Part shown: piece by piece, positions 1-60,976 of the stretch
Layout: each line of letters opens with the position of its first letter
Numbering within the stretch: the stretch's first letter is position 1
DNA from: Thiotrichaceae bacterium
GTDB lineage: Bacteria; Pseudomonadota; Gammaproteobacteria; Beggiatoales; Beggiatoaceae
NCBI GenBank assembly: GCA_016745055.1
Contig: JADGDF010000006.1
Span: 1-60,976 of the forward strand
DNA length: 60,976 nucleotides
Direction of reading: 5' to 3'
Position numbers and translations under genes: made by a program
The notes under the pieces: generated by a model
Told to the model about the DNA's origin: nothing
Seen by the model: the letters and a program-made list of their open reading frames with translations, nothing else
Database searches by the model: none

Positions 1-117
1 AATTCATATTGCTTTCTTATGGACTTGTTTAGTTTCTATAACCACTAGTTTAACTTTTCTCCCCATTTTTTCAATACCTTATTTCGCAATAAGTCTATTA
101 TGCATCAAAGCAAAAGC

Positions 118-1887
118 TTATCGTGCTTGCGGAAAACAAACCGTAAAGGTAGTGTTTTGTCCTAATTTACTTTCACACCATACTTTGGCATGCATAGCTT
201 CTACCAATTTTTTTACGATGAATAGCCCTAAACCTGTTGAGTGCTCACCATTTGTAGGCTTACTACTTAGACGGGTAAATTTACCAAATAATTTTTGCTG
301 GTCAGGCTGACTCAACCCAGGTCCTTCATCTTTAATATCACAACGAATAAATTCAGCTTCTATTTGGATATTTACATAAATAGTCTTCTGCCAAGGTGAA
401 TATTTTACCGCATTAGAAATAAGATTATCTAAAATTTGATAAGCTGTATTTTGATCTGCATGGGCAATATAAGGTTGAGATATAAAATTAAATTGGATTG
501 TGATCTGTTTAGCAGCCGCTTGGGTTTGATAAGTTTGCACTATATGCTGCAAAATAGGTAATAAATCAACATTTTCAAAATGAAAATTGAATTTACCCGA
601 TTCAATTGCACTTACCTCTAGCAAATTTGTAATTAAGGCAAACATGCGACGTGCACTAGTGTGAATCAAATCCGCAAATTCTATTACCTCTTCTTTAGTC
701 AGCTCATCATAACTATTTTCAATCTCCTCAGCAAGTCCTTGAATAGCTGACAGTGGATTTTTTAAATCATGGGCAGCAATGCCAAGAAATTCATTTTTAT
801 CTTGATTTAACCGAACTAAACTCTGGTTTTTTTGTTGAATTAATTCTTGGTTGTGTTGAATATGAACAATAAATAAAAATATTGTTAAATTTAACAAAGA
901 AAAAACAAAAAGTTTTACATACAGCTCATGTCTAAGTTCAACAAAATGGTTATTTTCTGTATAACCGACGACGTAAGCGACAGTTTGTGTTTGCAAATTT
1001 TTTATTGGATAAAAGTTTAAAACATAGTGTATACCCTTTAATTTAGTTTGAGCTACGAAAGAGTTATTTTTTGCTAATTGAGTATTTAAGCGATTGCGCA
1101 ATTTGTTATCAATTTCTAGCATTTTTGTCTTACAAAAATGGCAATCTTCCATTTTTCGCAATTGATTATTTTCACACATGTAATCATTGCTGAGAGGACA
1201 AGGTACATAATTACTTTTTTCAGAAGAAAAAACTTTATGAGAAACAATTTCTTTTTTTAAAATGAGTTGATATTTCAATGGATATAATTTAGCAATTTCT
1301 TCATGAATAGCTTCAAAGGAAACGCTGGTTTCAACGCTACCAATATGCGTTTCTCCATCAAACAATGGAAAAACATAACGAAAGCCGTTGTAAACTCTGC
1401 CTTCTTCAAATCCTTGCATTGGTTTTTTTAAAAGATTGACTTGTTTGACAGAATAACGCACATCAAACAGTTTATCTCCAAATTTTTGTGGTTTATGCAT
1501 GCGCAAAAAACTTGTGCCATCAGGTAGGTGAAAATGCAATTGACGCAAATTTTTTTGCCGTAAATTTTGATACGTTGATTGTAGCGTTGTCTGCAACTCT
1601 CGGCGAATTTCAGTTTGTTTAGCTGTATCAGCGAGATAAGCCTGTTTAAATAAATTAATGATTTCTGGTTGATTAATCACTTCTTGGTAAATGGTATGTG
1701 AAACAATGCCATAAATATTTACCACAGCTTGTACGACAGTTTGTAACTTATCTTCCAATTCAGTTGAGTATGCTTGTTTTTTTAAAAAATAAGGATATGT
1801 AAGCGCAATGATAATCAGCAGTTCAAAAATGAGAAAAATAGCTAAATATTTCTTAGATTTTAAAAACTTAAGGAGGAATTTTTTCAT
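118..1887 (-). CDS. Membrane sensor histidine kinase with a cysteine-containing periplasmic domain
   Basis: The protein has an N-terminal membrane segment (about residues 13-34), a long periplasmic sensor region resembling a double-Cache domain, a second membrane segment near residue 330, a short coiled linker, then HisKA and HATPase domains. The phosphoacceptor His is about residue 373 in the H-box AAHDLKNPL. N-box (DNLISNAVKYS), G1 (DEGPGL), F-box and G2 (STGLGLFIV) are intact, so the kinase core should be active. There is no receiver domain and no response-regulator gene next to it, so its partner is unknown. The periplasmic part carries four clustered Cys (C-x7-C, then x10, then CHFC), unusual for a Cache sensor. 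The start is set at the Met of MKKFLLKF at 1887, just before the first membrane helix; the frame stays open a further 31 codons upstream but that stretch does not look like protein. The ligand is unknown. Confidence 0.88.
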   Translation of the reverse strand: MKKFLLKFLKSKKYLAIFLIFELLIIIALTYPYFLKKQAYSTELEDKLQTVVQAVVNIYGIVSHTIYQEVINQPEIINLFKQAYLADTAKQTEIRRELQTTLQSTYQNLRQKNLRQLHFHLPDGTSFLRMHKPQKFGDKLFDVRYSVKQVNLLKKPMQGFEEGRVYNGFRYVFPLFDGETHIGSVETSVSFEAIHEEIAKLYPLKYQLILKKEIVSHKVFSSEKSNYVPCPLSNDYMCENNQLRKMEDCHFCKTKMLEIDNKLRNRLNTQLAKNNSFVAQTKLKGIHYVLNFYPIKNLQTQTVAYVVGYTENNHFVELRHELYVKLFVFSLLNLTIFLFIVHIQHNQELIQQKNQSLVRLNQDKNEFLGIAAHDLKNPLSAIQGLAEEIENSYDELTKEEVIEFADLIHTSARRMFALITNLLEVSAIESGKFNFHFENVDLLPILQHIVQTYQTQAAAKQITIQFNFISQPYIAHADQNTAYQILDNLISNAVKYSPWQKTIYVNIQIEAEFIRCDIKDEGPGLSQPDQQKLFGKFTRLSSKPTNGEHSTGLGLFIVKKLVEAMHAKVWCESKLGQNTTFTVCFPQAR

Positions 1888-2168
1888 TTTGAATCCATCC
1901 ACAGAAAAATAATAGTTAAATTTAAAAAAGATATGGGGAAAATTAATTTCAAAACAAGAGATAAACTTCACTAAAGGCAAGTTTTCAGAAACAGGAGATA
2001 GTTAAAGAACAGACAGATAAAGCAGAGGTCTAGCTTGCGATTTTTATATAAAGAATAAGGGAATTGGTAATTTGATTTTATGTATCAACAGCATTGTTCT
2101 AGTTTGGTAAAGACCAATGTGTTAATTTTAGCTGTTTGATTTAGGATGGAAATTAAAGAAAATGTATA

Positions 2169-2230
2169 GTGGTCTGTCAAATTTGATGAAAAGGATATTA
2201 CTTTGTTTGTAAAATAATACGACAGACCAC
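2169..2230. repeat. Small inverted repeat with 10-bp arms
   Basis: GTGGTCTGTC at 2169-2178 is matched by its exact complement GACAGACCAC at 2221-2230, with a 42-base AT-rich centre. It lies in the spacer between two genes, just downstream of the DUF4426 stop codon. It could be a miniature transposable-element relic or a structured 3' end. No second copy was noticed in this window. Confidence 0.6.
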
Positions 2231-2256
2231 GAATAAAATTCTACTAAAACGAAATT

Positions 2257-2724
2257 CTATTCAGTAAAAAACTTCTGTTCAAATTTGATTTCAGTCACAG
2301 CACCTTTTTCTTCAGGATCAACATGCAGTTCAAAACGAATGTGCTCTCCATTATCAATATTGAATTGGCCCACGTAATAAATCGCGTTTCCCATTCCTTC
2401 TGTACCTGTTTCGTTGATTCGATTCATCACAATGGCTTTTTCATGTCCAACCAAACTTTCCGCTTTCTTAACAACAATTTTTGCGGGAACAGCGACATCG
2501 CTTTCTTCTACTTTTTTACGTACCGCTACCATCAAAATAGCATTATTGCTACTCCGTTTTACGCTATAAGCTTTCGCAATATCAGGTGAAATCATCTTTG
2601 AATTAAACGCATTGTAGTGAATGGCGTAGTCGCCTACTTGTTTAAATTTTTCTGCTTGTGCTTGAGGCATAAACATCAACATTAAACTCATCAAACTGGC
2701 ATAGGTGAAAATTTTTACATACAT
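2257..2724 (-). CDS. DUF4426 family periplasmic protein
   Basis: This 155-aa protein starts with a Sec signal peptide ending AQA before EKFKQVG. The mature part matches the DUF4426 pattern: an opening 'G-x-Y-x-I-H-Y-N-A' strand, an I-A-x-A-Y segment and a closing F-E-Q-K-F-F. The family is conserved in gammaproteobacteria, often near metW/proC, and its function is not established. The start is the ATG at 2724, which has a good AGGAG upstream; an in-frame extension to 2787 lacks these signals. The gene stands alone here, divergent from the following glycosyltransferase. Product recognition is good; role unknown. Confidence 0.82.
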   Translation of the reverse strand: MYVKIFTYASLMSLMLMFMPQAQAEKFKQVGDYAIHYNAFNSKMISPDIAKAYSVKRSSNNAILMVAVRKKVEESDVAVPAKIVVKKAESLVGHEKAIVMNRINETGTEGMGNAIYYVGQFNIDNGEHIRFELHVDPEEKGAVTEIKFEQKFFTE

Positions 2725-2857
2725 CACAGTTCTCCTGTGAAAAATAAGTTCAATAAGTATTGTGTAGGGAAACAGAGAAAAAATCAATAGCTAATTTGCA
2801 ATTTTGCTAAAAAATATTGTTGTAAAGGATGCTTTGTCAAAAGTTATTTCTTGTTCA

Positions 2858-2992
2858 ATGGTAAAAAAATTCGCTTTACCTCTGCCTTTTATTGTATATT
2901 TGATTTTCTATATACACGGTATGATTGAACTTTTAGTTTTTACCTACTTTGTGTCAATAATCATTATCCAAATCCATAAACACTATTCATGA
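2858..2992 (+). CDS. Possible small hydrophobic protein (doubtful)
   Basis: A 44-codon frame from an internal ATG encodes a lysine-containing N-terminus followed by one or two hydrophobic stretches, and its stop overlaps the next gene's ATG as ATGA. That overlap is typical of translational coupling. There is no convincing ribosome binding site and no recognised family, so this may be chance. The frame can be extended to a TTG at 2804. Confidence 0.25.
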   Translation: MVKKFALPLPFIVYLIFYIHGMIELLVFTYFVSIIIIQIHKHYS

Positions 2993-4002
2993 TTTTGTTT
3001 CTATTTACAATTACATTACTTATTTCTGCTGCTTTCACACGCCATTTTTGTCATCCAAAAACCATCGTGTGTATTTTAGATCAACCTAACGAACGTTCTT
3101 TACATACGCAACCAACGCCTTCTACAGGGGGGCTTGCCATTATTGTCGCGCTTGTTTTTGCAAGCTTCTTAACCCAACTTGTTTATCCCATTGGACCAAT
3201 ATTAATAAACATCAGCCTAAGCGTTTTATTAATTGCAAGTATTTCTCTATTAGATGATTGGCGTCATGTTGCTATTTTACAGCGTTTGAGTATCCATTTT
3301 TTAGCAGCTTATTTACTACTTTGGACGAATGATTTTTGGATTACTGAGTTAGTTTTTCCTTATTTTACTTGGCAATTACCGCTATGGATACAAATTGTAT
3401 TTTCGGTGTTATTCGTTGTGTGGATGGTCAATTTGTATAATTTTATGGATGGCATGGATGGTTTTGCAGGCGGTATGGCGGTATTTGGGTTTGGTACCAT
3501 GGCTATTTTGGGTGGACTGGCCGAACACGTCACTTTTATGTTGTTGAATTTATTGGTTGTGGGTGCTGTGCTTGGATTTTTAATTTTTAATTTCCCCCCT
3601 GCCAAGATTTTCATGGGAGATTTAGGCGCATCAACTTTGGGATTACTTGCAGTTACTTTTATATTATGGGCAAAACAACAACATATTTTTGCTTTATGGA
3701 TAGGATTATTACTTTTTTCTCCCTTTATTATTGACGCAACTGCTACGCTATTGCGCCGTTTATTACAAGGTGAAAAAATTTGGTTAGCCCATAAAACTCA
3801 TTATTACCAACGACTGGTCGAGTTTGGCTGGGGACATAAACGCACTGTTTTATGTGAATACGGTTTGATGGCTTTATGTGGCTTGTCTGCGATATGGAGT
3901 ACCTATTTACCAATGCATGGTCAATGGGTATTATTAGCCTGCTGGGCATTTATTTATGGAGGGCTTATTTATTTTGTGAATCAGCTTAAATGCGATGCAT
4001 GA
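2989..4002 (+). CDS. WecA/WbpL-type undecaprenyl-phosphate sugar-phosphate transferase
   Basis: This 337-aa polytopic membrane protein belongs to the MraY/WecA family, which moves a HexNAc-1-phosphate from UDP-sugar to undecaprenyl phosphate at the inner membrane to start O-antigen or capsule repeat synthesis. Family motifs are present in order: DQPNERSLHTQPTPSTGG near the N-terminus, LLDDWRHV, the catalytic Asp segment NFMDGMDGFAGG, GDLGAS, and the His-rich loop HKTHYYQRL. About ten hydrophobic segments are visible. The shape is closer to WbpL than to MraY, which would normally sit in a mur cluster. No other polysaccharide genes flank it. Confidence 0.9.
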   Translation: MILFLFTITLLISAAFTRHFCHPKTIVCILDQPNERSLHTQPTPSTGGLAIIVALVFASFLTQLVYPIGPILINISLSVLLIASISLLDDWRHVAILQRLSIHFLAAYLLLWTNDFWITELVFPYFTWQLPLWIQIVFSVLFVVWMVNLYNFMDGMDGFAGGMAVFGFGTMAILGGLAEHVTFMLLNLLVVGAVLGFLIFNFPPAKIFMGDLGASTLGLLAVTFILWAKQQHIFALWIGLLLFSPFIIDATATLLRRLLQGEKIWLAHKTHYYQRLVEFGWGHKRTVLCEYGLMALCGLSAIWSTYLPMHGQWVLLACWAFIYGGLIYFVNQLKCDA

Positions 4003-4140
4003 AAGTGCTGTATGATAATAGATTAGACATTTGTGTAGAAATGGAAGTGAAAAGCTAACATTGAGTGTGGACAGTCAGTGGATGGTCACGAGAAAAATCC
4101 AGACATTACTCAAAGATAACTAAAAATGAGGAGAGGTAAA

Positions 4141-5076
4141 ATGTCATTGGAAATTCAAAGGTTATATCAAATTATTTTTATTTTGCTCGCAGGCGCATTA
4201 AGCTTTAGTTTATTTACCTATTTACACTGGCAAGATTGGGTAAGGCAGATGGATACTTGTCAGGAAGATTTGGAACAAAGCGGGAAAAATTCAAACCAAT
4301 TGATTTTGTTAAAAAAACAGTATGACATGGCTGTGAAGCAAACTCAAAAATTACAAAGAGAAAACACACAATTAGCTGAACAAGTACACTTTTTGCAATC
4401 TAAACAAACAAGTTATACACAAGGCAATCAACAAGTCATTGATGCAAATAGGGATTTTGCTGCAAACTTAGTACAACTTGCCCAACTGCAAAAAGACAAA
4501 GATGAACCAAAGAAAGCATTAGTCTTATTTCAACAGTCTGCTCAAATTCGCATACGTTTGTTAGAACAAATCCCTAATTTAGAAATGCAACAAGCATTAA
4601 TCAGAACATTGGATGAAATAGCTTCCTTATCTCAACAATTAAACAAATTTGATATGGCACTTGCCGCATATCAACAATCCATAGCCACTTCCGAAAATTT
4701 TTTGAGTCAACATACCTCTAATACCAATGTATACCAAGAGATTTCAATTACCTATGAAAAACAAGGAGACTTGCTTGTTCAGTTGAAAAAACTACCTGCT
4801 GCTTTCCATGCTTATCAACAATCTTTAGTTTACGCTAAAAAATTAGTTAAACTGAAAAAAACGACAGAAGCTCAGAGGGACCTTGCAATTACCTACGATA
4901 AATTAGGCGATATTCATACTTTGCAAGAAAATAATCAAGCAGCCCTAAAAGCTTATGAAGCGGCTTTAAGTATTCGAGAGCAGTTAGCCCACAATGTAAA
5001 AACCAAACAATCAAAAGTAGAGCTGAAATTTAGTCAGCATAAAATCAACGCTTTAAAGAAAAAAAACATCAAGTAA
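4141..5076 (+). CDS. Membrane-anchored TPR protein
   Basis: This 311-aa protein has a short cytoplasmic N-terminus, one membrane helix (about residues 9-26), a coiled-coil stretch (about 30-95) rich in Gln/Lys/Glu, and then tetratricopeptide-like repeats to the C-terminus. Repeat signatures include A-x-x-A-Y-Q-Q-S, YEKQGDLL and YDKLGDIH-x13-AYEAAL. TPR domains bind other proteins, so this is probably a scaffold facing the periplasm. The start is the ATG at 4141 because GAGGAG lies just upstream; the earlier ATG at 4126 overlaps that site. It precedes the large hybrid kinase in the same direction by 234 bp, with no gene between. Confidence 0.75.
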   Translation: MSLEIQRLYQIIFILLAGALSFSLFTYLHWQDWVRQMDTCQEDLEQSGKNSNQLILLKKQYDMAVKQTQKLQRENTQLAEQVHFLQSKQTSYTQGNQQVIDANRDFAANLVQLAQLQKDKDEPKKALVLFQQSAQIRIRLLEQIPNLEMQQALIRTLDEIASLSQQLNKFDMALAAYQQSIATSENFLSQHTSNTNVYQEISITYEKQGDLLVQLKKLPAAFHAYQQSLVYAKKLVKLKKTTEAQRDLAITYDKLGDIHTLQENNQAALKAYEAALSIREQLAHNVKTKQSKVELKFSQHKINALKKKNIK

Positions 5077-5310
5077 GTATTGGTTGAAGTCAGTGGCCAT
5101 GTTGTTCAAATAACGCATGGCATTGATTAATTTGTATTTTGTTGTGTTATCCCTTAGCATACCTCAAAAACTCGTTCTAATTTGATATTGAGTATCCTTG
5201 TTTCTTTTCTATAGGAAAGATAGCAATTATTTCCTATTTTTCACTCCACATAGTAAGGAATAAGCACCAATTCTATATTTAGTTAGTTTAGTGATGAAGA
5301 ATTCAAGAAA

Positions 5311-8300
5311 ATGAAACTATCAACAAAACTCTTTTTACTCTATGCCAGTTTTATTTTAGGCTTAGTTATTCCCACTTATGGATTTTTATACTTTGCTAGT
5401 ACGGAACTCACAAAAAACCAAATTGCAGCCCATTTGCATGAACGTGGCATGCATACCATGGACAAGATTGACAGGATTTTATTTGAGCGATTTGCAGATA
5501 TTCAAACAATTGCTAAGGGCCTTACCCCTATAATTTCTGAAAATTCAATAAAGCAGATAAAGTCATACTTATTATTTTATAAGACTAATTACCAGATATA
5601 TCACTCTCTCGCATTTTTTGATGCTAAAAAACAAAAAGTAGTTGATACTTTTGGTTTATCGTTTGTTGATGAAGTAGAAAAAAATCCATTATGGATGCAA
5701 GAAGTTTATGATAAGGGCATTGTCAGCGCTGCAAAAGATATACATTTTGATTCGAATATTCATGGATATGCGTTGTTTTTTGCGGCGCCAGTTAAAAATA
5801 AGGCTAATAAATTTATTGGTGCTGTCGTGGTGAGAGTTGAGCTAATACAACTTCATCGCCTTATTACTAGTTCTATTAAACTTGATTTAGCACAAGATAT
5901 TCACGCAGACCTTATAGATAAAAATGGTTTATTACTTTATTCAAGTGATGAATATGACCAAATTTTAAAAAAACACGTTAAAATCAGTGAATTAGCTCAC
6001 TCCAAATTACATCAAGAGCAAGAATTATTTTATACCATTACCCCAGAAACAGGCCATTTAAGTTTTAAAGGGAATCAATGGACATTAATTTTACACTACC
6101 CAAAAACACAAATATTTACTGATATTGCTGATTTACGTAATCAAACAATTACGGTTGCTACGTTGCTATTTATTTTGGCATTGGTTGGTTTAAATGTGTT
6201 TGCCAGAAAATTGGTGGCACCATTATCTGCGTTACAAAAAGCGACGTTTGAAATAGGCAAAGGCCACTTTCAGACTAAAATTCCAGTCACATCAAAAGAT
6301 GAAATTGGGCAATTAACTGCCAATTTCAACAAAATGACCACACTGCTTGAAGAATATGTTACTAAACGCCAAGAATCAGAGGCATCTCTTGCTATCTTTC
6401 ATCAATTTGCAGAGGCTGCTGGTTATGGTTTGGTGATGAATACTTTGGAAGGCAAAACTATTTATGCTAATCCTGCACTGAATTGTCTTTTAGAAGTTAA
6501 CATGGTTGGTTTGAATATTTCTCAATTTTATCCACAATTGTATCAACCTTATTTACAAAAAACAGTGATTCCTGCTGTGATGAAAGAAGGCCAGTGGATG
6601 GGGGAATCAACAATGATCAAAGCCACTGGAGAAGAGCTTTGTGTTTCTGAAAATATTTTTTTGATTCGAGATGAGCAGGAACAGCCACTTTATTTTGCAA
6701 ATATTATTACTGACATTTCTCAACGTAAGCAAATGGAGCACCAACTTCGATTGGCACAGTTTGCTTTAGATCATTCTGCAGATGCGGTTATGTGGATTGA
6801 TTTAAGCGGTCAATTTTTTTATGCGAATGAGGCTTGTTGCCAGTCATTGGGCTATTCTTTCGATGAATTCATTTGTATGAAAATTGCCGATGTTGATCCC
6901 CATTTTTCCAAAGATATTTTGCCACAACATTTTGAGACACTTTCCCAATTGAAGTGCATGACAATTGAAACAGTTCACCAACACAAAGAGGGTAAAAAAA
7001 TTCCGGTTGAAGTCTCCATTAATTACTTGGAGATCAGTGAGGATGAGAAATATTTGTGTTCGATGGTACGTAATATTGCTGAACGCAAGCAAACAGAACA
7101 ATTGATACAGGATTATAATAATCGTTTGGAGTTAGAGATTGCAGCGCAAACAGAAGAGTTGTCAGCTCAAAATGAAAATCTACAGATTCAAACGGGGATA
7201 GTTAATGATAAAAATAGGCTACTACAGCAAAAAGAAGCGTTACTTCATCAAATTATAGATAATTTACCTTTGCTAGTTTTTTGGAAAGGTATGGATTTAA
7301 ATTATTTAGGATGTAACCGTAAAGTAGCCGAAATGAATAGTTTACCAAGTCCAGAGAGTGTGATTGGTAAAACTGACTATGATATGGTATGGAAGGATTT
7401 TGCTGAGCAATATCGCATTGATGATGAATTTCTCATGGAAAATGATGAGTGCGATTTGCATGTCGTTGAACCCTTTATTATGGAAGATGATAAGACGGTA
7501 TGGACTGAGACTAATAAAGTACCATTGCATGATCCACAGGGTGAAGTCATTGGAATTTTAACAACCGTGGAAGATGTAACACATCGCAAGGAAGCAGAGA
7601 CCGTTTTACAAGATTATAACCAGAACTTAGAGAATGAGGTTGCAGAACAAACCCGTATTTTACGGGAACAAGCCGATATTATTGAGAAGGAACAGAAAAA
7701 ATTTAATATTGTCCTTGATAGTTTAAATATTATTGTGTATGTCGCAGACATTAATACTCATGAGATTTTGTTTGCTAATCAGTATGCTCAAAAGGCGTTT
7801 GGAGGCAATTTAGTTGGTAAAGTTTGTTGGAAAACAATTCAAACTGGTTTTAATGGTCCTTGTGATTTTTGTACAAATAGTAAGCTCATAGATTCTGAGG
7901 GAAGAACAACGGGGGTTTACCATTGGGAGATGAAAAATACAGTCAATAGCCATTGGTATTATATGCAAGATAGAGCCATTGAGTGGACAGATGAACGGTT
8001 AGTACGCTTACAAATTGCAACAGATATTAGTTCGTTAAAAGCAACAGAAAAAAATTTACGCAAGAGTGAAGCGCAATTTAGAGCCATTTTTGAAGCGTCT
8101 AAAGACTGTATTATTATTTGGAATAAGAAATACACCTATATTTATGCAAATCAAGCCACTTTAGACTATGTCAAGATGTCTGAGGATCAAATTGTTGGTA
8201 ATACATTACTTGAGGTATTTAGCCACCAACCTGAATTTGCAAAATTGTGGATGCAGAGAATTGATCAGGCTGTAGCAACGGGTGAACCTCAATGGATGGA

Positions 8301-10269
8301 AGAAGCTACCTCTTTTGGAGAACAAACCGTTTATAGTGAATCAACGATCTCACCATTAAAGGATTTGGAAGGTAATATTTTTGCTGTGGGGCTTGTTTAT
8401 CGAGATGTTACTGAACGGAAACAGTCTGAGTTAGCACTTCAGGCTTCTGAAATGAAATTACGTCAACTCTATAATGGTTTAAGAGACGGTTTAGTTATTG
8501 TTGATATGCAAAGTAAAATTGTAGAATTTAATCCCGCATTTCAACATATTATAGGTAATTATGATGATGAGGAAATTTACGGTCTTAGTCACGAAGAGAT
8601 CACACCCCAAAAATGGTGGGATATGGAGCATAAAATTATTGAGGAACAAGTGTTAGTCAGAGGCTACTCTGACTTGTATGAAAAGGAATATGTGCGAAAG
8701 GATGGTACCCTTGTCCCCATAGAATTACAATCTTATTCAATTAAGGATTATCAAAACCAGTTCATTAATTTATGGGCAGTCATTAGGGATATTACTGAAC
8801 GTAAAAAATCAGAAATGGCCCTCATTGAGGCAAAAGAAGCCGCTGAAGTTGCAAAACGTCGTGCTGATATTGCGAATCAAGCTAAAAGTTCTTTTCTGGC
8901 GAATATGTCGCACGAGCTGCGAACACCGCTAAATGGTATTTTGGGTTACACACAAATATTAACCCGCGATAAAACTTTGACTAACAAGCAACGTGAAGGG
9001 ATTGATATTATTCACCGCAGTGGTGATTATTTATTGACTTTGATTAATGATGTATTGGATTTGTCTAAAATTGAAGCAAATCGCATTGAACTGTATCCCA
9101 CTGAATTTAGTTTCAATGACTTTTTACAAGGCATTACAGATTTATTCCAAATGCGTGTTCAGCAAAAGGGCATTGCATTTAATTATGAGCCTTTATCCCA
9201 TTTACCTATTGGTGTAAAAGCAGATGAAAAACGCTTACGACAAGTTCTGATTAATTTATTAGGAAATGCAGTTAAATTTACCCAACAAGGAGGTGTTACC
9301 TTAAAAGTGGGTTACCACCAGCGAAAAATTCGTTTTCAAGTAGAAGATACAGGCGTTGGGATTGCTGAAACAGAAATCAAGCATATTTTTGAACCCTTTA
9401 AACAAGTGGGTGATCAACAATTCCGAGCAGAAGGAACGGGCCTGGGTTTATCTATTACTAAAAAATTGGTGGATATGATGGGGGCAAAACTGCATGTAGA
9501 AAGTCAACTCAACAAAGGTAGCTGTTTTTGGTTCGCAGTTGAACTTACTGAAGTGCCCAATTTTGTTAAAGTAGAACCAACAGACATCCCTATTATTGTT
9601 GGCTTTGAAGAAAAAACCTTTACTTTGCTAGTCATTGATGATCGTTGGGAAAATCGTTCCGTGATGCGAAATTTACTTGAACCACTCGGTTTTTGCATTG
9701 AAGAAGCAATTAACGGTCAAGAAGGCATCGAAAAAGCAGAATTACTTCAGCCAGATTTGATCATGACAGATTTAGTCATGCCCGTTATGGACGGGTTTGA
9801 AGCTATTCGGCATCTTAGAAAAAAAACTGCGTTCCAAACAACGCCAATTATTGCTGTCACAGCCAGTGTGTTTGAATTTCATCAGCAGGAAAGTTTTGCA
9901 GCAGGATGTAATGATTTTATTGCCAAACCCATTCGTATTGACATTTTATTAGAAAAATTACAACAGCACCTAGCACTTACTTGGATTTATGAAGACAGTG
10001 AAGGTAACTATATTCAAGATAATACCTCTTCCCATGCCATGGTCAGTGATGAAGCACTAAGTCTTTGTCAACTTTCATCTGAACAGGCCGCCATTTTATA
10101 TGATTTAGGGATGATGGGAGATGTTTCAGGTATTTTTGATGAACTTGCAGTGCTGAAAAAAAATGAACCTCACCTTCAACCATTAATCACTAAAATTCAA
10201 AACTTTGCCCATGAATTTGATACTGAAAGTATCTGTGAATTGATTGAACCTTTTATACTAAAAATATAA
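5311..10269 (+). CDS. Giant hybrid sensor histidine kinase: Cache-HAMP-six PAS-HisKA-HATPase-REC
   Basis: The 1652-aa protein begins with a membrane helix (7-29), an extracytoplasmic Cache-like domain to about residue 275, a second helix (about 278-298) and a HAMP domain (about 300-352). Six PAS/PAC units follow (about 357-1185), with coiled linkers after the second and third. The catalytic part has HisKA with the acceptor His at 1201 (SHELRTPLNG), HATPase with LLGNAVKFT near 1316 and GTGLGLSI near 1377, and a receiver domain (1440-1565) whose acceptor is Asp1487 (IMTDLVMP). A short helical tail without a clear Hpt motif ends the protein. The fourth PAS has Cys839, Cys851 and Cys854 in the GPCDFCTN pattern seen in some PAS subfamilies, suggesting redox or metal sensing. 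No partner regulator is adjacent. Confidence 0.93.
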   Translation: MKLSTKLFLLYASFILGLVIPTYGFLYFASTELTKNQIAAHLHERGMHTMDKIDRILFERFADIQTIAKGLTPIISENSIKQIKSYLLFYKTNYQIYHSLAFFDAKKQKVVDTFGLSFVDEVEKNPLWMQEVYDKGIVSAAKDIHFDSNIHGYALFFAAPVKNKANKFIGAVVVRVELIQLHRLITSSIKLDLAQDIHADLIDKNGLLLYSSDEYDQILKKHVKISELAHSKLHQEQELFYTITPETGHLSFKGNQWTLILHYPKTQIFTDIADLRNQTITVATLLFILALVGLNVFARKLVAPLSALQKATFEIGKGHFQTKIPVTSKDEIGQLTANFNKMTTLLEEYVTKRQESEASLAIFHQFAEAAGYGLVMNTLEGKTIYANPALNCLLEVNMVGLNISQFYPQLYQPYLQKTVIPAVMKEGQWMGESTMIKATGEELCVSENIFLIRDEQEQPLYFANIITDISQRKQMEHQLRLAQFALDHSADAVMWIDLSGQFFYANEACCQSLGYSFDEFICMKIADVDPHFSKDILPQHFETLSQLKCMTIETVHQHKEGKKIPVEVSINYLEISEDEKYLCSMVRNIAERKQTEQLIQDYNNRLELEIAAQTEELSAQNENLQIQTGIVNDKNRLLQQKEALLHQIIDNLPLLVFWKGMDLNYLGCNRKVAEMNSLPSPESVIGKTDYDMVWKDFAEQYRIDDEFLMENDECDLHVVEPFIMEDDKTVWTETNKVPLHDPQGEVIGILTTVEDVTHRKEAETVLQDYNQNLENEVAEQTRILREQADIIEKEQKKFNIVLDSLNIIVYVADINTHEILFANQYAQKAFGGNLVGKVCWKTIQTGFNGPCDFCTNSKLIDSEGRTTGVYHWEMKNTVNSHWYYMQDRAIEWTDERLVRLQIATDISSLKATEKNLRKSEAQFRAIFEASKDCIIIWNKKYTYIYANQATLDYVKMSEDQIVGNTLLEVFSHQPEFAKLWMQRIDQAVATGEPQWMEEATSFGEQTVYSESTISPLKDLEGNIFAVGLVYRDVTERKQSELALQASEMKLRQLYNGLRDGLVIVDMQSKIVEFNPAFQHIIGNYDDEEIYGLSHEEITPQKWWDMEHKIIEEQVLVRGYSDLYEKEYVRKDGTLVPIELQSYSIKDYQNQFINLWAVIRDITERKKSEMALIEAKEAAEVAKRRADIANQAKSSFLANMSHELRTPLNGILGYTQILTRDKTLTNKQREGIDIIHRSGDYLLTLINDVLDLSKIEANRIELYPTEFSFNDFLQGITDLFQMRVQQKGIAFNYEPLSHLPIGVKADEKRLRQVLINLLGNAVKFTQQGGVTLKVGYHQRKIRFQVEDTGVGIAETEIKHIFEPFKQVGDQQFRAEGTGLGLSITKKLVDMMGAKLHVESQLNKGSCFWFAVELTEVPNFVKVEPTDIPIIVGFEEKTFTLLVIDDRWENRSVMRNLLEPLGFCIEEAINGQEGIEKAELLQPDLIMTDLVMPVMDGFEAIRHLRKKTAFQTTPIIAVTASVFEFHQQESFAAGCNDFIAKPIRIDILLEKLQQHLALTWIYEDSEGNYIQDNTSSHAMVSDEALSLCQLSSEQAAILYDLGMMGDVSGIFDELAVLKKNEPHLQPLITKIQNFAHEFDTESICELIEPFILKI

Positions 10270-10337
10270 TTTGTCATTGATATGATAGAGGGGGTTAAAA
10301 ATCCTAACTTACATGGCAATTTCGCTATTCAATTATA

Positions 10338-11012
10338 TTAATGATTTTTTATCCACTTCAATGCCTCTCGTTGGCTTAATGGCGCAAGTGTTGAATTATG
10401 AACAAATTGCTCAACTTCAAAGGCATTTACTTTTGAATATTCGCGCAATGCCCATCCAATGGCTTTTTGAATAAAAAACTCTTTTGAATCCGTGCAATAC
10501 TGGCAATAATGAAATAAACGTTTAACATCAGTTTGGCCCCGATACTTCAATTGATGCAAAATAGCGGTACGTCGCAACCAAAAGTTGTCGCGCTGAATCC
10601 AATTATCCATTACCTCTACCAGCTCAGGATGTGCATTCACCAAATGACCCACTAATTTACTGGCTAAGATATCTACTGTATCCCACCACGAATATGTGAC
10701 AATCATAGACTCTGCAGTGACTATAAAACTTGCGGGCATTTGGTTAAAATAGGCATTGACCAAATCACAAGCAAAATAGTGGAACTCTCTTTGAGGTTGT
10801 GAATAAGCCTGCTTCACAATAGGAGTTATCTTTGCAAAGTTGGGAAAGCCAACTTGGCTAAAGACTTGCTTTTGCAATTGGCGCCTTAGAGGTGTTTTAA
10901 TTCCATAAAATGCAAACTGATTCTTCATATATTTTGCCATGCCCACACTGTTTTCAGCATGTGCATGCGTGATAAATTTTTGTTGTAATGTTGTGAGTAA
11001 AGCGTTTTTCAT
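10338..11012 (-). CDS. AlkD-like DNA alkylation repair protein
   Basis: This 224-aa all-helical HEAT-like repeat protein matches the AlkD (DNA alkylation repair) family: MAKYMKNQFAFYGIK near the N-terminus, the YSWWDTVD segment in the middle, and FFIQKAIGWALREYSK near the C-terminus. AlkD glycosylases remove N3- and N7-alkylated purines without base flipping, using a Trp and an Asp in the WWDTVD region. Length is normal. It is divergent from the next gene with only 23 bp between start codons, so the promoters must overlap or lie inside the neighbouring coding sequences. Confidence 0.88.
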   Translation of the reverse strand: MKNALLTTLQQKFITHAHAENSVGMAKYMKNQFAFYGIKTPLRRQLQKQVFSQVGFPNFAKITPIVKQAYSQPQREFHYFACDLVNAYFNQMPASFIVTAESMIVTYSWWDTVDILASKLVGHLVNAHPELVEVMDNWIQRDNFWLRRTAILHQLKYRGQTDVKRLFHYCQYCTDSKEFFIQKAIGWALREYSKVNAFEVEQFVHNSTLAPLSQREALKWIKNH

Positions 11013-11035
11013 TCATACCTCACCAGTAAAATCGC

Positions 11036-11926
11036 ATGACACGAGATAACAAGATCGATTTTAATCAACTTCAGGCCATTGTTACGGGCGCAACCAGCCA
11101 AATTGGGCATTTTTTGTTGCCTAAATTACTGTATTTAGGGTGTTCAGTCACTGCAATTAGCCGCCATCCACCGACGCACGACCATCTGATACATTGGCAA
11201 AATCATGATTTGTACGTTGATGGCTTAACAATTAATTCTCCAACTATTTTATTTCATATCGCGCCTTTGCCAACGTTAACTGCCATACTTGCCAAGCTTC
11301 CACAAGATACACCCCTATTACATGTAATAGCCTTTAGTTCAACCAGCCGTCTGACTAAAATTCATTCTTCTGAGCCTCAAGAAAGAAATATTGCCAAACA
11401 ACTTGCTCAAGCGGAAGTTGATTTAGTGCAGTACTGCGAATCTCGTGGTATTCCGTGGACACTTTTTCGACCAACCTTAATTTATGGTTGTGGCCAAGAT
11501 AAAAATATTACTTTTATTGCAAATTTTATCCGTCGCTTTGGTTTTTTTCCTATCTTAGGAAAAGGCAGTGGCTTACGTCAACCAGTACATGCCGATGATT
11601 TAGCGCATGCTTGTTTACAAGCTTGCAAGAGTGTAAAGACATTTAATCGCGCTTATAATCTTTGTGGCGGACAAACTTTGAGTTATTACGATATGGTAGA
11701 ACATATTTTTCACCAGCAGCATAAAAAAACACGTATTATTTCCATTCCACCCCCGATTTTTCACACGGCTTCAAACATTTTTAGTTGGATGCCTAAAGTT
11801 TCTCATTTATCTCACACCATGATTATGCGTATGAATGAAAATTTATGCTTTGATTACAGTTCAGCACGGCGTGATTTTGGTTACCAACCTAGAGTTTTTT
11901 ATGATATTGGGATCAATTTACGGTAA
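11036..11926 (+). CDS. Atypical NAD(P)-dependent epimerase/dehydratase-like SDR
   Basis: The 296-aa protein is an extended Rossmann SDR. The nucleotide-binding motif is TGATSQIG near residue 18. A strand with AFSSTS, the substrate-domain signature PTLIYG and the later QPVHADDLA segment are all as in NDUFA9-like or epimerase proteins. The usual catalytic YxxxK is not seen: the Lys appears in ERNIAKQLAQAE, but without a Tyr four residues before it. It may therefore bind nucleotide without normal redox catalysis. The substrate is unknown. Its start lies 23 bp from the divergent AlkD gene. Confidence 0.8.
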   Translation: MTRDNKIDFNQLQAIVTGATSQIGHFLLPKLLYLGCSVTAISRHPPTHDHLIHWQNHDLYVDGLTINSPTILFHIAPLPTLTAILAKLPQDTPLLHVIAFSSTSRLTKIHSSEPQERNIAKQLAQAEVDLVQYCESRGIPWTLFRPTLIYGCGQDKNITFIANFIRRFGFFPILGKGSGLRQPVHADDLAHACLQACKSVKTFNRAYNLCGGQTLSYYDMVEHIFHQQHKKTRIISIPPPIFHTASNIFSWMPKVSHLSHTMIMRMNENLCFDYSSARRDFGYQPRVFYDIGINLR

Positions 11927-12066
11927 AAATCAAAGAGAGTATTTTCATAAATTGTTAACCTTTACTCAGTATTTTTCCCTGGATTATTAAAGGATTTGCC
12001 TACACTTTATATTTTTGTATGAGAACTTATTGTCTTTCTGTTCAATCAAAAAGCTCTCTCAAAATT

Positions 12067-12151
12067 AGTACTTTATCAAGGTAGAGTTGACGGGTACGGT
12101 AGGGTGTGTCCTACGCACCGAAAAACGCCTGGTGCGTGAGACACACCCTAC
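12067..12151. repeat. Family A miniature inverted-repeat element, right arm missing
   Basis: It starts with AGTACTTTATCAAGG, followed by a large palindrome (arms around GGGTGTGTCC and ACACACCC). It ends 7 bp before the engB stop codon, without the second terminal repeat seen in the full copy at 38281. The palindrome may act as transcription terminator for engB. Confidence 0.75.
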
Positions 12152-12158
12152 AAAATAA

Positions 12159-12749
12159 TTATTTCATTAACCAATCATCCAAACGGGTTTTAACTTCATC
12201 AATACCTGTACGTTTGGTTGCAGAAAATAATTGAATTGTTATATTTTCAGATGAATGGGTTAATTTCTGCTGAACCTGTTGCAATACTTGTTTACCTTTG
12301 CCATAGCTAAGTTTATCGGCTTTCGTGAGTAATACATGTATAGGCATTTGAGCTTGCTGACACCAATATAGCATTTGTTGATCAAAGTCTGTCATAGGAT
12401 GGCGGATGTCCATCATTAATATCATGCCTTGCAAACTTTCACGGGTACGTAGGTATTTGTCTAATAGTTCCTGCCAATGTCTCTTTACTTGTAGGGGAAC
12501 TTTTGCAAATCCATAGCCGGGTAAATCGACGAGTCTTTTTTCTGGGTCGGGTAAGGTAAAAAATATAATTTGCTGGGTGCGACCTGGGGTTTTACTGGTC
12601 CGCGCGAGTCTTTTTTGGGTCGTTAATGCGTTAATCGCACTTGATTTACCCGCGTTTGAGCGCCCAGCAAAAGCTACTTCAACGCCAGTGTCCTGAGGAA
12701 GTTGTTTTAAAGTGTGTGCACTACAAAGGTATTCTGCTTGTTGATACAT
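12159..12749 (-). CDS. engB: Ribosome biogenesis GTPase EngB (YihA/YsxC)
   Basis: This 196-aa GTPase assembles the large ribosomal subunit and is normally essential. G1 is GRSNAGKSS (residues about 29-37), G3 is DLPGYGFA, G4 is TKADKL and G5 is SATK, all in family order. The Ser-Ala after the P-loop (KSSAIN) differs slightly from the usual KSSLIN. Length matches the family. It is the last gene of a minus-strand group with the STAS and ParA genes, 24 bp after the STAS stop codon, but its function seems unrelated to theirs. Confidence 0.95.
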
Positions 12750-12773
12750 GGTTAAAAGGTAACCTAAGGATAG

Positions 12774-13295
12774 TTAGTTTTCACCATGTACTGGCAAATT
12801 TAGGTGGGAAGACATCCCTAAAAAACGAGCGGCTTGGTATAACTCTGCTGAGGGAGATACCCAGCTGACAGTAATTTCTGGGTGTTGCATAAAGGAGTAT
12901 AACAGTTGTAATGAGGCGGTATCTACTTTTTTGACTTCATTGCCAATTAACTCGACTCGTTGTCCTAAATGTTGAACTAAGTCATTTTTCACTGCTTCTA
13001 ATTGTGTCAAGGTCAATACTGGTGGTAAGTTAATTGTTATCCACTGATTATTGGAAGGTATTATTTTACTGCTTTCTTCAGTAATTTCATTATCGGGCAT
13101 AGTTTGCTCGTCATTAGTGGATAATGCTTGGTTTTTAGTCTCTGCAATGGCATCTACTATTTGTGGTGATTGAGCCTCAACTATATTTTCATCTGTTGAT
13201 GCATTAGTTTCAGTGATTTGCTGAGATTGACTTTCTTCTTCACTCATCCAAGCAAGCGGATCATGTCCCATATGTGTTTTTGTTTTTTTAGTCAT
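12774..13295 (-). CDS. STAS-domain protein with acidic N-terminal tail
   Basis: This 173-aa protein has a low-complexity acidic/Ser/Thr-rich region over the first 85 or so residues and a STAS (anti-sigma-antagonist/MlaB-like) fold at the C-terminus. The signature segment is VKKVDTASLQLLYSF, where the Thr or Ser is the usual phosphorylation position, followed by VSWVSPSAELYQAARFLG. No signal peptide is present, so it is cytoplasmic. Its ATG shares an A with the ParA stop codon (TAATG), implying coupled translation and a joint function. Similar STAS proteins sit in chemotaxis operons, but no che genes are in this window. The biochemical role is not known. Confidence 0.8.
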   Translation of the reverse strand: MTKKTKTHMGHDPLAWMSEEESQSQQITETNASTDENIVEAQSPQIVDAIAETKNQALSTNDEQTMPDNEITEESSKIIPSNNQWITINLPPVLTLTQLEAVKNDLVQHLGQRVELIGNEVKKVDTASLQLLYSFMQHPEITVSWVSPSAELYQAARFLGMSSHLNLPVHGEN

Positions 13296-14044
13296 TATAA
13301 AGTCCTTCTATTCAATAAATCTTTTGCCAATGAACGGTAATCTCTTGCGCCCACACTTGAAGGTTTATATTCAAAAATTGTTTTACCAAAGCTTGGTGAT
13401 TCAGCAAGCGCAACACTTTCTCGAATGGGTGTTGCTAAAATGCGTCCTGGAAAATATTGTTTTAATTTACTTTGAACGTCTTGCGATAACTTTCGCCGAT
13501 TTTGATAACGGGTTACGACAATCCAATAAGGAATTTTTTTGTGCAAGGAACTTTCAAAATTTTTAAAGGTACCAATTAAATAAGATAAACCATGCAAGGC
13601 AAGGTAATCGCTTGCAACAGGGATTAACGCAGTTTGCGCAGCTACTAACGCATTAACCACTAATACACCTGAAGATGGAGGACAATCAATAATAATGCAA
13701 GTTTGATCTTGGAATTGGCCCGTTAATACTTTATGTAAACGATCACGCGGTATATCGTTTGCAGCATGTTCAACTTCGCCCAAATGCGGGCCGGCTGTCA
13801 CTAATTGCAAATTATTACGAATAGAAAGTATGTTTTCCTGAAGTGATTGTTGATCTAGCAAGGCTGTATCAATACCTTTAATTTTGGGGTCATGTACTCC
13901 CAAGCAAGCAGATAAATGTCCTTGAGGATCAAGATCAATTAATGTCACTTTATATTTGCTTAATGCTAGCGCATGGGCAAGGTTAAGCGCTGAGGTAGTT
14001 TTACCCACGCCCCCTTTTTGGTTAATGACAGCAATTATTTGCAC
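13295..14044 (-). CDS. ParA/MinD-family ATPase
   Basis: This 249-aa deviant-Walker ATPase has the ParA P-loop KGGVGKTT at residues 10-17, a Walker A' segment VTLIDLDPQG and a Walker B IIIDCPPSSG. ParA-family proteins dimerise on ATP and position plasmids, chromosomes, chemoreceptor arrays or other cargo on the nucleoid. The start is a GTG at 14044 with AGGA about six bases upstream; no nearby ATG exists. No parB or parS-like partner is adjacent. The coupled STAS gene replaces it, which hints at cargo positioning rather than DNA partition. The chromosomal soj/spo0J pair would sit beside gidA/gidB, which is not seen here. Confidence 0.9.
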   Translation of the reverse strand: MQIIAVINQKGGVGKTTSALNLAHALALSKYKVTLIDLDPQGHLSACLGVHDPKIKGIDTALLDQQSLQENILSIRNNLQLVTAGPHLGEVEHAANDIPRDRLHKVLTGQFQDQTCIIIDCPPSSGVLVVNALVAAQTALIPVASDYLALHGLSYLIGTFKNFESSLHKKIPYWIVVTRYQNRRKLSQDVQSKLKQYFPGRILATPIRESVALAESPSFGKTIFEYKPSSVGARDYRSLAKDLLNRRTL

Positions 14045-14095
14045 TTAAATTTCCTGAATTATTTATATTTGTTTAGCTTTAGCTAAAGAGGCTTA

Positions 14096-14289
14096 TTAAT
14101 CATGCCAAATCAGATTTGTGCGTATACGAATTTCTTCCACAGCTTTTAGCAAATCTTTTACATTTTCACTGGAACGAGTTAAATACGTTGTTTCTTGCCA
14201 GACATTAAAATCATCCAGGCTCACAATTATCATTGATTTTATTGATCACTTTCACCAAGTCTTGTGCTGCTTCATTTAATGTAATTACT
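14096..14289 (-). pseudogene. Decayed Phd/YefM-type antitoxin
   Basis: Reading the minus strand from 14289, the frame encodes ITLNEAAQDLVKVINKIND followed by NCEPG, the usual N-terminus of Phd/YefM antitoxins. A stop then interrupts it. In another frame the C-terminus LDDFNVWQETTYLTRSSENV continues with a KDLLKAVEEIR helix, also typical. The central strand pair (normally about 15 residues, ending VVLMS-type) is missing, so an internal deletion with frameshift fused the ends. The first codon is GTA, preceded directly by a stop, so the start codon is lost too. No RelE/Doc-like toxin remains adjacent. I conclude it is a dead toxin-antitoxin remnant. Confidence 0.72.
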
Positions 14290-14364
14290 TACACTACTTA
14301 CTCCATTTTAAATTTATAGTAAAAAATAGTAAAAGTCATAATTTGGGATTATTTACTCCTTAAA

Positions 14365-15084
14365 TCAAAAAATTTTAGCCTTATTATTGACTAAAACAAC
14401 ATGATTACCTTGCTGAGTCAGAAAAAATAAACCTGCTTTCCTAGCTTTTTCTACTAATTTATTATTGCTTACCATACTAGCTATAACGCCATAGAGTTTT
14501 AATTCTTTATAATGAGGAAATAAAGTTCTAAAATTGGGTAACTTTCTTATTATCATATCCTCTATTAATTTAGGATGCGCTTTTTGCTTAACCTCAACAA
14601 TAGCAATACTCGTTTCATTAACGAGCACTATATCAAATTCGTCTTGTAAACTCTTCTTATTAGCTGGTAAATTACGGTAAATTGTATCAAAATGTATTTG
14701 CCCCAAATAAGGATCGTTTAACAGGCTACGATAGAAAAATTCCTCTGCTGAATCGCCTTGATTATTGGCAATATTACCCACTAAGGTTGCAACTCTGTCT
14801 ATTTTTGCTGATAATTTATCCAATTTAGTATCAGTTTCAGCTAACTGAGCATCGGTTTTAGCTAGTTGAGCATCAGTTTTGGCTAATTGAATATCAGTTT
14901 TTTTCTGTTGTTCAGAGACTTCTGCTAATGATTTAGCTATCTGAGCATCAGTTTTAGCAAATTGTATTTCATTTTTTTTCTGTTGTTCAGAGACTTCTGC
15001 TAATGATTTAGCAAATTGTATTTCATTTTTCTGTTGAGCAATTGCTAGACTAGCAACTAACTATTTTAATTCTTCATCTGTCAT
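14365..15084 (-). pseudogene. Coiled-coil plus restriction-like nuclease protein interrupted by an amber codon
   Basis: From the ATG at 15084 (GGA upstream) the frame reads MTDEELK, then TAG at 15063-15061, then continues open for 231 codons. CAG to TAG at codon 8 would explain the break. The N-terminal part is a repetitive coiled coil with seven-residue units such as AKTDAQL. The C-terminal part (SAEEFFYRSL, DEFDIVLVNE, AIVEVKQKA) resembles PD-(D/E)xK nuclease folds, as in DUF3782-like proteins common in Beggiatoa relatives and cyanobacteria. A shorter product from the TTG at 14823 would keep only the nuclease-like domain. Suppression or downstream restart is possible. Confidence 0.7.
14898..15012 (-). 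repeat. In-frame tandem duplication inside the coiled-coil gene
   Basis: A 40-bp unit at 14898-14937 recurs exactly at 14973-15012, a period of 75 bp or 25 codons. It encodes the duplicated AKSLAEVSEQQKK coiled-coil segment. Expansion or contraction would keep the reading frame, consistent with length variation of the coiled coil. Confidence 0.85.
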
Positions 15085-15166
15085 TTGTGATTCCTATAAA
15101 TTTTGATTCTGGTATTGAGTGGAAATTTGAGTAGTATCCACTACAATGCAGTCATAGGTAACTAAA

Positions 15167-15889
15167 TTACTTTATAGTTTGACGAAACTTCGCTTCAACC
15201 TGTGCTAAATAGGCTGGAGAAAATGATTTAACCTCGGGCGGGGCAACAGTAATGTCTCCACCTAATAATCGTTTTGATAAACGTGCAAGACGCTTATTTT
15301 CCCGAAAGTCCTGTTCTAACATCCCGTTTGCATATAAATCAACAAATTGTTTTTTAGTACGCACATGATCTCTTAATACTCCTTCTTGTTTAAAGCCTAA
15401 TTCAACCACATTTTTCTGTGCATTTTGATTATAGCCATAGACATATGCAGTTAAGCGATGTATACGCAGTTGGTTAAACACAAAATCAAGTACTAATAAA
15501 CTGGCCTCCAACGCCAAACCTGTCTGGCGTTTATCAGAAGCTAAAATACCAATTAGAAATTCAGCTTGTTGATAAATAGGTTTATAGTCGGCTAGTGAAA
15601 TTAAGCCAATAGGGGATTTTTCAAGCTGATTTTGGACATCAATTTTGTACTGATGAATCACCCATTCAATACGTTTAAGTTGTTGTGGTTGAAACGTTTG
15701 CTCTTCATCAAGACGTGCTGCAATTTGGGCTAATGTTTCACGCCGTTCTTGAGCTAAACGATACAAATTCATGAAGTCATCATCTTGGTAGCATTTCAAC
15801 AGAAAGGATGCATGTGTTGGATTTGAACGTTCCAAAACAACTTTACGTCCCCATAATAATTCTGTGCCAATAGGTGATACAGTGAGCAA
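15167..15889 (-). CDS. GNAT-family N-acetyltransferase (RimJ/RimL-like)
   Basis: The 240-aa protein has a RimJ/RimL-type GNAT fold: an opening LLWGRKVVLE strand, a helix-rich insertion, ASDKRQTGLALEASLLVLDF where the acetyl-CoA loop is expected, and the closing pattern NQNAQKNVVELGFKQEGVLRDHV. The usual R/Q-x-x-G-x-G/A pyrophosphate loop appears as RQTGLA. A C-terminal extension of about 45 residues is beyond the GNAT core. Such enzymes acetylate protein N-termini, antibiotics or small amines; the substrate is not predictable here. The start appears to be a TTG at 15889 with AGGA nine bases upstream, as no ATG fits. Confidence 0.8.
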   Translation of the reverse strand: MLTVSPIGTELLWGRKVVLERSNPTHASFLLKCYQDDDFMNLYRLAQERRETLAQIAARLDEEQTFQPQQLKRIEWVIHQYKIDVQNQLEKSPIGLISLADYKPIYQQAEFLIGILASDKRQTGLALEASLLVLDFVFNQLRIHRLTAYVYGYNQNAQKNVVELGFKQEGVLRDHVRTKKQFVDLYANGMLEQDFRENKRLARLSKRLLGGDITVAPPEVKSFSPAYLAQVEAKFRQTIK

Positions 15890-16060
15890 TATTTTATCCT
15901 TATAAAATTTTTATACTTAGTTTCCTGTGGCTAAAATTTGACAGGCAAATGAAAAGGCAAAAAGGAGTTTTTTCTTTATAGACATAAAGGTATAATTGAA
16001 TATTAACAATAGACATTATAATTAAAATTGTCGTAAAAATAAAAGAGTTAAGAGGCCAAT

Positions 16061-17095
16061 ATGAATATTACTGATATTCTGAGTTTTGGTGTTGAAAATG
16101 GCGTATCTGATTTCCACTTCTCAGCAGGTGTCTCTCCTATGCTACGTGTCAGTGGAGACATGACTCGAATTGATATAGACCCACTTGATCACTCTCAAGT
16201 GCGCGACATGATTTACGATGTTATGAATGATAAGCAACGTAAAGAATACGAAAAATATTTAGAATGTGATTTCTCCTTTGAGGTGCCAGGGCTAGCAAGA
16301 TTTCGGGTCAATGCTTACAATCATAATCGTGGTGCAGGGGCCGTTATTCGAACCATTCCCTCAGATATTTTAAGTTTAGATCAATTAAAAGCGCCGCCAC
16401 TGTTCAAAAAAATTGCTATGACCCATAAAGGCATTGTGACAGTTACGGGAGGCACAGGCTCGGGTAAATCAACCACGCTAGCAGGCATGATGGATTACCG
16501 TAATAGTACTGAATTTGGCCATATTTTAACAATTGAAGACCCTATTGAATTTGTACATCAAACTAAGCGCAGCTTAATTACGCAGCGTGAAGTCAAACGG
16601 GATACTTTGGGTTTTGATAATGCATTAAAATCTGCTTTGCGCCAAGATCCAAATGTTATTCTCGTTGGTGAATTACGTGACTTGGAAACTATTCGTCTTG
16701 CTTTATCTGCTTCAGAAACAGGGCACGTTGTATTTGGTACCTTGCATACCAACTCAGCTGCAAAAACTATTGACCGTATTGTTGAGGTTTTTCCCACCGC
16801 AGAAAAATCCACAGTAAGAATGATGTTATCAGAATCAGTACAGGCGATTGTTGCCCAAGCGTTACTTAAAAAAGTCGGCGGTGGTCGGGTTGCTGCGCAC
16901 GAGATTTTAATTGCCACGCCGGCGATTCGCAATTTGATTCGTGAAGCCAAAGTAGCTCAAATGTACTCTTCCATGCAAACAGGCCAAAAATTTGGAATGC
17001 AAACCTTGGATCAATGCTTGGAAAAACTCTTAAAAGAAGGCGTCATTACTCGCGAAGCGGCACGAGAATCGGCTTTTAATAAAGATAACTTCTAA
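16061..17095 (+). CDS. pilT: Type IV pilus retraction ATPase PilT
   Basis: This 344-aa hexameric ATPase drives pilus retraction and twitching. Nearly the whole length matches PilT: N-terminal SDFHFSAG, RFRVNAYNHNRGAGAV, Walker A GGTGSGKST (about residues 129-137), the Asp box TIEDPIEFVH, Walker B ILVGELRDLET, the His box GTLHTNSAAKTIDR and the C-terminal AIRNLIRE retraction motif. The second P-loop residue is Gly rather than the Pro usual in PilT (GPTGSGKS), a mild variation. AGAGG lies upstream of the ATG. PilU, which often follows, is absent; a nuclease gene comes next. Confidence 0.94.
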   Translation: MNITDILSFGVENGVSDFHFSAGVSPMLRVSGDMTRIDIDPLDHSQVRDMIYDVMNDKQRKEYEKYLECDFSFEVPGLARFRVNAYNHNRGAGAVIRTIPSDILSLDQLKAPPLFKKIAMTHKGIVTVTGGTGSGKSTTLAGMMDYRNSTEFGHILTIEDPIEFVHQTKRSLITQREVKRDTLGFDNALKSALRQDPNVILVGELRDLETIRLALSASETGHVVFGTLHTNSAAKTIDRIVEVFPTAEKSTVRMMLSESVQAIVAQALLKKVGGGRVAAHEILIATPAIRNLIREAKVAQMYSSMQTGQKFGMQTLDQCLEKLLKEGVITREAARESAFNKDNF

Positions 17096-17115
17096 TTTTA
17101 CCAGATTAACTTATT

Positions 17116-17937
17116 ATGTTCGAAGCATTTCTTAGTAGCAATATTAATGTTTTAGTCATTACTGCCGTATTTGCAAGTATTTTAGGGGCAACCTTGCAAT
17201 TTATTATTGCTAATTACTTTTGGCCAAATCGGCACAAACTATATACTTGGTGGTTTACCTTAAGAAATCATAAAAAATTGGGTGAACCTTGTCCAACTGA
17301 TATTGTTTTAAAGCGTCAAGGATATGCATTGGGTTATAGCAAAGACAAGAAATGCGCATTATGGGTTTCATATGTGATTTCTAAAGGTTCAATAGGCACT
17401 GATGCTGCTGAAAGAGAAGATTCTTTTTATCCTGATCCTGAAATTCCCGAAGAATGTCGAGTGAAACCTGAGGATTTCCGCAATACAGGTTACGATAAGG
17501 GACATCTTGCCCCCAGTGCAGCCATTGACTTTAGTTATAAAAGTAATCAAGAAACCTTTGCCATGTCCAATATTGCCCTTCAACACCCAAAATTAAATCG
17601 ACAAGCCTGGGGTAGCCTAGAAAATTACACCAGAAATTGGGCTTATAGCAAAGGAAAACTATGTATTATTGCTGGGCCATTGTACGATTCACAGCAAAAA
17701 TTTGTCAACGGTATTCCACTACCCAAAGCATTTTACAAAGTGGTTTATTCTTTTAAACATAAAAAAAGCATTGGGTTTATTTTACCCAATGACCCAATAA
17801 CTGCAAGTCAATTATGGGAGCATGCAGTCTCTGTTAAAGAAATAGAAAGCATAACGGGTTATCATTTTTTTGATCAACTGGGAAATAAAGCAAAATCTAT
17901 CAAAAAAGCAGTTGATGCTGAATGGTGGAAAGATTAG
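17116..17937 (+). CDS. Membrane-anchored DNA/RNA non-specific endonuclease
   Basis: This 273-aa protein has an N-terminal membrane helix (about residues 10-33) and a NucA/Serratia-type beta-beta-alpha-metal nuclease domain. The active-site motif is DKGHLAPSA, where His is the general base; the canonical Arg of DRGH is Lys here. The downstream metal-binding segment MSNIALQHPKLNRQAWGSLE supplies the Asn and the Trp-x-x-x-Glu pattern. The enzyme probably hydrolyses DNA or RNA at the outer face of the inner membrane, for nutrient salvage or DNA handling. It follows pilT by 20 bp and may be cotranscribed, but a link to pilus-mediated DNA uptake is only inference. Confidence 0.85.
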   Translation: MFEAFLSSNINVLVITAVFASILGATLQFIIANYFWPNRHKLYTWWFTLRNHKKLGEPCPTDIVLKRQGYALGYSKDKKCALWVSYVISKGSIGTDAAEREDSFYPDPEIPEECRVKPEDFRNTGYDKGHLAPSAAIDFSYKSNQETFAMSNIALQHPKLNRQAWGSLENYTRNWAYSKGKLCIIAGPLYDSQQKFVNGIPLPKAFYKVVYSFKHKKSIGFILPNDPITASQLWEHAVSVKEIESITGYHFFDQLGNKAKSIKKAVDAEWWKD

Positions 17938-18032
17938 AAATTTTGGCAACTCTACATAGATTCCCATTATTTTAGTGTCTCCATTTTTAATTAAACGGAT
18001 ACTAGGATAATGAGCTGGTATAGGCCATTTAG

Positions 18033-19046
18033 TTATAAATTCCGTTTAGCCCAATGCTTCTTAACCAATTTTGTTAAATTGTTTTTAAAAAAATGCAAGT
18101 AAGCTAAAAAAAGGGGTTTAAATAGATAAAATTCTCTACGCCAAATTAAAGCTAAAGACTTTAAAACAAAGCGGTTAAGTAAAACAATCAATAAAATCGA
18201 ACGATGATAGTTAGCAGTATATTTTAAAGTGCTTAAATTTTCGTAGTAATTGGCCAATATACGTTTTTTTGAATGAGTATCCGCGGTGTGATTTAGGCTA
18301 GCACCGCCTTTGTGTGCAATAATACTGTGTTTACACCAACCAATATTATAACCTTGTAATTTCAGACGCTTGACATAATCTAATTCTTCATAAAATAAAA
18401 AATACTCTTCATTGAGAAGACCTATTTTTTTAACCGAGTCAACGCTTAAAAACATCGAAGCACCATAAACATAGTCTAATTTGACACTTGCAGCCTTTTT
18501 ACGCATGACCTCAACTAAAGATTGCCCAAAAAATATATTTTTCATGCGGGTTAAATAAGGATTGTAATGACAACCGCCTGCGCATTGCACAATTTCACGG
18601 TGTTCATATTCGACAATCGTGCTGCCGATCATGGCCAATTTTAGATAATTTTTAGCCAATCCATATAAAGTTACTAAAGCGCGTTTATCAACCTTGGTAT
18701 CACTATTCAATAACCATAAATACTCAAAAGCTTTGGTGGACAATGCATAACGCATACCAACATTGGTTCCTCCTGCAAACCCCTGATTTTTACCTGTTTG
18801 AATTAGTACAAAAGGTAAAAATTGCGTGGTTTTCGGTACAGTTTCAAAAATACCAACATCTTCAATCTCATAATGTTGTTTTGCCCATTGTGAAATCTGC
18901 AAAAAAGAATCATTGTTTGAACCATTGTCACATACAATAATGGATATTTTACCTGCGTACACCAGGTGCTGTAACGAGTTCAAGCAAGCAAGGGTATCTT
19001 GCCAATTTTGCCAATTGACTATAATTATTGCAATATTACCTAACAT
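18033..19046 (-). CDS. Family 2 glycosyltransferase, rhamnosyltransferase-like
   Basis: This 337-aa GT-A enzyme opens with IAIIIVNWQNWQDTLACLNS, then a nucleotide-binding VCDNGSNNDS, the metal-binding LLNSDTKVD region and the acceptor-side catalytic FYEELDYVKRLK. This order is typical of rhamnosyltransferase-like GT2 proteins that extend O-antigen or exopolysaccharide chains in the cytoplasm. The C-terminal 60 residues are basic and hydrophobic, possibly for membrane association. Its start overlaps the end of the 3HB-oligomer hydrolase gene by 7 bp, suggesting cotranscription although the functions seem unrelated. The sugar donor is unknown. Confidence 0.87.
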   Translation of the reverse strand: MLGNIAIIIVNWQNWQDTLACLNSLQHLVYAGKISIIVCDNGSNNDSFLQISQWAKQHYEIEDVGIFETVPKTTQFLPFVLIQTGKNQGFAGGTNVGMRYALSTKAFEYLWLLNSDTKVDKRALVTLYGLAKNYLKLAMIGSTIVEYEHREIVQCAGGCHYNPYLTRMKNIFFGQSLVEVMRKKAASVKLDYVYGASMFLSVDSVKKIGLLNEEYFLFYEELDYVKRLKLQGYNIGWCKHSIIAHKGGASLNHTADTHSKKRILANYYENLSTLKYTANYHRSILLIVLLNRFVLKSLALIWRREFYLFKPLFLAYLHFFKNNLTKLVKKHWAKRNL

Positions 19047-21187
19047 TTTGGGATAGCTAAGGTATTGTCGCTAAAGGTAATTGGACAATGTGAAGCGCTA
19101 GATTCTATATCTTGGGTAATGCGCGGAAATCCATTACTTGCTCCATTTGACGGTGTAGTGCGAATTACTTGACTGCTAGGTAAACTGATACCATTTTTTA
19201 AATGGTCGTACATAATATCTAAAGCTTGAGTTAAGTAATATTGCAATGGCGTTTGATTCAACTGATATTGCTGATTCATACTGTCAAAATGATGGGCATC
19301 AGTCACTTCAATATAGGTCAGCGAATCAGCAGTGTTGCGCGTTTGTTGATTTAAACCATAGTAAGCCCGAGAAGTAAAATTGATATGTGCAAGTGCATCA
19401 TTGCGTCCGTGGACTAAAATTGTGGGCTTGTTTTTTAAATTTCCCGAGGCTTTGATTTTATTCAAACCAACTTGCACTTGATTTACATCTGTTGAGTCAA
19501 TAAGCGTTGAATTTGCTGTTGCTGTGGCTAAATCACGCAGGCAAAATGCGCCTGCTAAATATCCCTCCTGATTACCAAAATTATCCGTGTTTTCCCGATA
19601 ATTAATGCCATTGCCATTATTACCCTGGTTATTGATTAAATAAGTGCTGCTGCTCGGTGGTAATCCCCAACTGGTGGCAAAATCGTCAGCTAAATCTGAA
19701 ATGGGTTTGGTCTGCGGCACACTGTTGCCAACGGTGTAAGCATAACTGTAGTCACACAGATTTTTGACTAGGCTGAATTTACCATAAGCGCTGGCATAAC
19801 CGTAAGTTATTCCTGCGTACAGCGAATTTGCTTCATAGTAGTGTGCTAATGCATTGGCAGTATTTAATATACCATAATTATTGAGTTGTTCCTGAGCATT
19901 GGCAATTAAATCGGTTAAATTCACATTATTGACCAACCAATTCGCATTGCGCAACGCATAACATCGTCCTTCCAAACCAAAAGCTGTATTGGCACTGGCA
20001 CATGCTTGATAAAGATTTTGGTAACTTAGCACATCAAAAAATGGTTTGTTATAAACTGTTTTGGAAAAAACCCGAGTATTTTGTTGAATAGAAAAGCTGG
20101 CATTGCTTAAATCGGAGGTAATGACGGGGGAAATGACGACAATTCCATCAATTAAGCTTTGCTGATCTTGTTCCGCCGCACGTAATACTGCACTGCCTCC
20201 AGTGGAAACGCCAGCCGCAATGACGATGGTGTTACTAGTGGATAAGGTAGTAATATTACCGTAATTTTCATCCAAATTCAGCACGTAAAAGGCAAATTTA
20301 ATACTGTCCAACACATCTTTTTCCCAAGTATCTTCAGGATTTTGTTGTGAATGGGCAAATTTTTGGGCCAGACGATTAGGATAAGTGGAATAATAAGCTG
20401 CTAAGTCCATTTGAGCTGAACCCTGAGCAGTAAAATGAGATTTTTTACCTGCATTGCTGGCTGTGTCCAAAGTACCATCAATAAGATTAATGCTGTCCCG
20501 TTGCAAGTCGTGGATACCGTTACCTGCGCCTTTATCTGTATAAGCCACAGTACAGTGCGTTTTTAATCCCCATTCGCCTCCATTAGGAATACCTGCATAA
20601 ACGCTTTCAAAACCAGGTGTGGGCACAGCAATAATGCAAGCTTCCGAAAGTGTAAAACGACTGGGAATTTGCACCATCATGGTTACATTTTGCTGACCAC
20701 TGCCATTATCAGCATAAGCCAGGTATTCTTTACCTGCAACTTTACCATGAGTACTTGGTACAACGAATCGCGTGGGCGCAGCAGGGCCGTATAAACTGCC
20801 AAATCCAAAGTTGCTACGCCGGTCTTGTGAGGCTTGATAAGCTTGTGCAATGGCAATTTGACGTAACTCGGTAGCGCTAGGATTTACAGAGTCAACCGCA
20901 GCGGGTAAGGTACTCATTAAGCCTTGTTGCCCTAAACCCGCGGTAACTAAATCATCTGTACTGCCATCATAAGTTTTGACGCTATAGTCATAGCTTTGTT
21001 GAGGCGTGGTATCATCAGTAATAGTTGTGTTGCTAGTTGTACTATCGCCGTTGTCATCATCAGATTGATTTGTTAACCCTACAACCGCACCTGCACTAAT
21101 AATTCCTAAAATAAGCCCAACGCCTCCTCCACAAGCAGTTAATGTTAAAGCTAATAAAATGACTAAAAAGCTTTTGGTGATTTTCAC
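19040..21187 (-). CDS. Lipoprotein 3-hydroxybutyrate oligomer hydrolase
   Basis: This 715-aa protein has a lipoprotein signal (LLALTLTAC, Cys19) and then matches the D-(-)-3-hydroxybutyrate oligomer hydrolase family, which splits oligomers from poly-3-hydroxybutyrate degradation into monomers. Family features: YDGSTDDLVTAGLG near residue 73, the long esterase core, the nucleophile elbow GVSTGGSA with Ser328, the LVHGRNDALAHINF Asp region and the C-terminal DAHHFDSM His region. A Gly-rich stretch right after the lipid-modified Cys and an Asp/Ser/Thr-rich linker follow. It would act on the outside of the inner membrane or at the outer membrane. It implies use of PHB or its oligomers as carbon store; no phaC/phaZ neighbour is present. 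Confidence 0.88.
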   Translation of the reverse strand: MKITKSFLVILLALTLTACGGGVGLILGIISAGAVVGLTNQSDDDNGDSTTSNTTITDDTTPQQSYDYSVKTYDGSTDDLVTAGLGQQGLMSTLPAAVDSVNPSATELRQIAIAQAYQASQDRRSNFGFGSLYGPAAPTRFVVPSTHGKVAGKEYLAYADNGSGQQNVTMMVQIPSRFTLSEACIIAVPTPGFESVYAGIPNGGEWGLKTHCTVAYTDKGAGNGIHDLQRDSINLIDGTLDTASNAGKKSHFTAQGSAQMDLAAYYSTYPNRLAQKFAHSQQNPEDTWEKDVLDSIKFAFYVLNLDENYGNITTLSTSNTIVIAAGVSTGGSAVLRAAEQDQQSLIDGIVVISPVITSDLSNASFSIQQNTRVFSKTVYNKPFFDVLSYQNLYQACASANTAFGLEGRCYALRNANWLVNNVNLTDLIANAQEQLNNYGILNTANALAHYYEANSLYAGITYGYASAYGKFSLVKNLCDYSYAYTVGNSVPQTKPISDLADDFATSWGLPPSSSTYLINNQGNNGNGINYRENTDNFGNQEGYLAGAFCLRDLATATANSTLIDSTDVNQVQVGLNKIKASGNLKNKPTILVHGRNDALAHINFTSRAYYGLNQQTRNTADSLTYIEVTDAHHFDSMNQQYQLNQTPLQYYLTQALDIMYDHLKNGISLPSSQVIRTTPSNGASNGFPRITQDIESSASHCPITFSDNTLAIPKC

Positions 21188-21259
21188 AATTCTTCCTAAA
21201 GTGTTGCTGTAAAATAATTAACAGGAGGCGCGGACAAATAACTTTTTTACCTAGATATT

Positions 21260-22027
21260 CTATGGCGTAAAGTTGTACACCAGATTTGTTGTCAATAATG
21301 TGTCTGTTTTATCTATGCCATCATGAGATACTTCCGTGTTGTGTTTGACTTCATAACCCAATTTAAGGGCTAGATTTTTATTGATAGCAACTGATAATCC
21401 GAGTTTGTTTTCAAGTAAGGTATTTTCAGAACCACTTTCGACCAAAAAATTCTCAGTAAATTCAGTGCTGTCAGTAAGTTTCCAGGCATAATCTAAACCA
21501 CCTCTGATGATAGGATAGGTTTCTTCTCCTGCAGGTATTGTGTTATGAAACCCAATAATGTTAGCCTCATTTTTCTGTTCAGATAGATTTTCCTTAAATC
21601 TAGCAACCCCAGCGCCAAGCTCCACACTGAGTTTATGAATATCATTGTCTAGGAATTTGTGCCCATAGCCTGCAGCCAAAGAAGATTGGTAATCATAACC
21701 ACCGAATTTGTCTTTATCATGACGTAATGCAAGAAAGCCGTAAGAAATCTCAGTCCAAGCATATTTCGTATCAGCAGACAAAGTATAACGATTAGCTATT
21801 TCATTATCAGCATCTTCAGCACGTAGCAATGTAGCTGCTAAACTTTGCGTCCATTTACCTACGGTATAGCCAAATTCAAGAGAAGCATTAATGCTTTCGT
21901 TCTCTGTATTACCACTGGCCATCACTAAACCAAATTCCCCTTTCCCCGTCCAGCCATTATCTGCTAAAGCAATTGCAGGTAAACAAGTTAGCATTGCAAT
22001 AGCAATTTTGTTTGACTTTACTCTCAT
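21260..22027 (-). CDS. DUF481 outer-membrane beta-barrel protein
   Basis: The 255-aa product has a Sec signal peptide ending ALA before DNGWTGKGEFGL, and alternating aromatic/hydrophobic strands to the C-terminal Phe-Thr-Pro, as in DUF481 (YdiY-like) barrel proteins. GEFGLVMASGNTENESINA is the family's typical first hairpin. The function of YdiY-like proteins is not established; some are acid-induced. The start is the ATG at 22027, where the GAGAGAG lies at proper spacing; an ATG six bases earlier and a longer frame to 22123 are less likely. Confidence 0.84.
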   Translation of the reverse strand: MRVKSNKIAIAMLTCLPAIALADNGWTGKGEFGLVMASGNTENESINASLEFGYTVGKWTQSLAATLLRAEDADNEIANRYTLSADTKYAWTEISYGFLALRHDKDKFGGYDYQSSLAAGYGHKFLDNDIHKLSVELGAGVARFKENLSEQKNEANIIGFHNTIPAGEETYPIIRGGLDYAWKLTDSTEFTENFLVESGSENTLLENKLGLSVAINKNLALKLGYEVKHNTEVSHDGIDKTDTLLTTNLVYNFTP

Positions 22028-22151
22028 TATCATCTCTCTCGCAGTGTTGTTTAAAAAAATTATTATTTTTATGTATGTCACCATATCATATTTAATCTTA
22101 AATACTGATATTTTTATTTGCAAGTAAAACTATTTACTGATGCCGTTGTAC

Positions 22152-23141
22152 CTAAAAATTTTTACCTAAGTCCATGCCTGTATACAAGCTGGCAACTTGT
22201 TCAGCATAGCCATTAAATAACATAGAGTCTCGTTTAAAAAATTCCCCAATGCGCCTTTCCGTTCGCTGATCCCAACGAGGATGAGGTACAAGTGGATTTA
22301 CATTAGAATAAAAACCATATTCATCTGGTTGAGCTTGAACCCAACTCGGTAATGGCTGTTTTTCAACGAAACGAATTTTAACAATAGATTTACTGCTTTT
22401 AAATCCATATTTCCAAGGAACAACTAAACGAATTGGTGCGCCATTTTGGTTAGGCAAAACTTTTCCATACATGCCAATGCTTAGAATGGTGAGTGGATGC
22501 ATAGCTTCATCTATACGTAATCCTTCAACATAAGGCCATACCAGGGGGAAATCAGAACGTTGCCCAGGTAATCGTTTAGGGTCATGTATGGAAATAAATT
22601 CAACAAATTTAGCTTTTGACGTTGGCTGAAAACGTTTTAAAAGCAAACTGAGTGGAAAACCTACCCAAGGAATCACCATTGACCAAGCTTCAATACATCG
22701 TAAACGATAAATACGTTCTTCTAAATCAAACTGTGTTAATATCTCTTCAATATCTAATGTACCAGGTTTATCGACTTCGCCTTCAACTGAGACTGACCAA
22801 GGGCGTGTCACTAATTTATCCGCATTTTTTATCGGGCTTGTTTTGCCATCACCTAGCTCAACAAAATTATTGTAGTTGATTGCATGTTCCCATTTTGTGA
22901 GTTCTTCATCTGTATTGAATTCACTGGATTTTAAATCATCAAAGACAGGTGCATTCTGCGTAGGGGCTGTTTTTGAGCTGCTGGCATTACCATTCTGATT
23001 ATTACAAGCAGACATGAGCGCGGATGTTGTGATACCTGCTGCTGTCAGTGCCATCCCTTTGATAAATCGGCGACGTTGTTGATAAATAGATTCTGGGGTA
23101 ATTTCTGAAGACAAAATATCGTCAGGTAGTTTAATGAGCAT
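22152..23141 (-). CDS. msrP: Periplasmic methionine-sulfoxide reductase catalytic subunit MsrP
   Basis: This 329-aa molybdoenzyme (formerly YedY) reduces oxidised methionine in periplasmic proteins. A twin-arginine signal is visible (QRRRFIKG, then a hydrophobic core). The molybdopterin domain contains the ligand Cys in YRLRCIEAWSMVIPWVGFP and conserved VVPWKYGFKSSKSIVKI. Length is normal. The start is the ATG at 23141 with GGAGG upstream. The haem membrane partner MsrQ normally sits next to msrP, but it is not in this window: neighbours are DUF481 and the divergent DamX-like gene. Either msrQ is elsewhere or another quinol donor serves it. Confidence 0.93.
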   Translation of the reverse strand: MLIKLPDDILSSEITPESIYQQRRRFIKGMALTAAGITTSALMSACNNQNGNASSSKTAPTQNAPVFDDLKSSEFNTDEELTKWEHAINYNNFVELGDGKTSPIKNADKLVTRPWSVSVEGEVDKPGTLDIEEILTQFDLEERIYRLRCIEAWSMVIPWVGFPLSLLLKRFQPTSKAKFVEFISIHDPKRLPGQRSDFPLVWPYVEGLRIDEAMHPLTILSIGMYGKVLPNQNGAPIRLVVPWKYGFKSSKSIVKIRFVEKQPLPSWVQAQPDEYGFYSNVNPLVPHPRWDQRTERRIGEFFKRDSMLFNGYAEQVASLYTGMDLGKNF

Positions 23142-23433
23142 AAAAATTCCTCCATGAACAACAAATACAAGATACACATGAACTTTCTCGCTAAAAATTA
23201 GGCGATACACGTAAAAAAGTCAAGAAAATAATTGAATGGCAAGAGAAATCATACGCTATTATTAAAAGCGCTTAACTTTAATGGCTGGTACATAAGAATA
23301 AAATTAAAGAAAACGCTAACCTGTAACTTATTGATTTTTAATCTCATATGAAAACTTAGACGACTTAGCATATTTGATAAATTATTGTATAATTTTCTTT
23401 AATTTGAACAGCTTTTCTACTGAGCAATTTGCT

Positions 23434-24780
23434 ATGCCCACCAAAAATTATCAATCAATGGTAGAACCTTTTAAAGAAGAAATAGGTTATTTTGCCGCGC
23501 CCGAATTGGCCCAACGCCTCAATTTAATTAGCCATTTAATCCAAAATAGTGAACAACTATTACTGGTATTAGCAGAAGCTGGCTATGGTAAAACCAGTTT
23601 ATTAACGCAATTACAAAAAACAGCCGATGAACATTGGCGCTGTTTTATGATAGAAAGCCACTCAGCTTTATCTGTCGAAACCTTTATTTCTTCTGTACTC
23701 AACAATTTTAATGTGCCTCAAGAAGGTAAATCTACGCAAGTGCTACAAGAAGCATTGCGCAGCCATATTGCGGCAACACGCTATAATGGGCAACTACCTA
23801 CCTTATTAATTGATGATGCCCACATGTTACCTTTGGCGACGCTCAAATTTATTGTTGAATTAGCGATGCAGGGTGAAGCTCAAACCAGAATACGGGTTGT
23901 ATTGTTTTGTGAACCACAAATTACCAGTATTCTTGCTACACCAGAATTTAAAATTGTGCATAATACCTTGGTACATCACTTAGATATTCCTGCATTTACT
24001 CAAGAACAAGTTCGTGATTATATTTTGTTTTATTTAAAAAATACCCGTTATGCCAGTATTCATCCTTTTAGCGAAGATGCGGTTAAGAAAATCTACCAGC
24101 AATCAGAAGGTATTCCAGGTCAAATCAATGTATTTGCCCAACATATATTGAATAAATTTACCGAACAACGGCCTGAAAGTATGTTGCTTCACTCGCCTTA
24201 TAGCGCATTATGGGGATCTACCCTTATTTTGATATTGTGCATTGGTGGGTGGTTATCCTATCAATTTTATTTTAATAAGCCGAATAACGGCTACCAAAAG
24301 GAAATGGCTTTATCTTTACCATTGCAGCCTGAAACAGTGATTGAATTGTCTGAAGAAATCACTGAGAATGCAGAAGAAAATCTAGCATTAACGGAAGAAA
24401 ATGACATAACGACTTCTCAAACAAAAGTCAATTTAGCGGCTTACTTTAATAACCCAACCATTAAAGGTGAAACTTGGCTAGAACAGCAAAATTCAACTGA
24501 TTACACCATTCAGTTATTGGGCGCTTATGATTTATTTAGTTTAAAAAATTATTTAACGCAGTATGCGCTTAATGATGTTGCCGTTTTCAAAACAGATCAC
24601 CATAACAAAGATTGGTTTGTTTTAGTCTATGGAACTTATCCGAATCGGACTCACGCGTCAATGGCAATTAAGCAGTTACCCACAAGCTTACGCAAAAATG
24701 ATCCCTGGGTGCGTACATTCAGTAGTATTCAGACCAGTATGCAACCTATAGAATTAAATGATATTGGATATGGACAATAA
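23434..24780 (+). CDS. DamX-like AAA ATPase with membrane helix and SPOR domain
   Basis: The 448-aa protein has an N-terminal AAA/ExeA-like ATPase domain: Walker A AEAGYGKTS and Walker B LLIDDAHML, then a lid region ending EGIPGQINVFAQHIL. A membrane helix follows near residues 265-283, an acidic linker, and a C-terminal SPOR domain (DYTIQLLGAYDL to SSIQTSM). SPOR domains bind denuded septal peptidoglycan, so it localises to the division site. This layout is that of DamX proteins outside the enterics. The start is the ATG at 23434; the frame extends 20 codons upstream without support. aroK/aroB, the usual neighbours of damX, are absent. Confidence 0.85.
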   Translation: MPTKNYQSMVEPFKEEIGYFAAPELAQRLNLISHLIQNSEQLLLVLAEAGYGKTSLLTQLQKTADEHWRCFMIESHSALSVETFISSVLNNFNVPQEGKSTQVLQEALRSHIAATRYNGQLPTLLIDDAHMLPLATLKFIVELAMQGEAQTRIRVVLFCEPQITSILATPEFKIVHNTLVHHLDIPAFTQEQVRDYILFYLKNTRYASIHPFSEDAVKKIYQQSEGIPGQINVFAQHILNKFTEQRPESMLLHSPYSALWGSTLILILCIGGWLSYQFYFNKPNNGYQKEMALSLPLQPETVIELSEEITENAEENLALTEENDITTSQTKVNLAAYFNNPTIKGETWLEQQNSTDYTIQLLGAYDLFSLKNYLTQYALNDVAVFKTDHHNKDWFVLVYGTYPNRTHASMAIKQLPTSLRKNDPWVRTFSSIQTSMQPIELNDIGYGQ

Positions 24781-24797
24781 GTGAAATTGATGGGGAC

Positions 24798-24843
24798 GGT
24801 AGGGTGCGTAAGACGCACTCTACAATAACCTTGGCAGAGTACT
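24798..24843. repeat. Family A miniature element, partial copy
   Basis: It keeps the inner palindrome (GTAGGGTGCG with GACGCACTCTAC) and one terminal repeat, CTTGGCAGAGTACT, at 24830-24843. The left terminal repeat is absent. It fills most of the spacer between the DamX-like gene and nudF, and could form a hairpin terminator. Confidence 0.7.
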
Positions 24844-24863
24844 AGCCCACAAGTGAACTAAAG

Positions 24864-25478
24864 ATGATGGATGAAAAACCGCAACAATTTGAAATTGTTG
24901 AAAAGAAAATTTGTTACGATGGATGTTTTAGATTATCGCGCTACCTCGTTAAACACACCTTATTTGCAGGTGGTTGGACACCTAATTTAGTGCGTGAAGT
25001 ATTGGAAAGAGGGCAAGCTGTTGCTGTATTGCCTTATGATCCTGTTACGGACCAAGTTATCATGATTGAACAGTTTCGTCCGGGGCCCATGGTGCAAGGC
25101 GAATATGCTTGGTTATGGGAAATTATTGCTGGCATTGTCGAACCCAATGAAACTTATGAAGCTGTGGCCCATCGAGAAGCGAAAGAAGAAGCAAATTGCG
25201 TTCTAACAGAACTCATTTCGATTTGTAATTTTTTTGTTAGCCCAGGCAGTACCAGTGAAACAACGACTTTGTTTTGTGGTAAAGTAGATGCCACAAAAAT
25301 TGGTGGTCTTCATGGGATTAAGGAAGAACACGAAGATATTCAAGTACATGTCATTAGCTTTAAAAAAGCAATGCAAATGATTGAACAAGGTCAAATTCGT
25401 TTTGCACCTGCGGTAATTGGACTACAATGGCTTGCTTTACACTATGATGAAGTCAGAAAAAATTGGTTAAATACTTAA
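24864..25478 (+). CDS. nudF: ADP-ribose pyrophosphatase NudF
   Basis: This 204-aa Nudix hydrolase splits ADP-ribose into AMP and ribose-5-phosphate. The Nudix box runs GIVEPNETYEAVAHREAKEE, matching GX5EX7REUXEE; the Gly after EE is replaced by Asn (EEANC). Upstream, VLPYDPVTDQVIMIEQFRPGP and WLWEIIAG are typical of the ADPRase subfamily, which has the N-terminal dimer domain. Two ATGs in tandem sit at 24864. hisC follows 15 bp later, probably cotranscribed. Confidence 0.92.
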   Translation: MMDEKPQQFEIVEKKICYDGCFRLSRYLVKHTLFAGGWTPNLVREVLERGQAVAVLPYDPVTDQVIMIEQFRPGPMVQGEYAWLWEIIAGIVEPNETYEAVAHREAKEEANCVLTELISICNFFVSPGSTSETTTLFCGKVDATKIGGLHGIKEEHEDIQVHVISFKKAMQMIEQGQIRFAPAVIGLQWLALHYDEVRKNWLNT

Positions 25479-25493
25479 AAAGGTTTAAACATT

Positions 25494-26591
25494 ATGTCAT
25501 GCGATTTTTTACAGCTTGCAACCCCTGGCGCACAGGGCCTAAGCACTTATTTTCCAGGCAAACCCATTGAAGAAGTGCAAAGAGAGTACGGCATTGAAAA
25601 AGTCATTAAATTAGCTTCCAATGAAAATCCACTTGGCCCAAGCCCTCGTGTTCAAAAAGCAATTCAATCTGCTATCAATAGTGTGAGTCGTTATCCGGAT
25701 GGTAACGGGTTTGTCCTAAAAAAAATCTTGGCGGAAAAACATAATGTTGCTCCTCGCATGATTACGTTGGGCAATGGTTCCAACGATATTTTAGAACTCA
25801 TTGCCAGAACCTTTGTGACATCATCACAATCAATTATTTATTCAGAATATGCTTTTGCTGTTTACCAGCTTTCGACTCAAGCCATTGGTGCCCAACATCT
25901 AGTCACGCCAGCCAAAGATTGGGGACATGATTTACCAGCCATGCAGTCCATGGTTCAGGAGAATACCCGTTTAATTTTTGTGGCAAACCCCAATAATCCT
26001 ACTGGTACTTGGGTAGATAAACGAAGTTTAAAAACATTTTTGGATGCTGTGCCAGAAAATGTCATAGTCACAGTGGACGAGGCTTATTTAGAATATATGG
26101 GAGATTATTCCGACTATCCCAACAGTTTGGATTGGTTATCAGATTATCCCAATTTGATTGTCACCCGAACATTTTCCAAAGCCTATGGCTTGGCAGGGTT
26201 ACGAGTGGGTTATGCCGTTTCTCACCCACAAATTGCAGAATTAATGAATCGTGTTCGACAACCCTTTAACGTGAATTCATTGGCATTAGTGGCTGCCACT
26301 GCTGCTCTGGAAGATCAAGCTTATTTGATAGAAAGTGCGGATCTTAACAAGCAAGGTATGCAACAACTTACTCAAGCATTTGGGCAGCTGAGATTAAGTT
26401 ATATTCCTTCAGTAGGCAATTTTATTACGGTTAAAGTTGGCCAAGCAATGCAAATCTATGAAGAATTACTTAAAAAAGGGGTGATTGTGCGTCCTGTCAA
26501 CAATTACAACATGCCAGAACATTTACGCATGTCAATTGGTACTGAAGAAGAAAATGCACTGTTAATTACGGCATTACAACAAATACTTTAA
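25494..26591 (+). CDS. hisC: Histidinol-phosphate aminotransferase
   Basis: This 365-aa fold-type I PLP enzyme transfers the amino group from glutamate to imidazole-acetol phosphate in histidine synthesis. SNENPLGPSPRVQKA, NGSNDILELIART, FVANPNNPTGTW and the PLP lysine in TRTFSKAYGLAGLRVGYA are all present, with the late phosphate-binding RMSIGTEEEN. Other his genes are not nearby. It could be a second HisC or one serving aromatic amino acids, but the whole sequence fits HisC. Confidence 0.93.
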   Translation: MSCDFLQLATPGAQGLSTYFPGKPIEEVQREYGIEKVIKLASNENPLGPSPRVQKAIQSAINSVSRYPDGNGFVLKKILAEKHNVAPRMITLGNGSNDILELIARTFVTSSQSIIYSEYAFAVYQLSTQAIGAQHLVTPAKDWGHDLPAMQSMVQENTRLIFVANPNNPTGTWVDKRSLKTFLDAVPENVIVTVDEAYLEYMGDYSDYPNSLDWLSDYPNLIVTRTFSKAYGLAGLRVGYAVSHPQIAELMNRVRQPFNVNSLALVAATAALEDQAYLIESADLNKQGMQQLTQAFGQLRLSYIPSVGNFITVKVGQAMQIYEELLKKGVIVRPVNNYNMPEHLRMSIGTEEENALLITALQQIL

Positions 26592-26631
26592 TAAGTGATA
26601 GGCATTGGAATTTTTAACTAATGGCTTATGT

Positions 26632-27471
26632 TTAGTAGTCTACTACTCTCATGGAAAAATCAATCGCTTGGACATGCTTTGTGATACTGCCAATGGATAT
26701 GTAATCCACGCCAGTTTCTGCAATAGCCACCACTATTTTCAAATCTACATTACCAGAAGCTTCTAAGGTAGCTTGGCCATTGACCAATGCGACTGCTTCT
26801 TTCAACAATGATAAGTTAAAATTATCAAGTAATAGGTGTTTGACCCCCACTTTCAACGCCTCTTGTATTTCTTGCAAGTTTTCAACTTCCACCTCTAAAC
26901 GCAGTTCTGGTGACAATGTTCGAGCAGTAGTAACCGCTTGAGCAATTGAACCTGCTGCCATGATATGATTTTCTTTAATTAAAAAAGCATCGTATAAACC
27001 CATGCGATGATTTGTACCACCACCACAACGTACTGCGTATTTTTGTGCTGTGCGTAAGCCTGGGACTGTTTTACGAGTATCTAAAATTTTAGTACGGGTA
27101 TGCTGAATCGCTTGTGCATAATGTCCTGCTTGTGTTGCGGTACCAGAAAGTAGTTGTAAAAAATTCATGGCAGTTCTCTCACCCGTTAACACGGTGCGTG
27201 CAGGACCTACTAAATAACAAATGATTTGTTTAGGCTGAATTGTTTTACCTTCTTTGGCTTGCCAATCAATCTGTACGTTTTCATCTAATTGGGCAAAGGT
27301 TTCGTTAAACCAAGGAACGCCACACAAAATGGCTTTTTCATTACTGACAAGTTGTGCTGTAATTAATTTATTTTCAGGCACTAATTGAGCAGTCACATCA
27401 CTATGACCAACGTCTTCAACTAATGCTGCTTTCACAATATTTTTTAAATCTATCGGTAATTTTTCTTGCAT
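26632..27471 (-). CDS. nadC: Nicotinate-nucleotide pyrophosphorylase (carboxylating)
   Basis: This 279-aa phosphoribosyltransferase makes nicotinate mononucleotide from quinolinate and PRPP, a late step of de novo NAD synthesis. Family signatures: EDVGHSDVTAQLVP near the N-terminus, the TGERTAMNFLQLLSGTAT region, TRKTVPGLRTAQKYAVRCGG, NHRMGLYDAFLIKENH, LEVEVENLQE and the C-terminal GVDYISIGSITKHV barrel strand. Length and motifs are complete. It is convergent with hisC, and no nadA/nadB is adjacent. Confidence 0.95.
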   Translation of the reverse strand: MQEKLPIDLKNIVKAALVEDVGHSDVTAQLVPENKLITAQLVSNEKAILCGVPWFNETFAQLDENVQIDWQAKEGKTIQPKQIICYLVGPARTVLTGERTAMNFLQLLSGTATQAGHYAQAIQHTRTKILDTRKTVPGLRTAQKYAVRCGGGTNHRMGLYDAFLIKENHIMAAGSIAQAVTTARTLSPELRLEVEVENLQEIQEALKVGVKHLLLDNFNLSLLKEAVALVNGQATLEASGNVDLKIVVAIAETGVDYISIGSITKHVQAIDFSMRVVDY

Positions 27472-27834
27472 GTTATGCCTGAGGGTTATTTTACAGTCAA
27501 TTTCGTTTCAAGTTTACACAATTAGGTGATAATTATGTACATCAAATCTTTCTTATAGCATTAATCTATATTATAGATAGGCTGCATTAGCACCATTGAT
27601 ATTATACAGTCAATAATATTGAATTTTTGAGGGATATCTGATACCCATCAAAACAGCACGAAAAAATAGTTATCTTTGGTACATAATATTTGCAAGCCTG
27701 TTTTGGGTATGTTCAAGTTTGTTGTTGTTATCGCTGTTTGGGTTCACAAAATTTCACAAACTTATATGCTATACTCCTTACCATTCTCGCCTCCGTAGTG
27801 AGGTAGTCAGCATAATAGGAAATTTCTCCACTTT
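27472..27834. other. Intergenic region with promoter-like motif
   Basis: This 363-bp gap between the divergent nadC and the methyltransferase-like/GNAT gene is AT-rich without any credible reading frame. It holds one extended -10 promoter motif (27767-27775). A small hairpin-capable stretch CCTCCGTAGTGAGG near 27790 lies between that motif and the start codon. No repeat family was found. Confidence 0.6.
27767..27775 (+). promoter_or_regulatory. Extended -10 promoter for the methyltransferase/GNAT gene
   Basis: TGCTATACT is a good extended -10 element 60 bp before the ATG at 27835. No strong -35 lies 17 bp upstream, as expected when TG-N is present. A similar TGCTATATT is found before the pilin-like gene near 54559. 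Confidence 0.45.
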
Positions 27835-29529
27835 ATGGAAAATCTAACTTATCATGAATTACAATTTCCATTTAATATTTATGGATATATATTAACTTCC
27901 CAGGCTAGTCATAATTTACATTATGGTTTGTTAGAAGAAACAACGGATTTATCTACGGCACAACAATATGCTTTTGATTTACTGAAAAAGCATTTGCCAG
28001 ATTCCTCCAAAGATATTTTAGTTGTTCCCCCTATAATAACAACGATGCCAGATTTCCTTCAACAACATTATAAGGTGACAACTTTACAATATGCATCGCC
28101 TGTCGAACAGATATTATCGGCTGTTTTTGAGGATTTTGATTCTAACAAGGTTTTTGATGCTATTATCTTCCACCAAACAAGTCAATATCTTAAAAATTTA
28201 ACCTTATTCAACAAAGCACATAGTTTACTAAAAGAAAATGGCACTATTCTATTACTAGATGAGGTAGGTTTAAATTATACTGCACAAGAAGGTATTGAGA
28301 ATCTTCCTTTATTAAAATATAGAGTTGCGCAAGCAGAACGCTGTGGTTTTAAATTAGTTGAGCAATTGGATTTAAGTTCAAAGATTATTCCTTTTTTAGA
28401 AAAAATTTTTCAGCTCATTCAAAGCGATCATAAACAATTACTAATAAATTTATCACTTTCTCATGAAAAATTACAAGAAAGTCTTCACTTTTTACACAAT
28501 AGACTGCAAGGATACCAGAAGCAAAAATATGGTTATATGCTGCTGAAATTTGAAAAAGTAGCCACCCCGCGTTGGAAACTTAAAGAAGTCACTCAACAAG
28601 ATCAAATGGCTATGCGGCAAACTTTCGCTGAAGTTTTTCAACATGAAATGTCTCCCGAAATGTGGCAGTGGAAATATGGAAAGAGCCACGGTATGGCAAC
28701 CGCTGCTTGGCAAAATAACAAAATTGTTGCCCACTATGGTGGCATCACTCGTGAATTAATGTATTTTGGCCAACCCAAAACAGGTGTACAAATTGTGGAT
28801 GTAATGGTAGCGGCAACTGACCGCGGGGTATTAACGCGAAAAGGCCCTTATTTTTTAGTGGGTGCTACCTTTCCTGAATGTTATGCTGGTTATGGTGCAA
28901 AGATTTTACTAGGATTTGGTTTTCCTACCCAGCGAGCAATTCGTACTGCAGAAAGGCTTAAAGTCTATGAGGAAGTGGGTAAAATGAATGAAGTGACTTG
29001 GTCAACATTTAAAGCGGCTTCTCAAATAGGGACACGCGTTCGCCATTTACATCCTCTTACGAATCCCAAAGATAGAAGTATGATTGATGATTTATGGATG
29101 CAAATGTCCAAAGATTTTGAACAAACAATTATTGGTGTTCGTGATTGGTTTTATATCCAATATCGTTATTTTATGCACCCACATAAACAATATGAATTAC
29201 TATTAGTCAGTCAACGTTTTAGTCAAAAACCATTAGGTATTGTGGTTTTGCAGCGTACAGAAGATGAATGTAAACTACTTGATATTATTGCACCTCAGAA
29301 GAATTTCGCCCTCTTACTCAAACAAACACGCCGCATTGTAGGCAGTTGGGATATTCCTAAATTGACGTTATGGATCACAGAAAATTTTGTGCATTTATTT
29401 ACAAGGTTGGAAGGAAATGCTCAAACAATTGACATCAGAATCCCACACTGTATTTGGTATGAAGGTCCCCCGACAGACGAAGTGAAAGATCGTTGGTGGT
29501 TAATGGGTGGTGATACAGACTTTATGTAA
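27835..29529 (+). CDS. Degenerate methyltransferase-like domain fused to GNAT acetyltransferase
   Basis: The 564-aa protein has an N-terminal region (about residues 1-235) with the strand-helix order of a class I SAM methyltransferase: DILVVPP, FDAIIFHQTSQYL, ENGTILLLDEV. The glycine-rich SAM loop is replaced by VVPPIITTM, so cofactor binding is doubtful. The C-terminal region from about residue 240 (WKLKEVTQQDQMAMRQTFAEVF) is a GNAT-like domain: MWQWKYG, VAHYGGITRELM, VDVMVAATDRGVLTRKGPYFL, then TFPE. This pattern is seen in environmental proteobacteria in proteins annotated only as GNAT. The two domains may act on an unknown amine or peptide substrate. No related gene flanks it. Confidence 0.7.
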   Translation: MENLTYHELQFPFNIYGYILTSQASHNLHYGLLEETTDLSTAQQYAFDLLKKHLPDSSKDILVVPPIITTMPDFLQQHYKVTTLQYASPVEQILSAVFEDFDSNKVFDAIIFHQTSQYLKNLTLFNKAHSLLKENGTILLLDEVGLNYTAQEGIENLPLLKYRVAQAERCGFKLVEQLDLSSKIIPFLEKIFQLIQSDHKQLLINLSLSHEKLQESLHFLHNRLQGYQKQKYGYMLLKFEKVATPRWKLKEVTQQDQMAMRQTFAEVFQHEMSPEMWQWKYGKSHGMATAAWQNNKIVAHYGGITRELMYFGQPKTGVQIVDVMVAATDRGVLTRKGPYFLVGATFPECYAGYGAKILLGFGFPTQRAIRTAERLKVYEEVGKMNEVTWSTFKAASQIGTRVRHLHPLTNPKDRSMIDDLWMQMSKDFEQTIIGVRDWFYIQYRYFMHPHKQYELLLVSQRFSQKPLGIVVLQRTEDECKLLDIIAPQKNFALLLKQTRRIVGSWDIPKLTLWITENFVHLFTRLEGNAQTIDIRIPHCIWYEGPPTDEVKDRWWLMGGDTDFM

Positions 29530-29603
29530 GTTTTCTAATTAAAGCTAAAACCTCTGAATTAAGCGACATACAAGATATACTGCTTAATTACCAACATCTA
29601 TAA

Positions 29604-29674
29604 GGAATAGGAGTTAAATAACTTCCATCAGTTTTCAATCAGACCTGGCAGGTTTTAAAAACCTGCCAGGTCTT
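29604..29674. repeat. Family B palindromic repeat, copy 1 (reverse orientation)
   Basis: A near-perfect palindrome (AGACCTGGCAGGTTTT with AAAACCTGCCAGGTCT) has a conserved flank GGAATAG...AACTTCCAT...CAATCAG on its left side. The same flank lies on the right side of the copy at 36643, so copies exist in both orientations. Confidence 0.85.
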
Positions 29675-29765
29675 GTTTCTGATTTTATTTAATTCCCGTT
29701 CCTAAGTATGAAGAATATGAAAATATCCTGCTACAATTTAGGCTAAAATTAAAAAGTGAGATGAT

Positions 29766-30797
29766 ATGATTAAAGTTGGCATCGTTGGTGGAACAGGTTA
29801 TACAGGCGTAGAACTTCTGCGTTTATTAGTGCAACATCCTCAAGTTGAAATTCAAGCAGTGACCTCTCGAGCAGAAGCAGGCAAACCGATTTCGGAATTG
29901 TTTCCAAATTTACGCGGCAAACTTACCTTGAACTTTAGCGATCCTAAAGATGCAGATTTAGACAACTGCGATATGATTTTTTACGCAACGCCTAATGGCA
30001 CCGCCATGCAAACCACACCAGAATTATTAGCCGCAGGTTGTAAAGTTATTGATTTAGCCGCAGATTTTAGAATTAAAGACATAACCGTTTGGGAAAAATG
30101 GTATGGCATGACGCACACTTGTCCTGAATTAGTGGCAGAAGCAGTATACGGCTTACCTGAAATTAATCGTCAAGCCATTGCTCAAGCTAGACTTGTTGCC
30201 AATCCTGGTTGTTATCCAACAGCAACTACTTTAGGTTTTTTACCACTTGTGAAAAAAGGTTTAATTGATATTAATCAACTCATTGCCGATGCAAAATCGG
30301 GTGTAAGCGGGGCTGGCAGAAAAGCTTCAGTGCCTGCTTTAATGGGTGAAACCGGTGAAAGCTTTAAAGCTTATGCAGTATCAGGACATCGCCATTTGCC
30401 AGAAATTAGTCAAACATTAACTCATATTGCAAAGCAACCAGTTAATTTAACCTTTGTGCCACACTTAGTCCCGATGATTCGGGGCATTCACGCAACATTG
30501 TATGCAACTTTGCAAGATACTTCTTTAGATTTAACTGAGTTATATGCTGATTTTTACCAAAATGAACCTTTTGTGGATGTTTTACCCAATGGTGCTCATC
30601 CTGAAACTCGTAGCGTACGTGGTGTAAATACCTGTCAAATTGCTATTCATCGTCCTCAATCAGGCAATACAGCTGTTGTGTTATCAGTCATTGATAATTT
30701 GGTTAAAGGTGCAGCAGGACAGGCTATTCAAAATATGAATATCATGTGTGGTTTTGCCGAAACGATGGGACTTGAAGGGGTAGGATTATTACCCTAG
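29766..30797 (+). CDS. argC: N-acetyl-gamma-glutamyl-phosphate reductase
   Basis: This 343-aa NADPH enzyme reduces N-acetylglutamyl phosphate to the semialdehyde in arginine synthesis. The Rossmann motif [17 protein letters not shown] is at residues 4-20, the catalytic Cys lies in [14 protein letters not shown], and the later conserved [32 protein letters not shown] and [15 protein letters not shown]-like segments are present. It sits between two family B repeats, with no other arg gene here. Confidence 0.95.
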
Positions 30798-30826
30798 GAA
30801 TGGGAATTTAATAAAACCTAAAATAA

Positions 30827-30892
30827 AGACTTGGCAGGTTTTAAAAACCTGCCAGGTCTGATTGAAAAATTGTGGAAGTTATTAAGTTTTCG
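30827..30892. repeat. Family B palindromic repeat, copy 2
   Basis: AGACTTGGCAGGTTTT pairs with AAAACCTGCCAGGTCT, one G-T change from perfect, followed by GATTGAAA and TGGAAGTTATT as in the other copies. It lies between argC and hemH. Confidence 0.85.
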
Positions 30893-30939
30893 TGCCTTAG
30901 TGTAAAATGTTTATTCTACACTCCTGACTCCTGACGCCC

Positions 30940-31956
30940 ATGAACAGTTATTTAAATCCAGACACTTACACAACTGACAAACCTTTACATACAGGTGTTT
31001 TGCTTATCAATTTGGGCACACCAGATGCCCCTACACCAAAAGCATTAAAGGTTTATTTGCGGGAATTTTTGTCTGATCCAAGAATTACAGAATTACCACG
31101 TTGGTTTTGGCTGCCAATTTTACACGGCATTATTTTAAATATACGTCCTAAACGTTCAGCTTTGTTGTATCAAAAAATCTGGACAGAAGCAGGTTCCCCA
31201 TTATTAGCGACAACCCAACAGCAAGCAATAACTTTACAACAACGTTTTTCTGAGCAAAAAGTAACAGTGGTTTATGCCATGCGTTATGGCAATCCATCAA
31301 TTACTGTAGGATTAGAAAAATTGAGACAGGCAAATGCACAACGTATTTTGTGTTTGCCACTATACCCCCAATATTCCTCTTCTACCACAGGTTCAACCTT
31401 TGATGCTGTTGTCGAAGTCTTAAAAAAATGGCGTTGGTGGCCAGAATTGCGTTTAATTACTCATTATTATAATCAGCCTAGTTATATCAATGCGTTGGTT
31501 GAACAAATTCAGGCAGATTGGGCACAACGTCAACGGCCAGAAAAATTATTAATTTCTTTTCATGGTACGCCTAAACGTTTTCAACAGGCTGGTGATCCTT
31601 ATTACGTTCACTGCCAGCAAACAGCACAAGTTATGGCAGAGCAACTACAATTGACAGAAAATCAGTGGCAACTTGTGTTTCAATCCCGTTTTGGTAAAGA
31701 AGAATGGTTAATGCCTTATCTGGACAAAACGTTGGAAAAATTGGGGCAAGCGGGAACTTCACGGGTGGATGTGATTTGTCCAGGATTTTCAGCCGATTGT
31801 TTGGAAACTTTGGAAGAAGTTAATGAAACGAATCGAAATATGTTTTTGCAATCAGGTGGTCAGGAATTTCACTATATTCCCGCGCTTAATAGTTCATCTG
31901 CACACATTGATATGTTGCAAAAATTGATTCAGCAGCATATTTGCGGTTGGCAATAA
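30940..31956 (+). CDS. hemH: Ferrochelatase
   Basis: This 338-aa enzyme inserts ferrous iron into protoporphyrin IX, the last step of protohaem synthesis. Family signs: GVLLINLGTPDAPT at the N-terminus, VYLREFLSDPRI, YAMRYGNPSI, LPLYPQYSSSTTGS, the catalytic His in ISFHGTPKRF, QSRFGKEEWLMPY and the CPGFSADCLETLEE region with the active-site Glu. Length is standard. No clear Shine-Dalgarno precedes the ATG. Confidence 0.95.
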   Translation: MNSYLNPDTYTTDKPLHTGVLLINLGTPDAPTPKALKVYLREFLSDPRITELPRWFWLPILHGIILNIRPKRSALLYQKIWTEAGSPLLATTQQQAITLQQRFSEQKVTVVYAMRYGNPSITVGLEKLRQANAQRILCLPLYPQYSSSTTGSTFDAVVEVLKKWRWWPELRLITHYYNQPSYINALVEQIQADWAQRQRPEKLLISFHGTPKRFQQAGDPYYVHCQQTAQVMAEQLQLTENQWQLVFQSRFGKEEWLMPYLDKTLEKLGQAGTSRVDVICPGFSADCLETLEEVNETNRNMFLQSGGQEFHYIPALNSSSAHIDMLQKLIQQHICGWQ

Positions 31957-31989
31957 ATGCATAGTAGTGATGAAATGTATTTTTTATAT

Positions 31990-33096
31990 TTATTCTGTCG
32001 GTAAAGTGAAATAGAATATATTACCTTCATTGTGGGAGCTATCAACACCGACTTCTCCCCCAAGTTTTTTTACGACTTGTTGTACGATTGATAACCCTAA
32101 ACCATGACCTTCTGCACGATCTTGGTGTAAACGGGTAAACGGTGTAAATAATTGTGCACAAGCCTCTGGTTCCAAATAGTTTCCATTATCATGTACCCAA
32201 AATTTAACTTTTCCCTGCTCAACGGAGGAACCAACACGCACTTCAGGGGGTTGTCCCCCATATTTTAATGCATTGCTAATATAATTGACCCATACTTCTT
32301 CTACCCAAGGCGCATATCCTTGAGCTGAGTGCCATTCATCTGCGGCAGTCACTGTGCCGTTATATTGTTTTATAACATGAAATAAACGTTGTGAAATAAT
32401 TTGCTCAACCATATCTTTCATATTGAGCGTAGTTTTTTCTACTTCCGCTTTTTTGGAAACGCCTGCAAGCAGTAATAGTGCATCAATAATACTCACCATT
32501 TTTTGTCCTGCTTGTTGCACTGAGGTTAAATTTTCAAGAATGTTTTCATCATCAATTTTTTCATGACAATCATCAATTAAAATATCAGTTAATCCTACAA
32601 CAATATTTAATGGGTTTTTTAAATCATGAGCAACAGTGCGAGAAAAAGCATCAAGTTCCATATTGCGCGTTTCTAACTCAGCCATATGTAATGTGAGTTG
32701 TTTTTGTAAATTACGGAAGTTCAGTTGACTAGTGACTCTTGCAAGCACTTCTTCTTGTTGAATTGGTTTGGTAATATAATCGACAGCCCCTAAATTGAAG
32801 CCTTTAACCTTATCTACTGTTTCAGCTAAGGCTGTCATAAAAATAACAGGTATTTCTTTAGTCGTTTCTTTAGATTTTAAAATTTTACAGGCTTCAAATC
32901 CATCAATGCCAGGCATCATTACATCAAGTAGAATTAAATCCGGTTTTGCATACTCTGCTTTTTGAATAGCTTTTTTACCATCTTGAGCAACTAATACTTT
33001 GTAACCTGAGTTGGTTAAAAACTCAAACAAAATGCTGATATTCGCAGGGACATCATCCACAATGAGTAATGTTCCCTTAGAAAGTACATCTTTCAT
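31990..33096 (-). CDS. Receiver-domain-first histidine kinase
   Basis: The 368-aa cytoplasmic protein has an N-terminal receiver domain (LLIVDDVPANI, acceptor Asp in LILLDVMMPGIDG, Lys in YITKPI), a coiled linker, then HisKA with acceptor His in FSRTVAHDLKNPLNI and a HATPase domain (NYISNALKYGG, VHDNGN, GHGLGLSIV). The G1 box is DNGN rather than DxGxG, slightly reduced. It has no membrane helix or own sensor, so it is fed by another kinase and likely phosphorylates a downstream regulator. The start is the ATG at 33096 after GGTGGAAGAA; a GTG three codons earlier is possible. Confidence 0.88.
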   Translation of the reverse strand: MKDVLSKGTLLIVDDVPANISILFEFLTNSGYKVLVAQDGKKAIQKAEYAKPDLILLDVMMPGIDGFEACKILKSKETTKEIPVIFMTALAETVDKVKGFNLGAVDYITKPIQQEEVLARVTSQLNFRNLQKQLTLHMAELETRNMELDAFSRTVAHDLKNPLNIVVGLTDILIDDCHEKIDDENILENLTSVQQAGQKMVSIIDALLLLAGVSKKAEVEKTTLNMKDMVEQIISQRLFHVIKQYNGTVTAADEWHSAQGYAPWVEEVWVNYISNALKYGGQPPEVRVGSSVEQGKVKFWVHDNGNYLEPEACAQLFTPFTRLHQDRAEGHGLGLSIVQQVVKKLGGEVGVDSSHNEGNIFYFTLPTE

Positions 33097-33317
33097 TTCT
33101 TCCACCCTAATTATTCTGCAATATATAGTCTAAATATAGAATTATGAATTTACCTAGCTTATTAATCAAGCAACATGTTACGGGAAATATTCAAAACCTA
33201 GAATAAAGCGCAATTTACAATAACAAGAAGTTTTTTTTGAAATAAAATAAAGGGCAGCAACCAATAAGCCAGCTTGAGCTAAAAACTAAAACTCAAGTTA
33301 TCAACTTAGTTGTCACA

Positions 33318-33350
33318 AGTATTGTTGTTATCATCGTGCCTAACAATACT
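33318..33350. repeat. Hairpin with 9-bp perfect stem
   Basis: AGTATTGTT at 33318-33326 pairs exactly with AACAATACT at 33342-33350, leaving a 15-base loop. There is no T-run, so it is not a classical terminator. Confidence 0.55.
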
Positions 33351-33501
33351 GAAAGTGCTTCAAAAAATAGTCTGCCCTGTATACCAAAATTACGATGAGT
33401 TTGTCGCAGTATGCTATGAATTTTTACAATAGTGATGCACTCTAAATGGTAAGCATAATTTATTATTAATGCTTATGCATTAAAATTCAAAACTAATTAC
33501 T

Positions 33502-33548
33502 CTCAATGAGTTGTTGTGTTGCAATATAACAATTAAATAAAATCAATA
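33502..33548. repeat. Upstream copy of the sdh leader element
   Basis: It begins TCAATGAGTTGTTGTG and continues with TTGCAATATAACAATT and AATAAAATCAAT. The second copy at 33841 shares this pattern with a five-base insertion and scattered substitutions. Confidence 0.55.
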
Positions 33549-33840
33549 AGTTATATGATTTAATACGTAAACTGTTAAAGATAAAAAATTTTTGAATGTC
33601 TGTCTCTATTGACAGAATTTTCTTCTATTGATATACCATCATAATAATTCACTGATTTATTGATAAAACCATATTTTTTAACTTCTTAAAAAATAATATA
33701 TTTTTATAAAATCTCAGTAAAACCTAATTAATACCTGATTTTAAAATAGACTTTTGTAGCACTAATTTGCTACACTCATGTGCATATAGAGAATAATTTA
33801 AATTAGGGTTTAAACACTCAAAAAATAAAAATGATTAATT

Positions 33841-33890
33841 TCAATGAATTATTTTGCTGCTTTGCAATATAATAATTCAATAAAATTAAT
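33841..33890. repeat. Downstream copy of the sdh leader element
   Basis: It begins TCAATGAATTATTTTG and continues TTGCAATATAATAATT and AATAAAATTAAT. CAATATAATAA contains a good -10 hexamer (TATAAT), so it could be the sdhC promoter region, 62 bp before the sdhC ATG. Confidence 0.5.
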
Positions 33891-33952
33891 TGAAATTACC
33901 TATTTTTAGTATATAAATATTTTACTTAGTTCTGAGTAAAAGAGAAAATGTT

Positions 33953-34336
33953 ATGCATAAACGTCCGCTTTCTCCACATCTACAAATCTATAAAATGCCA
34001 ATGACTGCGGGGCTAATGTCAATTACCCACCGCATGACAGGCGTATTTTTAGTTTTAGGCACTTTAGCATTAAGTTATTGGCTAATGGCCATTGCAGCAG
34101 GTGTTAATGCCTATTTACAAGCACAACAACTCTTAGCTTCAGTACCGGGATTAGTGCTACTATTTTTATGGAGCGTGGCCTTATTTTACCATTTTTGTAA
34201 CGGTATTCGACATCTGTTTTGGGATACTGGCGCAGGGTTTGACCTTAAACAAGGCCAAATTTCAGGTTATTTTGTTTTATTTATGACTATTTTTCTCACC
34301 TGCCTAACTTGGGGTATTGCCTTTTTAGGAACTTAA
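33953..34336 (+). CDS. sdhC: Succinate dehydrogenase cytochrome b556 subunit
   Basis: This 127-aa inner-membrane anchor subunit starts RPLSPHLQIYKMPMTAGLMSITHRMTG, the standard SdhC N-terminus with the quinone-site Ser and the haem-side His region. Three membrane helices follow, with the conserved YHFCNGIRHLFWD containing the haem-ligand His. It binds haem b with SdhD and anchors the catalytic dimer. One base separates it from sdhD. Confidence 0.95.
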   Translation: MHKRPLSPHLQIYKMPMTAGLMSITHRMTGVFLVLGTLALSYWLMAIAAGVNAYLQAQQLLASVPGLVLLFLWSVALFYHFCNGIRHLFWDTGAGFDLKQGQISGYFVLFMTIFLTCLTWGIAFLGT

Positions 34337-34337
34337 T

Positions 34338-34730
34338 ATGCACACACCAGACTTACGTTCACCCATTGCCCGAGTACATAGCTTAGGATCGGCCCGCTCA
34401 GGGACTGAGGTATTTGTTGCTCAAAGATTGACCGCGATTGCCTTAATTCCTCTGATTATTTGGTTTATGGTTTCTATCCTTTCTTTAGTGGGTGCTGATT
34501 ATGAAACAGTGGTTGCTTGGATTCGTGCGCCGTGGGTAACCGTATTTTTAATTTTACTGATGCTCATCTTGTTTTATCACGCACTGCTAGGTTTGAAAGA
34601 AGTTATCCAAGACTATGTGCATCACGAGATTTTAAAAACTATCACCATAGTCAGCATGCAATTCTTTGTCATTACGATTGCCTTGGCTTCCGTACTAGCT
34701 ATTCTACGTATTGCATTGGGAGGCATCTAA
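34338..34730 (+). CDS. sdhD: Succinate dehydrogenase membrane anchor subunit
   Basis: The 130-aa protein has three membrane helices. The N-terminal RSPIARVHSLGSARSGTEVFVAQR is typical of SdhD, and LILFYHALLGLKEVIQDYVHHE carries the haem-ligand His and the quinone-site Tyr/Asp. It is followed immediately by sdhA, with no spacer. Confidence 0.95.
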   Translation: MHTPDLRSPIARVHSLGSARSGTEVFVAQRLTAIALIPLIIWFMVSILSLVGADYETVVAWIRAPWVTVFLILLMLILFYHALLGLKEVIQDYVHHEILKTITIVSMQFFVITIALASVLAILRIALGGI

Positions 34731-36515
34731 GTGGCAGCTTACGACATAATTGATCATAGTTACGATGTAGTAGTGGTGGGCGCAGGTGGTGCAGGATTAC
34801 GAGCGACTTTAGGTATGGCAGAAAAAGGTTTAGCGACAGCGTGTATCACCAAAGTTTTTCCTACCCGCAGCCATACAACCGCAGCCCAAGGTGGCATCAG
34901 CGCTTCTTTAGGTAATATGGGTGCCGATAAATGGCAATGGCATATGTATGATACAGTTAAAGGGTCTGATTGGTTGGGAGATCAAGATGCCATTGAATAC
35001 ATGTGTCGTGAAGCTGCACCGGCCATTATTGAGTTGGAACATTACGGTGTGCCTTTTTCGCGTACTGAAGCAGGTAAAATCTATCAACGTCCTTTTGGAG
35101 GGATGACCACCAATTTTGGTGAAGGGACGGCACAACGCACTTGTGCGGCGGCGGATAGAACGGGTCACGCTATTTTGCATACTTTATATCAACAATCTTT
35201 AAAACATAAGGCTGATTTTTATATTGAATATTTTGTCCTTGATTTGATCATGGATGAAGATGTATGTCGTGGTGTCATCGCCTTAAATATGGAAGAAGGT
35301 ACTATTCACCGTTTTCGAGCGCATATGGTCGTACTTGCCACAGGGGGTTATGGCAGAGTTTATTTCTCTTCTACTTCAGCCCATACCTGCACAGGCGATG
35401 GGGGTGGTATGGCATTACGCGCAGGTTTACCATTGCAAGATATGGAATTTGTGCAATTTCATCCCACGGGTATTTACGGTTCTGGTTGTTTGGTGACCGA
35501 AGGTGCGCGAGGAGAAGGTGGTTATTTGACCAATGCAGATGGTGAACGATTTATGCCACGTTATGCGCCGAATGCAAAAGATTTAGCTTCACGTGATGTA
35601 GTTAGTCGTGCCATGACAATGGAAATTCGAGAAGGTCGGGGAATGGGTGAACATAAAGATCACATTCACCTACATTTAGAACAATTAGCCCCTGAAGTTA
35701 TTGAAGAAAGATTGCCTGCCATTGCAAAATTGGCAAAAGTTTTTGCGGGAATTGATATTACAAAAGAACCTATTCCTGTGATTCCTACGGTACATTACAA
35801 TATGGGCGGTATTCCAACGAATTACCGTGCGGAAGTTATTCAGCCTAAAGGCAAAAATCCAGAGCGGGTGGTCAGAGGTTTAATGGCGATTGGTGAATGT
35901 GCTTGTGTTTCAGTACATGGCGCTAATCGGTTAGGCTCAAATTCACTGCTGGATATTATTGTTTTTGGTAGAGCGGCGGCCATTCGGTGTGCGGAAGTCG
36001 TTAAACCACGTTCTGCCCATAAACCATTACCGGGTGAAGCTGGAGAAATTGCCATTTCACGTTTGGATAAACTGCGTTATGCCAACGGTAATAGTTCTTC
36101 AGGCGAACTACGTTTAGCCATGCAAAAAACCATGCAAAATCATGCGGCCGTCTTTCGTACTGGTGAAAATTTGCAACTGGGTGTGCAAAAAATTAATGAA
36201 TTATTTCAAGCATTTGAAAAAATAAAAATGACTGATCGATCTTTAATTTGGAATTCGGATTTATTAGAAACGTTGGAATTAGAAAACTTACTCGGTCAGG
36301 CGGTTGTCACTATGCATTCTGCTTTAAATCGGACTGAGAGTCGCGGCGGTCATGCAAGAGAGGATTACCCTCAGCGAGATGATGAAAACTGGCTAAAACA
36401 TTCGTTGGCACAGTTAGAGGCTTCAGGTCAGGTTGAATTTAATTATCGACCCGTCCATTTGCATACTTTAACAGATGAAGTCAGCACAGTGCAGCCTAAA
36501 CCGCGAGTGTATTAA
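34731..36515 (+). CDS. sdhA: Succinate dehydrogenase flavoprotein subunit
   Basis: This 594-aa flavoprotein oxidises succinate. The dinucleotide fold [13 protein letters not shown] is at the N-terminus, the covalent-FAD His is in [16 protein letters not shown], and the catalytic region [21 protein letters not shown] and [11 protein letters not shown] are intact, with [17 protein letters not shown] and a complete C-terminal domain. It starts with GTG directly after the sdhD stop. sdhB, which nearly always follows in this operon type, is absent: a terminator comes 43 bp after the stop. The gene itself appears fully functional. Confidence 0.96.
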
Positions 36516-36557
36516 TTAATACGTTAAGATAGTTTTAACAAGTCATCACTTCCCCTC

Positions 36558-36589
36558 AAAAGCGCATCATTTTATGATAGATGCGTTTT
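36558..36589 (+). terminator. Intrinsic terminator of the sdh operon
   Basis: AAAAGCGCATC and GATGCGTTTT form the stem, with an AT-rich loop, giving A-run upstream and T-run downstream. It lies 43 bp after the sdhA stop, which confirms that transcription ends before any sdhB. Confidence 0.7.
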
Positions 36590-36642
36590 GCTTCTAGTAT
36601 TCTGCCCCCTACCTGGCTGGTATCTGATTTTTGATGTAAGAC

Positions 36643-36712
36643 AGACCTGGCAGGTTTTAAAAACCTGCCAGGTCTGATTGAAAGCTTATGGAAGTTATTT
36701 AATTCCTATTCC
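36643..36712. repeat. Family B palindromic repeat, copy 3
   Basis: It contains AGACCTGGCAGGTTTT pairing with AAAACCTGCCAGGTCT, then GATTGAAA, TGGAAGTTATTTAATTCC and TATTCC, matching the flank of copy 1 in the opposite orientation. A family C element begins a few bases downstream. Confidence 0.85.
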
Positions 36713-36715
36713 TAA

Positions 36716-36800
36716 GCGCGTAGGAGTGCAAACTTGAGTTTGCACACGCAAGATAAATCTTGCACTCCATTCAAACTGAAAAAATCCTTAACTTAATGGC
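36716..36800. repeat. Family C miniature element lacking its left end
   Basis: The interior (GCAAACT...AGTTTGCACACGCAAG, AAATCTTGCACTCC) and the right terminal repeat CTTAACTTAATGGC (36787-36800) match the full copy at 52111. The left terminal repeat is missing where it abuts the family B element. Confidence 0.8.
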
Positions 36801-36877
36801 AGTAACCATGAATCTTTTATGGGTATACTTACGTGTCTACTCTTTGATCATCGATAAAACACTACTCACATAATTTT

Positions 36878-38200
36878 CTACACAACGGCTGTTTTAATCA
36901 AACAGGAATAGTAAAAACCATCAAACGCATTTTCACCTGGTAACATTTGGCGACCAACAGGCATTTCATGTCCCCAATCTGTTGGTAACGGAACAATCTC
37001 AGCATTGCTGTGAATTTCCAAAAACTGTTGAATTTGCTGATAATTTTCTTCATTAAACACAGAACAAGTTGCATAAAGCAATTTACCACCTGGTTTAAGC
37101 GTTTGCCATAAAGCGTCTAATATTTTTTTTTGTTTAGCCACTAATTTGGTTAAATCGCTGGGTTGACGCAAATATTTGATGTCAGGGTGACGCCGAATTA
37201 CACCACTTGCAGAACAAGGTGCATCCAATAAAATACGGTCAAATTGTTCCCCTTGCCACCAATCTGAAAGTTGAGAAGCATCTGCACAGGAGACAGTGGC
37301 AGATAAATTTAAACGGGTTAACGTTTGTTCCAATTGTTGACAGCGTTGTGCCTGATTATCTAAAGCCACTAAACGTAGGTTTGTATGACGTTCTAAAATA
37401 TGGGCTGTTTTACCACCGGGCGCGGCACAAGCATCTAATACATCACTCTCAGAAGGGACATCCAGCAAAATCGCAGCAAGCTGTGCTGCACCATCTTGCA
37501 CTGAAACCCAACCCTCTAAAAATCCAGGTAACTTTTTAACGTCAACCGGCGTGTCTAAAATAATACCAGCATCCGAATGTGGAATAACTTTGCCTGACAA
37601 TTCACTTTGCTGTAATTCTGCTAAATAGGCATCTCTGGCAATATAACGCTGATTAACACGCAATGTCATGGGTGGATGTTGCTGATTTGCTTGCACAATC
37701 TGTTGCCAATGTTGAGGCCAATCTTTTTTTAAACGCTGCAATAACCAATGAGGGTGAGAAAATTTAGCTGTTTCTTTTAAATCAATCTGCGTTAAAATTT
37801 GCTCATGCCTTCTTTGAAAATTGCGTAATATCCCATTAACGAGCTGCGTTGCCCATTTTTTTTTAAGCACGCGTGTGACATTGACGGTGGCAGAAGTCGC
37901 TGCATAAGGAGGGATACGCAGAAACAGTAATTGATATAAACCAATTAAAATAAGAATATTGATATCTGCGTCTTTGGGTTTGAGCGGTTTGGTCAGCAAA
38001 ATATTAACAATGGCACGTAAACGGTGTATCCAACGCAATACGCCGTAACACATCTCTTGAGTAAGTCTAATTTCCCGTGTATCGATCAAATGCGGCAACC
38101 AGGTATCTAAAGCCTCATTTAGCGCCCGTTTTTGGACAATAACTTCCGTTAACACGTAGACTGATAAGGTACGCGCATCAATTTTATTGGGGATATTCAT
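36878..38200 (-). CDS. rsmB: 16S rRNA m5C967 methyltransferase
   Basis: This 440-aa RNA methyltransferase modifies C967 of 16S rRNA. The N-terminal NusB-like RNA-binding domain (ARTLSVYVLTEVIVQKRALNEAL) is followed by a SAM methyltransferase: DACAAPGGKTAHILE (motif I), DRILLDAPCSASGVIRRHPD with the TRAM-type PCS motif, and LLYATCSVFNEEN with the nucleophile Cys. All catalytic residues are present. fmt, the usual partner gene, is absent. Confidence 0.94.
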   Translation of the reverse strand: MNIPNKIDARTLSVYVLTEVIVQKRALNEALDTWLPHLIDTREIRLTQEMCYGVLRWIHRLRAIVNILLTKPLKPKDADINILILIGLYQLLFLRIPPYAATSATVNVTRVLKKKWATQLVNGILRNFQRRHEQILTQIDLKETAKFSHPHWLLQRLKKDWPQHWQQIVQANQQHPPMTLRVNQRYIARDAYLAELQQSELSGKVIPHSDAGIILDTPVDVKKLPGFLEGWVSVQDGAAQLAAILLDVPSESDVLDACAAPGGKTAHILERHTNLRLVALDNQAQRCQQLEQTLTRLNLSATVSCADASQLSDWWQGEQFDRILLDAPCSASGVIRRHPDIKYLRQPSDLTKLVAKQKKILDALWQTLKPGGKLLYATCSVFNEENYQQIQQFLEIHSNAEIVPLPTDWGHEMPVGRQMLPGENAFDGFYYSCLIKTAVV

Positions 38201-38232
38201 GCTTTTTTATAGAAGGGAAAGAAATTCTGAAA

Positions 38233-38254
38233 CCTGGCAGGTTAACCCGCCAGG
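38233..38254. terminator. Palindromic hairpin related to family B, terminator-like
   Basis: CCTGGCAGGTTAACC pairs with itself around GGTTAACC; the 22-bp palindrome has one mismatch and is followed on the plus strand by CTTTTATTTT. It lies between rplT (ending 38401) and rsmB, where it could stop minus-strand transcripts from the ribosomal operon, though the T-run favours the plus strand. Confidence 0.45.
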
Positions 38255-38280
38255 CTTTTATTTTCTTGTAACTTACAATG

Positions 38281-38387
38281 AGTACTCTGCCAAGACTATT
38301 TTGTAGGGTGCGTCCTACGCACCGAAAAACGTCTGGTGCGTGAGACGCACCCTACTGTACCAATTAATTCTACCTTGACAAAGTACT
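38281..38387. repeat. Family A miniature inverted-repeat element, complete copy
   Basis: The 107-bp element is bounded by AGTACTCTGCCAAG (38281-38294) and CTTGACAAAGTACT (38374-38387), which match in 12 of 14 positions as inverted repeats. Between them lies a large palindrome (TAGGGTGCGTCC and GACGCACCCTA around CGCACCGAAAAACGTCTGGTGCG). Non-coding. Such features fit a MITE. Confidence 0.85.
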
Positions 38388-38400
38388 AGGATGTTACAAT

Positions 38401-38757
38401 TTAAACTAAAGCCCCTTTAGCTTTTTCAACTAAACTGGCAAAAGCATCTTTATTGTAAACGGCTAACTCAGCTAACATTTTGCGATCAATCTCAATGCCC
38501 GCTTTAGTTAGACCATCAATCATACGGCTGTAAGACAAATCAAACTCACGGGCGGCCGCGTTGATCCTAGCAATCCATAACCGACGAAATTGACGTTTTC
38601 TCTGACGACGATCACGATAAGCGTACTGACCTGCTTTAATAACCGCTTGTTTGGCAACGCGAAATACATTTTTGCGTCGACCGTAATAGCCTTTAGCGGC
38701 TTTTAGGATTTTTTTATGTTTGGCGTGTGCAGTTACACCACGTTTAACTCTTGGCAT
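38401..38757 (-). CDS. rplT: 50S ribosomal protein L20
   Basis: This 118-aa basic protein has the L20 pattern throughout: [57 protein letters not shown] and the C-terminal [19 protein letters not shown]20 assembles early into the large subunit and represses its own operon by binding mRNA in several bacteria. It is 12 bp downstream of rpmI in the standard infC-rpmI-rplT order. Confidence 0.98.
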
Positions 38758-38769
38758 TATCTCTCCTCA

Positions 38770-38967
38770 CTATGCATAGGGTAACATTTTAACAACTGCG
38801 GGGGTATCTGCTTTATGCACTAAAATAGGTGCACGTAACTGCCGTTTCCGCTTGGTCGATTTTTTCGTGAGAATATGACGACGATAGCCTTGAGAACGCT
38901 TAAAAGCGCCAGATGCAGTGCGTGAAAATCGCTTGGCTGCACCACGATTGGTTTTTAATTTGGGCAT
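38770..38967 (-). CDS. rpmI: 50S ribosomal protein L35
   Basis: This 65-aa basic protein has the L35 sequence [36 protein letters not shown]-type, here read as [17 protein letters not shown] at the N-terminus with [16 protein letters not shown] in the middle and VKMLPYA at the end. It is part of the infC operon. Confidence 0.98.
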
Positions 38968-39054
38968 ATATTAAATACTCCGCATTGATTTTTATCATTT
39001 AAGTTAGGCAATTAGATTTCAGAACACATAGATTCTAAATTCTTATTCCTAAAG

Positions 39055-39576
39055 TTACTTTATTTTCTTAGGAGATAAAATCATGACCATTTGCCGACCT
39101 TCCATTTTTGGAAACTGTTCAACAGTCCCGTATTCCAAAAGGTCTGTCTCAATTCGTTTTAACAGTTTATGACCCAAATCCTGATGAGCCATTTCCCGAC
39201 CACGAAATCGTAAAGTCACTTTAGCTTTATCACCTTCTTCAAGGAAACGTGTCAGGTTGCGTAGTTTGACCTGATAATCTCCTTCGTCCGTTCCTGGACG
39301 AAACTTCATTTCCTTCACATGGACAAGTTTCTGCTTTTTCTTAGCAGCATGACGTTTTTTGTTTTGTTCAAACAAAAATTTGCCATAGTCCATGATACGA
39401 CAAACAGGTGGCTTTGCATTTGGGGCAATTTCCACCAAATCTAACTCGGCTTCTACAGCTTTTTGCAGAGCATCTTTAACAGGAAGAACACCAACTTGCT
39501 CTCCTTCCTCATCGACTAAGCGCACTTGGGGTGCGGTAATTTCGTTATTAATACGTGTGCGTTTTTCAGCAGCGAT
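39055..39576 (-). CDS. infC: Translation initiation factor IF-3 with likely AUC start
   Basis: IF-3 binds the 30S subunit, blocks premature subunit joining and rejects wrong start codons. The protein has the N-domain [20 protein letters not shown] and [20 protein letters not shown], and the C-domain [22 protein letters not shown] and [12 protein letters not shown]. The frame has an ATG at 39591, but that ATG overlaps the GGAGG ribosome binding site. An ATC at 39576, eight bases downstream of that site, opens the conserved AAEKR start, as known for AUU in E. coli infC. This would keep IF-3 self-regulation. thrS, usually upstream, is absent. Confidence 0.95.
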
Positions 39577-39591
39577 GAAATAATCCTCCAT

Positions 39592-40101
39592 TAAACATAG
39601 CTTGCGTTCTTTAAAACTATTTTGTTATAACAATAGTAAACGTAGTGCCAATATTGTTGATTTAAGAGTTCACACAGCAATTATCATTACCATGTTTTCC
39701 TATGGAAATTGTAAAGTATGTCCACAAATTTTAAGCCTTATTTTCTCATTTCTCAAGCTTGTTTTTAGTAAAAATCAATTTTGAGGTTGAGTCTTTTGGA
39801 TTATTCTGTTGGACAAATTAGTACGAATTATATCATACTGTTATGTTTTCAACGAACTTTTGCATGATATAAAATTTAAGGGGTATTACCACTTAAATTA
39901 TCATTGATCTAGTTAGTGCAGAATGTGGCAAGATTTATCGTGCTGAACAGGTTTTGAATGCTTACAAATTGAATTGATAAGCTTTGGGTATAAATATGGG
40001 TTTTGGGAAAATTTTACAATAGGTTTGTTATAAAAAAACAAAACCTATGAAGCCTAAACTTCAAGGGTTTTGTAACAGCTTGATTAAGCTATAAGTGTAA
40101 A
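39592..40101. other. Intergenic region between infC and amt
   Basis: The 510-bp gap contains no credible gene on either strand; the 60-codon plus-strand frame near 39602 has no family likeness or ribosome binding site. It holds the amt terminator (40019-40048) and presumably the infC promoter. No thrS relic was recognised. Confidence 0.6.
40019..40048 (-). terminator. Hairpin terminator after amt
   Basis: On the minus strand ATAGGTTTTGT and ACAAACCTAT pair around a T-rich loop, followed by TTTT-containing sequence. It lies about 55 bp beyond the amt stop codon and separates it from infC. Confidence 0.55.
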
Positions 40102-41514
40102 CTAAATAATATATCCACGTTCATCGTGTAGTGCCATATCTAGCCCTTCTGTTTCTTGTTCTTCGTCTACTCTTAACCCGATCACTGAGTCGATGATGAA
40201 TAAAAGTATAATACTGACAACGGTGGTATAAGCAATGGTGGCTCCAACGCCAATTAATTGGGCAATAACTTGTTCACCCATTGTGCTGTTGTCTCCGCCA
40301 AATCCTGCACCACCTAATGCTGTCGCTGCAAAAACGCCCGTTAAAATGGCACCAATAATTCCGCCCACTGCGTGCACACCAAATACGTCCAAGGCATCAT
40401 CATACCCAAATATACGTTTGAGTTTGGTAGCAGCGACAAAGCAGCCCAAACCAGAAGCAGCGCCAATGGCTAATGCACCCATGGGGCCAACAGCACCAGC
40501 GGCAGGAGTAATCGCGACTAATCCACCAACTGCACCAGAAGCAATACCTAACACACTGGGTTTACCATGGGTTAACCATTCACTGAACATCCAAGCAAGT
40601 GCTGCAGAAGCGGTAGCAATTTGCGTCACAGTCATTGCCATACCAGCAACACCATCAGCCGCTAATTGACTGCCTGCGTTGAAGCCAAACCAACCGACCC
40701 ATAACATGGAAGCACCAACAACAGTTAAAGTTAAGTTATGGGGAGGCATGGCTGATTGTGGATACCCTTTACGTTTGCCAATGAAAATAGCAGCAACCAG
40801 CCCTGCAAGTCCAGCATTAATATGTACGACCGTACCACCAGCAAAATCTAAAACACCGTATGCGTCTAACCAACCACCGCCCCAAACCCAGTGGCAAACA
40901 GGTGCGTAGACAAGGGTAACCCATAATGCCATAAATACAAGCATGGCAGAAAACTTCATTCTTTCAGCAAAAGCACCGACAATCAAGGCAGGTGTAATAA
41001 TGGCAAAAGTCATTTGAAAGGTCATGAACACACTTTCAGGAATAGTGCCCGATAAACTATCTACAGTCACGGTTTTCAGGAATATTTTGTCAAATCCACC
41101 TACAAACCAATTCCAACCTCCCCCGTCGGTAAATGCGAGACTATAACCGTAAACAACCCATAATACAGTCATCAGGGAAGTAATTGCAAAACATTGCATG
41201 AGTACAGAGAGCACATTTTTGCTACGTACCATACCTGCATAAAATAGAGATAGTCCGGGAATGGTCATAAATAGTACTAACGCAGTTGCCGTTAGCATCC
41301 AAGCAGTATCACCTGAATTTAATTCAGGGGCTACTTCTTCGGTACTAGCTTCTTCAGTGGTAACTGCGGAAGAAACTGCTTCAGTAACCGTGGCAGTCGC
41401 AGAGTCAACAGCAGAGGTTAAACTTGATCCTTCTCCTTCAGCGCTTACAAGTTGAGGAAAAGTTGCCAATACTAAAACCAGCAAGCTCGTCCCTAAATGG
41501 CGATATATATTCAT
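40102..41514 (-). CDS. amt: Ammonium transporter
   Basis: This 470-aa protein has a cleavable signal peptide (ending VSA), a Ser/Thr/Glu-rich extracytoplasmic stretch and 11 membrane helices of the Amt/Rh family. Motifs include NSGDTAWMLTATALVLFMTIPGLSLFYAGMVRSKNVL-like N-terminal helices (short: LFYAGMVRSK), DFAGGTVVHINAG with a pore His, and DALDVFGVHAVGGIIG with the second pore His. It imports ammonium/ammonia and is blocked by GlnK when nitrogen is high. The start at 41514 follows GAGGAG; the longer frame overlaps glnK and lacks a signal. It is third in torF-glnK-amt. Confidence 0.94.
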   Translation of the reverse strand: MNIYRHLGTSLLVLVLATFPQLVSAEGEGSSLTSAVDSATATVTEAVSSAVTTEEASTEEVAPELNSGDTAWMLTATALVLFMTIPGLSLFYAGMVRSKNVLSVLMQCFAITSLMTVLWVVYGYSLAFTDGGGWNWFVGGFDKIFLKTVTVDSLSGTIPESVFMTFQMTFAIITPALIVGAFAERMKFSAMLVFMALWVTLVYAPVCHWVWGGGWLDAYGVLDFAGGTVVHINAGLAGLVAAIFIGKRKGYPQSAMPPHNLTLTVVGASMLWVGWFGFNAGSQLAADGVAGMAMTVTQIATASAALAWMFSEWLTHGKPSVLGIASGAVGGLVAITPAAGAVGPMGALAIGAASGLGCFVAATKLKRIFGYDDALDVFGVHAVGGIIGAILTGVFAATALGGAGFGGDNSTMGEQVIAQLIGVGATIAYTTVVSIILLFIIDSVIGLRVDEEQETEGLDMALHDERGYII

Positions 41515-41536
41515 CAGTACTGTTCTCCTCTTGAAA

Positions 41537-42638
<1,102 letters not shown>

Positions 42639-43349
42639 CAGTTGAAATTGTTAACCAAATAGTCGTGCTTAAACTGAACAGAAAAACTGTTGACTTGGTT
42701 ACTCTCGTTCAGTTCTAGGCAACAACCATACCTAAGATTGTTTTGCTTTTAAAATCAATAAATTAATAACAAAAAAGGTAATAAAACAAGCAAAACAGCG
42801 TAAATTATGCACCAAAAAATTTCGTTTGTACAAAATCTGCACTGGCATAGAGCAATCTAAAAAAACTTATAAAATGAGCCTATTATTTATATTTAATATG
42901 CTTGAATTATTTTTAATAATATCATTTAAAATGAATAGGGATACGTAGTTATCGTCGTGGTTTAGAAAAATTGTTGACATATAAAACAGAGGGAAGTTAA
43001 GTCAAATAAGGAAAACAACTTTGCAGTTTTGACAAATAGGTATAATTTTTACCTAATAATCAAAGTAGTTGATTAAAGAAAGGTGTTATGTAAAATTTAG
43101 CAGTGTTTATATCGAAATAGTGGGAAGCAAGCGCTACTTAATTGAATTGCAAATACAAACTTCTAAGTGTTAAACAGTTAGCATTTATAAGTATTGACTC
43201 AATGCTTTAGCTGAAACAGCTTTTTAGACTAAAGCCATGCACTCAACCAATCAAAGGTTCATTGGTGCATGGTATTTTGAACGGCATCATTATGTGCCAG
43301 AGTCATTGGATTAAACTAATAATCTTAATCTAAATTTGGTAAAAAAAGA
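42639..43349. other. Intergenic region upstream of torF, with two hairpins
   Basis: The 711-bp gap shows no gene. Besides the promoter it holds GCTTTAG/CTAAAGC (43204-43235) and, directly after, a bulged hairpin CCATGCA-CCAAT with ATTGG-TGCATGG (43235-43272). They lie downstream of the glycine-zipper gene's stop, so they may process or end that transcript, but neither has a T-run. Confidence 0.5.
42718..42733 (-). promoter_or_regulatory. Candidate sigma-54 promoter of torF-glnK-amt
   Basis: On the minus strand AGGTAT-N5-TTGCC matches the -24 GG and -12 GC of sigma-54 promoters with correct spacing; only the first and last bases differ from the core. It lies 80 bp before the torF ATG. Further upstream, TGCACCA (42808-42814) and TGCACTGG (42838-42845) resemble NtrC half-sites. 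This fits nitrogen control of the cluster. Confidence 0.5.
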
Positions 43350-43817
43350 CTACTTTGGTGCTTCTCTCCAAGAACCATCAGGTTGGCGACAAGCTTTACC
43401 ATATACTGTTTCTTGGCGACCATTAATCACAGCTGAGGTAGAATATTCACGACATTGCGAATTCGCATCAGTGCTAATTGGGGTTACTGTATAAGCTGTG
43501 TTTGTATTCGGGTTATTCCAAGTAACCGGTTTATTATCGGGGGTGCTTTCTAATACTTGTGCTGCTTGTTGCTTATCTTGATTGTCCATCGTACCACCAA
43601 TGGCACTACCAATGGCTGCACCAATTAAAACTCCTGCAATAGTAGCCGCTGTGTTTCCGCTGCCTTTACCAATTTGAGAGCCTGCTACACCACCAGCAAT
43701 TCCACCAATTGCGCCACCAATTGTACCTTTTGAAGGCATACTAGCCGTATTACAGCCCGCAACAGAAACTAATAAGGTTAGAATAACTAAAAAACCAACT
43801 GTTTTCACTTTCATCAT
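43350..43817 (-). CDS. Glycine-zipper surface-antigen-like lipoprotein
   Basis: The 155-aa protein has a lipoprotein signal with Cys in SVAGCN, then a glycine zipper region (TIGGAIGGIAGGVAG and IGAAIGSAIGG) that forms two close hydrophobic helices, as in the rickettsial 17-kDa antigen family. The C-terminal part CREYSTSAVINGRQETVYGKACRQPDGSWR-like (two Cys for a disulfide) is the associated domain seen in envelope proteins. It is probably outer-membrane anchored with an envelope-maintenance role. CAGGAG precedes two tandem ATGs. Confidence 0.82.
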   Translation of the reverse strand: MMKVKTVGFLVILTLLVSVAGCNTASMPSKGTIGGAIGGIAGGVAGSQIGKGSGNTAATIAGVLIGAAIGSAIGGTMDNQDKQQAAQVLESTPDNKPVTWNNPNTNTAYTVTPISTDANSQCREYSTSAVINGRQETVYGKACRQPDGSWREAPK

Positions 43818-44052
43818 TGATTCTCCTGAATATATTTATCAAAATATGGGGTTGCATTTTAAATCAAACAGACAAAAAATTGCCAGCGATTATTTGTTTC
43901 TCAAGTCAAAATCATTTTTTATAAACGCCTAAAAGGGAACATTTTGGCTATAGATGTTATTTAAAATTCGTTATACTAACTACTTTGCTTGAAAATTGAT
44001 ACTAATAACTGATTCATTTACTTAGTTATAGGCTAAGTAGTAGATAAAAGCC

Positions 44053-44814
44053 ATGCAAATGTTAAAAAAAATTATCAGTATTTTTTTATTGCTTTCTATG
44101 AGTAGTTGTTACATGCAAGGTAAAAGCATATTTTCCTCCAAAGAAATTGAACAACCAAAGCAAGAAGAATACTCTCTATTAACTGATGCCGCCTTAGATT
44201 ATTTGCTCATACCACCACAAGCATTTGAATCTCAAAAAAATTATCCATTATTTATTTTTATGCACGGTTGGCAATCTTGTGCAACGTGTACATTACAAGC
44301 CAATAGTGAGCTATTTACGCGACAAAATTTCTATATACTTATTCCGCAAGCGCCTGAAAAAGCTGGAAAAGGATATTCATGGTATAACCGTCAAGAAACT
44401 TCTTTTTTAAATGATTTAGAACAAAGTGAAACAGCCTTAATTTCACTGATTCAGCATATCATCAAAAAACGCCGAATTGATGCCAATAAAATTGTACTGA
44501 GTGGATTTTCTCAAGGTGGACGATTAAGTTTTTATATTGGCTTGAAAAATTCAAATTTATTTTCTGAAATTGTTCCCATTGGTGGTGCATTTATGGAAGA
44601 ACAATTGCAGCCTTATTTAGTGGACGCGCGTGGTCATTTAAAAATTGCGATTAAGCATGGGCTAGATGATAGTGTAAATCCCATTGACAACGTAAAACAA
44701 GCTTATGAATTGTTTCAACTCATGGGATTTGATGTGACGTTGGATGTATATCCAGTTAAACACACTTATGTTGACGATATGTTATTGGGTGTATTTCACG
44801 AACTTCGGAAATAA
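44053..44814 (+). CDS. Lipoprotein alpha/beta hydrolase, carboxylesterase-like
   Basis: The 253-aa protein begins with a lipoprotein signal (LLSMSSC) and continues as a dienelactone-hydrolase/phospholipase-like alpha/beta fold. The HG oxyanion segment FMHGWQSC, the nucleophile elbow SGFSQGGRLS (Ser), the acid Asp in KHGLDDSVNP and the base His in YPVKHTY are in order. Cys pair SCATCT in the first loop is unusual. It likely hydrolyses esters in the periplasm; substrate unknown. Confidence 0.82.
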   Translation: MQMLKKIISIFLLLSMSSCYMQGKSIFSSKEIEQPKQEEYSLLTDAALDYLLIPPQAFESQKNYPLFIFMHGWQSCATCTLQANSELFTRQNFYILIPQAPEKAGKGYSWYNRQETSFLNDLEQSETALISLIQHIIKKRRIDANKIVLSGFSQGGRLSFYIGLKNSNLFSEIVPIGGAFMEEQLQPYLVDARGHLKIAIKHGLDDSVNPIDNVKQAYELFQLMGFDVTLDVYPVKHTYVDDMLLGVFHELRK

Positions 44815-44826
44815 TTTAGCACCGAC

Positions 44827-44846
44827 GTCGGCAATTTTTTGCCGAC
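44827..44846. terminator. Hairpin between convergent genes
   Basis: GTCGGCAA pairs exactly with TTGCCGAC around a TTTT loop. It lies 12 bp after the esterase stop and before the convergent ferritin gene, and could act on both strands. A T-run is lacking outside the stem. Confidence 0.5.
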
Positions 44847-44867
44847 CCGCATGTTTATATTTGCCTA

Positions 44868-45469
44868 CTAAATTTTTTGCAGTGTTGCAGTCGTTTGTCC
44901 CAGCTGCGTATCGATCATAAACAAACCATCGCCTTTGCCACCAACCAGTTTGATTTTACTGATAATTTCAGACACAGTTGCTTCTTCTTCAATTTGTTCA
45001 GTAATAAACCAGTGTAAGAAAATTTGGGTAGCATAATCTTTATCAGTCACGGTTGCATCGACTAGTTCATTAATATGTTGAGTAACCTTTTTTTCATGGG
45101 CTAAAGTAGCTTCGAACATGGCTAGTGGATTTTCGAACTCAGAAGTGGGTTGTTCAATAGCTGCCAATTTTACGGACTCACCTTGATCCAAAATATATTG
45201 ATAAAACTTCATCGCGTGTGCATTTTCCTCCTGATATTTCAGCATAAACCAGTGAGAAAAGCCTTTTAACCCCAAAGTATCGCTGTGTGCTGACATGGAT
45301 AAATAAAAGTAAGAAGCTAGCCATGACACGTTTTCGTGACACAAACCGGGGATGAAATTCTCTAAAACTCGTTTACCTAAAAATGCGGGATTTCGTCAAA
45401 TTACATAGTAGAAAAAAATTCTCGAGCAAGTTGTTTATTCAACTCTTTTGCAATTTTTTTACTGACCAA
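44868..45469 (-). pseudogene. Ferritin gene split by a 95-bp insertion
   Basis: On the minus strand, after AGGAG and starting with TTG at 45469, the frame encodes VSKKIAKELNKQLAREFFST, the ferritin N-terminus including the ferroxidase Glu of the REFF segment, and then stops in sequence unlike ferritin. The next ferritin residues, ASYFYLSMSAHSDTLGLKGF, resume 95 bp later and run to a normal end: QEENAHAMKFYQ, TEQIEEEATVS, GGKGDGLFMIDTQLG. Removing positions 45318-45412 would restore EFFASYFYLSM, as in other ferritins. The downstream part could start at the TTG at 45344, but it lacks the first ferroxidase Glu. Iron storage by this gene is therefore probably lost. Confidence 0.8.
45318..45412. 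mobile_element. 95-bp insertion in ferritin gene (unclassified)
   Basis: The segment between the ferritin halves starts TAGCCATGAC and ends ACATAGTAGA on the plus strand. It carries multiple stops in the ferritin frame. No clear terminal repeats or match to families A-C was found. Flanking sites share a TTCTTAC/TTCTAC-like stretch, which might be an imperfect target duplication. It may be a MITE or rearranged DNA. Confidence 0.6.
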
Positions 45470-45798
45470 CGTAAAATCTCCTAAAAATGTAACTTATAAA
45501 AAAGTTAACGAAAACTTAACCATAACTTTTGTGTAAATCTATTGTGAAAGGTTATAGGCTTGCTGTCAATATATGCTAAATAAAGAAACAGGTTATATAA
45601 ATTAGCACAGTAATTAAATTAAGCTTGAGATGTAAATTATTTAATTTTAGAACGAATCTTCCAAAACTAACGTGTTGGATTCCAAACTTAAGAATCAATA
45701 ACGTTGTTATCCCTGGAAAAATATAATCTGCTCGTCTACACTGTCAGCAGGAACTAATCAATACCCACCATTTTATAAAAAATTATTAAACACTATTT

Positions 45799-48618
45799 AT
45801 GGACAAAATTTCCCTTCGCGGCGTCAAAACCCACAATTTAAAAAATATTGACCTTGATTTACCGCGTGATAAGCTAATTGTTATTACGGGATTATCAGGT
45901 TCAGGTAAATCTTCTCTAGCGTTTGACACTTTATATGCAGAAGGTCAACGGCGTTACGTTGAATCTCTATCTGCTTATGCCCGTCAATTTCTATCCATGA
46001 TGGAAAAGCCAGATGTAGAACATATTGAAGGGCTATCTCCAGCTATTTCGATTGAACAAAAATCAACTTCTCATAACCCTCGTTCAACCGTAGGCACCGT
46101 GACTGAAATTTACGATTACTTGCGCCTGTTATTTGCTAGAGTCGGCGAACCACAATGTCCAACCCATAAGATTATTTTGCAAGCACAAACCGTCAGTCAA
46201 ATGGTTGACCAAGTACTCACTTTGTCTGAAGAAGCACGTTTGATGCTGCTTGCGCCTGTAGTCAAAGAAAGAAAAGGAGAGCATGTTCAATTATTACAAT
46301 CTCTACAAGCTCAAGGTTTTATTCGTGCCATAATTAATGGCAAAGTCATTAATTTGGATGAAGCGCCTGCGCTAGATTTATATAAAAAGCATACAATTGA
46401 AGTTGTGGTTGACCGTTTTAAAATTAAACCAGATTTGAGATTACGCCTAGCAGAATCTTTTGAAACTGCTTTAAAATTAAGTGAGGGCTTGGCAAAAATT
46501 GTGTTTATGGACGATAGTCAACCAGAATTGCTTTTTTCGGCTAAATTTTCATGTCCAGAATGTGGCTACAGTCTCAGTGAAATTGAACCTCGTTTATTCT
46601 CCTTCAATAATCCTGTTGGTGCTTGTGAATCTTGTGATGGTCTAGGCGTAAAACAGTTTTTTGATCCACACAAAGTTATCATTAATTCAAAATTAAGTTT
46701 GGCAGAAGGCGCTATCCGTGGTTGGGATGCACGAAATCAGTTTTATTTTCAAATGTTAGAAGCGCTACAAAATCATTATCATTTTGAAATGGATGAAGCT
46801 TATGAAGATTTATCTGATGAAATAAAACAAATTATTTTATATGGTACCGGTGATAAGGCCATTGATTTAGTGTACTACAATGATAAAGGGACACAGTATA
46901 CAAGAAATAAACCATTTGAAGGTGTATTACCTAATATGGAACGCCGTTATCGCGAGACTGAATCCAATAACGTGCGAGAAGAATTAACCAAATACTTAAG
47001 TCATCAACCTTGTGTAGATTGTCGCGGCACTCGTTTATGTGAAGCCGCGCGCCATGTGTTTATCACAGAACATAATTTGTCACAGTTGACTGCTTTTTCA
47101 ATTAAACAAGCATTAACCTTTTTTGAAAATTTACAACTTACCGGTAAAAAAGGTGAAATTGCGGCCAAAATTCTTAAAGAAGTTATTGAACGGCTCCAGT
47201 TCTTGATTAATGTGGGTTTGGATTATCTAACGTTAGATCGCAGTGCAGAAACCTTGTCAGGTGGTGAAGCACAACGTATTCGTTTAGCCAGTCAAATTGG
47301 CGCGGGTTTGGTTGGTGTGATGTATATTTTGGATGAACCATCAATTGGTTTGCACCAACGTGATAACCAACGTTTACTCAGTACTTTGACACATTTACGC
47401 GACTTGGGCAATACTGTGATTGTTGTGGAACATGATGAAGAAGCCATCCGTGCTGCTGACCATATTGTAGATATTGGCCCAGGTGCAGGGGTACATGGAG
47501 GTGAAATTGTAGCCCAGGGTACCATCAAAAAAATAACTCAATGCAAACAATCGCTGACTGGCCAGTATTTATCCCAAAAACAGAAAATTGCAGTCCCTTC
47601 AAAACGTACATCCACGGATAAAGAAAAAAAGCTAGTTTTAAAAGGTGCAAGCGGTCATAACCTCAAAGCCATCACTTTAGACATTCCACTGGGGCTGTTC
47701 GTTTGTGTGACGGGTGTTTCTGGTTCTGGAAAATCTACGTTAATTAATGACACACTGTATCCACTTGCTGCCAATAATTTGAATCATGCCAATTTGGAAA
47801 TTGCAGCTTATAAAAGCATTCAAGGTTTGGATAATTTAGATAAAGTGGTCGATATTGATCAAAGCCCCATTGGCCGTACGCCACGTTCTAATCCAGCAAC
47901 TTATACTGGTTTATTTACACCCATTCGAGAACTTTTTGCAGCAACGCCTGAAGCCCGATCACGCGGTTATGCGCTTGGACGATTTAGCTTTAATGTCAAA
48001 GGTGGACGGTGTGAAGCTTGCCATGGGGATGGTGTGATTAAAGTTGAAATGCATTTTTTGCCTGATATTTATGTGTTGTGTGATGTGTGTAAAGGCAAAC
48101 GTTATAATCGAGAAACATTGGATATTCAATACAAAGGCAAAACCATTCATGAGATTTTAGACATGACGGTTGAAGATGCGCTAGCATTTTTTGAGGCTAT
48201 TCCAGTTATTAAACGCAAATTACAAACGTTGATGGATGTTGGCCTGTCTTATATTACGCTAGGTCAAAGAGCAACCACTTTATCAGGTGGAGAAGCCCAG
48301 CGTATTAAATTGTCCCGTGAGTTATCTAAACGTGACACAGGTCAAACTTTATACATTTTGGATGAACCCACAACCGGTCTGCACTTCCACGACATTGCCC
48401 AATTATTGAACGTGTTGCATCGTTTACGCGATCATGGCAATACAGTTGTTGTGATTGAACATAATTTAGATGTAATTAAAACTGCTGACTGGATCATTGA
48501 TTTAGGGCCTGAAGGAGGCGATGGTGGCGGGCAAATTATTGCTACTGGGACACCAGAACAACTGTCCAAAAAGAAAAAATCATATACTGGACAGTTCTTG
48601 AAGAAGCTACTTTCCTAA
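45799..48618 (+). CDS. uvrA: UvrABC excinuclease ATPase subunit A
   Basis: This 939-aa protein scans DNA for damage and loads UvrB in nucleotide excision repair. It has two ABC ATPase modules: Walker [15 protein letters not shown] at residues 32-45 and [11 protein letters not shown] near 641; signatures LSGGEAQRI in both halves. Zinc clusters CPECG...CESCDG and CEACHGDG...CDVCKG are both complete, as are the UvrB-contact region and C-terminal domain. No SOS box was found upstream. No clear Shine-Dalgarno precedes the ATG. Confidence 0.97.
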
Positions 48619-48909
48619 TATCTCAGAAGCAGCTTGGTAAATAGTCATAGAAGTTTCGCGAGCGTAATTTTAAGCACCGCAATACATATCATATTTTTAG
48701 TAAGTAGTAGGCAATATTTCAAAGTTTTTAGTCAATCGTCAAAAACTATTAATCCAAGTAAAATGAGTTCTACAATCCAATGTTTTGGGAAAATAAGCCC
48801 AGTTTTAGAAATAGAAAGTAAATGAAGTTTTTTAACTTATTTGTTATAGGTTTTTATATAAGCTTGAGTTAAAATAACTGCTGATTAGCTTATTCCGACT
48901 AAAGTGACC

Positions 48910-50052
48910 ATGAAATATAAAAACTACTTGCATTATTTTGTTGCCAAAGCTTACAAAACTTATGTGCGTTCGCGTATTGCCCGCCTTATTCATTGGGAAA
49001 CTTTACCTCCTCTTGAACAAGGATGCACAGCAATTATTGGCATGTGTTCTAAATTGCCCTACGTATTGGCCGCTAACTTACAATGTTTAGCCGATTTAGA
49101 TTGGGAAGATTTAAAAGCAGTCATTGTTGCTGTCGATACTCAAAAAAAAGCATTACCCGATGGTTTTGAAACAGAAATATTGGCTCAATTTCCACAACTT
49201 AATCTTGCTTTTATCTACTACACTGAAAAACAAGTTAAAACCGCTAATAAAATCAAAGACCCTTATGTTTTTTCATGGTTGTCTTGGAGCCTTTGTTTGA
49301 ATCATATACGTACGCAAACTGCCCTCATTCAAGATTATGATGCATTAGTCTTAGACAAAAACATTTTAGCCCAACGTTATCAAACTTTTTTAGTATCTAA
49401 GGCAAAAATACAAGGCATTATGTGGTATAAATCTGAAGGATTTGTGGAGGAAGATCAATTAGCGACAACCTTTGAAGCTTTTATTGACGTTAATTGGTTG
49501 CGTTCATTTCCACCTGTCATGGGGTATAACCGAGTTGCGACAACTTCAGATGGTCGTCAAGTTAATTATGATACCTTTTTGGATATTCAACATAATCATA
49601 CGCCAACATCTGAACGTACCATTATGGCCATGCCAAAGGAAACCCTCGCCCATCCTTCGCAAATGATTACTCAATACATGCGTTTTCTTTATTCTCCGGG
49701 TAAACCATTGTATTCTTCCGCTGTGATCATGATCCCTGTTTTTCACTATCTTTCTGGAAGAAAATATGCATTTACCCAAGCGGTTGCGGCGTTAGAACAA
49801 GGCGATTTTGGACAAGTTGATTTCTTAGGTGACGGGTGTTTAATTAACTTTTCTTTGTTAAAAACTTATTCTGTAGATTTTGTTCTCAAACTGAGTGTGC
49901 ATGTCTTTATCAGCAAAAAAATTGCACCCTTTAGGGAATTTTTTGAGTATGGCACTTTGCTTTATCATATTTCCAATACACCTGCTGAAGAAGTATGGTG
50001 TAATCACTATACACCAGAACAACTTGCTTGGGTTAAAGAGGCTAAAGCGTAG
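48910..50052 (+). CDS. Putative GT-A glycosyltransferase-like protein
   Basis: This 380-aa protein was not recognised with certainty. It opens with a basic/aromatic segment, then a fold-like series TAIIGMCSKLPYVLAANLQCLADLDWEDLKAVIVAVDT typical of GT-A-type nucleotide-sugar enzymes (short motif: AVIVAVDT), and YDALVLDKNILAQRY where a DxD-like metal site might be. No membrane helix or signal is evident. The C-terminal half has no clear family. The start could also be the GTG at 48904. It may decorate a polysaccharide, but this is inference; the sequence is of unknown function. Confidence 0.55.
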   Translation: MKYKNYLHYFVAKAYKTYVRSRIARLIHWETLPPLEQGCTAIIGMCSKLPYVLAANLQCLADLDWEDLKAVIVAVDTQKKALPDGFETEILAQFPQLNLAFIYYTEKQVKTANKIKDPYVFSWLSWSLCLNHIRTQTALIQDYDALVLDKNILAQRYQTFLVSKAKIQGIMWYKSEGFVEEDQLATTFEAFIDVNWLRSFPPVMGYNRVATTSDGRQVNYDTFLDIQHNHTPTSERTIMAMPKETLAHPSQMITQYMRFLYSPGKPLYSSAVIMIPVFHYLSGRKYAFTQAVAALEQGDFGQVDFLGDGCLINFSLLKTYSVDFVLKLSVHVFISKKIAPFREFFEYGTLLYHISNTPAEEVWCNHYTPEQLAWVKEAKA

Positions 50053-50349
50053 GAGTGGTTAGTGCCAATCATTATTCACTTAGATTAGAATTAACATCAG
50101 TTAGCAAGATAAATCTTGCATTCCTTGAAAGATTGGCATTATTTGTCGAAAGTATGATTGCCTTGATTGCTGTGAAATATGAAAATAGTTGAAAGTATGT
50201 TATGCTTTGGTGTTACGCAGGAATAACTAAAAATCAATCACTTACGAGGTAAAAATTTTGTAACTCATTGATTTTTTGTTACGAATGTGTAACATTAATT
50301 AGGCTTTAAATTTAGTTAAAAACTCAAATTAAATAATAAAGGTTTACTT

Positions 50350-50751
50350 ATGAAATACATTCTGAATATCCCTTCTCTACTTTATATCTTAATATTTTAT
50401 AATATTTTAGCCTTTTCAGGTGTAGATTTTACAACCGTCTTGTTTTCTACATCGCTTATTTCAGAAGCTGTATTAACGGTCACATGGGAAGAATTATTCA
50501 TTCTACTTGGCGTGGTAGCGTTATATATTGAAACAATAAAATCAACAAGAACGTCTAGTTCTGCTATTTTTGAACATACGTTATCTATGGTTGTATTTGT
50601 TGTTTATTTGGTAGAATTTTTGATGGTAGCTCAAGTCGGTACAACGTCTTTCTTAATTCTAGGTATGATGCAATTACTTGATGTGATAGGTGGATTTACC
50701 ATTACAATATCAGCAGCACGACGTGATTTTGGTGGTGGGCTTCACCACTAG
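50350..50751 (+). CDS. Small polytopic membrane protein of unknown function
   Basis: The 133-aa product has four hydrophobic stretches, a Thr/Ser-rich loop (IKSTRTSSSAIFEHT) and a terminal ISAARRDFG-type segment. Its regular, conserved-looking pattern and AGG before the ATG argue for a real gene. No family was recognised. It lies between a glycosyltransferase-like gene and the convergent CARF nuclease gene, without an obvious link to either. AT-rich leader contains no clear promoter. Confidence 0.65.
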   Translation: MKYILNIPSLLYILIFYNILAFSGVDFTTVLFSTSLISEAVLTVTWEELFILLGVVALYIETIKSTRTSSSAIFEHTLSMVVFVVYLVEFLMVAQVGTTSFLILGMMQLLDVIGGFTITISAARRDFGGGLHH

Positions 50752-50763
50752 CTAAAACTGAAC

Positions 50764-50785
50764 GCTGGGTTAAGCAAAGCCCAGC
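50764..50785. terminator. Hairpin between the membrane protein and Card1-like genes
   Basis: GCTGGG pairs with CCCAGC around TTAAGCAAAG, followed by ATTTCC and an AT-rich stretch. It is 13 bp after the membrane-protein stop and near the convergent CARF nuclease stop, so it may serve both. Confidence 0.45.
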
Positions 50786-50794
50786 ATTTCCTAA

Positions 50795-51955
50795 TTAATT
50801 TTCCACCCATATTTTCAAAATTTCTTCGAGCCGTCCAAGTTGTTGTCCTGCACAAATTGAAATACCTAGGTCGTGGGCACGTTGTTTATCCCAGTCAGAT
50901 AAAGAGTGGTAACTCACTAGCATGACTTTGGTATGAACATCTCCCAAAATACTTTTAAGCGTATCCAGTTTATATAAAACATCAGCGGCATGAGAATTAA
51001 TAGATTGATTTTCTCTTGGCATTTCATTAAAACGTCTCGTCTTACATTCGATAATATGCAGATGGTTATTATGCAAAAAGGCAACATCTAACTCATTTTT
51101 AACCGCTTTACCTGTACTATCTCGACTAATTTCAACACTGTAACCAACGTCCTGAATTTTAGGTATTTCTTTGCGTAAACCAAATAATACGCCATAGGTA
51201 TGTTGCTCTAACCAACCACCATTAACGAAAAAACGGGCAGCTTCACTGGCAAATTCGATACGACCACGTTGATATTTCAACAAGTTTTCAGCTGCAAAGC
51301 GTTCAATTAATTGTTCCAAAGCTTGCCATTGTCGTTGTTCTGCTTTCAGGGAAACAGATAAACCTTGTTGCGCCTGTTGTGCTAACCAATTAAGTGCGGC
51401 TAAAGGTGTGGCCAAATTTTTAATATGTTTAATAACATCTTGGGCCAGTTCACGCAAATTTTGAGAGACACCACTTCTATCTCCCATACTGCCAACACCC
51501 GCGCCATGTGCTTGGAGAAAAGCACGTAATTTTATATGATCTGCGACATTAAAAGACGGTAGGTTGCGTTGATGAATCCAAGTAACATAGTCTGTTTCAG
51601 GATGTACGTAAAAAATAGGTTTATTGAATTCACGAAAAATTTCATAGGCAGCCATACTCATAGGGCGTGTTCCCCCACTGGCATTGAGTGCAATATCATC
51701 TTGCTCTCTTTCAACCAGTAATTCAAGCACCCGTTCTCGAATATGTTCAACATCTCGATTATCGTTAATAGACCAACGTGATACTTTAATACCTGTAGGT
51801 TTTAATACGTTTTCTAAACTGGTTGCACGATAGCCTTTATCTGGACTATGCAACAAAATAACTTCTTCTGGTTGAAAAGCTGGATCAAGGGCAGGTGTCA
51901 CATTAGCAGTGGCCGTATTATAAACTAAACACAGATGGATTTTAGGTTTAAGCAT
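50795..51955 (-). CDS. Orphan CARF-domain nuclease (Card1/Can2-like, DUF1887)
   Basis: The 386-aa protein has an N-terminal CARF domain with the ligand-binding motif NASGGTRPM at residues 91-99, a winged-helix middle (about 170-250) and a PD-(D/E)xK nuclease domain: ELD at 288-290 and ECK at 303-305. Card1/Can2 enzymes are activated by cyclic tetra-adenylate made by type III CRISPR Cas10 and then cut DNA and/or RNA. No Cas10, Csm/Cmr or CRISPR array lies in this window, so it acts either with a distant locus or with another oligonucleotide signal. The gene stands alone and is convergent with the small membrane-protein gene. Motifs look intact, so it should be functional. Confidence 0.87.
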   Translation of the reverse strand: MLKPKIHLCLVYNTATANVTPALDPAFQPEEVILLHSPDKGYRATSLENVLKPTGIKVSRWSINDNRDVEHIRERVLELLVEREQDDIALNASGGTRPMSMAAYEIFREFNKPIFYVHPETDYVTWIHQRNLPSFNVADHIKLRAFLQAHGAGVGSMGDRSGVSQNLRELAQDVIKHIKNLATPLAALNWLAQQAQQGLSVSLKAEQRQWQALEQLIERFAAENLLKYQRGRIEFASEAARFFVNGGWLEQHTYGVLFGLRKEIPKIQDVGYSVEISRDSTGKAVKNELDVAFLHNNHLHIIECKTRRFNEMPRENQSINSHAADVLYKLDTLKSILGDVHTKVMLVSYHSLSDWDKQRAHDLGISICAGQQLGRLEEILKIWVEN

Positions 51956-52110
51956 TCATTGATCTCATTATCAGATTAGCATTCAGAAATTAATTAGAAA
52001 CTTAATTTTTCGGTTTAGCAACTGTGAGTAAACACTTGCAATTTAAGCTGGACGGGGTTTATAGCCCTATTTATAACGTTTGGATGTAGGTTATTTGCGC
52101 CTTACGGCCG

Positions 52111-52205
52111 GCCATTAAGTTAAGTTCGTAGGAGTGCAAACTTTAGTTTGCACACGCAAGATAAATCTTGCACTCCAAACTGAAAAAAATCCTTAACTTA
52201 ATGGC
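52111..52205. repeat. Family C miniature inverted-repeat element, complete copy
   Basis: The 95-bp element is bounded by GCCATTAAGTTAAG (52111-52124) and its exact complement CTTAACTTAATGGC (52192-52205). The centre has two inner palindromes (GCAAACTTTAGTTTGC; GCAAGATAAATCTTGC). Too short to code; fits a MITE. It fills the 302-bp gap between Card1-like and EF-G-like genes, otherwise empty. Confidence 0.88.
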
Positions 52206-52257
52206 AGTGTATTTTCGCCTGCGAAGATGAAGATTCAGTTGCAAATAATGCCTAACT

Positions 52258-54306
52258 TTAATCATCCCCTTCTGAGGGTTTATAGGCTGCAACTAACTGT
52301 TGTTGTACCGCTGGAGCAACTGCTTCATAGTGGCTATATTCCATTGAATAAAAACCGTGACCACCTGTGATTGATTTTAATTCAGTAGGATAATTTGCCA
52401 ACTCACTCAAGGGGACTTCTGCTTTGACCGTGACCATATGACCTGCCGCCACGTCATTTCCCTGAATACGACCGTGTTTACCCGCTAAATCTCCTGTAAT
52501 TGTTCCAACATCAGATTCAGGAACTGTCACTTCTGCGTTAACAACGGGTTCAAGAATAGTTGGCTTAGCTTTGCTAATAGCATCTAAAAAGGCTTTTTTA
52601 CCTGCTGTCACAAAGGCAATTTCTTTTGAATCAACAGGATGATGTTTTCCATCATGCACGGTTACTTTCACATCTTGCATTGGATAACCGGCAATAGCCC
52701 CTGTTTCTAAAACCTGTCGAACACCCTTTTCCACTGCAGGAATAAACCCAGATGGAATCACGCCTCCAACAATGGCATTCACAAACTCAAAGCCTACACC
52801 TCTTTCCAAAGGTTCCACTTTTAAAAATACTTCACCAAATTGCCCAGCACCACCCGATTGCTTTTTATGACGATAATGGCCTTCCGACGCTTTATTAATG
52901 GTTTCTCGATAAGCAATTTTAGGCAGTTTGGTTTCTACTTCAACGTTATACTGGCGATTCATGCGTTCAAGTACCACCCGCAAATGAAATTCCCCCAAAC
53001 CTTTTAATACCGTTTGATTAAGTACTGCTTGATGCTCAACAATTAAGCAAGGGTCCTCCTCTTCCAACTTTTGCAAAGTACCACTGACTTTTTGTTCATC
53101 TCCCTGACGTTTAGGTTCAATAGCTAAACCATACATGGGTACAGGAAAATCTAGCGGTTTGAGATGGATAAAATCTTCGTCATGAGAATCGTGCAGTACA
53201 CTGTCAAAATGAATAGATTCCACTTTTGCAACCGCACAAATATCACCAGGTATCCCATAATCAATTTCAACCTGTTGTTTACCTTGTAGTTTGAACAAAT
53301 GACCGACTCGGAAGGGTTTGCGTCCATCACCGACATATAGTTGGCTGTCTTTAGTGATAGTACCTTGATGGATACGAAATACGCTCAATTTACCCATAAA
53401 AGGGTCAGCCGTGACTTTGAACACATGAGCCAAAACATGCTCATCTGGTTTTTCAGTCGTTAAATAGGGTTTAACGGCTTCGCCCTCACCCCGTAAGAAA
53501 GGTCTTGGATTTCCTTCTAACGGATTGGGCATTAATGTTGTCAGTACCTTGAGTAATTCAGGGATACCCGCCCCAGTACGAGAGGAAACAAAGCAAATAG
53601 GGACTAGATGTCCTTCTCGCAAAGCAATTTCAAAAGCATCATGAAGTTGTGCTGGTTCTAATGCTTCTCCCTGTTCCAGGTAAACTTCCATTAATTTTTC
53701 GTCGACTTCAACGACTTGGTCAATAATCTGAGTATGAGCCTCTTCAACAGAACCAAAATCAGAATTTCCACAGGGATTGAAAAAACAATCAACGACTGAC
53801 TCACCGTTATTGGCAGGTAAATTTAAAGGTAAACATTCATTACCAAAGGTTTCTTTAATTTCTTCCACCAAGTTGGGTAAATTAAGTTCACCTGCATCAA
53901 TTTTATTAATGACAATAAATCGACATAGTTTTCGGCCTGCTGCCCATTCCAACATGCGGCGGGTAATCATTTCAATACCCGTTTGGGCATTAATAACAAC
54001 ACCAATAGTCTCAACAGCAGGAAACACACTTAAAGTGTGGCCCATCAAATCCGGATAACCTGGTGTGTCAATCAAATTAACATGTCTGCCTTCTTTGTCA
54101 AAACTTGCAATTGCAGCATTGAGTGAATGTTGGTATTCCTTTTCCAACGCATCATGATCACAGATTGTATTTCCGTTCTCCACCTTTCCTTGGGTATTTA
54201 TCGCACCTGCATTATAAAGCAGGGCTTCGGTAAGTGTTGTCTTACCTGAGCCAGTTTGGCCCACTAAGGCAACATTACAAATATCTTCTGTTTTATAGTG
54301 TGGCAT
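52258..54306 (-). CDS. Elongation factor G-like GTPase (EF-G paralogue)
   Basis: This 682-aa five-domain protein resembles EF-G. The G1 loop is GQTGSGKTTL, not GHxDHGKTT; the G3 motif is DTPGYPDL with Tyr where canonical EF-G has the catalytic His (DTPGH); NKID (G4) is normal. Later domains show KLEEEDPCL, GLGEFHL, KQSGGAGQFGEV, IPSGFIPAVEKG and VPESDVGTITGDL as in the EF-G-like/EF-G2 subfamily. The missing His predicts slow GTP hydrolysis; such paralogues may act in ribosome recycling or under stress rather than in elongation. The true fusA normally lies in the str operon. Confidence 0.9.
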   Translation of the reverse strand: MPHYKTEDICNVALVGQTGSGKTTLTEALLYNAGAINTQGKVENGNTICDHDALEKEYQHSLNAAIASFDKEGRHVNLIDTPGYPDLMGHTLSVFPAVETIGVVINAQTGIEMITRRMLEWAAGRKLCRFIVINKIDAGELNLPNLVEEIKETFGNECLPLNLPANNGESVVDCFFNPCGNSDFGSVEEAHTQIIDQVVEVDEKLMEVYLEQGEALEPAQLHDAFEIALREGHLVPICFVSSRTGAGIPELLKVLTTLMPNPLEGNPRPFLRGEGEAVKPYLTTEKPDEHVLAHVFKVTADPFMGKLSVFRIHQGTITKDSQLYVGDGRKPFRVGHLFKLQGKQQVEIDYGIPGDICAVAKVESIHFDSVLHDSHDEDFIHLKPLDFPVPMYGLAIEPKRQGDEQKVSGTLQKLEEEDPCLIVEHQAVLNQTVLKGLGEFHLRVVLERMNRQYNVEVETKLPKIAYRETINKASEGHYRHKKQSGGAGQFGEVFLKVEPLERGVGFEFVNAIVGGVIPSGFIPAVEKGVRQVLETGAIAGYPMQDVKVTVHDGKHHPVDSKEIAFVTAGKKAFLDAISKAKPTILEPVVNAEVTVPESDVGTITGDLAGKHGRIQGNDVAAGHMVTVKAEVPLSELANYPTELKSITGGHGFYSMEYSHYEAVAPAVQQQLVAAYKPSEGDD

Positions 54307-54418
54307 CGTTTTTCTTAGCGTTCTTCTTGGGGTGAATGATTTTAATGCTTGAAATCATAAACTTAACAGAATCAACAGTGAAAGAGAAGCTTTAATCAAA
54401 TAATTTTGTGGGACTTTT

Positions 54419-54434
54419 GGCATTAATTTTGTAG
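54419..54434 (+). promoter_or_regulatory. Candidate sigma-54 promoter of the pilin gene
   Basis: TGGCAT-N5-TTGTA matches sigma-54 -24/-12 spacing; the -12 GC is GT. It lies 174 bp before the pilin ATG, within a gene-free 301-bp gap. pilA genes are commonly sigma-54 dependent. A sigma-70 extended -10 (TGCTATATT, near 54559) is a competing candidate. Confidence 0.42.
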
Positions 54435-54607
54435 AAGCTTGATTTTATGTTAATTTTTATATTAAGTCATGCACTTGCTGATTTTATATTTTGTTGTATT
54501 ATTTATATAAAAGTCAGAAAAGTAGCATTAGTTTTCGTTTTTACTTATCAATTTTTTGCTATATTTTGACGCCTGAACTCTGCATTAAACACTTGGAGCA
54601 CTAAAAA

Positions 54608-55033
54608 ATGAGAAATAAACAAGGCTTTACAATCGTTGAATTAATGATTGTTGTCGCCGTCATTGGTATCATTTCCACTGTTGGTTTTCCTCTTTATGCT
54701 AACTATACAGCACGGGCAAAAGTCACAGAAGCCATGCTTTTGTTAGCAGGGTTAAAAAGCACGATGGTAGAATACTACGATTCTTGGGGGAGATGGCCAA
54801 CGGTGGATGATGTTGGAGGTAAGACCCGCGGTTCTTATGTGACACTCATTACATCTGGCCAGCTTTCTGATGATTTTTACTATGTTGAAGCCATATTGTT
54901 AGGAGATGCAAGGTTAAACGACAAAAAGTTAAGAATGACTTATCAACCTTCAATTCGAGAATGGCAATGTACTAGTCAAGGATATGAGAACGTTGTCCCT
55001 CAAATATTTTTGCCAGCTTCTTGCCGATTATAA
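54608..55033 (+). CDS. Type IV pilin-like protein
   Basis: The 141-aa prepilin has a short leader MRNKQG, the PilD cleavage site G/FTIVELMIVVAVIG with Glu at +5, and a long hydrophobic N-terminal helix. The globular part carries YDSWGRWPT and a terminal Cys pair (WQCTS, ASCRL) that could close the D-region loop. These features fit a major or minor pilin of type IV pili or a pseudopilin. It is unlinked to pilT (16 kb) in this window, and queH follows. Confidence 0.88.
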   Translation: MRNKQGFTIVELMIVVAVIGIISTVGFPLYANYTARAKVTEAMLLLAGLKSTMVEYYDSWGRWPTVDDVGGKTRGSYVTLITSGQLSDDFYYVEAILLGDARLNDKKLRMTYQPSIREWQCTSQGYENVVPQIFLPASCRL

Positions 55034-55081
55034 GGATGAAAATATTTTGCCTACTTTTAGTGGATAGGAAAATACGAGACA

Positions 55082-55672
55082 ATGTCGACAAATCAATCTA
55101 TTGAATTATCCCTACCCTATCGTGAAACGCAGGTATTATTGCATACCTGCTGTGCACCTTGTTCTGGCGAAATTATGCAAGCGCTGCTTGCTGCCAATAT
55201 TGAATACAGCGTACTTTTTTATAATCCTAATATTCATCCCTTTCAAGAATATGAAATACGTAAGCATGAAAATATGCGTTTTGCTGAAAAATACGATATT
55301 CCTTTCTTTGATGGGGATTATGATGTCAATGATTGGTTTACTCGAGTCAAAGGTTTGGAAAATGAACCAGAGCGTGGAGAGCGTTGTACAGTTTGTTTTG
55401 ACATGCGTTTAGAACGTACCGCACTGTTTGCACATGAACAGGGTTTTAACACATTTACAAGTTCACTGGGTATTTCACGTTGGAAAAATATGGCACAGGT
55501 CAATGATTGTGGTAAAAGAGCTGCAATGCGTTATCCTAATTTAACTTATTGGGATTATAATTGGCGTAAAAAAGGCGGATCACAACGTATGGTAGAAATT
55601 ACCAAGCAGGAAAATTTCTATCGCCAAGATTATTGTGGGTGTATTTATTCTTTACGAGACAAAAAATGTTAG
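55082..55672 (+). CDS. queH: Epoxyqueuosine reductase QueH
   Basis: This 196-aa enzyme reduces epoxyqueuosine to queuosine in tRNA. The two Fe-S/catalytic Cys clusters typical of QueH (DUF208) are [10 protein letters not shown] near the N-terminus and [16 protein letters not shown] in the middle, with the C-terminal [20 protein letters not shown]-x-x-E-Y also matches. It replaces the cobalamin-dependent QueG. Other queuosine genes are not seen. Confidence 0.93.
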
Positions 55673-55757
55673 GGCGTTTTATCACCTGCTTGCTAAAATA
55701 TAATGCGTTACTGGATACTTTTTTATATTCTGTTGTAATGCCAAGGACGCAAAACTG

Positions 55758-57737
55758 ATGCTGACTAGATTTTACTACCATTACTTGCTCATTTTACTAT
55801 GCTGCTTGCCAATGCTCAGTCAAGCACAAATGGTTACTTTAAATTTTAAAGATATGGACATCAAGCTGCTAATTGATACAGTGGCAGAAGTCACCAAAAA
55901 AACGTTTGTGATTGATCAACGAGTAAAAGGCAATGTGACAGTTGTGTCTTCCAAACCAATGGATAGCGAACAGGTTTACCAAGTTTTTTTATCAATTTTA
56001 AGTGTGCATGGATTTGCCGCCGTTCCTTCGGGAGAGGTCATCAAAATTCTACCTCAGAACATTGCCAAATCAGAAAATATACCTGTATTAGGTGAAAAGG
56101 AAAGTGCTTCAGGTGATGCACTGGTCACACAAGTTATTCAAGTAAAACATGTATCGGCACCTCAACTCATTCCGCTACTCAGACCTTTAATTCCCCAACA
56201 AGGCCATCTGGTTGCTTATCCTTCCAATAATACATTGATTGTGTCTGACAGTGCCAATAATATTAAGCGCATACAAAAAATTATCCAACGTATTGATAAA
56301 GTTAAGCAAGAAGACATTGAAGTTGTGATGCTGGCCCATGCTTCAGCCACAGAAGTCACAAGAATTATTGATGCCTTGGAAAATAAACAAGTACAAACAA
56401 CAGGCTCGGGCACTAATGGTAATGGAAAAGCCAAAGTCATGGCCGATGATCGAACAAATAGCGTTTTAATCAGTGGAGATGAAAGTGCTCGCCTGCGTTT
56501 ACGCACACTGATTGCTCATTTGGATACACCCGTTAAGGAAGAAGGTAAAACACAGGTCATTTATTTACGTTATGCCCGCGCGGCTGATTTAGTGGAAGTA
56601 TTACGCGGTGTCAGTGACAGCATAGCCGAACAAAAAAAAACTGAGGGACAACTTAATCAAGTTCAAAAAATTAATATTCAAGCCGATGAAAGTACCAATA
56701 GTTTAGTCATTACTGCTGCGCCAGAAGAGTTGAGAAATTTAAGAACTGTGATTAGTCAATTAGATGTTCGGCGTGCTCAAGTGTTAGTTGAAGCAGTGAT
56801 TGCTGAAGTTGCAACAGATACCACTAAGGAATTAGGCGTTCAATGGCTATTAGGAGGGACTAATAATGGTACTGTTCCGATTGGTGCTAGTAACTTTACC
56901 AACCTTAATCAGAGCATTGTTGATTTAGCAGGCACAGCAGTACAAGTTAATCGTGGTAGTGCGACCATTCCAACGCTAGGTCCAGGCTCTTTTTTAGGGC
57001 TGGGGCGTTTTGCCAGTAGTGGTTTTAACTTTGCTTTGCTACTTCAAGCCTTATCATCAGACACAAATACTAATGTATTATCGACACCTTCTTTATTGAC
57101 TTTAGATAACCAGGTTGCCCAAATTCATGTAGGTCAAAATATCCCTTTTATCACAGGTCAATATACCAATACAGGTTCTGCCAGCACAACTGCAACTGGT
57201 GTTGCTAACCCTTTTCAAACGATTGATCGACAAGATATTGGGCTAAAATTAAAGGTGTTACCTCAAATTAATGAAGGCAACGCAATTCAACTAGAAATTG
57301 AACAGGAAGTCTCTAATTTAGTCCAAGACACCAAAGCGGGTTTTATTACCAATAATCGCTCAATAAAAACGACTGTCATTGTTGAAGATGGCAGTATGGT
57401 CGTTTTGGGCGGTTTAATTGATGAGGATTTACAACAAACTACGCAAAAGATACCAGGGTTAGGTGATATTCCTTTATTGGGGGGGCTATTTCGCTCCCAA
57501 AGTACCAAGAAAGTTAAACGTAATTTAATGGTATTTTTACATCCTACCATTATTCGAGATGCCGCGACTGAAACGCTTGTCAGCAGTGGAAAATACACTT
57601 ACATGCGAGCTAAACAACTTGAGCAAAAGGCAAAAGGTGTACCTCTACTACCTTCTGAAGAAATTCCCGTTTTACCCAGTTTAAATGACTTTCTGACTGT
57701 TTTACCTGGAAAGAATACGACTGCCCAATTAGATTGA
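55758..57737 (+). CDS. gspD: Type II secretion system secretin
   Basis: The 659-aa outer-membrane secretin forms the exit channel for folded exoproteins. It has a signal peptide (ending SQA), N0 domain VTLNFKDMDIKLLIDTVAEVT, N1-N3 repeats (VIQVKHVSAPQLIPLLRPL, VVMLAHASATEVTRII, VIYLRYARAADLVEVLRG) and the secretin core with VEAVIAEV, LSTPSLLTLDNQVAQIHVGQNIPF, VVLGGLIDEDLQ and IPLLGGLFRS. No gspC or gspE-M genes flank it; queH precedes and a divergent operon follows. Confidence 0.92.
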   Translation: MLTRFYYHYLLILLCCLPMLSQAQMVTLNFKDMDIKLLIDTVAEVTKKTFVIDQRVKGNVTVVSSKPMDSEQVYQVFLSILSVHGFAAVPSGEVIKILPQNIAKSENIPVLGEKESASGDALVTQVIQVKHVSAPQLIPLLRPLIPQQGHLVAYPSNNTLIVSDSANNIKRIQKIIQRIDKVKQEDIEVVMLAHASATEVTRIIDALENKQVQTTGSGTNGNGKAKVMADDRTNSVLISGDESARLRLRTLIAHLDTPVKEEGKTQVIYLRYARAADLVEVLRGVSDSIAEQKKTEGQLNQVQKINIQADESTNSLVITAAPEELRNLRTVISQLDVRRAQVLVEAVIAEVATDTTKELGVQWLLGGTNNGTVPIGASNFTNLNQSIVDLAGTAVQVNRGSATIPTLGPGSFLGLGRFASSGFNFALLLQALSSDTNTNVLSTPSLLTLDNQVAQIHVGQNIPFITGQYTNTGSASTTATGVANPFQTIDRQDIGLKLKVLPQINEGNAIQLEIEQEVSNLVQDTKAGFITNNRSIKTTVIVEDGSMVVLGGLIDEDLQQTTQKIPGLGDIPLLGGLFRSQSTKKVKRNLMVFLHPTIIRDAATETLVSSGKYTYMRAKQLEQKAKGVPLLPSEEIPVLPSLNDFLTVLPGKNTTAQLD

Positions 57738-57762
57738 GCTATTCAAACCGTTTTGAATGGCT
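57737..57762 (+). terminator. Strong hairpin at the gspD 3' end
   Basis: AGCTATTCAAA pairs with TTTGAATGGCT (one G-T) around CCGT, immediately after the stop codon. A T-run is absent, so it may stabilise the 3' end. Confidence 0.45.
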
Positions 57763-57829
57763 GAACATTAATAGAGGTCCTGTATAGATGATGAGGTATC
57801 TTACTTTGAGTCTGTGCCGAAACTATAAT

Positions 57830-58303
57830 TCAGAACTTCTTCATGAATTTTCGATGATGGCGCATTGCTTCTAGCAGCTTTTCCCGCTCTTCTTTATTTA
57901 AAACTAAGACAATTCGGATAAAAGTTTCATGCATTTGTGCTTGAAAATGAAACCGTTTATTTCTTATATTTTCTAATGTTTGACGCAAAACTTGTTCGTC
58001 TACATTTTCAGTAGTTAGCTGTTGATGTAACACTTGGCGAAACTGACGAAATTCATGACCACCAGGACGCTTTTGTGGCATTGAATTTTGTACTAATGGA
58101 CGTATTTTTTGCTGTATGTCAGGGGGTAAATTAGAAATTAATTGTTGAAACATAAAAGGTCGCCTAGGCATTGGCGGTAACATATCCGACTGTGGATGAA
58201 AAAAGGTTTTTCCTAGTAACACACCTGCTAAAAAAATATTGATGGCTAGGGAAATAATAAAAGTTAAAATAAACCACTGCCTTCTACGCATATCATTCAC
58301 CAT
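57830..58303 (-). CDS. Periplasmic Spy/CnrX-like stress sensor
   Basis: The 157-aa product has an N-terminal membrane anchor (about residues 9-31) and a periplasmic helical domain of the heavy-metal-sensor type: MPRRPFMFQQLISNLPPDIQQ, RPLVQNSMPQKR, EFRQFRQVLHQQL and a C-terminal HRKFMKK. His and Met residues (MHETF, MRHHRKF) could bind metal. It overlaps the anti-sigma gene by 11 bp. By analogy to CnrX it could control release of the sigma factor; ligand not known. Confidence 0.72.
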   Translation of the reverse strand: MVNDMRRRQWFILTFIISLAINIFLAGVLLGKTFFHPQSDMLPPMPRRPFMFQQLISNLPPDIQQKIRPLVQNSMPQKRPGGHEFRQFRQVLHQQLTTENVDEQVLRQTLENIRNKRFHFQAQMHETFIRIVLVLNKEEREKLLEAMRHHRKFMKKF

Positions 58304-58730
58304 TGCTCATTAATGCAAGTAAACTCATTTCTTCTTGCCACAAAACTTCTTGAACATCCGTTTTTTCAGAAAAAGTAAGCTGTCCACCTAAAATAATACC
58401 TAAAGTAAAAGGGAGTAAAAGCGTCAAGGCAGGTCGCCATAAATATTGTGGCCAAGCAGTACCTACAAGCCAAATTTTTAATTCTTGCCAAATGGTAAGT
58501 TCTGGCACTGAAAAAATATGACGTAAAATACGTTGTTTTAAAAAGGGTGAAGGCTCACTAACAGTCCTTGTTTCCAGTAAATCATCTAGTTTACACGCAT
58601 CATTTTGTAGCTTTTGCGCCTCAACAGACTGGATCAAAAAGGCTAAGGCTGCATCACGTTTTTCTTGTGGCCAACGTTCCGGTTGACTGCCATAAGCATC
58701 CATTAATTGCACAAAATGTTGAATGTCCAT
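58293..58730 (-). CDS. Putative membrane anti-sigma factor
   Basis: The 145-aa protein has a soluble N-terminal region (QLMDAYGSQPERWPQEKRDAALAF), one membrane helix (about residues 98-117) and a short acidic periplasmic tail. It lies between the ECF sigma gene (10 bp away) and the Spy/CnrX-like gene, which overlaps it. That position and topology identify it as the likely anti-sigma factor holding the sigma at the membrane. The zinc-binding ZAS motif (H-x3-C-x2-C) is not seen, so the class is uncertain. Confidence 0.68.
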   Translation of the reverse strand: MDIQHFVQLMDAYGSQPERWPQEKRDAALAFLIQSVEAQKLQNDACKLDDLLETRTVSEPSPFLKQRILRHIFSVPELTIWQELKIWLVGTAWPQYLWRPALTLLLPFTLGIILGGQLTFSEKTDVQEVLWQEEMSLLALMSNGE

Positions 58731-58740
58731 TGTGATTGCC

Positions 58741-59277
58741 TTAATCTTGATTTACCAATACTTTTTTTAAATACTTTCGTCCTCGCGCAAGTAAAGATTC
58801 TAATGCGGGTACATTCACATTAAGCACTTGTGCAGCTTCACAATTACGCATGCCTTGATAATAACATAATATGAGCGCACTACGTTGCCGCTCGGGTAAT
58901 TGCTGCAAAGCTTGTTCAACTTGTCTTGCCATCATTTCAGTGTGTAAAAATTCATTAGCTGTTGTTGCAGTTTCTTCTATTTCGGTCAGTGCAACGGTTG
59001 ACAACTTTGGTTTGCGTTGCCAATCAATGCACACATTATGAGTAATACGATGTAGCCAGGTAGAAACCTTTGCCTTATCTGTTTGCCAAGTAGTCGATTT
59101 TTGCCAAACCCGCAGAAAAGTTTCCTGAACGACATCATCTGCATCACTTGTATTTCCTAACATTCGTTGGGCAAACTTATGCAAAGCAACCATATATCGA
59201 TCAACAAATTGTTGAAAAGCTTGCTGATCTCCTTTTTGGATAGCCAACATCAATACTTCATCCGATGGTTGCTCCAC
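58741..59277 (-). CDS. ECF RNA polymerase sigma factor
   Basis: The 178-aa protein has sigma region 2 (FVDRYMVALHKFAQRMLGNTSDADDVVQETFLRVW and the region 2.4-like THNVCIDWQRKP) and region 4 (LPERQRSALILCYYQGMRNCEAAQVLNVNVPALESLLARGRKYLKK), typical of group ECF sigma factors. It would direct transcription of an envelope or metal-stress regulon and probably its own operon. No sigma region 1.1 or 3 is present. The EF-hand gene lies 51 bp upstream in the same direction. Confidence 0.92.
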   Translation of the reverse strand: MEQPSDEVLMLAIQKGDQQAFQQFVDRYMVALHKFAQRMLGNTSDADDVVQETFLRVWQKSTTWQTDKAKVSTWLHRITHNVCIDWQRKPKLSTVALTEIEETATTANEFLHTEMMARQVEQALQQLPERQRSALILCYYQGMRNCEAAQVLNVNVPALESLLARGRKYLKKVLVNQD

Positions 59278-59328
59278 CTAAGTCTCCCAACTTATCTTAG
59301 CACTTATTATTATCCAAATCAGACCATT

Positions 59329-59838
59329 TTACTGATTACGCATACCATGACCACGACCTCTGCCATGCCCACAAGGCATTTGTGCTATTTCTTCTTGGGT
59401 GACAATACCATTTTGATCAGCATCAGCACGGTCAAATAAAGGTACACGAGAGGTAAATTCTTCCTGAGTAATTTCGCCATCGCCATTGCTGTCCATTCGC
59501 ATATAATGCTTACCCATTCTCATGCCACCACGTTTACCATAGCCTTCACGCATAGACTGTTGCATTTCTGTTTGTTTTTGTTGCATATGGGCTTGTATTT
59601 CTGCTTTACTAAGACTACCACTCTGATCTGTGTCTATCGAAGCAAACTTCTCTGCTTTAGCCGCTTGCGCTTCATCTAAAGTGATTTGCCCATCTTGATT
59701 GATGTCCAGTTTTTCCAACAAAGTTGTGGTACGTTTTTCTGCATCACAATTTTTCATGTGTCCACCAGAAAATGCATTCACTTGAGTAGACATGGTTAAT
59801 ACTAAAGCAATCCCGGAAACTAAAATAGATGTTTTCAT
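59329..59838 (-). CDS. Periplasmic EF-hand calcium-binding protein
   Basis: The 169-aa protein has a Sec signal peptide (ending VNA) and four EF-hand loops: DINQDGQITLDE, DTDQSGSLSKAE, DSNGDGEITQEE and DADQNGIVTQEE, each with Asp/Asn at positions 1, 3 and 5 and Glu at 12. The C-terminus is rich in His/Gly/Arg. It precedes the ECF sigma gene on the same strand and may be in its operon or regulon, suggesting a calcium or metal buffering role. Confidence 0.88.
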   Translation of the reverse strand: MKTSILVSGIALVLTMSTQVNAFSGGHMKNCDAEKRTTTLLEKLDINQDGQITLDEAQAAKAEKFASIDTDQSGSLSKAEIQAHMQQKQTEMQQSMREGYGKRGGMRMGKHYMRMDSNGDGEITQEEFTSRVPLFDRADADQNGIVTQEEIAQMPCGHGRGRGHGMRNQ

Positions 59839-60022
59839 AACTTATCCTTATTAAAAAAGACTACATAATAGAAAATAGAAAGCAGGTTGTAATAGTGCAT
59901 AAAAGCTTTCTTATTAACTTATACGATAGAAATGGAAAAAACTGTCGCGATCTTGATATTTTTTTTAGCAGTTAATAATTTTAGTTCAATCAGTGTTGAG
60001 AAAAATTTGTTTTTGACAGACG

Positions 60023-60062
60023 CAAAAAAAACCTGGCAAGTTTAAGAGCTGCCAGGTTTTTA
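60023..60062 (-). terminator. Strong intrinsic terminator after the vWA fragment
   Basis: On the minus strand AACCTGGCA pairs with TGCCAGGTT around an 11-base loop, followed by eight T. It lies about 40 bp after the vWA stop codon and has the same CCTGGC core as the family B repeats. Confidence 0.7.
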
Positions 60063-60099
60063 TTTACGTAAAATTACAAAATATCATTAAAAATCATAA

Positions 60100-60822
60100 C
60101 TAATTAGCCGCTTGTTCAGCAGCCACATCATTCCAAGAGGTTTCACCTTCAGAACAATCACCCGTCAAAATAGCGGTGACTTTGATGTTTTTATCCTTAA
60201 TGCGTTGTGTTAAACCTTCCATATCCGCATCGTCATAAGGACTGGCATCCGTGACAAAGAGGATGTGCCCACCTTCTTTGACAAGCTCAACTGCGACATC
60301 AAGGGATTCCACACTGGCTTCTGGGCACATACCACCGCCTTCAACAACCAGTTTGGTGACTTCTTGTTTTAGCAAGGTCATGTCATTGGTAGCAACCGTC
60401 AAGTTAGTTTCATCTTTGAATTCAATGAGTGCCACTTGCATCTTGCCTGTTACGTTGGTATCAATAAACTTCCCAATTGCCACCACAGTGCCATTACGTT
60501 CTTCAGTCATGGAGTTGGTGGTATCGACCACAATCGCCATATCCATTGCAACATCATTAGGTAACACCACCTTGGTACGTGCTTTAGCCCGATGTGTGTC
60601 ATAATCTGATGACGTGATACTGGCTTCATTGGTTAACAACAACAGACCAGGATCATTAAGTTGAACATCCATCGTCACAGTCACATGACTCACGCTTTCT
60701 GCCGTACTATTATCCAAATCACCTAAATCACAAGTGATTTTTGGCAATGCGCTGGTATCACAGACACCTTGAGTGGTTGTAATGTTTTGCAAGCTCGTTC
60801 CGCGTGGCAGTTGGGTAGCCAA
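60100..60822 (-). pseudogene. 5'-truncated vWA-domain adhesin-like protein
   Basis: The 240-codon frame starts inside a DUF11-like beta-sandwich (LPRGTSLQN, CDLGDL, TVTMDVQL) and continues into a vWA domain with the MIDAS motif DTTNSM, then the metal-site partners GGGMCPEAS and VTDAS. There is no signal peptide or ATG: only a TTG at 60822, and an in-frame stop seven codons before it. The N-terminal half of the DUF11-like domain is lost. It is probably the 3' remnant of a large secreted protein, ending AEQAAN. Whether a TTG-started form is expressed is uncertain. Confidence 0.6.
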
Positions 60823-60904
60823 TTGAATACCCCATAGGCATCAATTTAAGAAATTCCTTGTCTGATTGGATTCAAATTGGTTAATATTTAGAGTAACAAT
60901 AACG

Positions 60905-60976
60905 GATGAATCGAATGCCTGTTTTTCATGATGTTGCTCTGGCAATACAATCTATTTTTAGTGAAGAAACTGACCA
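60905..60976 (+). CDS. Start of an unknown gene, cut by the window end
   Basis: An ATG at 60905 (another at 60914) begins a frame reading MPVFHDVALAIQSIFSEE, open to the end of the window. GGATG-like sequence overlaps the first ATG. Too short to identify. Confidence 0.4.

What the first reader, a model, noticed from the sequence alone, without database searches (positions are those of the whole stretch)
50795..51955. Orphan Card1/Can2-type CARF nuclease without CRISPR-Cas genes
The protein carries a CARF ligand motif (NASGGTRPM) and an intact PD-(D/E)xK site (ELD, ECK). Such nucleases normally answer cyclic oligoadenylate made by Cas10. This window has no cas gene or repeat array. It may serve a distant type III locus or an unrelated nucleotide-signal defence, and its neighbours are not defence genes.
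Basis: partly seen in the sequence, partly recalled or inferred. Interest (0 to 1): 0.72.

Follow-up and report, generated by a model that had tools for sequence, protein, structure and literature searches.

The report
Orphan Can2 nuclease with remodelled sensor
Giant sulfur bacteria and their kin carry a conserved standalone relative of the CRISPR alarm-activated nuclease Can2, outside any CRISPR locus and in at least four genomes with no type III CRISPR genes detected, whose cutting site is intact but whose alarm-sensing pocket was rebuilt once and then kept, so it probably answers a changed or different signal.

Summary
In detail: 50795-51955 (-) is an intact 386-aa CARF + PD-(D/E)xK protein of the Can2/Card1/VC1899 family. 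It is an orphan. The window has no cas gene or array, and the assembly (100% complete by estimate) has no detectable Cas10, RAMP or Cas1, nor SMODS or mCpol cyclases. It is not a stray copy. 11 of 43 genomes of its family (nearest named: Ca. Parabeggiatoa, Halobeggiatoa, Thiomargarita) hold an orthologue (51-70% identical), never beside Cas10/RAMP, four of them in genomes without Cas10 or RAMP. Carriage is unrelated to having type III (7/11 against 23/32, p 0.71). The lineage lies among type III-linked Can2s. The new point: the nuclease site and purifying selection (dN/dS 0.07-0.13) are intact, but the CARF pocket was rewritten on the family stem and then kept: Ser12 to Tyr/His, Gln14 to Thr, Thr93 to Ser, Lys97 to Arg, 11/11. 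Unlike VC1899, it stays polar or basic and keeps Tyr116. Best reading: a ligand-gated Can2-type nuclease decoupled from its CRISPR locus and retuned to a changed or different nucleotide signal. The signal and its maker are unknown.

The parts
50795..51955 (-). Orphan Can2/Card1-type gene, 386 aa, monocistronic (convergent with the + strand ORF 50350-50751; 302 bp from the EF-G-like gene 52258-54306)
51506..51955 (-). CARF sensor domain, about residues 1-150
   Evidence: PF23400 hit over cut-off (residues 44-129); alignment to SthCan2 and VC1899
51914..51922 (-). Strand-1 pocket motif Tyr12-Asn13-Thr14 (Ser19-Asp20-His21 in SthCan2; Ser-x-Gln in type III-linked relatives): the remodelled part
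   Evidence: SthCan2 contacts from PMC7969007
51659..51679 (-). Second pocket motif Ser93-Gly-Gly-Thr-Arg97-Pro-Met99 (Thr95...Lys99 in SthCan2)
51608..51610 (-). Tyr116, retained equivalent of the cA4 phosphate-binding Tyr118 of SthCan2 (Val115 in VC1899)
50804..51244 (-). PD-(D/E)xK nuclease domain, residues 238-384
   Evidence: PF09002 102 bits
51086..51094 (-). Catalytic Glu288-Leu-Asp290 (E276/D278 of SthCan2)
   Evidence: aligned and invariant in 11/11 orthologues
51041..51049 (-). Catalytic Glu303-Cys-Lys305
   Evidence: aligned and invariant in 11/11 orthologues

Best explanation
The gene encodes a dimeric, ligand-gated nuclease of the Can2 kind that came from a type III CRISPR ancillary effector, was unlinked from its Cas10 locus at or before the ancestor of this family, and was kept as a standalone gene. 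Its CARF dimer pocket was rewritten (Ser to Tyr/His, Gln to Thr, Thr to Ser, Lys to Arg) and has since been held fixed. It therefore probably binds a changed or different phosphate-rich nucleotide ligand: another cyclic oligonucleotide, an RNA-end ligand, or cyclic oligoadenylate with altered affinity or turnover. Ligand binding would close the dimer and let the PD-(D/E)xK sites nick or degrade nucleic acid, giving phage defence or a stress-induced stop. Shown here: homology, domain order, catalytic residues, orphan status, descent among linked Can2s, pocket changes, purifying selection. Inferred: dimer, ligand gating, change of ligand, biological role.
For: Domains and catalytic residues. No Cas10, RAMP or Cas1 in the own genome; four of 11 carriers without Cas10/RAMP; no Cas10/RAMP match in any orthologue's flank. 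Carriage independent of type III, p 0.71. Orthologues form one clade (100/99) beside G043/G310, in whose genomes no Cas10 over cut-off was found, and lie among Can2s that sit within about 10 kb of Cas10. Only 11 columns separate 11 orthologues from 11 sister Can2s completely; five are in the hand-defined pocket, p about 0.001. dN/dS 0.065-0.125, including G013, which has no type III; the CARF half is not more relaxed than the nuclease half. Polar/basic pocket with Tyr116 kept, unlike VC1899.
Against: No ligand or activity was tested. Each change keeps some hydrogen-bonding ability (Lys to Arg, Ser to Tyr/His), so plain cA4 may still bind. The pocket set was chosen by hand and the p-value is post hoc; column 36 is also Tyr in SthCan2. 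Seven of 11 carriers do have type III loci (cyclase GGDD motif intact in the five Cas10s read) that could signal in trans. No producer of another signal was found. Draft assemblies can miss CRISPR loci.
Confidence: 0.55

Rival explanations
1. A trans-acting type III effector: the gene lies away from cas loci but still answers cA4 made by whichever type III system the cell carries; this genome has lost its type III system or the assembly misses it.
For: Seven of 11 carriers have RAMPs, most with Cas10; the five Cas10s read keep GGDD. Arg, Tyr/His and Tyr116 can all still contact phosphate.
Against: Carriage does not follow type III presence (7/11 against 23/32, p 0.71). Four carriers lack Cas10 and RAMP at 92-100% completeness. 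G013 shows no relaxed constraint. The pocket differs from that of every type III-linked relative examined.
Confidence: 0.27
2. A degenerate leftover, 'cast adrift' as proposed for VC1899: the pocket no longer binds a ligand and the nuclease is weak or constitutive, with a minor housekeeping role.
For: VC1899, the nearest solved relative, is cA4-independent with weak RNase activity (PMC7969007). Lys to Arg and Thr to Ser also occur in VC1899.
Against: Strong purifying selection, invariant catalytic residues, and pocket positions more conserved than the rest of the CARF domain (0.87 against 0.76). VC1899's acidic/hydrophobic pocket residues (Asp9, Asp34, Val115) are absent here.
Confidence: 0.13
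3. A stress or RNA-damage sensor rather than antiphage defence: the CARF binds RNA fragments or their 2',3'-cyclic phosphate ends, as the RtcR CARF does, and the nuclease acts in RNA/DNA turnover.
For: [quoted passage not shown] Neighbours are housekeeping genes in the genomes examined, and no phage or viral-contig copies were found.
Against: No direct evidence; the fold and pocket are closest to cA4-type CARFs.
Confidence: 0.05

Closest known systems
VC1899 (Vibrio cholerae, PDB 1XMX), orphan DUF1887 CARF nuclease
   Same: Best sequence match to a solved structure; same domain order and catalytic residues; no type III linkage; also Ser and Arg at the second pocket motif.
   Different: VC1899's pocket is acidic/hydrophobic (Asp9, Asp34, Val115) and does not answer cA4 (PMC7969007). 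This lineage has Tyr/His, Asn, Thr, Arg and keeps the Tyr. Common origin of the two orphan lineages is neither shown nor rejected (AU p 0.11-0.14).
Can2 / Card1 (SthCan2 7BDV, TsuCan2, Treponema Card1), type III CRISPR ancillary nuclease
   Same: CARF plus PD-(D/E)xK order, catalytic E-D-E-K, Tyr118 equivalent, GGT loop.
   Different: No Cas10 linkage; Ser19 replaced by Tyr/His and Lys99 by Arg in 11/11; activation by cA4 not known.
Type III-linked Can2s of other Gammaproteobacteria (G289, G164, G163, G335, G313, G277)
   Same: Among the closest relatives outside the family, about 40-43% identical.
   Different: Sit within about 10 kb of Cas10 and keep Ser-x-Gln and Thr-Gly-Gly-x-Lys.

Membership tests
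Can2/Card1 (CARF + PD-(D/E)xK type III effector) | N-terminal CARF and C-terminal PD-(D/E)xK nuclease | tested here: met
Can2/Card1 (CARF + PD-(D/E)xK type III effector) | Catalytic residues (E276, D278 and the ECK Glu/Lys of SthCan2) | tested here: met
   E288, D290, E303, K305, 11/11 orthologues
Can2/Card1 (CARF + PD-(D/E)xK type III effector) | The four conserved cA4 contacts Ser19, Thr42, Lys99, Tyr118 | tested here: not met
   Ser19 to Tyr/His in 11/11; Lys99 to Arg in 11/11; Thr42 to Ser/Gly/Asn/Ala; Tyr118 kept in 10/11
Can2/Card1 (CARF + PD-(D/E)xK type III effector) | Association with a type III (Cas10) system | tested here: not met
   None in the own genome; no orthologue's flank holds Cas10 or RAMP
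Can2/Card1 (CARF + PD-(D/E)xK type III effector) | Activation by cA4, nuclease activity, dimer | not testable with these tools
   needs purified protein
VC1899 orphan lineage | DUF1887 architecture without a type III system | tested here: met
VC1899 orphan lineage | VC1899 pocket residues Asp9, Gln10, Asp11, Val115 | tested here: not met
   Tyr/His12, Asn13, Thr14, Tyr116 instead
VC1899 orphan lineage | Common ancestry to the exclusion of linked Can2s | tested here: inconclusive
   free tree separates them; AU p 0.109 and 0.135
CBASS or Panoptes effector | Accompanying CD-NTase (SMODS) or mCpol cyclase | tested here: not met
   no PF18144 or PF18182 match in G000; other CD-NTase families not tested

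The most novel reading that the evidence does not exclude
A family-wide, CRISPR-independent signalling nuclease: a Can2 whose CARF pocket has been re-specialised to a messenger that is not Cas10 cyclic oligoadenylate and is made by an enzyme not yet identified in large sulfur bacteria.
Probability: 0.33. Interest if true: 0.8.

Novelty: new variant of a known kind. Interest (0 to 1): 0.5.

Why it matters
VC1899 has been read as a degenerate CARF nuclease cut loose from CRISPR. Here a Can2 lineage unlinked from CRISPR is conserved across eight genera of one family, under purifying selection, with an intact nuclease and a pocket rewritten once and then held constant. That looks like reuse rather than decay. 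It makes a question directly testable: what do CARF proteins sense in cells that lack Cas10? A few pocket positions (12, 14, 93, 97) can be swapped to test ligand choice.

Tried and rejected
Phage, plasmid or viral carriage: no phage or viral-contig relative; one weak plasmid hit. Recent foreign origin: GC and GC3 match the flanks. A conserved partner gene: only a kinase + M23 peptidase pair upstream in four genomes (G012, G013, G028, G029), absent next to the window's copy. Second Card1-like hit in the own genome (C264): an unrelated 182-aa coiled-coil PD-(D/E)xK protein. CBASS and Panoptes cyclases: SMODS and mCpol not found. AlphaFold model too poor (pLDDT 63.6, pocket loops under 50) for docking. 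A shared origin with VC1899 was tested and left open. Column 36 (His/Tyr) was first counted as a novelty but SthCan2 also has Tyr there.

Full report
Observation. The ORF at 50795-51955 (-) is real: 386 aa with ATG start. It matches Pfam Card1_endonuc (102 bits) and CARF_Card1 (36.6 bits), both over cut-off, and PADLOC CARF4 CARF_PDDEXK at E 6e-119. The closest solved structures are VC1899 (1xmx, E 2e-46) and SthCan2 (7bdv, E 4e-38). A low-confidence AlphaFold model still ranks these two first, Z 20 and 18.

Genome context. The window is contig C231 of a 4.65-Mb, 356-contig assembly rated 100% complete. That genome has no match to the Cas10 palm, RAMPs, Cas1, SMODS or mCpol. The window has no Cas10/RAMP similarity and no CRISPR-like array. 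Neighbours are uvrA, two unknown ORFs, an EF-G-like gene, a pilin, queH and gspD, with no defence system (PADLOC mad3/mad8 hits are shared ATPase/GTPase domains). GC and GC3 match the flanks.

Relatives. In 43 genomes of the family, 11 including the window's carry an orthologue over the full length, 51-70% identical. The further G004 hit (29%) is a different, type III-linked copy split over two overlapping ORFs. No orthologue's fetched flank holds Cas10 or RAMP, and where Cas10 exists it is on another contig. G000, G001, G003 and G013 lack both. RAMPs occur in 7/11 carriers and 23/32 non-carriers, Fisher p 0.71. The genes near the orthologues that were scanned are housekeeping genes such as lptF/G, folE2, an ABC transporter, gltX and a sulfate permease.

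Contrast. Outside the family, relatives in G289, G164, G163, G335, G313, G277, G166, G223, G177 and G361 sit within about 10 kb of Cas10; G448 and G408 are linked too. The family orthologues form one clade (100/99), sister to G043/G310 of another family (no Cas10 over cut-off in either genome), among linked Can2s. The simplest reading is one unlinking at or before the family ancestor; deeper branch order is weakly supported. Some relatives with the ordinary pocket (for example G659) also lie away from Cas10 in the flank examined, so unlinking alone does not rewrite the pocket.

The pocket. In SthCan2 the cA4 contacts shared with Can1 are Ser19, Thr42, Lys99 and Tyr118; VC1899 has Asp9, Asp34, Arg96, Val115 (PMC7969007). 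In the 11 orthologues Ser19 is Tyr or His, Lys99 is Arg, Tyr118 is kept in 10, and Thr42 is Ser in six and Gly/Asn/Ala in five. The strand-1 motif is [YH]-N-T instead of S-x-Q, and NxTGG-K has become NxSGGTR. All type III-linked rows keep Ser19 and Lys99; G043 and G310 also keep Ser and Lys. Only 11 columns separate 11 orthologues from 11 sister Can2s with no shared residue; five (12, 14, 36, 93, 97) are in the pocket set, hypergeometric p about 0.001 within the CARF domain. The pocket set was drawn by hand after the residues had been seen, so this p is only indicative. In Sso2081 the strand-1 motif with Ser11 is part of the cA4 cleavage site (PMC10018336), so by inference the change could also affect ligand turnover.

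Selection. Catalytic E288, D290, E303 and K305 are invariant. Pairwise dN/dS is 0.065-0.125; G013, without type III, is about as constrained as its type III-bearing sisters G010 and G012. Pocket positions are more conserved than the rest of the CARF domain, 0.87 against 0.76.

A parallel. VC1899 orthologues occur in nine Vibrio-like genomes (named by inference from their match to VC1899), unlinked from Cas10 within 10 kb, with conserved flanking genes on one side and an invariant D-Q-D / NASCGLRHR pocket. VC1899 is thus also a conserved orphan. Both lineages show Thr to Ser and Lys to Arg. Whether this is convergence or common ancestry is open (AU p 0.11-0.14).

Mechanism. By homology with Can2 (PMC7969007), ligand binding across the CARF dimer should close the dimer and activate the nuclease. 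Homology, orphan status, selection and pocket change are shown here; gating, ligand and role are inferred. A changed or different ligand (0.55) is preferred over a trans-acting cA4 response (0.27), decay (0.13) or RNA-damage sensing (0.05).

Limits. Draft genomes may miss CRISPR loci. The class and phylum samples (369 and 398 genomes) held no other copy of this pocket among the rows aligned, but sampling is sparse. No whole-genome array search or activity assay was possible.

Noticed in passing
L155-L163 (Vibrio-like genomes G632, G714, G572, G617, G740, G641, G462, G720, G491), Can2-like gene at about 9.1-10.8 kb of each locus: VC1899 orthologues are conserved, with conserved neighbours on one side, an invariant D-Q-D / NASCGLRHR pocket and no Cas10/RAMP within 10 kb. 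VC1899 looks like a conserved orphan, not a one-off relic.
   Followed up: partly
L056:1660-4087, L053:8630-11049, L051:8346-10785, L052:5956-8324: A Ser/Thr kinase gene and an M23 peptidase gene lie directly upstream of the orphan Can2 in four genomes (G013, G012, G029, G028), overlapping or nearly abutting in three. Possible operon; not next to the window's copy.
   Followed up: partly
L103:8386-9021 and L106:2626-3264: A second small CARF-like ORF (211-212 aa) directly precedes Can2 in G164 and G405; possibly a ring nuclease or another CARF effector.
   Followed up: no
L061:16068-17394: In G004 a divergent Can2 beside Cas10 and RAMP genes is split over two overlapping ORFs (174 and 317 aa), suggesting a frameshift.
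   Followed up: no
L002:1303-1851 (own genome, contig C264): 182-aa coiled-coil PD-(D/E)xK protein gives a weak Card1_endonuc hit; unrelated to CARF signalling.
   Followed up: yes
window 48904-50052 (+) and 50350-50751 (+): Two ORFs next to the orphan gene without any Pfam match at E 1e-5 (382 aa, and 133 aa that looks membrane-bound).
   Followed up: no
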